64,000 bases of DNA from assembly GCA_030052745.1 (NCBI GenBank), contig JANBVO010000061.1, forward strand, positions 98,810 to 162,809, in the 5' to 3' direction. The notes under the pieces are model-generated. The model was not told where the DNA came from. It searched no databases and worked only from the letters and a program-made list of their open reading frames with translations. The stretch comes from Pleurostoma richardsiae (Eukaryota; Ascomycota; Sordariomycetes; Calosphaeriales; Pleurostomataceae). The translations under genes were made by a program, and so were the position numbers. Shown in pieces: positions 1 through 64,000 of the stretch (within the stretch, counting starts at the first letter, position 1; each line of letters starts with the position of its first letter).

Positions 1-837
1 GGCAGCGGGCTGGGTGATGGGTGCTGGGCGCGCTTGGGTGCTCAGGTGCTTGGGCGGCCTGAGAGGCTAGAGAGCTGCTGCTGAGGCACGGAGGCCACGC
101 TTTGGCCGTCGGTGCAACTCGGTCCGCGTTAGTGCGGAGGAGGTGGTGTGTGTACGAGGTCGCAATATGTACTAAATATGTGCTCCAGGGACGCAGGTCC
201 AGCGTCGCTTTGCGCCGGGTTAACAGGGGGGAATGGGGAAGGTGGGAAACCTGATACGATGCTGTTATCGATATATGCGGCCCATATCTCTGCTCGTGGT
301 TTCGACCTGGGCGTTTCGACTCTTTGAAGCGCCCCCCTTCGAACCTCATATCTCTGGGCTAGGCATGCGGAGACTCTCTTCGTATCTGGAAGAATTTGCG
401 ATTTGCGACTACTGCTGCGTGCCCACAGCCCAATGACGAGCGGGCGCCGGCAAATGCCGGTTTAGCACAGGTGATCAGGCATTTGCTCCTCGTGCTACCC
501 CTGACTCGTCTAGCCTCCTTCTCTTAACGGGAAGCCCGATCAGCTGAAGCCATGACCATCCCCGACCAACTTGGTTTAGACTCCTCAACAGTTGCGGCGG
601 AAGTTGATTCCACCTGTGATATCCCAAGGATCTCCTGCGGGTTCCTTCTGTCAACTCAACCCGACAGATCTCCACCCCTGCTACACAAACGGCCCCAGCC
701 ATTGGCGCTGCACTATGACGAGCTGTTGAAATGATGCTTTTAGGACTCCTGAACCCCTGGCCAAATGCTGAATGCACAGAGACGCTATCTCCCTCCCCGT
801 ACTAGGCCTCCTCGTCCCTACCTCGTGCGGCATCCCA
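1..837. other. Intergenic, no gene recognised
   Basis: Short open frames here have no recognisable domains and no splice-supported continuation. The stretch lies downstream of the stop of the MetE-like gene and probably holds its 3' UTR plus the flank of a neighbour outside the window. Confidence 0.5.
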
Positions 838-2206
838 TTACGGCTCGCCCCAGATCTCGTCGGCGATCTTCCTGACCAGCGACAGCTTCGCCTTCTCGTC
901 TTCGAGGGAGAGGGGATAGCCGCTCTCGTGGGTACTGAAGCCGCACTGGGGGCTGACGCAGACGCTCTTTAGCGCTTCCTCCTTGGACTCGCCTCTGCCC
1001 TCCGCGACGAACTCGGCGGCGCGGTAGATGCGCTTCTTCATCTCCTCCTTGTCCTCGAGTGCGCGCAGCTTGGTGCTGATGACACCCACCACAACGTTCC
1101 TGCCCTTGGGCAGGAACTTGAGCGGCTCGAAGCCGCCGGCGCGCTCAGTGTCGTACTCGAGGTAGAAGGTGTTGACCTTGAGGTTCTGGAACAGCTTCTG
1201 GGCAATGATGTCGTAGGCACCCTCAGCGAAGTGTCGCCCGCCGACTGTGCAGGAAGGAATACTTGTCAGCCGCCTCTAGCGCACATCACGGGTCAGCAAC
1301 GAATCAATGATCCAACTCACTGAAGTTGCCACGGCACAGGTGCACGCCGGTGTGCATGTCCGCCGGGATCTTGGAGATACAGTCATTGTACAGGCCAATG
1401 TAGGCGTCCAGAAGATCGTCGACGGTGCCGATGTTGTCCTTGTCGTCAGCCCAACCCTGGCGGAACTGCTGGGAGCAGAAGTCTGTGTAGAGGCGCAAGC
1501 ACGGCCTTGTCAGCGAATGCACGTTTTCCTCAGATGCCTCAGTCAACCCTCCGGAGATGGACTCACAAGCCAGACCTGGGTCGTCGAACTGCACGTTCCT
1601 CAGGCCGGCCTTGTACAGCATGTCGAGCTCGGCCTGGTAGACCTTGGCCACGTCCTTGAAGTACTCGGCGTCGCTAGAGTAGGCGTCGGCGGTGTAGGCC
1701 TTGCCCTGCTTGTAGCGCATGTGGAACCAGGCCGGCGTAATCATGGTCAGCTTGATGTCCTTCCACTGGTCCTCGGGGAGGCTCTGCTGGACCAGGCGCA
1801 ACTCGTGCAGGTTGCTGACGCTCTTAGCCGGGTCGTGGTGCAGCTTGGCGGCGGCGATGACGGAGTCGCCGGGCATGACCTGGCGGTCCTTCTCGATCAG
1901 CGACACGACGTCCGGGTGGTACAGGCGGAACATGGAGGCGTCAGCCTCCTGCAGCGCCGTAGTGCCCTCGAACTCATCCCACATCAGGCCCCAGAAGCGC
2001 GTGCGGTTGTACTCGCCGCTGGTGACGGCCCGGAAGCCGAGATCGCGCTGCAGCTTGACCACGTCGGCGACGGCCTCCTTCTCGACGGCTTCCAGACCGG
2101 CTTCGGCGGGCGACACACCCTTGTCACGGATCGCCTCGCGCACCGAGAGGAGGCTCTGTGGCCGCAGGAGCGAGCCCATATGCTCGGCTCGGAACGGAGG
2201 AGCCAT
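838..2206 (-). CDS. MetE C-terminal-domain (UROD/MetE-like) methyltransferase
   Basis: Model: complement of exons 838-1244, 1321-1482 and 1567-2206; 402 residues. Both introns are GTGAGT...CAG and restore the family frame. The protein resembles the stand-alone cobalamin-independent methionine synthase C-terminal domain (Meth_synt_2 family) common in fungi. It starts with a typical 'EHMGSLLRP' segment and contains 'SGEYNR' and 'QFDDP'. The zinc ligands of MetE can be placed: His261 and Cys263 in 'HLCRGN', Glu297 in 'FYLEYD' and Cys368 in 'SPQCGFST'. A Zn-dependent methyl (thiol) transfer is therefore expected, but the substrate is unknown, and the N-terminal folate-binding half of full MetE (about 760 residues) is absent. 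The ATG at 2206 was chosen because family similarity begins there. Open frame continues upstream through a low-complexity leader that is probably untranslated. Confidence 0.86.
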
Positions 2207-3135
2207 GGTCACTGTGGGCGGTGGGCGGTGCTGCCGAGCAGAAAGCGCCGGGAGGAAAGGAGACGGAGAGGGACGGAGGCTTGGAGAGGTAGGTATGTAT
2301 GTACAGTACAGCACAACAAGGTGAGGGAGGCACAGAAACAATGGAACTGGCGAGCAAAAGAGTCCGAGAGAAAAGCCACCCCCGAAGATCTCTCCGAGTC
2401 TCTCTCTCTCTCTCTGTCTCGCCAGGCGCGCGGGGCAAAGGTGGGGTTCTTCAGGGTTTTTGCATCTCGGCCCCGCCTTTTGCCCTCTTTCCGAGATCGC
2501 TTTCTTCGGCAGCTGCGCCAGCTGCGCCGCCAGTTTCTTCTCCTTTCCTCGCCTATTATCCCCTCGCTCATTTTCTATTCCCGGGCACTCATCATCCAAT
2601 TCTATGACCGAACCAATGAGAGCGTGTGTGCGTGAGAGCATGAGGAGTATGAGAGCGTAACTCCGGCATGACAGCACATTTCGACTCTTTTCAAGGAACG
2701 GTACCTAAAGTGGCCAAGGCATCATTATTGTCACGCGTTGTATCGTCTCTCCCGTACGGGCTTCCTGAGCAGAGAGATGTGTGGTCAAGTGCACGGAAGT
2801 GATAGGGTAACAGACTGCCGCGATCAAGATACGTATAGTTATTGTCCAGTCTATAACTAGGCAGGTAGGTGAGCGGCAATCGAGTGTTGAGGCAGCGAGA
2901 GTAGACAGCGCTACGAAGCCCTGGAGGGATCAGTCTAACGCCGTTCAACTCAGAGGATGCGACTATTGGTTTCTGCAACCAGCATGTATATTTCGACTAT
3001 ATAGATGTATTATGACTAGTGAGTTAGACAGTCCGCGACACCTCCACCACCCACTAGGTTCGCGACTGCCTGTGAGACTTGAACCTCCTTGCGTGACTTG
3101 AACCTGTGGTTCGCCTCGGCAGCCTGCGAGCGTGC
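2207..3135. other. Promoter/5' region of the MetE-like gene
   Basis: This 0.93 kb stretch separates the start of the MetE-like gene from the stop of the MFS transporter, both on the minus strand. It includes a CT/GA microsatellite and a TAGGCAGGTAGG-type motif near 2860-2876. I see no additional gene. Confidence 0.5.
2399..2420. repeat. (CT)n microsatellite
   Basis: A run of alternating T and C interrupted by one G at 2416. On the transcribed minus strand it is a GA-rich stretch about 195 bp upstream of the MetE-like start, typical of fungal 5' leaders. Confidence 0.8.
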
Positions 3136-5175
3136 CTAGACTGCCTCGACGACCTTCTCATGAGGAACCGCCAGTGTATTCAGGACGGTCCTTGCGTCCC
3201 TCTTCTCCAGACTCTTGGTGACCGGGTTCTTGGCCTCAAACACCTCCGCCAGCTCCTCCAGTGTACGGTCCTTGGTCTCCGGGAAGAAGAAGTACATGAA
3301 GACACACTCGAAAAGGTCCCAGAAGACGAACACGAGATAGAAGTAGTAGTTGATCTTGTCAAACGCCGGGCCCGAACTGTACTGGATGACCGTAGACGCG
3401 CATGAGCTGGCGAAGTTGCCCAGTGCCGTGCCCTTGGCCCGCGTCGCGGTCGGGAGGGTTTCGGCAATGTACATGGACTGCAGAGGCGTCCAGCCGAATG
3501 AGAAGACAATGCCGAAGATGAAGATGAAAGCAACGGTCGTGTTGGCTGCCGCAGTGGCGTTCGGGTTCTCCGTCGCCATCTTAGAGGTGCCCGTAATCAC
3601 GGCGAAGCAGCAGGAGCAGAAAACGATCGAGTAGAGGAGCAGCGGTCGGCGTCCGATCACGTCGGTCATCCGAGCACCCAGGATGGCACCGAGGAAGCAG
3701 AGGGCAGGGTTGATGCCGTTCAGGGCCAGGACCTAGAGAACTCAGGTTAGGGCACCTACAAAATGGAGGGATCTATTTTGACAAACCTTGTGTTCCTCGG
3801 TGATTCCAGCCGAGCGAAGCATGGCCGGTAAGTAGTAGCTGCTCAGACTGTTGCCGCTGAGCTGTCCAAAGCAGGCCATACCAATCACGCAGATCAGCCT
3901 GCGGCGGGCGCTGTGGGTGTTCCAGAGCTCGTGGTAGTCCCACCACTTCTTATCCGAGGCCTCGCTGGAGATCTGCTTGGCCATCTCCTTAAGCTGCAGC
4001 TGCACCATCGGGTGATCTTCTTGTCCCTCGCCATGATATGTTGCGAGCACCTTCACGGCCTCATCGTGGCGGTCCTGAGCAACCAACCATCGCGGGGACT
4101 CCGGCAGAAAGTAGACGCCGAGTACAACGATTCCAGAGGTGACCATCTGGACCCAGATGGGGATTCTCCACGCGTCGCTTGAGTCCAAGTAGCTGCACCC
4201 ATAGACGACCCAGCTGGCGATAATGGAGCCAATATACCTTCCCAGTGACCAGTCAGCAGGGATATTTGAGCATTAGGGGGGAGAAATCAAAGAGGCCAGG
4301 TCGGGAAGACGTACCAGGTGCAATTATACAGCCCAGTCAGTGTACCGCGCCATTTAGGATGAGCCAACTCGCTGACGTAGCAAGGGGCAGAGACGCAGCA
4401 GAACGACACGCCGAATCCGAGCTATGTTGGGTATTAGTTAATGAATTGTACGCTGCTACACGATGTTTTCAACGCTTACAATGAATCGACCGGCAAGAAA
4501 TTGTCCACGACCAGTAGACGGAGCCTGCACGCATGTGCCAACAATGACAAGCAATGAACCAGTGAACACTATGCTGCCGTTAGTATATCGGGAAGAATAT
4601 CATAGGCCAGAAGTCTAGGGAGGCTTACTGCCCCAGCGGCGTCCGAGATAGTCGCTGTAATCACGATCGTCAGAATTGAGCCTCCTGCAGTTATCATATA
4701 GCGCGGTCGGGAAGGGTGAGACTCACTTCACGGGTCCAGTGAAGAAGACGGCCGCGATGGAACCAATGTTGTACATGGCAAAGACGATACCAGTTGAGGA
4801 GCCTGCCACGGTCCTGAGAAATGGATGGATCAGCATGGGTGTGTTGGTGAGCGTATGAATGGGTATGCTCACATGTGGAAGTAGCGCTGATAGGAGGTCA
4901 TTCCGTTAAGTCCTGCTCGACATTCAGCATCTGCTGGGCTTCAGGAAAGTCGGGTGTGTGTTCTTACCTCCCATCAGACTTCCATCATAGCCATTGAGAC
5001 AGCCGCACAGATATGCGACGGCCAACACGAGGTAGAGGCGAATGAGTTTCGGTGTCCATGGAGAGTACTGCTTCTGTTCGACCTGGTGGGCGAGGTCGAC
5101 AACAACATCAGCATCGTGGATGCCGTCATCATGGTGATCGACGGCACCACCTTTCTCGTCGGCGATGTTGGACAT
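3136..5175 (-). CDS. MFS sugar transporter, lactose-permease (LAC12/LacpA)-like
   Basis: Model: complement of eight exons 3136-3732, 3787-4237, 4315-4431, 4480-4568, 4629-4654, 4737-4813, 4873-4912 and 4968-5175; 534 residues. All seven introns (48-82 bp) are GT-AG and the frame closes exactly. Hallmarks of the sugar-porter subfamily are visible: '[10 protein letters not shown]' in the first membrane segment, 'DYLGRRWG', 'PESPRWL' before the central loop, 'DVIGRRP', and '[11 protein letters not shown]' near the C-terminus. The 'GYDGSLMG' and '[16 protein letters not shown]' segments are typical of fungal lactose/galactoside permeases. The gene is divergent from a GH2 beta-galactosidase, so proton-coupled uptake of lactose or a related beta-galactoside is the likely job. 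The exact substrate cannot be read from sequence. A 26-bp exon (4629-4654) is unusually small. Confidence 0.88.
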
Positions 5176-5345
5176 GATAACAAAGGGTGCGTGTAAACTC
5201 GAGGACCTTTGTTGCAAGAAGGGCTCGATTATGTGCTTTGTGCAGGGGGTAGGGAAGAGATGTGGGCACGCCGGAAAACGAGATGGCCTGCGCGGCCTTT
5301 AAATGTTTTCTCAGCCTTGGCTGGGGATCTGGCAAGTTGCCTTCT

Positions 5346-5396
5346 CGGCTGCGATGCGCCGGCGAGCTGTTCAGGAGTGACGGCCTGTCTGGGCCG
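5346..5396. promoter_or_regulatory. Two CGG-N10-CCG palindromes
   Basis: CGG at 5346-5348 pairs with CCG at 5359-5361, and CGG at 5381-5383 pairs with CCG at 5394-5396. Both have a 10-bp spacer and the two sites are 35 bp apart, about 170-220 bp upstream of the transporter start. Inverted CGG pairs are the usual target of Zn2Cys6 dimers. The region is GC-rich, so chance is possible. Confidence 0.35.
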
Positions 5397-5636
5397 GAAG
5401 CTGCCTTCCCCGCATATCTACTTGCAGGTTATCGATCGCGAGAGCCACGCACTGAGTGACCCCCCACCGGTCGAGAGCGTGATGGAGTGGACAGCGCGGA
5501 GTGCCGAGAATGCTGGGGAAAGGAGACCGGGGGAGAGCGTGGTGGTGCCAATATCCTGACCGGTAAGGTCAGGGGGGCGGCCCAGGCCGGGATCCGCCAA
5601 TCAGGCGCCGGCATCGTTTACGACCGTCGAACTTCC

Positions 5637-5653
5637 CGGCTCCGAGTTCCCCG
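5637..5653. promoter_or_regulatory. CGG-N11-CCG palindrome (Gal4/Lac9 spacing)
   Basis: CGG at 5637-5639 and CCG at 5651-5653 are separated by 11 bases with an A at the centre (5645), the half-site geometry used by yeast Gal4/Lac9. Filamentous fungi normally regulate galactose genes with other factors, so this is only a candidate. Confidence 0.25.
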
Positions 5654-6173
5654 AGCGCGCGGCTCCACTCTTGTCTCCCGAACTCGGGTTCCAAGAACCG
5701 CTCGCCGCTCGCGTGTTTCTCCACCGAGACGTGACGCTCCTGACACTAGAAGTTCTTTTCCTTCCAGACGTCCGTCGTTTCTGGTCCCGTGCTCTGTTCG
5801 CGCCAGCGCGCTATGGAAATACAGCAAGATTGATGATCTAGAATCTGATATTCGCCCGGGGGTCTCGGAGCCGGGCAACAAATCAGGTGAGGCCCTCGGC
5901 GAACCTCCTGCGTCGCCCCCTCGTCAACTTTCTCCAGACCCGTCTCGACGTCCACCCGCACAACTGCCCCGTGTCAGCTGGTCGACATGAACCCCACAAT
6001 GGCTGGAGAGGGGATCGCCGGCGCGTTGCAGCGCCATGTCCAAGTTGCCAAGGAACTGAGGCTCCAGTATCTGGCCCCCCCGCCGAGATATTTGGCCGAC
6101 GGAGCTACTACCCGATATTCCCGTAGTTCCCAGCGTCGCAGCAACCACATGGCGATCCATACATAGTGGTAAG

Positions 6174-6181
6174 TATAAAAG
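6174..6181 (+). promoter_or_regulatory. TATA box of the beta-galactosidase gene
   Basis: TATAAAAG lies 179 bp upstream of the ATG at 6353, followed by a pyrimidine-rich leader (about 6250-6290). Confidence 0.55.
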
Positions 6182-6352
6182 GCGTAGGAGTGTCAGGCAA
6201 GTAAGCAGTCATGTGTATCGCCCGTTCATGTCCGAGAGAGGAACCGCCTTCCTCAGTCCTTCTTTCAAACCGCTGAATCTCTCCCCCAGAGTCCAACCTT
6301 ACACCTCTGAGCCGCCATATTTTCTGGTTGACTCCTCCCTTATCTGGCTTCA

Positions 6353-9300
6353 ATGGGCGACGCCATGGCTCCCAGAGGCATCCCTTTACAAGAGGAGGAT
6401 GGCAAGCCAGACTACTGCAATGAGTCTGTGTTCCGCAGAAACTGCCTCCCTACTCGCTCCTACTTTATCCCCGAAACCAATTTGCTCCTGAATGGCGCCT
6501 GGGACTTCCAGCTCGCCGCCACCCCACTTGATGCTCCGGAGCCGGACGCCGCTGTGGGCCCGGAGGGCTGGGGTAAAATCAATGTGCCCGGCCACTGGCA
6601 ACTCCAGGGCCACGGGGTGCCGCACTACACGAACACCCAATTCCCCATCCCTACCTGCCCACCGTATGTGCCGACGGAGAACCCGACCGGCACCTACCGG
6701 CGCTCGTTCTACGTTCCCTCTTCTTGGGACTCTAGCTCACAGTTGAGGCTGAGATTCGACGGCGTAGACAGCGCTTATCACGTCTGGGTGAACGGGGTAC
6801 TCATCGGGTACGCCCAGGGGTCACGGAACCCCTCCGAGTTCGATGTGACAGAGCATGTATCGCGCACTGCGGCAAATGAGCTCTTTGTGCGCGTCTACAA
6901 GTGGTCCGACGCCACGTACATCGAGGATCAGGACCAGTGGTGGCTATCGGGCATCTTCCGCGACGTCACTCTGATTGCGTTTCCGTCCGAGGCGAGGATC
7001 GAGGACTGGTTCCTCCGAACCGAGCTCGACAGCAAGTACGAGGATGCGACTCTCCATGCTGCTGTCGATGTTTTGAGCAAGGAGAAGGGTACTCTGAAGC
7101 TCACCCTAACCGAGCTCCCGAAAAATGGTGGGGACGTCATTGGCACCGGCGAGGTCTCCCTATCCCCCGGCTCGAAAAAGCTCGAGCTCAACCTTCCCGT
7201 CGACAGCCCCAAGAAGTGGACTGCTGAGACTCCTTACCTCTACCGCGTGCAGCTGACCTTGACGACGGCCAGCTCCCGCACCCACACTGTGACCCAGAAC
7301 ATCGGCTTCAGGAAGGTCGAGCTGCTCAACGGCCTCATGTGTGTTAACGGGACGCCTATCCGCCTGCGCGGTGTGAACCGGCACGAGCACCACCCATACC
7401 TCGGTCGGGCTGTGCCTTTCGACTTTGTTAAGAGAGACCTGCTGCTGATGAAAACGCATAACATCAACGCCCTACGGTGCAGTCACTACCCGTCGCACCC
7501 GCGCCTGTACGACCTCGCCGACGAGCTCGGCCTTTGGGTCATGGACGAAGCGGATCTCGAGTGCCACGGCTTCTACGACGCTGTGGCCCGCCCACAGGAC
7601 ATCCCTGAGGAGATGGACTACGAGGAGCGCAAGAAGCTCACTTTCCCCCAGGCCGCCAAATACACCTCCGACAACCAGAGCTGGCGTGCCGCCTACATCG
7701 ATCGCATGGAGAGCCTGGTGCAGCGCGACAAGAACCATACCTGCATCATCGTGTGGAGTCTGGGCAACGAGGCCTTCTACGGTGCCAACCACAAGGCCAT
7801 GTACGAGTATGCTAAGAAGGTGGACCCCGGCAGACTGGTGCATTACGAGGGAGACGCCCACGCCGAGTCAGTGGACATGTTCAGCTACATGTACCCTTCG
7901 ATAGAGCGCCTGACCAAGATGGCAGAGACCGCGGGTGTGGACAAGGACGGCAAATGGGAGAAGCCTGTTGTCCTGTGCGAATACGGGCACGCTATGGGAA
8001 ACGGCAAGTTCTTTCCAGCTCTTTCTATGCCTAGCCGTGCTCAAGCTAACACTAACCTGCAGGGCCAGGATGGCTAGAGGACTACGAGGAGCTCTTCGAG
8101 AAGTATCCCAGACTCCAGGGAGGCTTTATCTGGGAGTGGGCCAACCATGGCCTATGGAAGGAGGAAGCCAATGGCAAGGGTTACTACGCGTACGGAGGCG
8201 ATTTCGGCGACAAGCCCAATGACGGCACCTTCGTCATGGATGGTCTCTGCTTCAGCACGCACCAGCCTACGCCGGGCCTGACGGAGTTCAAGAAGGCCAT
8301 CCAGCCTGTCGGGTTCTCGGTGAAGGATGACAAAATCCTCGTGGAGAATAAGTACGACGTGGTCGATCTCGGGCATCTACAGGCCACGTTCAAGGTCGAG
8401 GAGTTTGGGGAACAGTAAGCAGGCCCTCCGCACACCTGTTCAAGCGTCATTGGCTCACATATACTGCCTCCAGGGCATCGCTCCTGTTGTCCGGACCCTT
8501 AGAGCTTCCTTCAGTCGGCCCGGGTCGGACCGGCGAGGTCGCCCTACCGTCATCACTGTCGAAGATAAAGAGCTCCGGTGAGCTCTACCTGACGATCTCG
8601 CTGCATCTCCGCGACTCAACCCCTTGGGCGGAATTAGGCCACGAGATAGCGTGGTTCCAACACAAGCTGCCCAATACTATCACGGAACAACGCGTCCTGT
8701 CAACGGCTCTCTCCCCGAGGGTTAATGTTTACACGTCCGGCACGTCCGTCAAAGTCTCCGGGCCCGAGTATACCTTCTCGTTCGACTCTGCGCGCGGCGT
8801 CATCACCGGCTGGAGCCGAGGAGGAACTTCTCTGCTCGAAGCGGATCCTATCACCGGCGCGGCAATCATCCCGTCCTTCTGGCGTCCGGCCACCGACAAC
8901 GACGTCTCCAATTCTCTGCCTTACTGGAAGAACTTCGGCGTGGACGCTCTCACAAGCCAGCTTCGGTCGTTCAGCGTGGACACATCGCACCCCGACAGGG
9001 CCATCATTAAGGCCCGGACCTTCATCAGCCCTCCCGTACTCGCCTGGGGCTGGGACTGCCATATCGAGTACACCATCTCTAACAGCGGCACGCTGGCCGT
9101 CGCCGTCGAAGAGCTCATCCCCACCGGTTATGCTCCCACCCACGTGCCCCGGATCGGCCTCAACCTTCACCTAACTAGGGCTCTGGACAAGGTCCGCTGG
9201 TTCGGCCTCGGCCCTGGTGAGAGCTACCCGGACAAGAAGTCGGCACAGCGCGTTGGCGTTTGGGAGGCAGGATCGGTCTCTGAACTGCAGACGCCGTACG

Positions 9301-9617
9301 AGGTCCCGCAGGAGAACGGCAACCGAATGGAGACCCGGTGGGTAAGCCTAGCGGAGGACCAGGGGGTGGGAATCCGAGCCCGGTCCCTGGACTCTGCGGC
9401 GACCTTCAGCTGGGCTGCTAGCCACCACCGCACCGAGACGATACAGGCGGCGGCACATCCGCCCGACCTGGTCGAGGAGGACGCCACGCTGCTGCGGTTA
9501 GACGCCAAGGTCGCCGGCGTGGGGACGGGCGCCTGCGGGCCGGCGGTCAGGGAGGATCTGAAGGTGAAGGTGGAGCCTACGAGCTTCGCATTCATACTGG
9601 AGGCCATGGGAAACTAA
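6353..9617 (+). CDS. GH2 beta-galactosidase (LacZ/LAC4 type)
   Basis: Exons 6353-8003, 8063-8414 and 8474-9617; 1048 residues, close to E. coli LacZ and Kluyveromyces LAC4. No signal peptide is visible, so an intracellular enzyme hydrolysing lactose to glucose and galactose is expected. It has the N-terminal jelly-roll segment ('GVDSAYHVWVNG', 'RNPSEFDVT', 'DQDQWWLSGIFRDV') and the barrel motif 'RGVNRHEHHP'. The acid/base Glu473 lies in 'WSLGNEAFYG' and the nucleophile Glu543 in 'VVLCEYGHAMGN'. The C-terminal Bgal_small_N domain includes 'FWRPATDND' and 'GPGESYPDKK'. The first intron (8004-8062) is a GC-AG intron: only the split G|GG CCA GGA keeps the frame. The second (8415-8473) is GTAAGC...CAG. 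The gene is head-to-head with the permease-like gene. Confidence 0.94.
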
Positions 9618-9965
9618 GTGAGTCGACCTTGCGGAAGGGTCAGGTTTAGGGCCTTGGATGGTTTTGTGTATCCTGCCGCCTTTGGCAATTGTGTTAGGCG
9701 TCGAGAGGAGGTCCAAGTCGATATCGCTAGACAGAATGAGTAGACCGGCAACCGCAGATATGATTTACCATTTATTTGCATAACTGACACCGGAAGAAGA
9801 ACATTGTGCCAGGACTTGGGGGAAAACCACTCGTAGCTTCTTCAACTACCTGATTTGAAAGACAGTATGTCTAGTATTATCTCGAAGCAACACGGTATCG
9901 TTGTTCACCGCCTTTCCCTATCCATGCGATATGGAGTCCATCATCCAGATCTCTACCCTTGGGGA
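9618..9965. other. Convergent intergenic stretch
   Basis: 3' ends of the beta-galactosidase and the SDR gene face each other here. I see no gene. Confidence 0.5.
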
Positions 9966-10706
9966 TTACACAAATGCGGCGCCGTTCGCCAACAAAACCT
10001 GCCCCGCAACCCAGCTGGAATCCGGGCCACAAAGGAAAGCGGTTGCATTGGCAATATCTTCCGGGGTCCCCAGCCTGTTGAAAGGGCTCTGTGACTTGAT
10101 CATGTTGACGAGCTGCTCGCTCTTGCCGTTGAAGAACAGCTCGGTGGCGGTAGGCCCAGGGGCAATTGCGTTGACGCTGATGCCCTTGGTCGCCAGGTCC
10201 TTGGACATGATCTTAGTCATGGACTCCACGGCGCCCTTGGTCGAGCCGTATAGGAGGTACGCGGGTAGCACGGCACTGTTGTGCACGATGCCGGTGGACA
10301 CGAAGATGACGCGTGAGCCGGGGGCCATGTGGGGGAGGGCCTTCTGGACGAGGAAGTAGGGGCCTTTGACGTTGAGCGCAAACGCTCGGTCGAAGAGGTC
10401 CTCGGTCGTGCTCTCGACGGTGGCCATGGGCATCACGCCAGCATTGGGGATCACGACGTCGATCTTGCCGAACCTCTGCACCGCTGCGGCTACCAGCGCC
10501 TCGACGCCGGAGACGGTCGAGACGTTTGCCTGCACGGCGACGGCACGGTCTGTGCCGATAGACGAGACGACGGCGTCGGCAGCGGCGGGGTCAGAGTTGT
10601 AGTTGACGACGACGGAGGCGCCGTCCCGGGCGAGACGTTGCGCCATCGCTTTGCCGATGCCCTTGCTGGCACCGGTTATTATGATGACTTTACCCGAGAG
10701 AGACAT
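9966..10706 (-). CDS. Classical short-chain dehydrogenase/reductase
   Basis: Single exon, 246 residues, the typical length of classical SDRs. The NAD(P)-binding motif 'TGASKGIGKA' is at residues 11-20, the 'NAG' motif at 88-90, the structural Asn at 112 ('LNVKGP'), catalytic Ser137, and Tyr153/Lys157 in 'YGSTK'. The C-terminal 'WVAGQVLLANGA' closes the fold. It resembles fungal 3-oxoacyl-ACP-reductase-like oxidoreductases. The substrate is not predictable. The ATG at 10706 was preferred because the Rossmann fold begins right after it, although the frame is open upstream to 10826. It lies between the GH2 gene and the decarboxylase locus and could belong to either or neither. Confidence 0.9.
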   Translation of the reverse strand: MSLSGKVIIITGASKGIGKAMAQRLARDGASVVVNYNSDPAAADAVVSSIGTDRAVAVQANVSTVSGVEALVAAAVQRFGKIDVVIPNAGVMPMATVESTTEDLFDRAFALNVKGPYFLVQKALPHMAPGSRVIFVSTGIVHNSAVLPAYLLYGSTKGAVESMTKIMSKDLATKGISVNAIAPGPTATELFFNGKSEQLVNMIKSQSPFNRLGTPEDIANATAFLCGPDSSWVAGQVLLANGAAFV

Positions 10707-10910
10707 TATGCGTGCAGCAGGCCGCGATTTGGGCTGGAGTGGAGTTAATTGTTTGCAGGGACAATCGGCGGCGGATCTTGATCTTCTCGAACTGACGTGA
10801 GGAATCTCTTTGACACGATATCGCAAATGGTTCTGCGAAGACAGATGACAGTGAAGATGGTAGCGAGTAATTACGCCCTCGACCTCCAGCGCGTTAGATA
10901 GGGCTCGAGC

Positions 10911-10918
10911 CTTATATA
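10911..10918 (-). promoter_or_regulatory. TATA box of the SDR gene
   Basis: TATATAAG on the minus strand, about 205 bp upstream of the SDR ATG at 10706. Confidence 0.5.
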
Positions 10919-12016
10919 GGGCTACCTGGAGAGATCAAGCTGGTGGCTCTGCATGCCCAGATCGCATTGGAAATCCGGTCGACTTGACCATGGTCTATCT
11001 ACGGCTTAAGTCCGGAGCAGAGCATTCGGTCGCACAAACATGAGTAAGCCACCTGCGATGAGACAAGCAAACGGGCGGGGGAAGCAGGACGCCCGGAATT
11101 GCCCTGTGCCCTAAACAGCCCGAGCCACGGACAGCCGCAAGAATGATGGGCGCTCTCGACTGAGAGCGAAGTGGGGATCGGCGTACGGAGCTGTAGCAGC
11201 TTATAATTCCGACGGACCTTGGCTGGCCTTCGGCTTTGTGCCCCTCGCGCTCTCGGATTCCCACGACGGCGAGCGGCTCGTTCCCGGGAAAAGCGGGCCA
11301 TCACGTCCCACTGCGGCGGAGTCACCGAAGCGGAACATGTGCCGAGACAGCCGCATTTGTCGTACGCCAACTGCAGCTGATAGACAATTGCCTGATCTTT
11401 GCTCCGGTTGCTTCGGATATTTGACCAAGACCCCAGTCTTCTATGGACCTTTCGTGCTCCTCAACTCGTGGGCCCTAGCTTTCAAGTGACATCGCAAATG
11501 ACTCTCATAGGTCTAGCTGGGGAGAGAGGATTGAGCGATCTCAAGGTCGCAATGATTCTGATAGGCTTTGATCTGGTCTATCTGTAGCAACAACTGCTTT
11601 CATCCTTCAGTGAGAAAAGAGCTGGTAGATCGGCGGACCTGAAAGAGGACCTGCTGGCGGTTTTGAATGCTCACCCACCCCCCACGTGTTGGCCGCATCT
11701 GCATAAATCTGGGTAAGCCACACCGTAGAGAAGTTCTTTGCTACTGAGCAAGACCGGTTTGCTGGAGCTTATCGGGAGCTGCCTTCAAATTTCCTCTTTC
11801 CAGTAGAACGTTTCCCCCGCCGCGTGACACGGTGGTTTTTATTCATGCGGTCGGGCTCTCATGATGGGGCATTTTTCACCTCGTCTGTTACATCATAATC
11901 ATCATGTGCAGTACTCCAGAAAAGACTCCGCAGGAAATGTTTAATGTCTCGGGTGTTATCGAGTTCGAAGATCCCGAGATGCCCTTGCTGATCGTAGCAC
12001 CCCGTCGCTCCCGCTG

Positions 12017-12043
12017 CGGCACCTCGGCGGCTCGGAGGCTCGG
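12017..12043 (+). promoter_or_regulatory. Phased CGG-N5-CGG array, prenyltransferase promoter
   Basis: CGG triplets start at 12017, 12025, 12033 and 12041, exactly 8 bp apart. An additional CGG at 12028 is out of phase. The 16-mer at 12029-12044 (GGCTCGGAGGCTCGGG) occurs again, inverted, in the decarboxylase promoter at 15452-15467. The array ends about 30 bp before a TATA-like element. Directly repeated CGG half-sites are a known Zn2Cys6 target type. Confidence 0.6.
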
Positions 12044-12074
12044 GAGACACGCCAACAGCATTGTCTCAAGAAGA

Positions 12075-12082
12075 TATTTAAA
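12075..12082 (+). promoter_or_regulatory. TATA-like element
   Basis: TATTTAAA, 55 bp upstream of the ATG at 12137. A transcript starting about 30 bp downstream would still include that ATG, which supports the longer protein. Confidence 0.4.
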
Positions 12083-12136
12083 TTTTAGATTCGGCAAAGT
12101 GATATTACGAGCTGTGTCGAGATTGGATGTGCTTTA

Positions 12137-12934
12137 ATGAGACTGATTCATTTTATATTCTCATCGTCCCCATCCCATTATCGGAGTAACGCGGCACGTC
12201 AACTGTTTGTGCACCCCACTCCTTCAGTTATCCAGTCGCTTTTGAACCAAGCTTGGGCGCCATTCCCGCTCAGTAGCTCAGTTACCAAACCAACAGGACC
12301 AGCAATGAACGGGGGATCCGTTGATTTAACATCGGATCATGTTCGCAATACTCGGAGGCAGAAGATCATCGTTGCCATAACCGGGGCCACAGGGGCAATC
12401 TTGGGCATTCGGGTCCTGATTGCCCTTCGGCGCCTGCACGTTGAAACGCACCTTGTCATATCGAAATGGGCGGAAGCAACTATCAAATATGAGACGGACT
12501 ATCACCCGTCGGCCGTGCGTTCCCTGGCGGATCACGTCTATGGCAGTAACGACATGGCCGCTCCAATCGCCAGCGGCTCATTCCTGGCTTCTGGCATGAT
12601 CGTGGCACCTTGCAGCATGAAAACCTTGGCAGCCATCCACAGCGGCTACTGTGACGATCTGATATCCCGCGCTGCGGATGTTATGATTAAGGAGAGAAGG
12701 AAGCTGGTTCTCGTCACGCGTGAGACCCCGCTGAGCGAGATACACCTTCGGAATATGCTGGAAGTGACGAGGGTTGGGGCAGTCATTTTCCCGCCTGTCC
12801 CAGCGTATTACACAAAGCCAGGTTCGATCGACGAAATGGTCGACCAGAGCGTTGGAAGGATGCTAGATCAGTTCAGCTTGGATACAGGCGACTTCGAGCG
12901 ATGGGAGGGCTGGAAGAAAGACCGGGAAGAGTAG
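12137..12934 (+). CDS. pad1: Flavin prenyltransferase, UbiX/Pad1 family
   Basis: Single exon, 265 residues from the ATG at 12137. Family similarity starts at about residue 75 with 'KIIVAITGATGAILGIR' (the UbiX GxTGA flavin-binding loop) and continues with 'SGMIVAPCSMKTLAAI', 'RRKLVLVTRETPLSEIH', 'PPVPAYYTKP' and 'VGRMLDQF'. Pad1/UbiX proteins attach a dimethylallyl unit to FMN to make prenyl-FMN, the cofactor of Fdc1-type decarboxylases. One such decarboxylase is encoded 2.8 kb downstream. The first 56 residues before an alternative ATG (12305) contain Arg and Ser and no Asp or Glu, like a mitochondrial presequence; yeast Pad1 is mitochondrial. Starting at 12305 would give 209 residues. A CGG-repeat array and a TATA-like element lie just upstream. 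Confidence 0.92.
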   Translation: MRLIHFIFSSSPSHYRSNAARQLFVHPTPSVIQSLLNQAWAPFPLSSSVTKPTGPAMNGGSVDLTSDHVRNTRRQKIIVAITGATGAILGIRVLIALRRLHVETHLVISKWAEATIKYETDYHPSAVRSLADHVYGSNDMAAPIASGSFLASGMIVAPCSMKTLAAIHSGYCDDLISRAADVMIKERRKLVLVTRETPLSEIHLRNMLEVTRVGAVIFPPVPAYYTKPGSIDEMVDQSVGRMLDQFSLDTGDFERWEGWKKDREE

Positions 12935-13049
12935 ACGGCTGGAAGTTTGCTTATTGGAAGTACGGTCCATCATTGGGCAAACTATTTGTGACAGGCCCTG
13001 CAGATTCTGTCAGTAAGTTCAAAGATATAAGCCGCTGGCTACCCACCAT

Positions 13050-15254
13050 TCATAAAATAGTTGAGATAGGCCAGAGGGGAGAGGCCGTCCATACCGACCT
13101 CTGAAAGGTCAAGGCCAAGGGGTTGGTTGCTGCTCCTATTGATCGTTGTAAATCAATATATGTCAGTTTGCGAGGAGTTGATGATGCTGACCCTAGTGAA
13201 GGTTGAAAGAAGTAGGGGTCGGTGGCGTTGGACGTATCAGCGTCAGTATAGAGTCCTGAGCTAGAACCTGTCGGGTTGTAGAGGGGTGGCTGCTCAGCAG
13301 GTACATGCTGCGGGTGGTCCTGGCCTAGAGCTTCTCTTAGACTGAGCAGTGTTCTTATGTGCTGAGGAGACAACCATCTGATTTCTCCGGAGCCCAAGCC
13401 ATCGTAGGCAGCATTTGCTGTGTCGGCAGCGAATACGTCAACGACTTGTTGTTGCAACCGCCGACAATCAGTATTGTCCCTGGTTTCGTCCCAAGCATAA
13501 AGCAGCAGGGCTGCGCTCAGTGCTTCATGCAAGATTGACCACGTTCGCCTTGGGACTATGCTCAAGGCCTGAAATTCTAGAAACGACTCGCAGACATTCA
13601 CCAAATTCTCTCTCGCCTTTACTCGTAGAACGTTGTTGCTCGGCTGCCCGCTCGTTCGCGCAGAGTTGCGAATCGCGGGGCGGCAGACGTACGTGACAAA
13701 AAATGACACGTGCATCTTAAGAGCATAGTGCTCTAGGAGCTGAGCCAAGTCCTTGCAGTCGCTAACCTCGTGTAGGTGACTTGAAGCCCTGCCGTACGCT
13801 TCATCAACATGTCTCAAGATGTCGGCCGGCAATTGATCGACCCGCACATCCAAAGCTTTCCGTTGCATAAACTCGATACTCAGGCAACAGATAATATTCA
13901 TAACACTTGCATACGAAAGATTACTGGCTGCGGGAACCCGTGATTCTGATAGCCATCCATGGCCGTAGATTGCTGGAGGTCGATCGTGGCAAATACTAAG
14001 CAAAGCATCCTGCCATACCACTCTCGACCTTCTTGTCATCAGCCGAGATGGGAATACGTATAAGCAGGTCTTAATAAAACTATAATCTTACCTCAATAGC
14101 TGGGTTTCTGTTACCGCCTCCCGGTTTATACCAAGATCACCGTCGGAGGTAAAGGCGATTGTTTGGGCAAGTCGAACAGTTGTGCCTAGTAAAGCCCACG
14201 CAGCATCTGACTGACCGGTATTTTGGAGTGTATTGCCCAGTATCAAGAGTGTTTGGATGTCAGAAGTAGAGGGTTGAAATAAGAAGTTCGCTAAACGCAA
14301 GGCGTGGAAAGACCTCTTTGCTACATGAACGAGTCAGTTTCCACGACTGGCGAAAGAGTAACAGTGGCGAAATGAAAAATCTGTACCGAAAGTGTGACTG
14401 GCACTTGTGCTTTCTCGGTCATCTGAGAAGTGTGCTCCTGATGCGACAATCGAAAGTAGCAGTGCGATGAAGCTAACGCCATTTCGTGATGCCCACTGTC
14501 CCTCTACGAGCTTTTGTCGATTTCTCAGTTCGCCAGCCGCCTCTGCCTTCAGGTATGCAGAGAGATCCAGCTCGAATCGGTCCGTATTTAGGAGTATGGG
14601 ATTAAACGGGGCGACGTGTGTGCGATAATGCTGATAGAATCTGGTCATACCCCAACCCCTGTTAGGACCCATCCTACACCCCGAGCAGCTGGCCGTTGCA
14701 TACCTCACAATGTCATTCCGCTGTGGGGCTATCGCCATCAGAGCATCAACGGCATCTCCCTGGGCATTGTGCTCCATGAAGAGGTAGCTCGTAAGCGTGT
14801 TCTGGAGGCCGAGCACTGCTCTCACGTCCCGAGCCAACGGCTCGTCGTTTGGAGAGGACACTTTTGATGTCAGGATAGCCGAGACCGAATCTTGTCCCGG
14901 GGAGGCGATGCCCGCTGCAGATACTCCCGGCCGAGTTGCTTGGCGTTCCCGTTCTCCGGCCATGCCAGGTGGCGTCCTCCTTCGGGAGGAATCCCGGCCA
15001 GGGCGGCGTTGCTGACTCCCCGAAGTCTGAACATCAAACGACGTACAGATCTCAGGATGGCCTCGCCTCTGACAGGTGCGACACGGCTGAGATTTGTCGC
15101 ATTTGACCTTCGCGACTGTCAGAATCGCCGGGATACGGACGCTCTCACAGCCATAGGACGTCCTCACCTTGCGCTGCTGGCACGGGTAACAGGCCCGCGC
15201 CTCGTGCGCTCTGCGTCGGTCCCGCAATACTCTCTGGACACTCTCGCGGTCCAT
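13050..15254 (-). CDS. Zn2Cys6 transcription factor, SdrA-like by position
   Basis: Model: complement of 13050-14031, 14092-14320, 14387-14658, 14704-15107 and 15168-15254; 628 residues. The Zn2Cys6 cluster is split by a 60-bp in-frame intron. After splicing it reads Cys22-x2-Cys25-x6-Cys32-x5-Cys38-x2-Cys41-x8-Cys50, with the basic 'QQRKVKC' between the first cysteines. A fungal-specific middle homology domain follows ('GVSFIALLLSIVASGAHF', 'FHALRLANFLFQPS', 'LLRRSRVVWQDALLSICHDRP'). The 45-bp intron 14659-14703 is in frame and less certain. The gene sits between the Pad1 and Fdc1 genes and is divergent from Fdc1 across 0.49 kb. In Aspergillus niger the sorbate-decarboxylation regulator sdrA occupies the same locus, so control of these two enzymes is the natural inference. 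Orthology was not tested. Confidence 0.85.
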
Positions 15255-15381
15255 CACGCCGCCCAATGGAAGTATCACAATCAAGTGTACTGGGAGCCTG
15301 TTTCTGCCGTGCAGCTGTGGTTTCTCTGGGTGGTTTGACCTGGCACGCGGGACTGGTCATGACGTAGGTACCTTAGTAACA

Positions 15382-15407
15382 TACCTACCTAGGTAGGTAG
15401 GTAGGTA
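15382..15407. repeat. TACCTACC / GGTAGGTA palindromic repeat
   Basis: Two TACC units meet four GGTA units around a central CCTAGG. The same TAGGTA theme recurs between genes elsewhere in the window, for example at 29481-29515, 48571-48600 and 56397-56425. Confidence 0.7.
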
Positions 15408-15452
15408 AACAAGCTTAGCTTCGAAGTTACGAGCGCCGGAAGTCCCGGCGGC

Positions 15453-15479
15453 CCGAGCCTCCGAGCCTCCGAGCCTCCG
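15453..15479 (-). promoter_or_regulatory. Phased CGG-N5-CGG array, decarboxylase promoter
   Basis: CCG triplets start at 15453, 15461, 15469 and 15477, so the minus strand has four CGG half-sites at 8-bp period with spacer AGGCT between each. Positions 15452-15467 are the reverse complement of 12029-12044 in the Pad1 promoter, identical over 16 bases. The array lies about 140 bp upstream of the TATA box. Confidence 0.65.
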
Positions 15480-15617
15480 AAGCGGCTTCCGCTGATTGCT
15501 TCGGACTCAGCTGTGCGGCATCGATTCGCGGTTTGGAATTGTCCAGTGCAGCTTGATCGATGTGAGGCCTTCCGAGGTTGGATAAGTGGGGTGCAGCACG
15601 ATGAAAAGATCTCTGGG

Positions 15618-15625
15618 TATAAATA
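15618..15625 (+). promoter_or_regulatory. TATA box of the decarboxylase gene
   Basis: TATAAATA, 128 bp upstream of the ATG at 15746. Confidence 0.55.
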
Positions 15626-15745
15626 AGTAGAACCGTGCAGGTTCCTTCGCTGGAGCTTGGCCTGAGTTTCAATTTATAACTCTTGTAAATTGTCCAGGAT
15701 ATCAGACACAGACTCTCGTTGCAAATAAGCTCATAGTAGAACGCA

Positions 15746-17311
15746 ATGGCGACCGATGCAGACCCAGCCCTTTCCTTCCGTGCTTTCGTGAGCGCCCTTC
15801 GAGCCGATGGCGATCTCGCCGAAATCAACGCGCCGGTCGATCCCCTTCTCGAAGCCGCCGCCATCACTCGGCTTGCATGCGAGACGAATGACAAGGCTCC
15901 TCTCTTCAATAACATCATCGGCAGGGAAGGAAATGGACTGTTTCGTATTCTGGGAGCCCCTAACTCGTTGAGGAACTCGAACAAGGACCGCTACGGGCGG
16001 TTGGCACGCCATCTCAGCCTTCCACCCACAGCTGGAATGCGCGAGATCCTCGACAAGATGACATCGGCCAGCACCGAAGATCCAATCGAGCCTACACTTG
16101 TGGAGGATGCACCCTGCAAGCAAAACTCCTTGGAAGGAGACGAAATCGACCTGACGGCTCTCCCTGCGCCGATGATACACAAGGACGACGGCGGAAAATA
16201 CATACAGACGTACGGCATGCACGTTGTTCAATCCCCTGATGGCAAATGGACCAACTGGTCCATCGCTCGGGCGATGGTGCACGATAAGAGACACCTAGTC
16301 GGACTGGTCATTGAACCCCAGCACATCTGGCAGATCCACCAGATGTGGAAGAAGGAAGGCCGTGACGTACCCTGGGCCCTGGCTTTTGGAGTGCCGCCGG
16401 CGGCCATCATGGCTTCTAGCATGCCAATCCCGGACGGAGTCTCAGAGGCCGGCTACATAGGTGCAATAACTGGCTCGTCGCTCGAGGTCGTGAAGTGCGA
16501 TACCAACGACCTTCTCGTGCCTGCCAACAGTGAGATTGTCCTTGAGGGCACTCTTTCTATCACAGAAACCGCAACAGAAGGCCCCTTTGGTGAGATGCAC
16601 GGCTATGTCTTCCCGGGAGATAGCCATCCCTGGCCGGTGTACACCGTGAACAAAATTACGTATCGTAACGATCCTATCCTTCCCATGTCATCCTGCGGAA
16701 GGCTCACCGACGAGACTGTGAGTAACATGGTCTGATCTGCCGTATGGTATTGAAAAGCTAATGGCATGTAGCATACAATGATTGGGGCGCTTGCTGCTGC
16801 TGAGATCGGGAGGCTCTGCAAGCAAGCTGGCTTGCCTGTTCTCGATGCCTTTTCACCCTTTGAGTCCCAGGTGACCTGGGTAGCGCTAAGAATCGATACG
16901 GAGAAGCTTCGCAGCATGCAAGTGTCACCGAAGGAGTTTGGCAGGAGAGTGGGGGACCTAGTTTTCAACCACAAAGCCGGCTACACAATCCACCGCCTAG
17001 TACTGGTCGGCGATGATATCGACGTCTATGACGGCAAAGATGTTATGTGGGCTTTCTCAACCCGATGCCGGCCCGGAACTGATGAAATCTTCTTCGAGGA
17101 TGTCCGTGGTTTTCCACTGATCCCATACATGTCCCATGGTAGTGGCAGCCCCGTCCGAGGAGGGAAGGTTGTCTCGGATGCGCTGCTCCCTTGCGAGTAC
17201 ACAACTGGTCGAACGTGGGTGGCTGCAGATTTCCAGAATTCTTACCCCGAGGAACTCAAGACCAAGATCCTCCAGAAGTGGAACGCGATGGGGTTCCGGA
17301 AGCAAGACTGA
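15746..17311 (+). CDS. fdc1: Ferulic/cinnamic acid decarboxylase, UbiD/Fdc1 family
   Basis: Exons 15746-16717 and 16772-17311 (54-bp intron GTGAGT...TAG); 503 residues, the Fdc1 length. The enzyme uses prenyl-FMN to decarboxylate alpha,beta-unsaturated acids such as cinnamate, ferulate or sorbate. Comparing from memory with Aspergillus niger Fdc1, the catalytic triad is intact: Arg175 in '[11 protein letters not shown]', Glu278 in 'TEGPFG' and Glu283 in 'GEMHGY'. The metal/phosphate ligands Asn170, His193 and Glu234 are also present. Long stretches such as '[12 protein letters not shown]' and '[16 protein letters not shown]' are family hallmarks. I see no clear mitochondrial presequence at its N-terminus, unlike the partner prenyltransferase. 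Its promoter is shared with the Zn2Cys6 gene. Confidence 0.96.
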
Positions 17312-18024
17312 TCGGCAAGAGGTCACGCTTCAATACAGCGCTACTAATGAGAGAAAGAGAAGTGATGGAGTCCACTGATATTCGCAAATCTCATGCTTCC
17401 TTCCTTTTGTAGGTCATTTCATTAAACAATGATCAGTATGTCTATATTGCAAGTGACTTTCTAGTTTTGCCCCAATACTACGAAGATAGCTCAAGACTCG
17501 GTTCGGATAGAAAGATGGTGTCCTTCTGCCCGTTTCTTTAGAGCAATGATATCTGTACAAGAAGCCGCCCAGTGGTGCTGTAGGCCAGTGTTCTGTGTTC
17601 GCGTGTGCGAGAAGACAAAAGGCATCGCCGATCAGTGAGCTGGGAGTCGCCACCTGTAGACTTTCTTCCCCTGGTCAGTAGGAGGACCTAGGGAAAGGAC
17701 AACGAGTCTACCGGCCCCCATCCTTCCATCTTACAGGAGTTCCCCTCGAAAGTTTACTCGTTCCCTGGTCTTTCACAGAGCCACAGATCGTCGACCTGCA
17801 CCAGTCATTATTGGGACATATCACGGATACACGTCGGAGGTCCTGTGGACTTCACACAGCCTTGCCGTTTATCGCCGTTAGTAGTGAGGGCGGATCGGAG
17901 ATACTCAAGCGAGGTAAGTGCTGCCTGACTTTGAGTATCGCCTACGAAATATCGTCACTTACGAAGATTACACCGCGGGATGATCCCAGAGGCTGGCTAG
18001 AAGCTTTCTAGGTCTGTCCGATGG
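17312..18024. other. Convergent intergenic stretch
   Basis: 3' flanks of the decarboxylase and the dioxygenase genes. No gene recognised. Confidence 0.5.
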
Positions 18025-19427
18025 TTAGTGAGACCCTGACTCTGCTTTGAGCACATGGGGATTTGCTGACCCAGTCCACGGCTCTCTTGCATGCTGAACC
18101 GCATGGTTCTGGATTCGAGTCAGCATAGGAATCCACAAACCGGCTGGGTTACTTACGTCGAGTAGCAGGACATCGCCAGCGGTCCAAGAGACAAGAGAAC
18201 GTGTTTCGCTGTGGCTTGTGAACTGACAGTAGCAAAAGAGGGGTGTCCGCAATCGCTTACTTGATAATTTCCACGGCCGACTCAAGGTATACCCGAGGAA
18301 TCAGCGTTCCGTCTCCGTACTGAGGTCAATATGAGTAGCAGTTATAAAGAGGGCTATAGAGAATTCTTACGTATGCTGGTGGCTGATATCTGCCGTCTTT
18401 ATTGATATGTGGCGGTTCTAGAGTATTACTCGAGAGAGCAGTAAGAAATCTTGACACAATGTTGTTAAAGAAGGCAGGTTCCCCAATCCGTGGGTGGTTT
18501 CGAATAGCTGCAGGTAAAAACGTCAACATTGATCGATCTTTCCAATTACAAAGAGTGGTGGGAATACCGGGGAGTTGTTGCCAGACCCGGAGATCGCCTA
18601 AGGGGTTTGTTTCCGAACGGTTTTCCCATGCCCATGTTGCGGTTGGCAGGCGACAGATTTCTTTCTCAACCTTTGCCCTGGCAGTTTCCGTGCCGTCTGT
18701 GTCAAGGATATGAAGGCCGTAGGATTGCCGTAGCGTGGTCCTGGCCGACTCTGTCTGGTCCTTCGGACCGTTGGGGTAGAAAAGCTGGTATTTGACACCC
18801 TAGCAGAATCAGTGGCACGCTCGAGATGTCCGCCATCTTTCGCACCTTTTTCTCCAGCTCATTTATGAACACGGGATGTTTCTCCTTCAAGCGCTGATAT
18901 AGAATCACGGAGTTGTTAATAGGCGTTTCGCCTCCTGAGAACGAATGTCAGCTGGCCTAGAGATTAAACGGACCAACGGTTCTAGACATACCAGTCTCTG
19001 GTGCAGATATGCAAAAGAATAGCACGTATGAAGGATAGTGAGGGCTGAGGCCAAATTCATTGTGTGGATAAACTGGTTGAGTATTCGGTCCTTCGTTGGC
19101 GGTAGCGACGTTTTTTGCCAGAACGGTCCGCCTCACGGGGTTGCCAATGTCTTCATGCGGAAGCCAGTGGAAGGCGTGGGCAAACCTGGAGAACTCCTGT
19201 GCGTCCTCGAGCCCCAGGTTCTGGAAGTAGATAGCGCCATGCTTTCTTAATAGCGCAGCAATCTGGCCCGCGTTTGCGAGATCTCCGATGCTAGACACCA
19301 GATCGTCCGTCGACACAGCCCGGTCGGTAGAACTGAGAGAGAGTGGGAACACCGTGCCCTCAACATAGGGAGGCGGGAGCGTCACGGCTGGCTCGTAAAG
19401 GGCGGGACGGAAGACTGCAGCTGCCAT
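18025..19427 (-). CDS. TauD/TfdA-like Fe(II)/2-oxoglutarate dioxygenase
   Basis: Model: complement of seven exons 18025-18108, 18157-18214, 18261-18319, 18371-18507, 18568-18799, 18846-18934 and 18992-19427; 364 residues. All six introns are 46-60 bp and the phases agree. The iron-binding triad can be read as His122-x-Glu124 ('YPHNEFG') and His343 ('VQHARE'). Arg345 is two residues after the distal His. Other family segments are 'HGAIYFQNL', 'ISAPETGGETPI' and 'SWTAGDVLLLDN'. The HxE version of the triad matches the clavaminate-synthase-like subgroup rather than HxD TauD. The substrate is unknown. It lies tail-to-tail with the decarboxylase gene, so action on the same aromatic or aliphatic acid pathway is possible but unproven. 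The 18261 donor / 18214 acceptor pair is the least certain junction. Confidence 0.85.
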
Positions 19428-20064
19428 GCTTGCAGAGATTTAAGGCTGCTGGTACCGTCTCCGTGGTATTCGGGTGTTTTACGAATCTCCTGTCATCGCT
19501 AATGCGATTTCACTTTTCTTTATATCATCTCGATCCACCTTTACCGGCGCAAGTTCCTCAACTGTCCGCGCTACTTCCCGCTGGTGGTGTTTAGGATGCC
19601 GGATCCCAGCGCCGGTCGATGTCGCCATACCATCCTTGCAAGCACGATTCGGTCCGCACCACCACGGACTTTCTAAGCCGGCCCCGTACCTCAGCAATGA
19701 ATACCAAACGGCCGGGGCTCATCGGCAGTCTGTGCCTCGGCTTAAAATCCTAACAGCTTCGGGAATGCAAACCCGCGCTTCTAGACCCGTACTACTAGGA
19801 TTGCCTCATACACGCCGAGCATGGCAACATGAATGCCAAGCCTGCCGAGTGACCCCTTTCTCACTTTTCTCCGTCCATACATGTTGTTCTGGCCAGACAT
19901 TGTCGGAGGGAAGAGGAAGAAAAACCAACTAGCGTTAACCATGGAATGATAAGAACAGATTCAACCCTGGCGATGGAGGAATAAAAGGATCAGGTGGCCC
20001 GGTAATAGTATGAGATGTCTCGCGAGCATCACCTCGCCTCTACTTCAGGCATTCGGGAACGAAG
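19428..20064. other. Divergent region, dioxygenase / UNC93-like
   Basis: 637 bp between two start codons. I found no CGG array like those of the Pad1 and Fdc1 promoters here, and no gene. Confidence 0.5.
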
Positions 20065-21730
20065 ATGTCCACCGCAGTAGGCAAGAATGACGAGGAGAGC
20101 GCTGTTCAGGCCGTTGGGGAGGCAGAACAAATCTCACGGCTTAAGAGATGGTATCGCAGCCCACTCTTTAACGTCATCCTGGTCGGCTTGATCTCTTTCA
20201 CTCAGCCAGGCATATGGAATGCGCTGAACAGTATGTGTAGCAACCCAATAGCTCACACTAACGCTAACCATAATATAGGCACTGGAGCTGGAGGCCAACA
20301 AGAGCCGTATCTCGTAAACGGGTCAAACTCGCTGACGTTCGGGTATGGTCGCAGTGTGTGGAAATTATTGGTGTGCTGAATGTTTCGGCTGACCTGTTGC
20401 AGTATCATGGTTTTCGGCTGCTCGATCTTCTCGATACTTGCAAACAAGTACGGAATCAAGAAGGTTTTGATTCTCGGAACTCTGGGCTATGCGCCGTACT
20501 CGGCATCCCTCTATGTTAACAATCGCTATGGCGTTGAGTGGTTCGTCCTGTTCGGAGGCGCGACCTGCGGAATTGCGGCCTCTGCCCTGTGGGCTTCTGA
20601 AGGTGCGATCGCTCTGGGCTATGGAGATGTCAAGGACAGGGGCAAATATAGTAAGTTGACCATGGTCATCGCGTAAGTATCTCTGCCGGACCTAACCTGT
20701 TGCAGCCGGTATCTGGCTCGGACTCAGAGAACTCGGCCAGCTCATTGGAGCATCTATCCAGTTGTCACTCAATGTCAACGACAACCATCGTGGAAAAGTG
20801 TCTTACACCACGTATCTGGTTCTCATCAGTCTGCAGTGCCTTGGGCTTCCGCTCGCGCTTCTTGTCTCGTCTCCGAACAAGATAATTCGCCGCAATGGCA
20901 AAGGCATCCGTGATCCCACCGAAAACAAGGCGGTCTTGGGCGAGTTCCGCAGGATGTGGGCTCTCCTGAGGAAACCACAGATATATTTCCTGATACCGAT
21001 ACTGGTCGGGTTCAGCTGGAACGGAACCTATATCGGCATCTACCTGACCAAGTACTTCTCAGTTCGGTCAAGGACCCTTGGCTCGCTGACTTCTGGCATC
21101 GTGGCTACATTCGCCAACATCTTTTGGGGTTGGTTCTATGATCTCAAGTATTTCAGCCGTCCCACTTTGGCGAAGTGGACCTGGTTCTTCTTCGCCGTCT
21201 TCATGGTCTCTCTGTTCGGATGGCAGTTTGCAAACGAGAAGCTGTACTCCAGCGCCGTGCCCAAGGTGACGCTCGACTGGGACAATGCTGGGTTCGGCAG
21301 GGGATTTGCTGTAATGGTGCTGATGAGGTTGGTGCTAGCCAGCCAGAGAGGTGGCAGGCGATCGTGCTGACAGCAATCCAGATTCATGAATGAGTCCCAC
21401 TACATGTTTGTGTACTGGATTATCGGCGCCTTTTTCGATGACATCGAAACCCTGACACTCGCCGTGGGAATCGTGCGGTCGTTCGAGTCTGTCGGCTCCT
21501 GCCTCGCTTTCGGCATCGGAGCCGCCGACGTGGCCCCGATGGTCAACTTGATCATCGCGTTCGTTATGTTCTGCCTGACGATACCCGCAACCACGCGTGT
21601 GGTCTTCTTGGTTCCGGAGCGCCCGGTGAACAACGCAAAGACGGAGGACGACGCTTCATCAGCGGACCTTGCAACCGACCCAGTCACAGTGAGTAAGGCG
21701 GCTGATGCAGTCGACGGTCCGCATGCGTGA
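20065..21730 (+). CDS. UNC93-like (DUF895) MFS membrane protein
   Basis: Exons 20065-20230, 20279-20342, 20403-20650, 20706-21327 and 21382-21730; 482 residues. It is a polytopic membrane protein of the fungal UNC93-like MFS group. Hallmarks are 'GIWNALNSTGAGGQ' at the first membrane segment, 'NSLTFGIMVFGCSIFSILANK', 'LWASEGAIALGYGD', and 'RGKYTGIWLGLRELGQLIG'. A conserved loop carrying 'ENKAVLGEFRRMWALLRKPQIY' follows (quoted in two parts: 'ENKAVLGEFRRMW' and 'ALLRKPQIY'). Such proteins are plasma-membrane or organelle transporters of unknown substrate. The fourth intron uses a weak GTTGGT donor (21328), accepted because the frame continues as 'MRFMNESHYMF'. Its position next to the decarboxylase and dioxygenase suggests export or import of a pathway acid, which is inference only. 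Confidence 0.87.
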
Positions 21731-21945
21731 TGAGTTGCATCAAAAGAATAAGGTTAGCTCCTCTCTGAAAGACTGATGGGAGGTACATGCAGGATAAAGC
21801 ACCAAGATCGTATTTCTCTAGCGAAAGGTTCTAGTAGAAGACTCAATTACAAGCTCTACTTAGCATTTGCGGACTACATAGTGCGACATACTATTCATGT
21901 TCAAGAAGTCCAGACTGACCATGAAGTTCCCATATGACGTCGAAT

Positions 21946-23080
21946 TCATCCGGACGAGGCGGCCCCTTTTAGAAAGGCGTCCAGCGACTCTGACAGCGAC
22001 TTAGCAACGTTCTTCTCCTTCGGCTCATAACCTAGCAATTCCCTTGCACGCGCGCTTTGACAACGCATGTTGATTCCAAACATGGTGATTATATGGTCGC
22101 TCCACTCATGAATGTCCCGGTCGTTCCTGTACTGGGCCGCCTCGGTCGGGTCTCCGACAGCCAGAGACTTGATCTCGTCCGTTGTTATGATGCCACTCTC
22201 TTTAGCTAGAGGCACAAACAGCTCCATAAAGTCTCGAAAACTCATTTCTATGTCCCCGCCGAAGTAGTACGCATCTACACCCCACAGCCTCGGATCGTAT
22301 TCGTCCGGTCCGCAGAGAGCGTCATCAACCAAGGCGACGTACATCCTAGCTAGGTCGACCACGTGTACGAATGTCTCCCTATTTGCGCCCTTGCCAATGA
22401 CAAAGCCCGAGTCGAAGGCTCGCATGGTTGATACGACATCCGGCAGAGTTAGGAAAGTCGGATGATTTGGGGATGGGCTTAGACCGTGGACATATGCCGG
22501 TGAGATGATGGCGACGTTCATGGTCGAGGCGTAGGACCGTACACGGCTATCGGTGTCCTTGTGTGTTGTCCCCTCTGGGCGGTTCTTGATTGCATCGATG
22601 TCCGCGATGTCGTCCCAAATCATTGGGCTAGATTCGCCACACGGCTGCTCCCATATCAGGGCGGCGCCGGCAGTATGGATGTAGAAGCCTCTGGTAGGTC
22701 GGGAGGAGAGGCCGCGGGCGACCGCGTCCGTCACCCGCATGTAGAGGTCAGGCGCAGTGTCTGGGCGTTGTGTTAGTGTCGGCAGGATCCCGGCCAGCGG
22801 CACTCACTAATCACGATCGCAGCGGCTCTAGACTGTTCCTCGATCGTGTAGAGGTCCTCAAGGTCGCCAATCACAGTTTTCACGGCTGGGAAACGTTCCT
22901 GATATCTCATTGCCTTGTCTGGGCTTCTGAAGAGGGCGGTAATGCTTAAATTAGAGTTCTTTGACAATAATCCGTCGATGACTGCCCCTCCGATGTGGCC
23001 AGTCGCGCCAATGCTGGGATGGCGTCAACCTAGCAGCAACCTACTTCGCTGGATACTACTCACAAGAAGATGTTTGCCAT
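21946..23080 (-). CDS. NAD(P)-dependent epimerase/dehydratase-like protein
   Basis: Model: complement of 21946-22760, 22808-23013 and 23064-23080; 345 residues. The first coding exon is only 17 bp (MANIF plus two bases), which restores 'FIGATGHIGGAV', a GxxGxxG Rossmann motif of extended or atypical SDRs. Later segments 'FYIHTAGAALIW', 'NVAIISPAYVHG' and 'FVHVVDLARMYVALVDDA' match the fungal NAD-dependent epimerase group. I cannot find the classical YxxxK catalytic pair, so it may be a reductase with a different acid/base or a sensor-type NmrA-like protein. Substrate unknown. Confidence 0.82.
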
Positions 23081-24095
23081 TGTATTTGTCCTCTATGGCT
23101 TCGTTGCTCTGCGGAGCATGTACTGTAGAAAGTGCTACCGAGAACTTGCTTTAAGGTATGGTTGTCCACATAACACAGGTATCTCAAATTCTCCAGGAGG
23201 CACGATCTTGGCTTTTAAGCCCTGCAGAATGCCTTTCTCCCTGCGTGGACTCCGTGGAGGATGTGATGAATAAGCACTTCTCATACAACAAGTGTGAGAG
23301 AACAACAATTGGGGCTGAAGGTTACACTGTCTAGGAATGGGGTAGCTCTGCGTCGGCTTCCTACATGTATGCCACCTATTCTGCCATGGCATGCGGGGAA
23401 GATTCGTCTGGTCAGGACCTCAGAGCGAAACTGAGAGCTTGAACTGTACCTGGCGGGGCCACATTTCTCAACAGCATCCAGCAGTACAGTGTTAAGATGC
23501 ATGTGCCGTCACATGTCCGATTGTTCTAAGGCTTGATGTCGAATGTCTCTGTGTCTGATATCTACAGAACCGCGTAAGAGGACCTCCGTCGGAAAGCTTC
23601 TGGCGGTGCACTTGATGCTGGAATTAGCTCCCGATAAGCTCTCGGGAGCTTAGGCAAGCTATAAACGGGTAGTGAATAGTGTGACAGCGGCAGCCGGGGC
23701 TTACCGTACCCGCTGAATTGTCCGGGGACGCGTGCCGGTGCAGCGCGCTAGGTCAAGAATGGTCTTCAATGCGTCTGCGTCTTCCTCTGCGGCTTCTGAG
23801 TTTGAGTGATATACGGGAGGCTCACTGGAGCAACACCAGCTGGGCAGCAGCCTGTCACATCTCACAATATGCCGGAGAGGGGTTCTGTAGGAAGCAGAAG
23901 TTGATGAGGGATAGATGTCTATCCCGGCCCCTTGTGCTCCTCTGTTCGCGTTTGCATCTTGCCCCAAATTTTGTCTCCTGTGCGCGGCTGGTCCAAGCAA
24001 ACACTTGTGTCTTCGACTGCCTTGTCATTGCCCCTTTGCTGTTCTTGTTCTCCGGCCAGCCTGCGACACATTACGGGAGATAGCCGTAACACAAA
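23081..24095. other. Divergent intergenic region
   Basis: 1.0 kb between the starts of the epimerase-like and methyltransferase genes. Only short, unsupported frames are present. Confidence 0.5.
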
Positions 24096-25294
24096 ATGGC
24101 AGGTGGCAGTCCCGCCAGTGGTGCAGAATCTTCCCCGCGCGACCCTAATCCGGCATCGCCGACCATCGAGGCTGATCCTGCCATCGAACACGCTGATGAC
24201 GCCGATTCGGCCGTCGGCTCCGGGAGCTTTGTCTCCAGTGATTCCCTGACTGACAGCATCTTTGAGTACCGCCGTCTGCACGGTCGTACCTTTCAGAATT
24301 CCAAGACGACCGAGTACTGGGCGCCGAACGACGAGCAGCAGAATGAGGGACTCGACATTCTCCACAATGCACTCGTCATGATTCAGGACGATAACCTTTT
24401 CCTAGCGCCTATCGGCGATAACCCACAGCAAGTCATAGATATCGGTACTGGGACCGGTATCTGGGCCATCGACTTCGCGGACCAGTTCCCCAGCGCGGAA
24501 GTCGTTGGCACGGATATCAGTCCAATCCAGCCCAGCTGGGTGCCGCCAAACCTGAAATTCGTCATCGAGGATTGCCTCCTGGACTGGACATGGACCGAAG
24601 ACCACTTTGATTTCGTCAACATTCGCAGCAGTGAGACATACCCTCTTTCCCCCATAGGGCCGCGAAGCAGTGACGCTGACTTGACACACGGCATACAGTG
24701 TATGGAAGTATCCCCGACTTTGGCGATCTATACAAGAGCGCGTACAAGCATCTCAAGCCCGGCGGCTGGATGCAGAATCTGGAGGTGGAGTGCAAGTTGA
24801 AAACGGACCACGTCGACCTGCCCGAGGACCATATTTTCAATAAATGGGGTGATTTGTTCTATGAGGGGGGCGAGAAGATGGGGCGGACCTTCGCCATCGC
24901 GTGTGACCATCAAATGCGCGACTACATGGTGGCTGCTGGGTTTGTCAACATTGAGGAAAAGAAGATTAAGATGCCCACACATGGCTGGCCGAAGGATAAG
25001 AGGCTGCAGCACGTGGGTCTTCTCGTGCAGGCGTGCCTAGATGAGAGTCTCGAGGGTTTCGCCCTGTTTCTCTTTACGCAGGTCATGGGTTGGGAGAAGG
25101 CAGAGGTGACTGTCCTCTTGGCAAAGATGCGGAGGGAGATGAGGAGGAAGGATCTCTGTGCCTACACGATATTGTCAGCCGCCTACCCTTACCCCTTTCT
25201 AGGATCTTCTTCCCGATACTGACCACAGGAGACTCTTAGGACAATCGTGTATGGACAGAAACCGCCTAATACCGAAAAGGAGTCGGAGACCTGA
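24096..25294 (+). CDS. LaeA-like class I SAM methyltransferase
   Basis: Exons 24096-24630, 24699-25173 and 25240-25294; 354 residues. An acidic, low-complexity N-terminus (1-50) precedes 'FEYRRLHGRTF' and the SAM-binding motif I 'VIDIGTGTGIWAIDFA' at about residues 113-128. 'VVGTDISPIQPSWVPPN' and 'KHLKPGGWMQNLEVEC' follow, all typical of the large LaeA-like/TAM family of Pezizomycotina. These enzymes methylate small molecules or act near secondary-metabolite clusters; the substrate here is unknown. The last intron (GTCAGC donor at 25174, TTAG acceptor) is less certain. It restores the usual C-terminal 'VYGQKP' motif, whereas reading through gives a frame ending at 25222. Confidence 0.84.
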
Positions 25295-26310
25295 ATGTCT
25301 ACTACTGCACTGCTATCCTGCCTTGGAACATTGTGTGATGCGGCTACTATGACGACGACGACAACGATAATGATTATGACCTTGGTAGCGGCAACCATGT
25401 CGAGGTGCGCACCCGCCAGTAGGGATTCCTCTTCAACTTTGGTTGCTTTGGGACACCGATGGAGGAATGCTTGACTCGAATAGCAAGGGTCGAGCTATTA
25501 CGTCTTGGCTTACAAGGAGTCAGCAGGCTCCGCGGCCGGCTCAGCAAAGTCTTCGCTGGACAACTTTGATTTTTACCTCCAGCTCGTACAAGAGACTGTG
25601 CCAAAATCAGTTCAGGTTGGAGGACCTTGAATCGGCCCTAAAACATGGACTCGTTCTCTTTCTTTCACCTGAGTCAAGCGTTTCTAGCTCTGGTTAAGAC
25701 ATCTGAAGATGGCTCGCATAATATTCTTCTTGAAAGATGCTGAGACAGAAATCAGTCTTTAACAGGTGTATTGGCGGAACCTGTGCATATTTTACGAGGA
25801 CTTCGCCTCCGATCCTTCGCGTCGTCGGCGTTGCCAAGAGATCACAGACGTAGCCGCCGCGGCATCCTGAATAAGGCTGACGAGAACTCGCTAGGTAGCC
25901 AAGCCAGTATACCTTATAATGAGCATGATGTGTACTATGAACACGAGACCAAATATTGCCCCACGTCTTCGATCGAATCAATCGTATGCTTATAATTGAC
26001 TGTTTCTCGGGGAACTTCGGCTTCGGAACCCCGCTGTGTCAAGCAGCCTGAGCCGGAGCCGGAGCCGGAGATAAGAATCTACCCTACGGAGCCGCGATCA
26101 ACACGCGCGTCAACGCAGAAGGTCCTAGGATAATACTTATTATAGCTGATCCTTCAACGGCCATGCCTGCGCGGCCTCTTTTACCGATCATTTTCACTCC
26201 CCTTGAACAACTTTGATCCACTGTATTGGTTCCTCGCATCGTGTTGAGCCTACGGTAGTAAGGAGATCAGGTCCAGGGTATGCTTCATTATTAACTTCTA
26301 GCATCTAACG
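25295..26310. other. Intergenic, promoter of the AIG1-like gene
   Basis: About 1.0 kb with no supported gene. It contains a short GAC/GAT-rich stretch near 25352-25380 and the GAGCCG repeat at 26050-26070. Confidence 0.5.
26050..26070. repeat. (GAGCCG)3 tandem repeat
   Basis: Three GAGCCG units plus GAG, about 240 bp upstream of the AIG1-like start. CGG triplets recur at 6-bp period, a different phase from the 8-bp arrays of the decarboxylase locus. Confidence 0.6.
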
Positions 26311-27072
26311 ATGGCAATACAAACTCCACAGAGGCATGCCACCCCCCGGCAGAGAAGCATGTCTACCATCTTTCACGTGGTTGGGCTCCTATTCTTTGCG
26401 GCATCGCTCTCCTGGCTCCCTAATATCACAAACCCTCTGCATAATGGATTCGGCGGCTCGTACCAGTTTCTAACCATCATCGCTCTCACAATATCCACCA
26501 TAACATTCGGGCTCGGTCTCCTTGCCGATGTCTCTCGAAGCAAACAGCTATTTATCCTGAAGAACACGCTCTCAGTATGCGCAACGCCGCTCGAGGTCCT
26601 CATCAGCGTGGCATATTGGGGCCTTGGTGCTGTTGATAAGAGACTCTTCGTGCCTCCTGGGTACGAGCTTCCGTTTATTCCGGACTTGGGGTTCCACGCC
26701 GTTCCAGCTGTCATGTTAACGCTAGACTTGATGCTCTTGAGTCCTCCGTGGTCAATTAAGACCTACAGCGCTATGGCCCTTAGCTTGGTGTTGGCCTTTC
26801 TATACTTGGGCTGGGTTGAGTACTGCTTTTCGCTCAACGGATGGTGAGACGTCCTAACAGCTCACTGATCGGCAGTAACAAGAATTGACACTCCTTGCAG
26901 GTATCCTTACCCATTCCTTGCACAGCTTTCCACCTGGCAAAAGCTATTTCTTTGTGTTATCTCGGCGTCCCTAATGACGGGAAGCACCATGGTTCTGAAG
27001 TGGATGTATGGACTAGTTCGCGGGCACGAGGAACCAAGGGGAAGCGCCTTCGATCCCGTCAAGAAAGACTGA
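26311..27072 (+). CDS. FAR-17a/AIG1-like integral membrane protein
   Basis: Exons 26311-26843 and 26901-27072 (57-bp intron GTGAGA...CAG); 234 residues. Several hydrophobic segments are visible ('FHVVGLLFFAASLSWL', 'LTIIALTISTITFGLGLL', 'VPAVMLTLDLMLLSPPW', 'AMALSLVLAFLYLGWVEY'). The spacing is typical of the AIG1/androgen-induced family, including the conserved 'GFGGSYQFLT' and 'FHAVPAVMLTLD' blocks with an intramembrane His. Animal AIG1/ADTRP are threonine hydrolases of fatty acid esters of hydroxy fatty acids. A lipid-related membrane role is likely here, but the fungal function is not established. Confidence 0.85.
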
Positions 27073-27650
27073 GCAAAGAAGGGTCAGTGATCAGGCAAAT
27101 GCGGCCTGGCATGGATCATTAATTACTAGCAAGGTCAACACTGTTGACTATATCCCATCGTCCATGAAATGGGAACTTATTGCAGCTTTGGATTTACTGG
27201 TCGGCCTGGAATCAGACAACATTGTCTTTGCACGGATGGTCACCACTAGCGGGAAACGCATCATAGTTCTAAGAAAGAAAGATTTGTCCCTCTTATACAC
27301 TTTCCGCACCATGGGACGATACTTTGGAAATGTCACCATCCCGAATGCCAGGCCTCGCCTCCGATCCATATTGGGAGGCGGAAAGGCACCGATACAGTGT
27401 TTCTTTCTTACCTCAAAATCACTGAGACGATTGTAGCGACCCTCGATCTCAACAAGAAAGAAAAGTGCTTGCACTTCTGACGTGACCGTGGCGTCGCTGA
27501 CCTCTGATCCAAACCCCCCTGTTAAGGCCATATCCCTCGAGTCAAGAAGAGAGGGGTTACACGTCCCAAAAGGGATTACAGACCTAGTGTCGGGTCATCG
27601 TAACAAGCAAGTACGAGTCTCTGTACGCAATTCCATGATACGTTTGCAGT

Positions 27651-27900
27651 TTCTGAGGGCGATGGCATCTTCAATGGGTGGCTCACTCCAACCTTGACAG
27701 ACTTAGACGAATACTGGCCAAAGGACATGTCCTATTTCATCGAGATCAAGTACTCCAGGCCATTCAATACTGTCACACCCGACAACGAAATCACCTTGAC
27801 ACATCGAGAGGCCATGGGCTGGATAGAAGTTGCCGCTTTCCCCACGCAGCTCGTTACGTACTCGGTTGATATGAGTGTCACTGACACCCGCTTAGCTTAA
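27651..27900 (+). pseudogene. Possible exon or gene remnant of unknown family
   Basis: After a good acceptor (TTTGCAG ending near 27650) the plus strand reads through about 80 codons with balanced composition, including 'DGIFNGWLTPTLTDLDEYW', 'IEIKYSRPFNTVTPDNE' and 'AMGWIEVAAFPTQLVTY', and stops at 27898-27900. I could not connect it to an upstream start by a convincing splice. It could be the last exon of an unrecognised gene or a decayed one. The family is not recognised. Confidence 0.3.
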
Positions 27901-28235
27901 CCGGCGGTGGAGAGTCCATCAGTAAGGTTATTCTGTATGCGAAGCAAGGGAGACGTGCTCAAACTTGCACTCGAGATTTAGCTCTCCGGGGCTAATGGCT
28001 GTGGCTGCGAGTTTCGTACATCTCTCGGTAACCGAATTTCTCCGGCTTGAATAGGCTATTGAGGCGGAGTCCTAGCTATGTCACATGGATATTTATGTGC
28101 GACCTGTTACACCGTAGTCTGCTAACACTCCCTTGTCCCCACGGACTTCCGGTTCTTAGTCTCAGACAAGTGTGAAATGGAGAAGACGGAGTCTTTCCTC
28201 TTACACTGAAAGGATGCACAAAACAGGTTGATGAG

Positions 28236-28259
28236 ATATATATATGTGTGTGTGTGTGT
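28236..28259. repeat. (TA)n(TG)n microsatellite
   Basis: Alternating TA followed by TG dinucleotides, about 60 bp upstream of the cupin ATG. Confidence 0.8.
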
Positions 28260-28318
28260 CCATATACCCTCGCCGCATCTTCTGGACCTTTTCTGCACCT
28301 CGTGTACGGCGATGTAGT

Positions 28319-29012
28319 ATGGCTGAACGACCTCCAACCAAAGATCAGCTGGCGGGGAGCCTCCCCGGCCCCATCACATATTTGACCGGGCACGACGGCT
28401 CGGGGAAAGCAATAATGCATTCAAAACATCCAGCTAGGTGGATTAAGTATGACAACGATCGTCTCAACATGGCCGTTGCATACACCACTACCTTTCCGGC
28501 AGATCTCAGCGGAGATGCAGACATCAAGGCACACGACGACAAGATCGGCCAGGGTCCGATTGGTCTTGTTTGCGGAGGCGGGACTGTTCTCCGCTACGTC
28601 GATTTCGCCCCTGGGTATGAATGCATGATGCACCGAACGCAGAGCGTTGATTACGGTATCGTGGTGGCAGGCCAGATATTGAGCGTACTGGATAGCGGGG
28701 AGGAGACTATGATGTTCCCTGGCGATGGTGCGTGTTAACAGCACTCTCCCGTATCATTGCTTTATAACTACTTGACAGTTCGCTGGGCTCGTATGAATTA
28801 TCCCTAGCCCATAGCTAATAGATGGCTAACTTTCTTGGGCAGTGATGGTACAGCGCGCTACCATGCATGCGTGGCGGAATCCGAGCAAGGCTGAATGGGC
28901 TAGGATGATCTTTTGCCTTCAAGACTGTAAACCGCTCACTGTATGCGGCCAGAGGCTAAAGGAGGACCTTGGAAGAGGAACGGATGGAGTACCCCCTTCC
29001 GGCAATGACTAG
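28319..29012 (+). CDS. Small single-domain cupin protein
   Basis: Exons 28319-28727 and 28843-29012 (115-bp intron GTGCGT...CAG); 192 residues. The cupin barrel is recognisable from 'VLRYVDFAPGYECMMHRTQS', the turn 'DYGIVVAGQILSVLDSGEE', and 'FPGDVMVQRATMHAWRNPS'. These supply the His and Glu positions used for a metal site in cupin_2 proteins. A non-conserved tail follows. Fungal cupins of this type often sit in degradation or secondary-metabolite clusters as dioxygenase- or isomerase-like proteins. No specific reaction can be assigned here. Confidence 0.82.
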
Positions 29013-29780
29013 ACCAACAACCCTGAGATGCTATAGAGTCTGGTGCGCTGAACCTGGAACTGCCTTGCTTGCTGAGTGCTTCAAGGCTTTGCAGTGGCTT
29101 GCGGTTGGAGGCATCTTCATGGCGCTGGATCTTGGCACTTGGGACTCGACTCTAGAAGGCTATTAAGGACTCGTGCTTTTCAAGCGAGTCTTTCGAACCA
29201 TGGCAAGAAAGAGAACCCGAATCTCTCAACTCTGAATATACGTCCTTTCATGATCATATCCAGCCTTTCTTGCACCTGTTTACCCCTACCTAGATGGTCT
29301 GAAGGACGTGTTGGGAAACAACAGCACTGATGACCAATCCGCATTTCACTTCGCATCAGAATGGCAAGTTATTGGTAAGCCTTGTAGATTGTATTGTTTG
29401 AGAACGTCCGTGGTCTATGGACTAGAAAATCGAAGATTTCTACGATCTTGATGCTCTAAGTACTGTTAAGTACCGATCTTACCAACCTAGGTAGATATGT
29501 ACCTATATAGGTAGTACCGTCGACATTGAAGCTCCCGCTCACCGAACTAACTTTCACGCAAGGTCAGGGAGATCACGTGATGTAAATTGTTACTCACCGA
29601 GGTTTTGCCTATCTACCCACCGTGGTACCCAAGTTGCACTACCTAGCTAGGTAAAGGTACCTCAGGCAGACAATCGAAGTCGCTTTGTCGGGCTCCGGCG
29701 TTAAGGCCTTGACAGAGAAATAAAGCAGACCACAACACCCCCAGTCTCGCGAAGTGACTTCTGACGGGCAGGTCAAAGCA
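29013..29780. other. Cactin promoter region with TAGGTA motifs
   Basis: 768 bp. Clustered TACCTA/TAGGTA motifs occur at about 29481-29515 and 29638-29662, ending about 120 bp before the cactin start. No gene is recognised. Confidence 0.5.
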
Positions 29781-31594
29781 ATGGACCCAGGACGCCAGGC
29801 GATGATTGAGGGATGGAAGTCTCCGAGACAGCGAGACATCACATCGCCGCGGCGGGACCCCAACAACCGCATCAGCAAGCCCTCGCGCCCGAGCTCGAAC
29901 TTGACGCAGCCCTCGAAGACCTCGAGCAGCAGAGTCACCACCTACCTCAGCCAGGACGAGCAGTCGCGCCGGTTCGTCGCCGATGAAGACAAGTTTGTCC
30001 TCAAGCAGGCCAAAAAGAAGGCTGACATTCGGGTGCGAGAAGGCCGCGCGAAGGCAATAGACTACCTCGCCTTTAACCTGCGCTTTGTCGACACCGATCG
30101 CGACGTATTCGAAGACGATGATGCCGACGTGGACATTAATGTTCCCGCACCCGTGCAAGTGCTAGAGGCACTGGGCGAGGCCGAGCTGAAAGAGTTGGAG
30201 TCGGACATTACCTCATACTACACGCTGGAGAGCAACGCGAGAAACCGCGAATACTGGACGGCGCTCCTGGCCCTGTGCAAGGACAGGCGACAGAGGCTGC
30301 AGCCTCAGGGCCCTGAGGGGCGGGCGGTTAGCACTGTCGCCGCTGATGTCGACAGGATCCTTTCGCCCAAGTCGCTCGCTCAGCTTGAGGCACTCGAGAA
30401 GCAGATCCGAGCCAAGTTGCAGTCCAACGAACCTATCGATACCGACTACTGGGAACAGCTGCTGAAGAGCCTACTGGTCTGGAAGGCGAAAGCCAGACTG
30501 GCAAAGGTGTACGAGGAGATCATGAAGAGCCGCATCGACATGTTGAGGGACAAGGACCCCGAGGGAGCCAAGGCTCTTGAGGAGGCCGGCCGTTCTGGTT
30601 TCGCTGCTACTGCCGGCAACGCCACTACCTCGCGGGCCAAGACAGCGACCACGGCAGCTGCGAGGGGTACATCTTCTACCGAAGACGCTAACCCCCCTCC
30701 TGGCACAGCACGTTTTGCGACGACGCGCAACGAAGACTTTTCTCAGGCGACCAAGGCCCTCTACGACCGTGAAGTCGCCCGCGGCGTCGGGGAAGACGAG
30801 GAGATATTCACCGCCGAAGAAGCAGTGCCAAGCATGTCGAAGCCGCTGTGGGCGGATAAGTACCGGCCGCGCAAGCCGCGATATTTCAACCGTGTGCAGA
30901 TGGGCTACGACTGGAACAAGTACAACCAAACTCATTACGATCACGACAACCCGCCCCCCAAGGTCGTACAGGGCTACAAGTTCAATATCTTCTACCCGGA
31001 TCTTATCGACAAGACCAAGGCGCCAACCTACAAGATTATCCGTGAGGGCGGCCGGCGCCGTGGCGAGTCCTTTGCCCCGGCCGGCGAAGAGGATACATGC
31101 CTGATCCGCTTCATTGCCGGCCCTCCCTACGAAGACATCGCCTTCCGCATCGTCGATCGGGAGTGGGACTACAGTGCCAAGAAGGAGCGCGGCTTTAAGA
31201 GCAGCTTCGAGAAGGTGAGTCATTGCTCCTCCGTTTCTCTCTGATCGTTTGGCTTCGATCTAGTCTCATGGGCCGTCTTCTTCCCCCCTTTTCCCCACCC
31301 AGAGTAGGCTGGGCCTTTCCCCTCTTGAGCTGCAGCCCAGTTCGGGCTTCCAACTCTCAGCAAGGGCCGTATGGCCCTACATAATCGCGCGTATGCGCAA
31401 GCCAGACTCCTTTCAGCCCGCAGTCTTTTCAAGACCTCCTCGACTGCGCATATTCTGATCTCCCACATTTCAATATAGGGCATCCTCCAGCTTCATTTTC
31501 AATTCAAGAAGGTATGCACAGCCTCCCGATTGATTGCAGGCTTAAGATTGTCCTGATATTGACGCCGCATGCACAGATCTACTACCGGAAGTAG
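29781..31594 (+). CDS. Cactin homologue (spliceosome-associated)
   Basis: Exons 29781-31214, 31479-31511 and 31577-31594; 494 residues. The cactin middle domain is seen from 'DEDKFVLKQAKKKADIRVREG' through 'KAIDYLAFNLRF' and 'EYWTALLALCKDRR'. The nearly invariant C-terminal domain includes 'KYRPRKPRYFNRVQMGYDWNK', 'QTHYDHDNPPPKVVQGYKFN', 'FIAGPPYEDIAFRIVDREWDY' and the terminal 'LQLHFQFKKIYYRK'. Cactin supports pre-mRNA splicing and is essential in other eukaryotes. The N-terminal coiled-coil part of many cactins is short here, so a 5' exon may be missing. The last two coding exons are tiny (33 and 18 bp) and follow an unusually long 264-bp intron. Confidence 0.92.
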
Positions 31595-33959
31595 TTGTGG
31601 AGACACCATGGACGGCACCCAGCTTTTCCTGAATGTGCTTTGGCGAACTGGCATTCCTATTGCCATGGGGTGGACGGCAGTGCAGGACGGCGGTCATCGA
31701 ACAGTGCTGACGCAGGCCGGCGGCACGCCATGAAAGTAGACGCAGTGGCTGATTCTCAAAGAATAGACCAACCTTCAAGCAAGCAACAAGTTTTCACCGC
31801 AACTCCCCGTGCGCATGCGAGTCCCCAAGCTTGGAATCAAACATGTGATGTAGTCTTCATGACACCTCTGGGGATGCGTATCCTTGCTGCTACGCCACTA
31901 GAGTCACAGAATGTGAGGCTGCTTTGTCCACCGGAGGTTCATGTGCGACATGCAGTCACCGTCAATCAGTGACGGCATCGGCAATGCCAAGGGAGCAGCA
32001 GCTTGATCACGCCTACGCCCTCACTGACTCCAGCTCAGCAACAGCCACTCATCAGCAGTATTGAGAGGCTTCACCGTCTCTTGACGGGGCTGCAGGAATG
32101 GGTACCGCAGGTGGTACTTTTCCAGGTCAACAAACGCAGCGACCCGGGCCGCGGGAGTCGGCCCCATCTCCCCTTGTCCCCCCTCTCATTGTCACGCCCA
32201 GACCTACGTAGCGACGAGCGACCAAGCAGTAAAGACCATTGTCTTCACGTCCCGACTACGGTCGAACCATCCGCTTCCGCGAGGCTTCTAGATACCTCCA
32301 GACACCTGCGGATGACACGCAGCCAGAAGTAGCCTCCCGTGAAGCTGTCTGCCCTTTGCCTTTGCCCTGGCGAGTTAATGTTACCCGGCGGAGGGTCCTG
32401 GGTGCCGATTCCCTGCCCTTCCCTGGTCGGATTAGTCCAGTCATCGAGGGAGAGAGCGCAAAGCGATTGGCCACCATTAGACGAATGCACCTTTCCGGAA
32501 AGGGGGACCGTCCTGATGAGCCCCTTCTAAGTTCTGTGCCAAGTCAAGTCTTCCCTCTCCCTCACTTCATCGTCCGCGTCTACAACGCTTCGACATGCGT
32601 CTGGAGCTGTCCTTCCAGACGTGGTAGCGCCGGCTCGTGGCAGTGATGACTCCCTGTGCCTGACTGGCATCGGCGGGTTGGTACAATGGGCTGCTCTGCC
32701 ACCAAGTGTCACATTCGACCGCGTTTTTGTGCGTGTGCATTCCCCGATCTTGTTCCATCCGCTCCTCTATCCGGCCTCGCTCGCCGCCTCTGATGCACCT
32801 GCGTCTTCCAAATATGGTGGGGCTGGGGGTGCTCTCCCCTGCAGGGCCGGTGTTGCTTACCGCGGGACCTGTCACTTCTCTGCTCTACATGTGGCAGACA
32901 GCGCGCCTCCAGCAGGCTGTTGAATTCATGCACGTGTTACTTGCGGCTTGCACAGCGAGGCCAGGCGAGGTGTCTGCTCTTCGCTGGACCCCTGCCCCTG
33001 TCTCTCTTCTCTGTGGATGGAGGCAGCTGAGGCACCTGTCTCCTGCATTTCTTCATTGTACGACAGGCGTCATTCATCATATCTCTCTTTTGACTGCTAC
33101 AGAATATAGGATACATATTGTGCGGCGCGCAGGCAACTGTTTCGTTTGCGCTGCCTCGAAACTCGTACGCATAAGGCCCAAACATGGCGGCACACCTGCA
33201 CACAGACGCAGACACACACACACTTATATGCGTCCGTACAAGCAACACGCACACGCCCACATAGGTAGGTAGACGCACACGCATGGTGCTATGTACAAGG
33301 CAGCACACACGCATAAGTACCGTCCCCGTCTGGCAGACCCATGTCGCGGGAGACAAGAGGGAGCCGGTCCAATGCGTTGGCCGAATCACTTCTCATCTGC
33401 ATATCTGGTCTGCCCTTGCAACGAGTGACCCTCTCTGCCTCGCTTATCGGCACACGCCCCATCCACCACATACGCCTCCTCTCCCACCCCTGCTGTCCAG
33501 GCTCTCGGGGATCGAGGGAGGCGTGCTTTGTAGATCACCCCGGAGAAGTTAATCTCCATACTAGCTGGGGCCACTACCACAGGGTTCCCTGCTAAGAACA
33601 GGGTTGGAAACTTATCAAGGGTGTTTTCCTGGTTCCCGGGCCCATCGCTCGTCCTGATCTCCCGCCCTGTCTCCGGCTGAAGGTGTAGGTTACGACTTCG
33701 AGCAACCTATTCTACCTCATCCACTGCCACCAACGCCGAGCTGAGGCTAGACACCAGCACCTGACCAACAACAACACGCTTTCTAGGCTTAAATCTTCCC
33801 GCAAGTGTCTTTTCTATCCTGGCGCAGTTCCTCGCTCCTGCTCCTCCTCCTCCTCCTGCCTCGCCCCGTGACAGCTTCTCCCATCTGCTTCTCTCCAACA
33901 ATACACAGAAACCGGCGGCATTTTCAATTCTCGCTCTAGTTGCACTCATCTGAAACCGG
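31595..33959. other. Long 5' region of the forkhead gene
   Basis: 2.37 kb without a supported gene. It contains an AC-rich tract near 33185-33260 followed by TAGGTAGGTAG and a pyrimidine-rich CTC/CCT stretch near 33830-33865, plus many short upstream ATG frames. This fits a long promoter and leader of a developmental regulator. Confidence 0.5.
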
Positions 33960-36149
33960 ATGACTCAATACGCACTGCTTTCACGCGGAGACATAGCCGC
34001 AAGTCTTCATATCTCCGTTCGGCTGTCAGGGCTTCGCATCGCACTTAAGAATCAAGTGATGGAACAGCAGACGCACGAGCGTTTCGATTTTCAGGACGGT
34101 TTAGCCGTCCAAGCCTCATACTCTCCCACTCCGGACCTCTCCTGCGCGACGCAGGTGCCTTTAGGGATGACCAGATACCCACCAGTAGGGGGTTTTCACG
34201 ACTCCGAAATAGCTCCGCGGAGCCCATATTCCCTGGCCGACCCAACGGGAGGAGCGTTTCCTGCTGTGCCTCAGCAGACGCAGCATCAACCCCAGCTCCA
34301 AATGGAGGACGGCCACGAGCAGGAATACTACCATCAGCAGAGATTGATGCCCACCGCCAGCCCAGAAGGATCACCGGTAGCTGCGTCAACACGCATTCAG
34401 AATGGCCCTGTTCGCGGATCACACGCAGTTGGAGACCTTGTGGACGTTCATACACCTCACTTGTTGCAGCAAACTTCTTCCTGTTCCTCTTCTGACGCGT
34501 GGACTTATTCAAGAGAGGAATTGCTCCTTCAACAGCAGCAACAGCAAGAGCAGTGGAAGGCATCTCCCCGAAATATACGTCTCTGCACTCCCGCCTCGAT
34601 GGACGGCGTAACCAGCATGACCTCTACTGGCTGCGAATTACCGCCTCAGGTGCCGTATGGGTTCTCCCAGGACGACTTCAGCCACTATCCTCCTGTGCCT
34701 TCCCCCCTTGACCAGGCACACATCCAGCATTCCCTCCAGTACCAGCGGGCGCAGCAACTAGACGGGTTACCGGCCACAATAACCAAGAGCGAGTCGCCAG
34801 CCTACAGCAGCAGCCCTGTGGTGTGCTACCCGCTTGTTGATGAGGACATATTCAACAACACGGCGCCACCGTCCTCTGACGGCGACGGACTCTGCTACTC
34901 GCCGCAGCATGCGGGTGGCGGTGTGCCAGGGATCAGCAGTAACAGCGGCACTGCAATGAAGACGGATGAGCCATACGCGCAGCTCATCTACAGGGCGTTC
35001 ATGAGTAGCCCACGGTATGCTATGACCCTGCAAGAAATCTACCAGTGGTTCAGGGAAAACACCGACAAGGCAATCAAGGCGGACAACAAGGGGTGGCAGA
35101 ACAGCATCCGGCACAACCTGAGCATGAACTGGGTAAGTCCTATTTCTTTTCCCGCACAACGGGCACCGGACCCCATATCATCCATATGATGTGGCGATAA
35201 GAACATGGACAGGCTCGCTAACAGGGAGGACTTGTCGGGGTAAAAGGCATTCACCAAACAAGACCGTAAGCCCTCCAATGAAGATGACACACCCGAAAGA
35301 GGCGGCGGAAGTAGCGGCAAGAAGTCAACCGAGTGGGTACTGGAGCCCTGGGCTATCGCCGAGGGCGTGCAGAGCACGACGAGATACCGCAAGGGCAACG
35401 CTAGCCGCAGGCACGGCTCGGGGCACGGCTCGTCAAGACATGGGCACGGTGGTACCAACAGTAGTAACCCGCGAGTGCTATCGGGCAGGAAAGGGGGGGT
35501 CCAGGCGAGCAAATCCAAGAAAGACGCCGCGCACAGGAACGGCGGGGTGCGCAGGTATCAAAACACCTCCGCCCCAGCGAATGCGGGTCTGTTTGGGAGC
35601 TTCCCGGCCAGCGGCGGCAGGGACGTCAAAGACGGACAAAACGGGCAAGCAGCTCGCGGCGTCAGGGGCCAGAGCCACATCATAGATATGAGTCTAAGCA
35701 TGGGCATAGACCCCCACGGCCTAGGTCTAGGTTCGACGGCTTCATCCGATGGCTACAGCGGAGAAATATCCGCAGCCTACTTCAACGGCAGCACGTCGGA
35801 GACAATCAAGAGCGAGCCCTGCATGGACGAGCCCGTCACCCCGGAAAGAATGGGCACCCCAGACGGCCTTCTATTCCTGAGAGGCTCTGCTGGGTGCAGC
35901 GGCAGCGGTAGCGTCAGCGAGAACTACACATTCATGCCGCAAGCGGGACTGGCCGGCAGCAGTAGCAGCAGCGGGCTCGAGGCGTCGCCGTACACGCTCA
36001 GCGACGTGGTGGTGGGCATGTACGGCGAGAGGACAGGGGGCATGGGTGACGGGCCCCCGCTGTTTTGCGAGGCAGATGAGGTGCCTGGAGAGATAGCCCG
36101 GTCCATACCGGCTTACTGTGAGTGGAACGGGGTCAAGTACGAGTTCTGA
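33960..36149 (+). CDS. Forkhead (winged-helix) transcription factor, mcnB-like
   Basis: Exons 33960-35132 and 35247-36149 (114-bp intron splitting the forkhead domain); 691 residues from the first ATG. A second in-frame ATG at 34059 is an equally reasonable start (658 residues). The N-terminal third is rich in Gln, Pro and Ser. The forkhead domain spans about residues 338-430: 'YAQLIYRAFMSSPRYAMTLQ', 'EIYQWFRENTDKA', 'GWQNSIRHNLSMN' (recognition helix) and 'AFTKQDRK'. The wing side continues with 'KKSTEWVLEPWAIAEGVQST'. No FHA domain is present, which separates it from Fkh1/2 and Fhl1 types and favours the mcnB group. The C-terminal half is low-complexity Gly/Ser. Targets are unknown. Confidence 0.9.
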
Positions 36150-39100
36150 AAGCTGGTTTTCCCGAGGGAGGAAAGGTTAACACATGGCCCCCGCTCGCGG
36201 CGCTGGATGGTAATGTCCGCTTGGCCTCTGCCGAGATGAGTGTGTGTGGGCGAAGAATCCATGTGCCATCGGATATGTTTTGGAACAGAATGGAAGACAT
36301 CAAAGTGTGCAGGCAGGCTTCCGATTGGAGAGATAGACTCGTCCGTAGCGGGACATTCTGGATATTGCCAAAATCCGTTGGAAGGAAGCTGTATGGGAGT
36401 GAAAGGAGCAACGGGGGAGTCTATCTAGCTGCATGAGGTGTGTTTGGGGGGTGTTGACAGGGTAGAGGACGCCATGCAGGCGGATGATTCCAGCCAGTCA
36501 AAACGCAAGTCAGTTCAGCCAAAGCAATAGACAGGAAGACGGAGGAGAACAGGTATGAAGAAAGTCTACCCCTGTTAGTGAAGGGAGGGATTGGCCGTCC
36601 ACAGCGCAGCCTAGTCGTGTGTGTGCGACCCAATTGCGAGTGCCGTGCCGCTGTCAAAGAGCTGACAGCAGAAGGCTGCCGATCAACAAGGAGTCGAGGG
36701 TGTGCGGTCGAGGGCTTTGCAAGTGCAGTTTTGGGCAACTGATGAGCGTGCAGAGCAGGGATCAGGGATGGAGATCATTTGACCATGTAAAGCGGAGACT
36801 ACGGTCTCTTGGAGACCCGGTAATGGAGAGGCTGAACGTAAGAAGGAGGAGCAGGTTGGCTCGGGTAGCTCGCCCTTGGACTCGCCGACTCAAGGACATT
36901 TGGGGATCCAAAGTACGGAGTACCGCTGCTTTTTCCCCTCCCGGGACTCTCCCGCCGGCTCTTCTTCCTCTTGCCTGTTGTCATTTTCTTCGTGATGCAA
37001 AGAGTCTAGATGAGTTTCTCAAGATCAGGCGAAATGGATCTTGGTAAGAACGGGATTCAATCCCTTGGGTTTGGGAGTGGTTAGCGGCTAAAACCTCTGT
37101 TTCCCGCAACTCGTCTATCTCAGGTCATAAACGAGCCCAGATTCGCGATCCTCTTGACCGCCCTCCTCTCGCCCCCGGCATAGATACACCCAGATCTACG
37201 TGCGACTGGGATGTTCGCATATCGCCGCCGACCAGGCTCTTGATCCCTCCTTCCCTGCCCGTGAAAGGTGAAAGTGCCTGCTTGATCGATGGGTTTCCCC
37301 ATCGGATGGGAGGTCGGCGACATCCCCCCTTGCTAGAATTAGGCGAGAGTCCTTTACTGGCTCGGTTGAAGAAGCCGGTGGTGCTGCTGCATGATCTACG
37401 GGCAACAAGCTGAATTGGGGCGAGAGGGTGTCTGGGAAATGGCACGTACATATCATTGCCATTTAAGCTTCCCGGGTGAGTTCGTAACAGATGTGGGAGG
37501 GAGGGGTGTCCAACTCCAACAGTGTGCCTCTGCCTTCCCCCGTGGCTTGATACGGTGCAACGCAGAAGAAGCGCGGAAATATTGCGCCCCTTGACTTGAC
37601 CTCTGAGGTGAGTCTTCTTAGCGTACGCTCCACGCCGTTGAAACTTGGGGACCTCACCAATCCGCTGAACAACGTTCTAGACCGTGGCGGTTACCTCAGC
37701 TGACTTCTTTTCTTTTGCCGCTCCTTTTGCGCTGCGAAGGACAAAGCGTGGCTGCGGGGTGTTTCTCTTCTGGCAAGGATGGGCACTGTAGCCCGTTGCT
37801 CGAGGACTCACTAGGTATGGTTAGCATCGCTGTTAGCCTAGTTCCTATTGGTGTGGGCGTCTCTTTGCTCATCTCCCTGGATCATCATTGGCAAGTCTGT
37901 TGGCCTGGAGGCGTCTGGGCCCTTGGCGCGCAGTGCTGGCCAGGGAGTCCTACCCTCCAACCGCGACAACTCACGAGTGGATTGGTTACCGACTGCTCGG
38001 GTACGGCTTGGTTGGCGGTTGAAGCCCCAGCCACAATATCTAGCAAGGGTGCAGACGAAGAAATCGGGGCTCGACTGGTCTTAATACGCCGTTTAAGTGT
38101 CCTGGGAATGCTGGGAGACAGAGTGTGACACCAGGGGCGGAGCAGGTAGAGACAATCACTGGTGTGATACAAGCCAGGGGTCGCCTTTGTTATTGAGCAA
38201 TGCTATGAGTTCAGGAATGCCGGGGCCGCCGGCAGTGCTCGCAAGTGACGATGGCGCTCTCAGATGTGTTGTTGGCCTTGGTTTGGACGAGCAAGGATGC
38301 CGCGTGCAAGGCAGAGCACATACCAAATACCAAGATTAGACACAACCTTTCGTGGAACAAGTATATTCTCATAGCGCGGTCTAATAGAGATAGGGAATAC
38401 GAACTTCGCCAACAGGATGTTAAACACAAGGATTCCGATTTATCAATGGAGTACAAGATCTCCCTGCAGGATCTGGCGTAGGGGCGTCCATCATCTCAAT
38501 CAGGTCCGGCTTCATCGCCCGGGGAATTACATGCTATAGTTGACAACTTTATCGTGGGTTGGCGGCAGCCACGACATTCCTCCATGGCTGACAGAAGGTG
38601 CTCCATCTCCAGCTGTGGTGAAACCGAACTCAGAACGATAGAGATGGCTGTGAATATTGCCTGGCCACAAGCAATAACGAAGTGACTTTGGCTGTCTTGG
38701 CGTCCAAGGCTGCCCTCGTGATTGATCTAGACGCGGCAAGGACTAATCCCTCAAACCCCTGCGCCAATTTTCGGCCAGGGTAGATGATGGTATACATGTC
38801 AGAAAGCACGAATTCGCCTAGGCCGGTGGGCAATTAGCGGTTAGACCATCGCCATTTCAAGTGGCAGCGGCCGTGGCTGTCAAGAAACTGTTTTTCGAGG
38901 TACTCTGATGATGAGTTTACTTTGATCGCGGCGGTCTGACGAAGGTAAGAGGACGTCGGGGGCTAGTAAGTTACCTCTCACACGTACAATCGTGCGCTTT
39001 CCAAGGAAACCAGAGCGGATCGGCATTTTCGAAAGGTGTAATGGTGTAAACTACGTGGCCAGAGAGTTGTGGTATGGGCATGGGGTAAAACCCATCCGCG

Positions 39101-42100
39101 GACCGGAAGAGTAGCCTCTCGGCGACCTTCTGCCGAAAGAAGGACAAGCCACAGACGGGCGTACGAGTAGCGGGCGGCAGACTCGTACTATATTGCATCA
39201 TTGTGGTACGATTCCCACGTGCAGCCACGCCCTTGAACTGTGTCTCAGCCGTTCGAGGCCCTGGGGAGCTGCCGGTTGCCAAAGCCACCGTAGACTGTTC
39301 CGTAATAGGCAAACCATTAAACGGCGGCATGTGGACAGAAACGCCATGTGTGCCACGAAGGGCGAATGACGGCTCCGCCGACTCTGTCAAGTCGGTGCGT
39401 TGGATGACATCCGTCACCCTTTCAGGAGGGTGTGAATGATCAGCTTGACCGCATTCCGAAAGCCTTTGCCTTCAAGAAGGGGGATGCAGGTCTGACCGGT
39501 CGTGTAGGCCAAGGAGGCTTGCAGGCTACGGCATCTCGGCATAACACGGCCCCGTTATGCATCATCTCGTCGCTGAGAGTGGAATAAGGGATGAATCTCT
39601 GACTATAGGAGGGTAGGCGGACGAATGACAGGTGCCGGAGAGCGCATACAGATATCTGCCAACGCGCCCATTAGCTCTGCGTCTGCCACATCTACTCTGT
39701 CAATCGCGAGAAGGGGGGAAGCTCGCGGCCAGCCCGACGACGTCAGTCTTAAAAGTCCGGCCTGCACTGCGCCAGAAGCGGAAGTATAGCCCCCCACGGT
39801 AAGCCCCGGAGGTCAATAGTGTAGACGAATCTCTACGATGCCGATGTTTAAAGTGCAACTGAGAGGCGAGCCGGTTGTAATGACCCGCAACAGAGCGAGA
39901 TGTGACAACTCGCATCGACCAGTCCAAACCGGTATTAGATCCAATGCACCGCGGGCACCCTAGCAGAGGCTGATCAACCGGTCACGGACCCCTCGACCGG
40001 GTACGTGGAATCAGCTAAATCAATGTAGCGCACCTGGTTTCCGAGCTGGTATCGAGATCGATCTGCCTCTCCCCCACCACCGCCAATCGACAGCGGGGAT
40101 GGTGGTGGTAACGCGAGATTCCGTGGAGCTCCGCTTCGGTTGCTTCTCAATACGGCACGATCCGATCACTGACGGCATGAAAGATGACAGTGGTTGATGC
40201 AGCTGCAGAAGCAACAGCAGATAACGGGAACGGTTTCAGCATAGATAAGCGCAGAGGCATGTTGGCAGCAGCTGGTGACTAGACATGGTCGTTTTGTTGG
40301 GAAGGGTCGGCGACCATGGGATGCCGAAGTGCTCTCCGGCCCGAGGAGCTGAATCGTGACGATCCGACTGGTCCGGTAGCGAAATAGGGAGCCACAGACT
40401 GAGTTCGAGACCGGCGACGGCGCCTGGCCAGCTGCCGGAGCTGGCCACCATGGTCTAGCACGTACGTGCGAAACTGGGAGATAGTCTCAGCCATTCCAGG
40501 TTTGAAGAGTAGTCTTGGAGGGTAGCAAGTCTGTCCGCTTCCTCAGTCTGGACAGATCCTGGTCCGCCAAGAACCTGCATTGACACACTGTCCTGTGAGA
40601 GGCTGGAGACGCCAGAGGCTGCTCGATGACAGGTTGACAGCTGGGCGGGAGGGGCCCAAAAAGCGCGGCTTGCGTTCCACTGCGCGGCTAGGGCGAGCCT
40701 CGGGCTACACGCAAAGAGACAGAAACCTCGCTGTCACCTGCAGTAGGAGGATCTGCAGTGCTCCCGTTCCGTACAAGTTTGTAGAATCCGGACAGCCTCT
40801 TCCGCATGCGGTGGTGTAGGCGTTCCCATACATCTTCCGGATTGGTTGTGGACGGATATTATCTGCCGGTTTCCCCTAGCCCATACTGACGGGATGGACG
40901 ACCGCATAGGCGTCTACCAAGATGAAGAAATGGCCCGAGGCAATGAGGCTAGCCCAGTGATCTGAGCAACAAAATACTACCTGTCGTCCGCAGCGTGCAG
41001 CGAGATGAGATGTGATCAGCTACAGTCAATTGGATGATGAGATGCAATCCGGTGGTAAGGTGGTATCCGGCATTATGCCAGGCGAAGGGGGATAATGCCG
41101 GGAAAAGGACAGCACTTCGGACGAGAAGAAGTACTACGTACACACTTAGGTAGAAATAAGATCTTCCCTGCAGCTAGTGTCCTTGAACGGCCGCCCCTTC
41201 CCTGATCTGGTATTGTCCGCGAAGGGAGGTCGAGTTCGAGTCCGCACACTCCTGCGTCCAGCGGCCATGACTGTGGTGCCACGTCCGAGATCGACAGATG
41301 ACGGCGACGGTGAAGGTGTCTGACGAAGATGAACCGTTTGAAGCCGTGAAGATGACGTGCGTTTTGCATTCCGCTTCTGACGGTGCTCGCACCCTCCTTC
41401 GATACCGGCTAGGTCCAGATCCAGGCCAGCTGGAGTGTGAAGGGCTAATGCGCCGCAAGGTACCCGAAACTTGCTCAAGAGAGGAGTTGAGCATGGATCC
41501 CCACATAGCTTAGGCCGGTTGTCATGGCTGGACATAGGGAGTCAACCGGAATTCAGATGGACCAAAGCGTTATGGCTAAGCTTGACTCGAGCCAGCGTCA
41601 TTCTCGTCCTGGAATGATTATCTTAGAGATGCGAGATGGCGGAGAATAACCCTGGGTATCACTGCTTTCAGTACCTAACAGAGTCAGACATGTAAATGGT
41701 GACGCGCAGGCCATGCGACCTCTACAAAACCCGAAAGAAGGGAAAGATCCCATGCTTATCTGGTTGACCAGGATCGAAATGAGATAATACCAAGTATGAG
41801 ACAAGAGAGGCTGTAGAAACGCCAGTGACCTCCATAGTAGGCGCGGGAGGAGCCAGGAAGATGTCTCATGGAAGTTAGACATTTGTGAAGCGAGCGCTGA
41901 AGATGGTAAGCGTGGAACATAGAAGGAAGAGTCTCGATAAACTATTGTCCGCTTCAAACTCCGTTCCTACGAACTACCTGAGCGCGTTCGGGCTTCAGCA
42001 GCCGAAAATACCCGAGTTGATGAAGCAAGACTTTCCCCCACTTCCCCGGACCCACCGGAGGTGCAGAGCCCGGGGGGACTATGGGGCTTCTCCCACGGGG

Positions 42101-44125
42101 CCGGCGCCGTTTCCCTCCTCTCGGATCAAGGTACCGTGTAAAGGTACCGAGTGACTTCCATTTCTAGGCTGTCCGGCATCAAGACAGACTATGCCGGAAT
42201 GTTGGCCTGTTTGAAAGTCGGTGTCCTTCGCTTAGTACGAATGGCCAGCCTATGGCAGGCCTCTTGTCATATTCTTCGAGTGTAGAATATGCGAAGAGGT
42301 TGTAATCTGCTTCACGTGTGGAAAGAAAACGATTGCCTCTCTACCAGGTCGGAAAGCTTGGAGCTAATATGAACGAGATCCACAGGCATTTAGTCGGCCA
42401 AGAGTCATCACTTCTCTCCTCACACGTCATCGTCAGCACCTGCGACGCCTACGTTGGTGGCGGTCATGCCGCGTTCTCCGGGACCAAACCTCCACCACGG
42501 TGATGGCTACGGCAAGACCTCCCTGAAGAGTCGACATGCGGGACATCGAGGGAAGGGGCCTTTCAGCAACAGCGCCGTGCTGCGGTCACAGCAGGTCGAG
42601 GCCTCGCATTCGCCACGGCAACCCCATGCCGTTGGCAGCGGGCGGGAAGGACGAGTCGCGCAATAGCTTTGCCGACGGATAGATATCCGCGGCAGGACCC
42701 AATTCCACAGCGACGTTCCCTCCTTGAAATCCGATGCCGTCTAGGCACTCGATTTCTAGAACGCCCCACGTTCTTGGAGCCCGGCGGCGAAGGATGCCTT
42801 CATCCGACGACTAGGCGGGAGGCGAGTGACGAATATCTCTTGATCCACCTCCAGCTGTCATTCATACGCTGTCACCAACGCCGTTTCGGCCGTAATTAAC
42901 GCGGCTGAGGCCTCGTCATACCTGACAAGAAGGCCTCGACGCGCGCTTCGCCTGCGATTCATCGGCTGTGTCACATCTGGCGCCGCGGAGAGCCGGTTCC
43001 TCCGTCATGAAACGGTGTACCAGGATGTAATTAGAAGAGCGAAAATTCCCCTATTCTCCTTTATCCAGTTCCATCCACACGGTTTTGCCTTCTGTGGTAC
43101 AATAATCTACAAAATATACACTTGCCATCTACCGGCGTTGCATGCTAGACAAGGGGTCTTCGCTGCTGCAACCCCGTCTTCGAGTCGCACCCAGAGCGGC
43201 AACAAACAGGCAGGGCACGGCCTGTACGATGCCCACATGCGCCCTCCGGCCCATCTTCATCGGCATCGTGGCTCTGACACTGCGGTACCGCCCGGGGTGG
43301 TACCATAACTAGCGAATGCGAGCAACACCGTAATCTGAGGCCATGATATCGCTAACACAAGGTCGAAGTCGGTGCTAGAGCCAGCCCGTGACTACCACAA
43401 GATGATCATGTGCCTTTCTATTTCTAGAACGGGACAGTCCACCCTTCGGCCTCGTCTACCAGGTGGAGGAGCAGGACAAGACAGGCAAGCTGCGCCTTAC
43501 GGATGCTTGAATGTCAGTGAGACTCTAGGTCTTCCACGGGAGCGAGAGGAGAGGCGACGGCTGGACCCTTAGTAGTCTCTGCCTGGTCCCTGCTGGTGTA
43601 GACCCCATCAAGGACATCAACTATGCAGTGGAGAACAGGCTGTGTCACGGCTCAAATTGAACATATTGCCCGTTATTGTGCCACACAGACCAGCCCGTAG
43701 TCCATCAGCAAGACTTGCGGTCCCGGAGTGCACTGACGGCGAGTACGCGCTTGAGATTGGTGCATGCTGGAGCCCGGAAATCTGCGCCCATGTTCCTTGG
43801 TTGGTGTTGGCGTCGTAAGCCTGGACCTCACGGACAGAAGGTTCTGCCTAGGCATGGGTGAAACGGCCATGGATGTTATTTAGATGAGCACCTGCCGTGG
43901 TCTTTACCGAGAGCTCCATCTCGTCGCTGAGTTGAAGGGAGGTGCGTTCGCACATGTTTGGTTGGACATACAGCTCAAGAGCAATAATAATGTGTCTACA
44001 GTGGTATATTCATAGGAAAGACAACATATTAAGGGGTTCCCCTGCGGAAATGGCATAGCATGAGGGTATCGGGCAGCCCATTTGCAGCATATCAAACAGA
44101 GGACAAATCGTGTTTGGAAAACCAT
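36150..44125. other. 8 kb gene-poor region between convergent genes
   Basis: Between the 3' ends of the forkhead (+) and XLF (-) genes I find only short frames with odd composition and no recognisable domains on either strand. The longest reasonable candidate is a 148-codon minus-strand frame at 38971-39417, which I do not accept as a gene. Base composition looks normal rather than AT-rich RIP-mutated, and no transposon motif was seen. A coding-like fragment occurs at 43437-43506. Confidence 0.5.
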
Positions 44126-45754
44126 TTAGAACTTCCTCTTCTTCTTCACGGGTCCAGCCGCTGCCTTGCGATCGAGTTCTCTCTGGAGTTCACTGCGTTT
44201 CCGATCAGCCCTCTCTTCTGATGTCTCTCGAGGTCTTTTCTCCTGAGCCTCGCTGCTGCCGCCGTCGCCGGCGGCCGGGGTGCGGCTGCGTCCCCTTTCA
44301 GAATCCCTCATTGTCTGGGAACTCTGTGAGCTGCCGGCAGGGCCAACTTTCTTGCCAATGTGGCCAAGCTTGCCTTTAGCACTCTTGGATACCTGACTGC
44401 TGCTGAGATGGGTCTCAGGCGACGTAGACATCGCCAGTTGACTAGGCTGCGCTTTCGTCTTACCACCGATGCGGCCAAGACCTCTCTTTGGTAGCGAAGA
44501 CGCCTGCTGCGGCGGAGATGCCTGTAGGGGCACCTCTTCCGCGTCTCCGGCATCGGATGCTGTCTCTGAACCGTCACCAGCTTCATTCGCTTTGGCGTAT
44601 GTTGGAAATGAGACTGTCGGTGACTTCGGCGTAGGGGAAGCCTTCTTCTTGCCAATATCCCCAATTCGAGAAGGCTTGGCTGACTGGGAGGCCTTGAGTG
44701 GTAATGATCTTGGAGGGGGGTTGCTGTCCGGGATTTGTGACAGTTCTTCGCCATCAGTCGTCTCATCATCATCGTTTATGGTGGGACGTGATGCTATAGC
44801 ACGCTTCTTCGCCGACATGAGGTGCGGTGGTGTGGCTTGCACCTGGAACTCATCGTCATCGTAGTTGGCTGGCTTCGATAGCGGTGGCGGAGTGCTCTCC
44901 TTCGGGGCCTCCTTTTGGCGTTCGGTCAGTGTCACCAAGCCTTTCCCAAGCTTCGTCCACCAGCCGTCGAGCTGTGACGAATCGGGTATTTCGAGCTCAG
45001 AGTGGTTTCTCAGGCCTGTATCACTGTCGAAGACATCCTGGATCAGTTCAGATAGGTTAGCAGCGGAAGAGCCTTCGCCTTGTGCCTTGTTGAATTTGGT
45101 CCGGAATTCCGCCTCGTCGAACTGCGCCAGTCCTTTCACTCGCTCTTCTGCGACAGCCCTAGTAACCTTCTTCCTGCCGGGCATCATGTTAAAGACGTGC
45201 TCCAGACCCGTCCCCGTAACCTCGAGCTTATCGACTAGCTTGGTGATGACGGCATCTTTCTCTCGGAGCGTCTCCACCAGTGCACCAATCTCTTGCTTCC
45301 TCGCATGTTGTGCCTGGACGAGGGGGACCACAAGCTTCGTGGCCATTGTGGAAGAAGGACACTTCTTCAGATACATAGGCCACTTGAGAGGCTTCAGTGG
45401 CCTAGGAAGCACGCACGTGATGTGAAGGACGAGGTCACCGGCGGTATCATCACCTACTGACAAGCTCAGGCTGATCGTACTGTGCTCGGGATGACTGATG
45501 TCGAACGCGGCCCGCAGCTTGTTCAGGAATGCGCGCATATTCTCAAGGTCCTCGCTCGGGTCGATAGCAGTCTCCTCATCGAAACTCCGCCTAAGAATCG
45601 CCCGGCGGTCTAGAGACTCGGACCACATGTTGGCCAGGTCCGTGACGTGTACCGCGTACGACGCAGGAGTGGGCGTGAATGAGGTGGACACTAGCAGTGT
45701 TGGTACGCTGCGGTGAGCAACCGGAAATTGGTGCCAGGATGGTTGAGCCGACAT
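44126..45754 (-). CDS. nej1: NHEJ factor XLF/Nej1 homologue
   Basis: Single exon, 542 residues. The N-terminal head (about 1-140) has the fungal XLF signature 'LLVSTSFTPTPASYAVHVTDL' (21 residues in sequence; core 'SYAVHVTDLANMWSESLDRR'), then 'IDPSEDLENMRAFLNKL'. A coiled-coil stalk follows at about 145-180. The tail is long and disordered. It carries three related short motifs, RIGDIGKKK (363-371), LGRIGGKTK (426-434) and LGHIGKKVG (462-470), and ends in the basic cluster KKKRKF, suitable as a nuclear signal and Ku-binding-type terminus. XLF/Nej1 stimulates DNA ligase IV in non-homologous end joining. The tail is longer than in human XLF (299 residues), which is usual for filamentous fungi. 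Confidence 0.88.
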   Translation of the reverse strand: MSAQPSWHQFPVAHRSVPTLLVSTSFTPTPASYAVHVTDLANMWSESLDRRAILRRSFDEETAIDPSEDLENMRAFLNKLRAAFDISHPEHSTISLSLSVGDDTAGDLVLHITCVLPRPLKPLKWPMYLKKCPSSTMATKLVVPLVQAQHARKQEIGALVETLREKDAVITKLVDKLEVTGTGLEHVFNMMPGRKKVTRAVAEERVKGLAQFDEAEFRTKFNKAQGEGSSAANLSELIQDVFDSDTGLRNHSELEIPDSSQLDGWWTKLGKGLVTLTERQKEAPKESTPPPLSKPANYDDDEFQVQATPPHLMSAKKRAIASRPTINDDDETTDGEELSQIPDSNPPPRSLPLKASQSAKPSRIGDIGKKKASPTPKSPTVSFPTYAKANEAGDGSETASDAGDAEEVPLQASPPQQASSLPKRGLGRIGGKTKAQPSQLAMSTSPETHLSSSQVSKSAKGKLGHIGKKVGPAGSSQSSQTMRDSERGRSRTPAAGDGGSSEAQEKRPRETSEERADRKRSELQRELDRKAAAGPVKKKRKF

Positions 45755-47111
45755 TGTGGAGGCGGGAGACGGTCAGAAGACCCGGGAAGCAGAAACAGTG
45801 GCAAAATAATGAACTAGTCCGCCAAGTTGGGAGAGGGGTGGGCCGGTTCAGCAGGAGTGGGCTGGACGTGGTGCAGGGCGCGCAGTCCGAACGTTGTCTT
45901 CCGTGTGCCGGTTCGTCCGCGGGGCTGCCGTGCAACGGGCGAAAGCAGGCGAAAGTCGACGGGGACGAGGCTGTCAGTCGCCTCAGCACGCAGCCGGCGC
46001 CAGAGAACCGTACTGCTTCCGGAAACAGCAACAAGATAGGCTCCCACTGAAGGATGTAGAGCCTTGGCTGTCCCTCCCTGCTTTCTCTCTGGCCTGATCT
46101 GAAGCGGCTGCGAAGATGCTATTTGGGCACTTGGAAATTGCGCCTGACGTGAAACCGAGCCCAGCTGTACACGCGTCAGCTCTACCAAAGCCTACTTCGA
46201 GCGAGTCACTGGTACCCTGGGTAGAGAAATGGTGTCACCGTGTAGCCCGATCCCTGTAGAGCCAGAAACTCATCTCCCTCAGAGGTGTCAGCAACCTCTC
46301 CTAGGCCGCGGCGTCAGGAAGCGAGGGAACACTACACGTCGTCGTGCAACTGAATGTCACTGGTTCTGGATCCCGCCCGGCAGCCAAAGACCAGGCGAGG
46401 CGAGGGCAAGCTGGGGCGTGGGCTCTGGAAAGATTCTATCACTTCGCACAAGGACAGGCGCGGGAGGCAGACCCCCGACTTGCGTGGGTGACGCTGCCAC
46501 TACAGGCCCAATGTCGCAGCGCCGCGCGCGATGGCACCCACCACGCAATGCCGGCAGATCCTGGACGTAATACAAGGTCACCCTGTCAGATCCGGATACT
46601 TGGCAATACCCTTATGGAAGGTAGAGTTAGGTACCGGAGCTTGCTCGAAAGTGTGGCAGATGCGGCAGATGCTGGCTCGATGTTTGCGTCACATGCTCCG
46701 AGAGAGTTTAGGCAGACAAATCACGTGCACTTGCACGGGACCATCTTGGTCCTTGCCTCTGAACAACCAACGAGGCTGTCAGATGGCTAGAGACGAAGCA
46801 GAACAAGTAGATCAGCACCTATGGCATGGAGAAGAGGAGTAGAGGAGCAAGAGCTAAAGTTATCACATCCACAGACAACCCCGACGACCTAAACAGTCGA
46901 TGACGAGGACACAGTATCGTTTTTCGATAGAACAAACATAAGCAATCAGATGCTGAGTCCCACTTTAGTCCCTTAGTAGCAGAGACAACCCGCCAGACAG
47001 GTGTGCTGTATGTGAATGTGTTGTCCTGACTGTCGTCCGTTCTGCATCCTATAGTAATGCGTCTAGGACGTAACTGAAACAGCACAGATATCTCATCCCC
47101 ATCATCCTTCT
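45755..47111. other. Intergenic, XLF promoter side
   Basis: 1.36 kb between the XLF start and the stop of the next minus-strand gene. A GGTACCCTGGGTAG motif lies at about 46210. No gene recognised. Confidence 0.5.
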
Positions 47112-48105
47112 TCACATGGTGACGACCTTGTTCCCGTCCTGGTCGTTCTCCTTTATCTGAGGGAGGTTGTTTTTCTTCTCTTCCTCATCCTCATCCTTCT
47201 TCAACTGGGTGACGAAGGAATGCAAGGAAGACTTGCCCTGTTCGGCCTTCGGATGACCAAAAGGTTCCACCAAAGCCACCGGGGCAGCTACAGTCGCAGA
47301 AGTTGGGTTCGGAGCTTTAGCGTGAGAAGTAATGGGAGGCTTAGGCTGCACATTATGTGCTCCTCCGGTCACTAAGGACTCATCCCGGTAGACTTTCGCG
47401 GCATAAGTGTAGTGACTACTGCCGGAATCAACGCGCATATTGTGATCAATCTAAGGTCGGTCACGATTCGTTATGAGTAAGAACCACGAATGAGCCGGGA
47501 ATGATATAACATACCCACTTCTCTGTCCGCTTATCCTGCTTCTTGAGAAATCTTTCAAGGAACCCCCAACGTTCGTGAGGAACAACAGGAAAGCGCGCGG
47601 CGTTCAAGCGTCTGAAAATTTCTTGCTCAACATCCTTGGAGATCCAGTCATGACCATGAGACCTGCTCCGGACGATGGTGAAGGTGACGACCTCAAGGTT
47701 CCGGTCATAATGCGCAGAGACCTTGTCGTTTCCATAGCCTACAGTGATCGAGTTGCCATGCCAACCCCTCTTCCGCGACTTCTGCTGCGCTCCTCCGGAT
47801 GGCGGTGTTGGGCTGCTTTGCGGAGGTTGAGCCGGGCGTGCCGCAGTGACCTAGATACCAGTCGGCGGGTTAATCATGTGTTATGCGTGATGAAGTCAAG
47901 GGTAGCGGGTCGTTCGTTTTGCTGCCAGCACGGGGATGTTGCTTAGCTGAGGGATGGCAAGGACACCTACCGGAGCATTCAAGGTTGATGGCGTCATGGG
48001 AATGGCTGACAGGTTAGGTTTGCTGTCGTACTCATCTTTGATTTTCGGACGCTTGAGGGAGCCTGAGTCCTGAGGGAACTCCGACGCGTCACGCTTTCGC
48101 TCCAT
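47112..48105 (-). CDS. Conserved-looking protein of unknown function
   Basis: Model: complement of 47112-47450, 47515-47850 and 47971-48105; 269 residues; introns of 120 and 64 bp, both in phase 0. I do not recognise the family. The N-terminus is basic and likely nuclear ('MERKRDASEF', 'LKRPKIKDEYDSKP'). A Pro/Ser linker follows, then a compact central segment with well-mixed residues including 'RKRGWHGNSITVGYGNDKV', 'FRRLNAARFPVVPHERWGFL' and 'KKQDKRTEKWIDHNMRVDSG'. It ends in a Glu/Lys-rich charged tail. The central block looks like a folded domain. Three exons joining without a stop argue that the gene is real. Confidence 0.72.
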
Positions 48106-48774
48106 GCTGGGCCACCACGGTAGGCTGGAGATACGGGAAAGAGGACAAGGATGGCGCGTGCGACGTCGTGACGAGGAAGTGCTTCGTTGACGAGGATATA
48201 CCAGCGAGGAACAATACGATAAGGGGGAGGGCTGGGTGTGAGACTGGCAGTGTCGGGAAGATGGAATCGGAGAGGACTAATCGAGTGGGAATCGGTGCGG
48301 TAAGGAATGGTTGAATTGTAAGGGCGGAAAGGCTCGCGTTGTGACAGCGGCGCCTTCGACGATGAGGTGAGGTCGACTCAGTGGACGGTGCCTTCCGTGA
48401 TTGGTGCCTGCCCTTGTCGACCGTATGTAGGTACCCAAGTACCGCGCGCCTTCCTCGCTGAAGCCGCTTCACCTCAGCAGGGCGCCTTTAATCGTCCCTT
48501 CCTAAAATGGATGCGCCCAAGGTAAGTGGATGTTCAAATGGAAGGCACTTAAGGCACCCGATTTACGTACCTATGCATAGGTAGGTAAGGTACCTTATGG
48601 CAGGCGCTGCCTCCTTCACCTCCTTCAACTGACGGCATCGCCCATATCTTGGAGACCGGAGAGAGTAACAGGCGAGGCGTCCCTGCCTGCGCATTCACTT
48701 CGGGGACACTGCGTCGGCCATGACTGACCCATCTTCCTTCCATACGGCATTCCCGATCCTGCGCGCGGTCACCA
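48106..48774. other. Intergenic with TAGGTA cluster
   Basis: 0.67 kb between two minus-strand genes. A palindromic cluster of CTATGCATAG, GGTAGGTA and GGTACC lies at about 48568-48597. No gene recognised. Confidence 0.5.
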
Positions 48775-50756
48775 TTACATGTCGCTCTCGATGCCTTTCT
48801 TATACGCCGCCAGCGCCGTCTCCCGGCTGCCCTTATGCTCCACGATCGGCTTCGGGTACCCTCTCTGCCTTGCCAGCTCTGCCGCGCCCCTCCCGTATGG
48901 GTCATGCACCGCCTTGCCCTCGACGTCCCGCAGCTCGGGCACCCATTTCCTGATGTACTCGCCGAGAGGATCGAACTTCTCGCTCTGCAGGAGCGGGTTG
49001 AAAATGCGAAAATACGGCTGCGGATCAACACCCACCGATGCCGCGAACCCCCACCCGCCGTTGTTGGAGGCAAAATCCCCGTCAACGAGGTGCTCCATAA
49101 AGAAGCGCTCGCCCATGCGCCAGTCCAGCAGCAGGTCCTTGGCCAAAAAGGACGCCACCACCATGCGGCACCGATTGTGCATCCAGCCGCAGTTGTGCAG
49201 CTGCCGCATCGCCGCGTCGACAAGTGGGAACCCCGTCCGGCCCTCGGCCCAAGCGGTGAAACGGGAGGTGTCGTATGACCAGTCGATGTTGGAGTACTCG
49301 GGCTTGAAGGGTTTATTCATACTTGAAGTGGATGTGAGTGTTAGCCCAAGTGAGGCAGTAATGTAGCGACAACATGCACAACGTACCACACATAAGGCCA
49401 GTTGACGAGCACATGCTTGTAGAAATCCCGCCACGCCACCTCGCTGATCCACGTCCGGATCCCCTCGTCGCCGCCGTCGAGCTTCTTCGAGCTGTTCGCA
49501 TCCCTCGCCGTACGCACGGCCGTTCTGGCGCTCAGGGTACCACTAGCAAAATGTACCGATAAATTCGATGTGCCCGCCTCGTAGGGCAGGTTCCGGTTGT
49601 CCTTGTAGCCTCGAATCTTCTCCTCGCAGAACATTGCCAGCCTCCTCATCGCCTCGTGTTCTCCAGCTGGCCAAAGAGACCTGTACCGCTCTTTCTGCTC
49701 CGCAGTAAGACTCTTGCTCGTGGGAGCTTCCGGGATATCGACAGTGAACAGTGTGCCGTACCGCTCACGGACCGCAGCCGGGTTCCTTGACAAAGGATCA
49801 ATCGGCTCTAGCAGCTCCGGGTTGTCCTGGACATGCGACACCCACGCCCTGAACCACGGGCTATACACGGCATACTGCCTGCCCTGCCCGCTCACCAGTT
49901 TTCCAGGTGGGACGACGCAGGTATCGTGCTCAACCTCCATCACCAATCCTTTCTCCGCGAGCAGCGTGACCATTCGTGCCTCCCTTCTCAGCTCGTCCAC
50001 CTCATACTCCATGTTCGCAAACAGGTGACTGGCGCCCCATTCCTTCATGAGCTGCAAGATCCGTACGGGCACGTCCTTCCTCTCTGGCACCATCTCAACA
50101 TGTAATGGAATATCTAGCCTGGCTAGATCCTCTTGCAGCACCCTTAGTGTTCGCAGCACGAAGTCGACGCGTACCGGCGCCGTCAGGTGCGCCTCCCAAT
50201 CCTGTGGGCTGGCAACGTAGAGCGCTAGAAGCGGCACGCCCGCCTCGCGCGCCCTGTCACAAGCTATCGAAAGAGCGGTGTTTTCAGATAGGCGGAGGTC
50301 CATCTTGAACCAGTGCACCACAGCGCCCCTGACCGGCACTCGGGAACGGAATGCGGCGGTGTCGGCGAGCACGGACTGCAGCTGTTCGATGGGCCGGTGG
50401 ATTTCATTGCTATTATAGGCCCGAGCCCGGGCGTTACTCATCTCGCGAGGGTAAAAGTTCCGCAGGACGATGCCGTTCTCTTCCGCGGCTTTATACAGCG
50501 GGTGAGGTCGCCGCAGCGGGTCGGGAGAAGAAAAGGCGCCCGGGGAGGAAGGGGCAATGACAGCCTCTGCACGCTTGTTTGGCCTGCCATTTGCCATCCC
50601 ATTTGTTGGCGCTTTACGCTTTGCGCCTCTTGCAGGCATCGCTGCAGAGTGTCGGCCAGAGAGCGAGGGGAAAGAGTTAGGGGATTCAACAGCACGGGGA
50701 CCGCAGCGGCGAAGCAAGAGACACGGTCGGGTACGTACGAAGAAAAGGAACGACAT
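48775..50756 (-). CDS. phr1: Class I CPD photolyase
   Basis: Model: complement of 48775-49321 and 49387-50756 (65-bp intron); 638 residues from the ATG at 50756, or 599 from the ATG at 50639. The N-terminal antenna-binding domain is seen in 'GAVVHWFKMDLRLSENTAL' and the FAD-binding domain in 'GTSNLSVHFASGTLS', 'WISEVAWRDFYKHVLVNWPYV', 'EGRTGFPLVDAAMRQLHNCG', 'WMHNRCRMVVASFLAKDLL' and 'FASNNGGWGFAASVGVDPQP'. The enzyme uses blue light to split cyclobutane pyrimidine dimers. The extra N-terminus of the long form is Arg/Leu/Ser-rich with few acids, like a mitochondrial presequence, while the short form begins with basic nuclear-signal-like residues. Dual targeting from two starts is plausible. 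The splice gives YVC|MNKPFKPEY, as in other fungal enzymes. Confidence 0.94.
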
Positions 50757-52204
50757 ACAATCGAGAGCTTGAGAGAAAGACGAAAGGAACAGCGGTCGGA
50801 GACTTCTCCAGGTCTTTCACACCGTATGAATGGAGACCCTTAGATCTAGCTCGACGGAATGCGAAACCTTGAGATCCGTATGCCACCAAGGCAGGATAAA
50901 CAGTGGGTCGATGCGGCTTTGAGACAGCTCGATGATGGTCTGCGTCATGAGTTCCTGAGATCGCGGGGACCCATCATTGTTGTCCCGCGCGGTGGCTTGT
51001 CTAGCGTGTTAAGGAATCGATAGCAGCAGCTCAGCAGAAGCCCAGGCGATCGGAGTCGGATATGTCATATACGGGGAAACATAGCACCAACTGCCATTGA
51101 TCAAGAGGGCAGCGGATCATCGCTCACGTGCTGGCGCGGAGTGCGCCCAAACATCACGAGCACCGGCAGCAGCACGCATTGAGGCTTTTCAAGGTCTCTC
51201 GATATTGCCTAACCTCAGCGGCAATTGAGGCTACATCCCTTGGATGGTAAATGACAGAGAGAGAGAGAAAGAGACCAATAACTGGCTGAAAGCTAGAGGG
51301 CGAATGCGTAGTCCGTACCGGTAGGAATAGGATACCACTCTCCAGGGCCTCTGAAGACATACCCTTGTATCGTCGTCAGACGCTGAACCTGGTAGGACGG
51401 TGTTCGGTTTCTTGGCTTCAGTGGTTGGGTTTTGCACGTCTTGACATACCGCCTGTCGGTCTAATGATCACTTTGGACAGCTGAACTGCGAAGCTGACAT
51501 TGAAATATTCGTCTAGTCGAAGAGGCGGAGCGTTGTTGATACGGAGCACTGCGGGTGGAATTGAATACTGATCTTTGGTGTGTTTGCGGGAAAGTGAAGA
51601 ATTAGCCGCGGCGGTCGCCTGCAGGTAGGCTGCGCCGTGTTTCTCCCCCAACAAACGAGGCCCAGTTGCTTGCCGGTCTCGGTGCTGCGACCTCCTCGCA
51701 ACCAACTGCGCGTCTCCGTGAATGCCTCCATGTCGCACCAGCAAGAGCCGCGATCTTTTGGACTCTCCCCAAGGTCCAAGAGAGACAGGTGAGAGGTGGG
51801 GCGAGTCTGCAGACCACAGAAGCTGCGCCGGTCAAGCGCGCGCTAACATACGAGCTCAAAGTGAAGAGATTGCGATTGGCAGGGCCGTCTCCACCGGGTT
51901 CCTCGTTGATAGAAGATCTCCAACACCACGAGAGAGCACGAGACGCTAGGGGATGAAGAACCTTGTCGGCAGGATTCTGACTCGAAACCTCGCATCTGTC
52001 CTCCCTAAGGTAGTGTACCTATGCTGGATGGAGCTCGGCCCTCAGCCGGTCAAATGAGGGAACGAGGTCGGAGGTTGGTGAAGGTAGGGTAAAGCCTTCC
52101 GGTTCCATCTTCATCTCTTTTTTCACTGTTCGTGTCTTTGTGATCATCTCGAGTCTCCATAGATTCCTCATCAAAAGAGCCTCACCGGAGGCGCTTCGTA
52201 AAAG
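50757..52204. other. Divergent region, photolyase / membrane protein
   Basis: 1.45 kb with no supported gene. It is expected to hold the (probably light-responsive) photolyase promoter. A GA run occurs near 51254-51272. Confidence 0.45.
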
Positions 52205-53190
52205 ATGGCGAATACCGCAGCCGCAACCGTCACCACTGCAGGAGCTATCGCGAACGCCATCGCAACCAGGAGTACCACGCCGTTGTCATTAGTACAGACC
52301 TCCTTCGCCTTCAACCCTCTCACTACGACCTCACGCCGCCGCCCGCTTGTACCGGCGTCTACTGGGGTGAGGTGGCCATCATCGACCGGGATGCCTCATG
52401 CTTGCCCTCTGGCTTCAACAAGTCCGCCACCGACTCCTACTTCTCACCCGGCGTCGCCTGTCCCGCCGGGTATGTCTCCGCCTGCCACGACACCGCCGGC
52501 GCCGCGAGCATCACGACCGTGACCTGCTGCCCCTCCCGCGAGGACCTGACCCTGTCGTGCGTCGACCCGGCGACGCTGGCAGGGCGATGGAGCCTGTTGT
52601 TCTGCACGTGGATCGCGCCTGAGACGCAGACCGTCGTCAGCATCACGCTGTCGGATGATGACAGCGGAAAGACGAGCACGGTGCCCTACACGATGACCTC
52701 GCCGGACGGGGTGAACGCTTACGGCATCAGGATGGTGCACCAAGCGACGGACCTGGTCAGCTCCACGACGGGGACGGCGGCAGTGACGTCGTCGACGACA
52801 TCCGACGCGACGCAGGCGTCTGCGTCCGCCACTGCACTGCCGGACTCGCCCGACGACGATGGTAACCTCTCAACGGGTGCGAAGGCGGCGATTGGAGTCA
52901 TTGTCCTCGTAGTCGCGCTGGGGATCGCAGGACTGCTGTTCTACCTGTGGAGGAGAAGGCGGCGGGAGTCCAAGGCGGTTGAGCAGCCGGCCGCCGCGCC
53001 GACGTTCCTTGGGAAGGAACAGCCGCCGGTGGAGTACGACCAAGGGTACGGATACTACGGGGCCGGCGCCGGCAAGACCCCGGGGGTGGCGTTTATGCCA
53101 TCGGAACTGTCCGGTCAGGGGAGGCAGTTCCATGAGCTGGAGGACCGTGGACCACCTGTGGAGCTGCCAGCTGACACGAGCATGCGGTAG
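52205..53190 (+). CDS. Single-pass membrane protein, apparent frameshift near N-terminus
   Basis: The plus strand encodes a Cys-containing extracellular domain ('PPPACTGVYWGEVAI', 'SCLPSGF', 'VACPAGYVSACHDT', 'TVTCCPS', 'LSCVDPATLAGRW', 'LLFCTWIAPETQT'). A Ser/Thr-rich stalk follows, then one transmembrane segment ('AIGVIVLVVALGIAGLLFYLW', about 52891-52956), an RRRRR stop-transfer and a Pro/Gly/Tyr-rich cytoplasmic tail ending at 53190. This layout is common among Pezizomycotina surface or sensor-like proteins of unknown function. The only nearby ATG (52205) opens a different frame ('MANTAAATVTTAGA'), which must shift by one base between about 52310 and 52340 to join 'HYDLTPPPAC'. No intron fits. 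It is either a sequencing/assembly indel, a real disrupting mutation, or an unrecognised upstream exon. Confidence 0.65.
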
Positions 53191-53493
53191 TTACCCTTCA
53201 TCTCAGGTGAGATGTAAAGTTGAACATATGCATAGCCGATTTTGAAGGACCGCGTGTCGAAGCGGTAGCTGAAGAGTAAGGTACTGTTACGGATACGAAC
53301 AGCAAGCCTTCGGCAATAGGAGGCGTTGGATATGGATGCATAAAATGGCGGTTGCCCTGGTACGGCCCTGTATATTCCGGTGTACCTGTGTCTACTTTCC
53401 TGTATAATTCAGGTACGCAGTTCGCCTCTATCTAGCCATCATCCGTCATTATCATCATCATCTCATATATGTCTAGTATTCTGAGGCCCTGTT
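53191..53493. other. Convergent intergenic stretch
   Basis: 3' flanks of the membrane-protein and PX-associated genes; no gene. Confidence 0.5.
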
Positions 53494-55747
53494 TTACACG
53501 CCGTCAATGTGATCCACCTCCGCTGCGAGGCCAGCGACCATCTCCCGGAACTGCTTCCCAAGGGCGTCCACGACAGCGGCTACGTCTGGAGCCTCTGGCA
53601 CGACCGCGTTCTCTTTCCGGGAGATGGCCTCCGCATCCCAGCTCTCCTTCGCCCCCACCGCGCCGGTCTTCCCCGTCGGCCGTCGACCTCTGACGTCCCG
53701 CCCGCGCCTGACCAGGCCTCCGGGCGTGTCGGGCGTTATGAGCGTCTGGTCGAGGAGCGATTGCCACCGACAGAGGTAAACCCCCGGACCGCTCATGCTA
53801 CTGCCGCTGCCAGTCTGGGGTACTCCGTTGCCGTCCCGCAGGTGGCTGTCGAGGATGCGCTGCATCCGATCGCCGGATATGCGTTCAAGGGAAGAGATGT
53901 ACTCAGTGTGCATGTCGAGAGAGGCTCGCACGGATTTCTTGGTATCGCCTGGAAGGTCGGTGAAGATGCGCTGGAGAATCGCGCTCATTGCGCCGGCACC
54001 TCCTCCCTGTGGTGCTGTTGCCGTAGAAATCGCTTTATCCTCCGCTTGCTTGATATCCACTGCGTTGCCATTCTCTGCCACCTTCGAGCGATCACCCATA
54101 GGTTCGTCGCGGCTAAAGTTTCGAACGGCTTGCTTCGCCCATATTCTGAACTTCTCCGTGATACTAGGGCAGGTCTTGGCGAACTGGTGCAGATATCTGA
54201 ACAGGGACTGCCTGTTCCTGCGCAGCAGGGCAACGTAGTCCTCCACAGACGGCGGGATAGGTCCGTCGACGCCCCCATCGCTGCCAGATTTGCTGTTATT
54301 CTTGTCGTTTGATGAATTCTTTGGTTTACTCGTCTGTATCAAGTCGTCTAGGAAGCTCTGGGCGGCGCTGATATGCTCTCTCAAATCTAAGCCGTTGTGC
54401 AAGGCCCGAATCATGACATCAAAAGTATCGACGGCGATACGGATGGCACCAGTAAATATATCTGGATTTTGGCGGCAAAGTACCTTCGTGATCTCCTCTC
54501 TGTCGCGGATGGATAACTGTGCAGAATAGTATTCGAGGCATTGCGTATGTTGCCCTTCAGTCAGTGACGTAGACAGTCTCGGGTTTGCCGAATCGAATAT
54601 TATCACGACGATGGATTTACGCTGACGTATACTCTCGCTTCGAGCTTCGGCATGCTGCGTTCTTGGAGCCTGGACGTGTCTTCGTATTGCTGCCAGATGC
54701 TCCTTGGTGGGCCCATTTTTGCAGGCCTCGATCTTATCCGCCACTTTCTTGAAGTCGTTACTGTCCCATGAAAGCACGAGAGAAATGATCCTGTTTCTAG
54801 TCAGCAAGAGACACACCTGTCACGAGGAAGGAGAGATAGCAACCGGACCTCTGTAGAAGATTCATACCCTCGTCGGCGTTGCGGGTCCACCCCATCCAAT
54901 TCGAAAAGGCGCCGACGCCTAGCTTGGCCAGTATAAGTCGGATCATGGCATCCAACATCGTTGCAGCGTTACTAATGCGCAAGGTCTGTCGTATTGCCGA
55001 GTAAGGGACCAGCTTGTGGACGTTCTCTAGCAGCTTGAGGAGGTACTGCCCTTCTGCCGTCAGCACGAGGACGTGATGAAGGAAGCTCGCGAGGTGGATG
55101 TCGACATAATCGGCGGCGGCCCGTATGGCTGGTGAATGATCCTCGATGCTGTCCGACTTCATCATGTGATCGAACAGCTCGTCTACCAGATTCCCGTGTA
55201 TCAGCTCGTGAACGCAGTCGTCCCACGCGGAAGTTAGGCTGGAAGTCGAGCCCAAATCGTATGGCCCCTTCTGTAGGTTGCGTGATTCTTCTCTGGGGAC
55301 ACGCCCGAGCATTCCTCTGGTGACCGACTCGTGGATAACGGACGCCGCGGTCGTCAGGGTCTTTCTAGTACCCATGGCTCCCTTGTCGTAGCTTTCCGAG
55401 AGGTTGGCCTCGCCCAGCTTCTCCATGATTCCCTGGAAGTTGACGGTCCAGAAGTGCGATGGAAGATCCCTAACTCCTGGCACCGGGAGAATAATCCTGG
55501 TCAATAGCATGTGGAGGAGAGGCGACGACGACCTCGTGTTCCCACGGGGTTCGCCGGCCTTCGGGGCGAACGGATGGCCATATTTGGCGATAGCACTGGG
55601 ATCTCTGAAGCTCTCTGCTTCTGTATACGTCTCGTAGTGGGTGAGGATGTCGAAGAGTGCACGCAGCTGCTCTGGGCTCAAATCCGGGCTCGTCAGCTGT
55701 GACGAGGCAGGCTGCGCCGGCTCCGAGGCCGCCATTGTCGCTGGCAT
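53494..55747 (-). CDS. PX-associated / DUF3818 family protein
   Basis: Model: complement of 53494-54790 and 54849-55747 (58-bp intron); 731 residues. Ala/Gln/Ser-rich start, then 'LSPEQLRALFDILTHYETY', 'LLHMLLTRIILPVPGVRDLP', 'FWTVNFQGIMEKLGEANLSE' and 'YDKGAMGTRKTLTTAAS'. These match the PX-associated (PXB) domain. A region resembling DUF3818 follows ('GAFSNWMGWTRNADEGMNLLQ', 'RIISLVLSWDSNDF'). Proteins of this family (yeast YPR097W type) bind phosphoinositides in endomembrane sorting and usually contain a PX domain between the two parts. I do not find an obvious PX domain here, which is notable. The intron uses an unusual GTCCGG donor at 54848, but the frame joins as LLQ-R-IISL. The start could also be the ATG four codons downstream. 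Confidence 0.82.
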
Positions 55748-56676
55748 AGGATTCAGCGGGGGCTGTTACCAGATAAGTCGTGTTTTGCGTCTTGCCCGCT
55801 TTCCTTTCATCTCTGTGTGGTGTCAAGGTAGCATCTCTCACTTTTCCCCGGCTTTGGTAGAGTGGCACAGGCGTGAGAGTGAATGACGATGATTGTCAGA
55901 CTCGCAGTAGGTACTTCAGGCCTCCTGTGACGTAATATGTTGACGGTAGGAGTCACAGAGACAAACAGACTGGTGGTGCACCCAAATTAAGCTTATTGGG
56001 CGCAGCCGGCCAGCTGAGAATTCGGGGGCCACCGCGCTGAATGACCTGCTCTTCGACTCTGGTGCAGCTGACCTTCAGCTGGAAGCCCTACTGAAGAGAG
56101 ATCGATTGTGATATGATGGTATCGTCTCCTAAGCAGCTTTTTGAATACCAGCCCCAGCTTGGTGAATGTATCTGAGCCCGTTCAGTTTATTGTCTAGTAA
56201 AACACACAGATATACCTACCCCCTTATGACAAGATTATTCGTTCCCAGGGCCCGATAGCCAGATTGTTGGGCGACATTGTAGGTGCTTCAGTGGGCATCT
56301 TTACCTCCATGAATGCCGAGAAAACTCAGCCACAGGCTTGCGCCACAGAGTCTGTTGTGGCTCGTCCGGCCAAGATTGAGAGTTGAGTACAACAGTAGGT
56401 ACCCTGGGTAGTACCTTAGGTAAGGTGGGCTAGCCTCCTTTCTTATTCCGGTCTAGCGCCGATCTGTCGCGCTCGACCACAGAGGAGGCTGAACTTCTAT
56501 CCCGTACCAAGATCGGGCTTCCCTCGCTACAGCTTCGCATCACCGTCTGTCCGTTCCGCAAAGCTCATTGACGCTTGAATTTGAGAAGGTTTCCGTTTGC
56601 GCCCCGAAGTTTTCTCTGTGTCTCTGATCACAGCGCCACTTCTCCATTCTACCTAGCCTCGCAGCTCTTCGGAAAA
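55748..56676. other. Divergent promoter region
   Basis: 0.93 kb between two start codons. A GTAGGTACC/TACCTTAGGTAAGG cluster lies at about 56395-56425. No gene. Confidence 0.5.
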
Positions 56677-57989
56677 ATGGGCAAGAAGAAGCGTGGTCAC
56701 CCCGATGTCGAGGAGCTTCTCGCGAGGCCCTGGTGCTACTACTGTCAGTCCACAGGCGAGCGCTCGTGGCGCATTTCACGCTGACTCCTCGCAGGCGAAC
56801 GTGACTTTGAAGATCTCAAGCTTCTGATATCCCACCAGAAGGCGAAGCACTTCAAGTGCGACCGATGCGGCCGACGTCTAAATACAGCTGGAGGTATGTC
56901 TACCTGCATTCTCTGCATGCTCGCGCTGTATCGCATCTTCTGGCCCACCTTCACTAGGATCTCTATGTGCTCCTTCTGACGTATGATTGTTGCAGGTCTC
57001 TCTGTCCATATGAACCAGGTCCACAAGGAGTCCCTCAGCAGCGTCGAGAACGCGCTTCCGAACCGGCAAGGCCTCGATGTCGAGATATTCGGCATGGAAG
57101 GCGTCCCCGAGGACATTGTCGCCCAGCACAACCAGCGCATCATCCAGAATTTCTATCAGGCACAAGCAGAGCGGCACGCCGCAACCGGAAACCCCCCTCC
57201 CGGCCAGCAGGGACCGACGAAGAAGATCAAGATGGAGAGCACGGATGAGATCAAGAAGAGATTAGCAGAGCATCGTGCTAAGATCGCCGCGCAGAAGGCG
57301 GGTGGTGTCAATGGTAGTCATGGAAACACACCTGGAGATAGGGGTAGCCCTGGCCAGAGCGCAAGTCCCGGCGCATTCGTCAGTCATCCTCCCCACGGTC
57401 CTCCATCCTTGTCAGCTAACAATTGTCCCAGAACTCGCCATTCCAGCCGCCCCAGCCTGGCTTTGACTATCAACAGCAGTACGCACAGCCTGGCTTCCCG
57501 GCTACTACATCTCAATTCCCCCCGCCCGGCCAGACTTTTCCGCCAGCCTACCCGTCTGGCCCATCTCCGCCACCTGGAGGTTTCAATCAATATCCTCCCA
57601 CGACGCTGCCTTCGCGGCCCCCCGGTCTACCCTCCACACCAGCCCTGCCTCAGCGTCCTGGATACCCAGGCAACTACTATCCTGGCGCACCCAATCAGCC
57701 AGGCTTCCCGGGAGCCTCGACAGTTGACGAACTCGTGGCTGGCGCCGCTCGTGGTGGTGCCCAGGGTGACGATATTGACCAACTCATCCGCATGGCCGAG
57801 GCGGGAATCAAGCCCCCAAGAAAGGAGGACGGTACAGTGCCAGCTGCTGAGGAACACGGCGCGGCCCTGGAGAAGAGAGGCAAGAAGGACAAGGATAAAA
57901 ACATGCGTATGGTGTACGCGGACACGGAGGTCAGCCCAGAGGAAAAAATGGCGAGAATGCCCAGGTACGCCTTCGTCCCCGAGGCATGA
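56677..57989 (+). CDS. BuGZ/ZNF207-type C2H2 zinc-finger protein
   Basis: Exons 56677-56743, 56795-56893, 56996-57378 and 57432-57989; 368 residues. Two N-terminal C2H2 fingers closely match animal ZNF207/BuGZ: Cys20-Cys23-His36-His41 ('WCYYCERDFEDLKLLISHQK') and Cys44-Cys47-His60-His65. 'QVHKESL' and 'VEIFGMEGVPEDIV' follow. The middle is a Pro/Gly/Gln/Tyr-rich low-complexity region, like the phase-separating part of BuGZ. Near the C-terminus 'YADTEVSPEEKMARMPRYAF' resembles the GLEBS motif that binds Bub3. A role in spindle assembly or Bub3 loading, or in splicing, is expected from the family. The fourth exon's acceptor (CCCAG at 57431) is supported by frame only. Confidence 0.88.
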
Positions 57990-59697
57990 TTCTTTGCTGT
58001 TGGTGGTTGCATTTACTCGACGCGGGCGGGAAAACCGATGGCTATCAACTGCTGGCATTGCGCGGGCTGTATATCTTGGGAGTGCGGGCTCCAGCACTGC
58101 CGCTGATTCGACTTGGGCTCGAGTTACGACCTCATCGGCTCTGGTCAAGAGCACCATTCGGGCGAGGTAAGACCTACTAAGTATGACGCTCTTGTTCTTC
58201 TTCGTCACGGTGTCTTAACAGCAATTGGACGAGCGTAAGTCCCGGGGAATAAAAATGGTTTTTTTATTTGATACCACTCCGTCATCTTCGTGAATTGGCA
58301 AAGTCGAAGTTGTTATCTGATCGCCATCTCTCTCATCGCTTGGATAGTCACGTCCTAGAGTCTCTCACACACTCCAGATCATCGGGAGCCTACAGTTGGC
58401 TTTGCTGGAGTAAGCTCAGCTCGGACTCAATATGTCTATTTCCAAGAGGAGCAGGGGGGTCACGTAATGTTAGAAGGCGGAAGAATCACTCAGTTGTCTC
58501 GGTTGTCGGGGTCCGGAACACGTTGCTCCTCTGCGTGCTCGAGCTATCCATATGGGGGAAGAAATGCAACGCAGGAGAACGATGCTTTGATCGCGGCTAA
58601 ATGCATTCATCCTGACTGCTCTCCCAAAACCCCACTGCCCCTGGCTCTTCATTTCCCCGCACCGAGGAGGAGGACGCAGAGCTGGGCATCGTTCGCACTC
58701 ACGCACATTTGACTCTTCAAGACCATGTACTGCGTACGCTGGAAACCAGAGCAGCGGGTCCAGAGTCATTGATTACTCGCTCATTGCTGAGACATTGACA
58801 AAACCGTCTGTGCGTTTATGCTGGCTCCAGCAGTGTCTTTGAGCGTCGAGGCCAGACTCAGAGCAAACATTCACTGCTACCGCGTACTCATCACACACAA
58901 CTCCGTATCTTGGGCAGTTATCAAGTGCCCGAGTGTCCAAAGCTGGAGGATCAGCGTTATGGCGAATGCGGGGAAGGGAGCAGGGGCCAGCGGAACGACG
59001 GCTTCTTATTCCTTGCTGCCAAGCTCGCAGCAGTTGAGCCCATCACGCCAGCTGCCAGGACGTTCTCCACGTCTGTCACGAGGAGAAACAGTGTCTGTCT
59101 CCTCCAATGCCTAATCAACCCCGATAACGCCTAAGGCGGGATCGAGACTAGGTTCTTTCCAACTGGACCCCAAGTTCTACTTTACCCGTCAGCCCGGCCA
59201 CAATGGGCTTGTCCAACAGTGACCTTGCTGGTGACCTACTCCAAGTGGCGACAGACTCCCAATCAAGACCTCCAAACAACGTTATGCTCATGCATAGCAC
59301 GGTACTCGTTCCTTAACTTGGAAGCGAGGATGCAACATCACCACGATGCTCGTCTGTGGGCTCTGTCTATTTTGCCAGGAGCTAGTCTAAGATCCCTCCC
59401 GATGGAGTCGAACCGCGGTCGCGCCCGCATCCCCAGGTACACCGGCCTTGCATATCCGGCTCTCTGGATATGTGATAATGTTTATATTGCCGGGCCACTT
59501 CCCCGATTTCTGCTTCAGAAGAACCTTTGTTTGCTACGTCATGCCGAACGCGCTGCTGCGATCTGTCTCATGCGCTCCCAGCTTCCCCTTTGTGGGACAC
59601 ATCTCTTTCCATCAGCTTCAATCACTTGGCCTCTTCCTACAGCCAATTGGATGCCCTTTTCCGTAGCTCGGAAGAGGGGAGTTCCAAGGTCGGCAAA
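57990..59697. other. Intergenic, GH115 promoter side
   Basis: 1.7 kb without recognisable genes. The final few hundred bases before the ATG at 59698 probably carry the promoter of the secreted glucuronidase. Confidence 0.45.
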
Positions 59698-62600
59698 ATG
59701 AAGACATGTCTTTTCCTCGCGCTCACTGGCGCAGCCTCCCTCGCCGCGGCGCTGGGCCAGCAGCCCATTGTCACGTTCGCCAACTCGACCGGCACCTTTC
59801 AAATCGCTGGTGACTCCGTGTCGGTTGGTCAGATCCTCGTCTCCAGTAACGACTACTGGGGAGTCATCCGAGCTGCTCAGGATCTCGCTCTAGACTTCGG
59901 CAGGGTGACAGGAACAAACTACACACTGAGCAGCGGCGTCAATGGGTCGGCGCCTGTGACGTACCAGTATAAGCCGGTTAATAACAAGAACAATACCTTT
60001 GTGAGTGCTTCATTCGGCAGCATTGCGCCACACAATGGCAGCGAACCGTTCAAGTCTCGCTGTGTGAAGAATCGTGTCTAGCCCTAACTGTCAGGGCAAC
60101 TTGGAGACAGTCCCCGGCCATAGTTGAAGGCAGCTAAGAATGCAGTTAGCAATACAGGCAGTTACTAATAGACGTTGAGCAGTACACCACGACCAGCACG
60201 CAGAACTTACTCGGACCAAACTTCACGGACTTCTCAGCGTCCAGTGTGGTTGTCATCGCCGGCACTATTGGCCACTCAACGCTGATTGACAACCTCGTCT
60301 CAGCCGGGACGCTAGATGTGAGAGACATCGATGGGCAGTGGGAGAGCTTTGTCAGTCAGCTCGTCAGAAACCCGGCGCCCGGTGTCTCACAGGCCCTTGT
60401 GATTGCTGGAAGCGACCCTCGCGGCACCATCTACGGCATCTACGACATCAGCGAGCAGATTGGTGTCAGCCCGTGGTATTTTTGGGCGGATGTCCCGGTC
60501 ACGCAGAATGCGAAAGTTTACGTCTTACCAGACAGGAAAGTTCAGGGCCCGCCTTCTGTCAAGTACCGCGGCTTCTTCCTTAATGATGAGCAGCCGGGCT
60601 TGACCAACTGGGTCGCGTGAGTGCTCCGCCCTAAGCCGAAAAGAAAACTGTCCCTTGCTAAGAAATGTAGATCAAACTTCCCCGATGCGGCCAGCGGTGC
60701 CGCGGGTTATGGTCCCGGCTTCTACTCGCTCCTGTTCGAGCTCCTTCTGCGACTGCGCGCCAACTACTTGTGGCCGACGATCTGGGGCAGCATGTTCGAG
60801 GTCGACTTCCCGGAGAACCAGCCCCTGGCGGACGCGTACGAGATTGTGCTCGGTAGCTCGCACACTGAGCCCCTGATGCGGGCGCAGAACGAGTTCGGTA
60901 CCTTTTACAAGGGACCCTGGGCGTACAACCTCAACAACGCAACCATCGACGACTACTTCCGCTACGGCGTCGAGCGAGCTCGCCCCTATGCACGCAACTC
61001 GCTGTGGACGATGGGCATGCGTGGCACGGGCGACACTGCCATCGAGGGGCTCGGCGTCGACGCCATCGTAAGCATGCTGGAGACTCTGGTTGCGAATCAG
61101 CAGCGCATCATCGTAGACGGTCTCGACGTCAACATCTCAACGGTGCCGCAGATGTGGTGTCTGTACAAGGAGGTGCAGACGTACATCTTCGAGGGTCTCG
61201 AGGTGCCTGAGGACATTACCTTGCTGTGGTCCGACGACAACTGGGGCAACGTGCGGCGGTTGCCGCTGAGGAACGAGACGGACAGGCCGGGCGGCGCGGG
61301 CATATACTACCACTTTGACTACGTCGGTGACCCGCGCAACTACAAGTGGATCAACACGGTCCAGCTGGCCAAAACGGCAGAACAAGTAAGTTCTCTCAGG
61401 TTTCCAAGGTGGGAACATCTCAAGGTGTGTCACTAACGTAGTTGGACAGATGCACATGGCGTACTCCCGTGGCGCCGACCGCATCTGGATTGTCAACGTG
61501 GGCGACCTGAAGCCGCTCGAGATTCCCATTAGCCACTTCCTGGACATGGCCTACGACACCGACCGGTGGGGCGTCGACACTTCGGGCGACTGGGCGGCGG
61601 CGTGGGGGGCTCGGGAGTTCGGACCAGAGCTGGCGGCGAACATCTCAGACCTGGTGGTTAAGTACGGCATGTATGCTAATCGGCGCAAGTTCGAGCTCGT
61701 CGAGCCGGAGACATACTCGGTGATCAACTACAACGAGGCCGATGCCGTACTAGAACAGTGGGCGCTGCTAGCGGAGCAGGCGCTGGCTGTTTACGAGAAG
61801 CTGAATGAGACGGCCCAGCCGGCCTTCTTCCAGATGATTCTGCACCCCATTCAGGCCGGCGAGATTGTGTATAAAATCTACATCGGGGCCGCCAAGAATC
61901 TGCTGTATGCTGGACAGAAGCGCAACTCTGCGAACGATGTTATCAACGCGGTGCTGAACGCGAGCACGGACGATGCTAACCTGACGTCGACGTGGGATCG
62001 CTTGCTGGACGGGAAGTGGGAGCATATGCTGGATCGTGCGTCTTCCATTCAGACACTACGAGGTCGTTGTCGTGGTCGCATATACTGACCTTCCTTATAG
62101 AGACCCATCTGGGGTATGACGGCTACTGGCAGCAGCCCATGCGGAATACCCTTCCGGCCATGTCCTACGTTCAGACCGCGTTCGTGTCTCTGGCTGGCCA
62201 TGTCGGTGTTGGTGTAGAGGGCTCTAACGCAACGGTTCAAGGCGACGACAAGTACCATTCCAATAGCGGCAATAACCTCGCCGTGCCTCCTCTTGATCCC
62301 TACGGGCCGATCACACGCTACTTTGATGTCTTCTCCCGCGGCACGAACTCGTGCACATGGACGGCATCACCTTGGCAACCGTGGGTGAAGCTGTCGCAGT
62401 ACAATGGCACAGTCGGCCCGCAGAACGGAACCGACTCGCGCGTTTACATCTCCATTGACTGGGACGACGCGCCGCCAGCACCCAATGTCACAATTGTGAA
62501 CATCAACATCACCAACGGCTGCAGGGCCGCCGGCTTTGACAAGTACGCGTACTCAAATCCGATGGTGCAGATTCCGGTTCAGCACCGGTATGTGCCGTCC

Positions 62601-63419
62601 AACTTCACAGAAGGGTTTATCGAGTCGGACGGGCACGTCTCGATTCTAGGCCCGCACTATCAGACCATCGTCCGGCCACCTAGCAACACGTCGCTGCTCA
62701 ACGCCTCTTCCTCCTCCTCCTCAGCCACTAAGAATGTGACATACCACACGTTCGCGGACCTTACTCGCACGGGTGACGGCGTCGGGCTGTGGCCACAGAA
62801 CACGGACAAGCTGACAATCGAGACTGCGCCAGCGCTGGAGTACCAACTGTACCTGTTCTCCAACTCGAGTGCGGCCAACGTGACGGTGTTCATATCGCCG
62901 TCGCATAACTACCTGGGCGATCAGACCCCGCTCTCCTACGCCATCGCGCTGTACCCCACCGGTGGGACACCTAAGCCCGTGACGGTGACGCCCGTGGGCC
63001 GGACGGTGGGCGCGGCGCTGCCAGACGGTTGGGGTTACGCGGTGGCGGACGGGGTCTGGGGCCGGGTCGGCAATTATACGACCAGCCGGTTCAATGTGAC
63101 GCAGGAGGGGGCGTACACGCTGCGGATCTGGGCGCTGGTGCCGAGCGTCATTGTGCACAAGGTGGTGGTAGACATGGGCGGGGTGAGGCCCAGCTACCTG
63201 GGGCCGCCGGAGAGCTTCCTGCTAGGGAGGGACGCAGCGGGGAAGCGCAACGGGACGAGCTTCGAGAACGAGGTAGGCACCTTAGGCGGCACGGGGGATG
63301 GGAACGCAACGAGGGTGGTAGCCGAGGAGGAGAGCGGCGGGGCGGGGAGGCTCGGCGAGGGGCCCAGGGAAGGTTTTGTGATCGTGGCGATGGCGATGCT
63401 GGCGGTGCTGCTCGTGTAG
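59698..63419 (+). CDS. Secreted GH115 xylan alpha-1,2-glucuronidase
   Basis: Exons 59698-60000, 60183-60616, 60671-61385, 61450-62035 and 62101-63419; 1118 residues with consistent phases. A signal peptide is clear ('CLFLALTGAASLAAALG'). Family blocks include 'VVIAGTIGHS', 'LVIAGSDPRGTIYGIYDIS', 'VKYRGFFLNDEQPGLTNWVA', 'LLLRLRANYLWPTIWG', 'LGSSHTEPLMRAQNEFG', 'TMGMRGTGDTAI', 'LLWSDDNWGN' and 'DRIWIVNVGDLKPLEIPISHF' (21 in the protein; key part 'WIVNVGDLKPLE'). GH115 enzymes remove (4-O-methyl-)glucuronic acid from internal xylose of glucuronoxylan. Many N-glycosylation sequons are present. Unlike a simple secreted enzyme, the C-terminus ends in a hydrophobic tail 'GFVIVAMAMLAVLLV' after a Gly/Glu-rich linker, as in GPI-anchored proteins. 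The first intron (182 bp) is longer than the other GH115 introns (54-65 bp). Confidence 0.93.
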
Positions 63420-64000
63420 GCAGCATACCATGACTTCTGTGAAGGGACATGAGAGTGTGAACGCGTGCACATGTACACGGCAACTTCATCTTCATAGTAA
63501 CTGGCAAGTACTGATCCGCATTCGTATACTCCGAGGAAATGCAGGCTGGTTCGGCATAAGCGCCCTTACGACTCACCGAGATGCAAGTCTACTTCCCTCT
63601 GTGATTCTTCCTTTCTTCTATTATTTCCGCCGGCCGCTGTGAAGCCACAGTCCGCGTTGCATGCCGACTCACGATACACACATCTAGAAGCGGAGGACAT
63701 GCACAGCGAAGGGACAACGACCCAGGGAGAACTCGAGGAGCCGGTCACCGCTGTGGTCGGGTCGTGGAGGGCCCAGAGACAACCAGCAGCAGCCCACACG
63801 CCTTGCAAGAATGACTGATCCTTGCTACTGTCTATTGCAAGCTCGTGTTCGCCCCCCACTTTTTTTCATTCCCCCACACACGTCGGATCTCAAGATGACC
63901 AAATACACGATTTTATCTGTTCTAAGATAGATATCTCGTCCAATTCTACGTTGTTCGGTTTCTAGTTATATTTGATATGTAGGTCTAACTGTTACGTACT
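63420..64000. other. 3' flank of the GH115 gene
   Basis: 581 bp to the window end; no gene recognised. Confidence 0.5.

Follow-up and report, generated by a model that had tools for sequence, protein, structure and literature searches.

The promoters of a flavin prenyltransferase gene (pad1) and a decarboxylase gene (fdc1), which flank the gene of a Zn2Cys6 regulator in the window (the whole 64-kb stretch of DNA analysed here), carry a matched pair of CGG arrays, each set in a 34-bp block. This pair is a real and locally striking feature, and it is a good candidate for an SdrA-type site. What is special is the pairing of two arrays within one locus, not the bare array, and the 8-bp period of the CGG triplets is not special either. 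The locus supplies a concrete, near-unique 34-bp candidate SdrA-type site, and it raises the question of how monomers of Zn2Cys6 proteins are arranged along extended direct repeats. The coordinates of the features are collected in Table 1.

Table 1. Genes and array blocks of the pad1-regulator-fdc1 locus, in positions of the window.
Feature	Coordinates	Strand	Remarks
34-bp array block, pad1 promoter	12011-12044	+	CGG at 12017, 12025, 12033, 12041
Pad1/UbiX-type flavin prenyltransferase gene (pad1)	12305-12934	+	start possibly at in-frame ATG 12137 instead
SdrA-like Zn2Cys6 regulator gene	13050-15254	-	several exons, delimited by eye; uncertain at the 3' end
Fifth CGG in phase with the fdc1 array	15445-15447	-	CCG start at 15445
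34-bp array block, common fdc1/regulator promoter	15452-15485	-	CCG (CGG on the - strand) at 15453, 15461, 15469, 15477
Fdc1/CdcA decarboxylase (fdc1), exon 1	15743-16717	+	UbiD and UbiD_N (Pfam); A. niger Fdc1 4za4, 3e-172
Fdc1/CdcA decarboxylase (fdc1), exon 2	16772-17311	+	UbiD_C (Pfam); A. niger Fdc1 4za4, 7.5e-91

The pad1 product has a Flavoprotein match in Pfam (PF02441, 1.7e-42), and in the PDB it is closest to 6qlg, "Flavin prenyltransferase PAD1, mitochondrial" (8.4e-104), which we take to be the A. niger protein. Regarding Fdc1, for which the exon 1 queries extended two codons into the intron, the best PDB matches are A. niger Fdc1 entries. The regulator lies just over the Pfam cut-off of 21 for the Zn_clus family (PF00172, 1.3e-4, 22.5 bits), and its zinc cluster gives weak PDB matches to chains of CYP1/HAP1 and Cep3 (E 3e-4); for a query with its first exon, the next best place in the genome is 31% identical (E 1e-5). 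Read by eye, the zinc cluster is preceded by a basic stretch, RDRRRAHEAR, and followed by a Pro/Gly-rich stretch with no evident coiled coil.

This trio matches the known Aspergillus padA-sdrA-cdcA cluster, as the Pfam and PDB results give the same set of three, in which the enzyme genes enclose the Zn2Cys6 gene, and the Pad1/UbiX-type and UbiD/Fdc1 genes lie close together here as they do there. For A. niger, sdrA is reported to sit between cdcA and padA, and SdrA to be required for full expression of both, which are lowered by sdrA deletion (PMC6776626, PMC9200314). The cofactor-enzyme regulon proposed in the preliminary description, with a Zn2Cys6 gene between the enzyme genes, thus finds support in Pfam, in the PDB and in the published cluster. 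The regulator is likely to be orthologous to SdrA, as suggested by gene order and by a short stretch of five residues (EARAC), common to its HEARACYPC and to the start of A. niger SdrA, MKRNQREARAC, as given by published primers (PMC8877037). In a Pfam scan that covered 26 ORF pieces of the window, no member of the flavin-reductase, BTB/POZ or carboxylesterase families was recognised, a point of difference from the A. niger cluster. According to the accessible text of Lubbers 2019, six further genes near the A. niger cluster are controlled by SdrA, and the motifs suggested for cdcA and padA by Plumridge 2010 are absent from these neighbouring genes, so that SdrA control need not act via such a site. 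Those suggested motifs aside, we came across no binding site for SdrA in the accessible parts of the literature on SdrA and weak acids. Should the Plumridge 2010 motif be the same CGG direct repeat, the present arrays would extend a published suggestion to a new species.

Direct reading bears out that both promoters carry CGG triplets at an 8-bp period where the preliminary description had placed them, and that the two arrays share an identical 16-mer in opposite orientation. This 16-mer, GGCTCGGAGGCTCGGG, has two matches in the searched genome of 39.4 Mb, one per strand and both at this locus, while the same pattern read backwards, which served as the control, has 0. However, the matching block is wider than the 16-mer described earlier: over 34 bp, the pad1 and fdc1 blocks form one register with 29 of 34 bases identical (85%), and both start with CCGCT and end with CGGG. 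None of the five differences falls in the 12 CGG bases, a weak point given that it would arise by chance with P 0.095. Among the five inverted pairs listed between 9600 and 17800, the 34-bp block is the longest, the remaining ones being no longer than 20 bp, and the listed pairs connect the pad1 and fdc1 promoters solely through this block or part of it. The pad1 array also contains an additional CGG, out of phase, at 12028.

The block lies 260 bp upstream of the pad1 ATG (12305), and its counterpart lies 257 bp from the fdc1 ATG (15743) and 197 bp from the regulator ATG (15254). The two blocks are thus opposite in orientation with near-equal distances to the enzyme start codons, an equality that would be undone if pad1 started at the alternative in-frame ATG. 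T is the last base in each of the six spacers within the two four-unit arrays (three of these spacers are identical copies), and T precedes seven of the eight CGG of these arrays, the exception being the first pad1 unit, preceded by G; the additional spacer before the fifth fdc1 CGG has C as its last base. The 10-mer TTGCTTCGGA is also common to both promoters, and it was set aside because chance alone would yield roughly one match of this kind, by a hand estimate.

Regarding chance, the pattern CGGN5CGGN5CGG has five matches in the window, all of them within the two arrays; shuffled windows have a mean of 0.74, and none of 100 reaches five. Among 3000 dinucleotide shuffles per promoter, none contained four CGG at 8 bp, and where the two promoters match best over 22 bases they agree at 21/22, compared with 17 for the best among 100 shuffles. 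Over the 21 periods tried in the window, four-CGG runs were also found at 5 bp (at 8516), 15 bp (at 52447) and 20 bp (at 11254).

Genome-wide, four CGG at 8 bp give 30 matches, which the merging of overlapping registers reduces to 27 separate arrays, vs 86 for the backwards pattern, and four CGG at periods of 7 and 10 bp give 45 and 13 matches, respectively. Given these 27 arrays, and since other periods and the backwards pattern are likewise frequent, the bare four-CGG array forms no special genomic class. The preliminary description had considered that the array might be common in unrelated promoters; this is partly so for the bare form, with 25 arrays elsewhere, and hardly so for three CTCGG at 8 bp, which have four exact places in the genome, two of them at this locus. 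Sixteen of the 25 arrays lie beneath an open frame of at least 180 codons and 9 do not, a test that takes in covering frames only and is weak because the fdc1 array itself sits beneath a spurious 187-codon frame. Array patterns with mismatches are no commoner than their controls, as the CTCGG form gives 19 matches vs 23 with one mismatch allowed, and the longer block gives 3 vs 3 with up to three. The pattern TCGGNGGCTCGG has 40 matches vs 62 for its control, and three TCGG at 8 bp have 17, three of them at this locus, vs 82. From the 25 other arrays, 0.041 arrays are expected per 64-kb window, for which P(at least 2) is 8e-4, and from the other two places of the CTCGG form, the Poisson P for two in such a window is 5e-6; both values are post hoc and uncorrected for the choice of motif and period. 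T ends 15 of the 75 spacers in the 25 other arrays vs 6/6 here, in a count from which the three matches of this locus and the two overlapping registers at C60 and C71 were excluded, leaving 25 of the 30.

The closest measured case found is TerR of A. terreus, whose Zn2Cys6 domain is reported to act as a monomer reading TCGG-N5-CGG direct repeats, with the motif TCGGHHWYHCGGH (PMC4360782). The accessible text of the same report states that affinity comes from the first CGG while the second recruits a further monomer, that T is preferred just ahead of the first CGG and as the last spacer base, that the domain binds neither sites with a 4-bp spacer nor inverted ones, and that the protein has a basic stretch before its zinc cluster and no coiled coil (PMC4360782). 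The arrays of the window are also direct CGG repeats with a 5-bp spacer, with T before CGG and at the spacer end, and their neighbouring factor, as judged by eye, also has a basic stretch before the cluster and no evident coiled coil. TerR differs in belonging to another pathway and in having motifs that are pairs, whereas four to five CGG stand in a row here. Moreover, the spacers AGGCT, CGGCT and CACCT do not fit the TerR consensus HHWYH, so that the likeness is one of mode and not of membership. Hap1 also reads a direct CGG repeat; its site is CGG-N6-CGG, with a 9-bp period, and the protein is a coiled-coil dimer. It has been called an asymmetric homodimer. The CGG-N5-CGG core is common to the window arrays and to the reported CLR-1/ClrA motif, CGGN5CGGNCCG, but the latter has a third, inverted half-site, whereas the in-phase CGG of the window are all direct (PMC5468973, PMC6498484).

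With these comparisons in mind, we think it probable that the SdrA-like Zn2Cys6 activator, whose gene lies between the two blocks, uses them as homotypic site arrays on which its monomers sit head to tail, and that pad1 and fdc1 are co-induced on acid. Each site unit would consist of TCGG and a spacer whose last base is T (TCGG-N4-T-CGG), and the SdrA-like factor would most likely bind as monomers, one per CGG, head to tail at the 8-bp period. Bound to both arrays, the neighbouring factor would respond to sorbic or cinnamic acid by turning on pad1 and fdc1 together, the former presumably providing the prenylated-FMN cofactor and the latter the decarboxylase, and the array in the common fdc1/regulator promoter may also serve autoregulation. 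Head-to-tail monomers of the neighbouring factor are favoured because of the TerR precedent, the T-ending spacers, and the basic and Pro/Gly-rich stretches of the protein. Of the model put forward in the preliminary description, a direct CGG-N5-CGG target of the factor remains plausible, with TerR as the measured precedent, and the 34-bp array makes a good binding-site candidate, of a type for which one other fungal regulator provides a known example. The further suggestion, that several molecules sit along one helix face, has to be given up because an 8-bp step corresponds to 274 degrees of turn. It is conceivable, though rather doubtful, that the factor loads at least four monomers on an 8-bp lattice that winds around the DNA, each turned by about 86 degrees, as a cooperative homotypic platform in which four steps would cover 32 bp, or about three helix turns. 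Among the literature matches listed, we found no description of such a platform for Zn2Cys6 proteins.

The arrays might instead be a neutral 8-bp minisatellite of the fdc1 promoter, a piece of which was copied, inverted, to the pad1 promoter (or the reverse), and which is read by no regulator. Part of the fdc1 block is simply an 8-bp tandem repeat in which CGGAGGCT recurs in 3.5 perfect copies, the genome holds further 8-bp CGG tandems, for example at C45, C63 and C104, and a short CGGAGGCT tandem occurs in a non-coding-looking stretch at C66. But such an origin must bring the repeat to the promoters of both enzymes of a single pathway, about equally far from the start codons, and keep every CGG base while others changed, although this last argument is a weak one; moreover, the other listed inverted pairs are short and, a part of the block itself aside, do not link the two promoters. 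On balance, we consider a neutral origin unlikely. Another Zn2Cys6 factor could also read the array in place of the neighbouring one, either a WarA-like factor or a FarA-like one reading CCTCGG. For cdcA and padA of A. niger, a second regulator is reportedly suspected; WarA and WarB are said to take part in the breakdown of sorbic and cinnamic acid; and CCTCGG, the reported FarA site, occurs once in the pad1 array (12022-12027). It is absent, however, from the fdc1 array, the use of cinnamic acid is reportedly less affected in FarA/FarD mutants (data not shown by the source), and the cluster-linked regulator is the simplest candidate, so that we give little credence to another factor.

A two-tetrad quadruplex, or another DNA structure of the G-rich strands, could affect transcription, as GG runs are repeated in both blocks. 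The runs are almost only GG, which makes any quadruplex weak, and the G-rich strand is oriented differently relative to pad1 and to fdc1. Hairpin formation was rejected, with folding no better than in shuffles (z 0.99 and -0.20; hairpins alone were modelled, not quadruplexes). We regard a structural role as highly improbable.

Two array-like places elsewhere were considered as members of the same regulon and rejected, as no pathway link was found in their neighbouring genes. The closest third copy of the block is the short tandem at C66:236783-236810, whose 3,012-bp surroundings hold no open frame above 149 codons; the nearest Pfam-recognised gene, about 2.8 kb off, has a fungal rhodopsin domain. 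The fourth place of the CTCGG form, at C45, consists of CGGCGTCT units with spacers ending in T and precedes, by about 400 bp, a gene that Pfam matches weakly to metallo-beta-lactamase, under its cut-off. A neighbouring gene there has the look, by eye, of a fungal transcription factor, with no Pfam match in the scanned piece.

Finally, the genome has two further pad/fdc pairs, at C56 and C2, whose genes are divergent. Identity to the window genes is 58% for the fdc exon and 66% for pad at C56, and 39% and 68%, respectively, at C2. The array is absent from the intergenic promoters of both pairs. Each pair lies less than 2 kb from a different Zn2Cys6 gene, so that these loci are not orthologous tests and neither support nor refute the proposed role of the arrays. 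At the C56 locus, three CGG at 8 bp occur solely at L039:7714, beyond fdc, and in the C2 promoter there are two single CGG-N5-CGG pairs, in one of which the spacer has T as its last base. Over the four promoters, GCTCGGA occurs 5 times vs 0.57 expected (one in pad1, two in fdc1, two in C2) and TCGGAAG 4 times vs 0.16 expected (one in fdc1, two in C56, one in C2), both being picked from many k-mers.

The genome encodes three parallel prenyl-FMN decarboxylase modules, namely the trio in the window and two divergent pad/fdc pairs on other contigs (C56 and C2), each with its own Zn2Cys6 gene close by; AT-rich sequence adjoins the C56 pad gene.

Features in the window (plain coordinates) and on other contigs of the genome
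Feature	Position	Contig position	Strand	Remark
Insert in regulator gene	15108-15167		minus	20 codons, in-frame, no stop
Four CGG at 8 bp	L007:1501-1527	C45:159021-159047	minus	
CGGAGGCT tandem	L064:1500-1520	C66:236789-236809		third in genome
Divergent pad/fdc pair	L039	C56:39000-48500		
Divergent pad/fdc pair	L040	C2:563500-573000		

In the window, the zinc cluster of the regulator is split between QRK and VKCDK by the insert. The insert is probably intronic, its acceptor being an unusual AAG; retention would disrupt the DNA-binding domain of the regulator. No stop codon interrupts the pad1 frame 5' of the ATG at 12305 (12137-12304), and an in-frame ATG at 12137 offers an alternative start that would add 56 residues. 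This putative extension contains neither Asp nor Glu and resembles a mitochondrial targeting sequence, and the PAD1 entry matched by the window protein (PDB 6qlg) is labeled mitochondrial.

Outside the window, all three spacers of the C45 array end in T. The array adjoins a transcription-factor-like gene and precedes by about 400 bp another gene that matches metallo-beta-lactamase weakly (E 0.0049, short of the cut-off); this locus is possibly a second array-type regulon. The C66 tandem lies in a 3-kb, non-coding-looking stretch, with a fungal-rhodopsin-domain gene ∼2.8 kb away.
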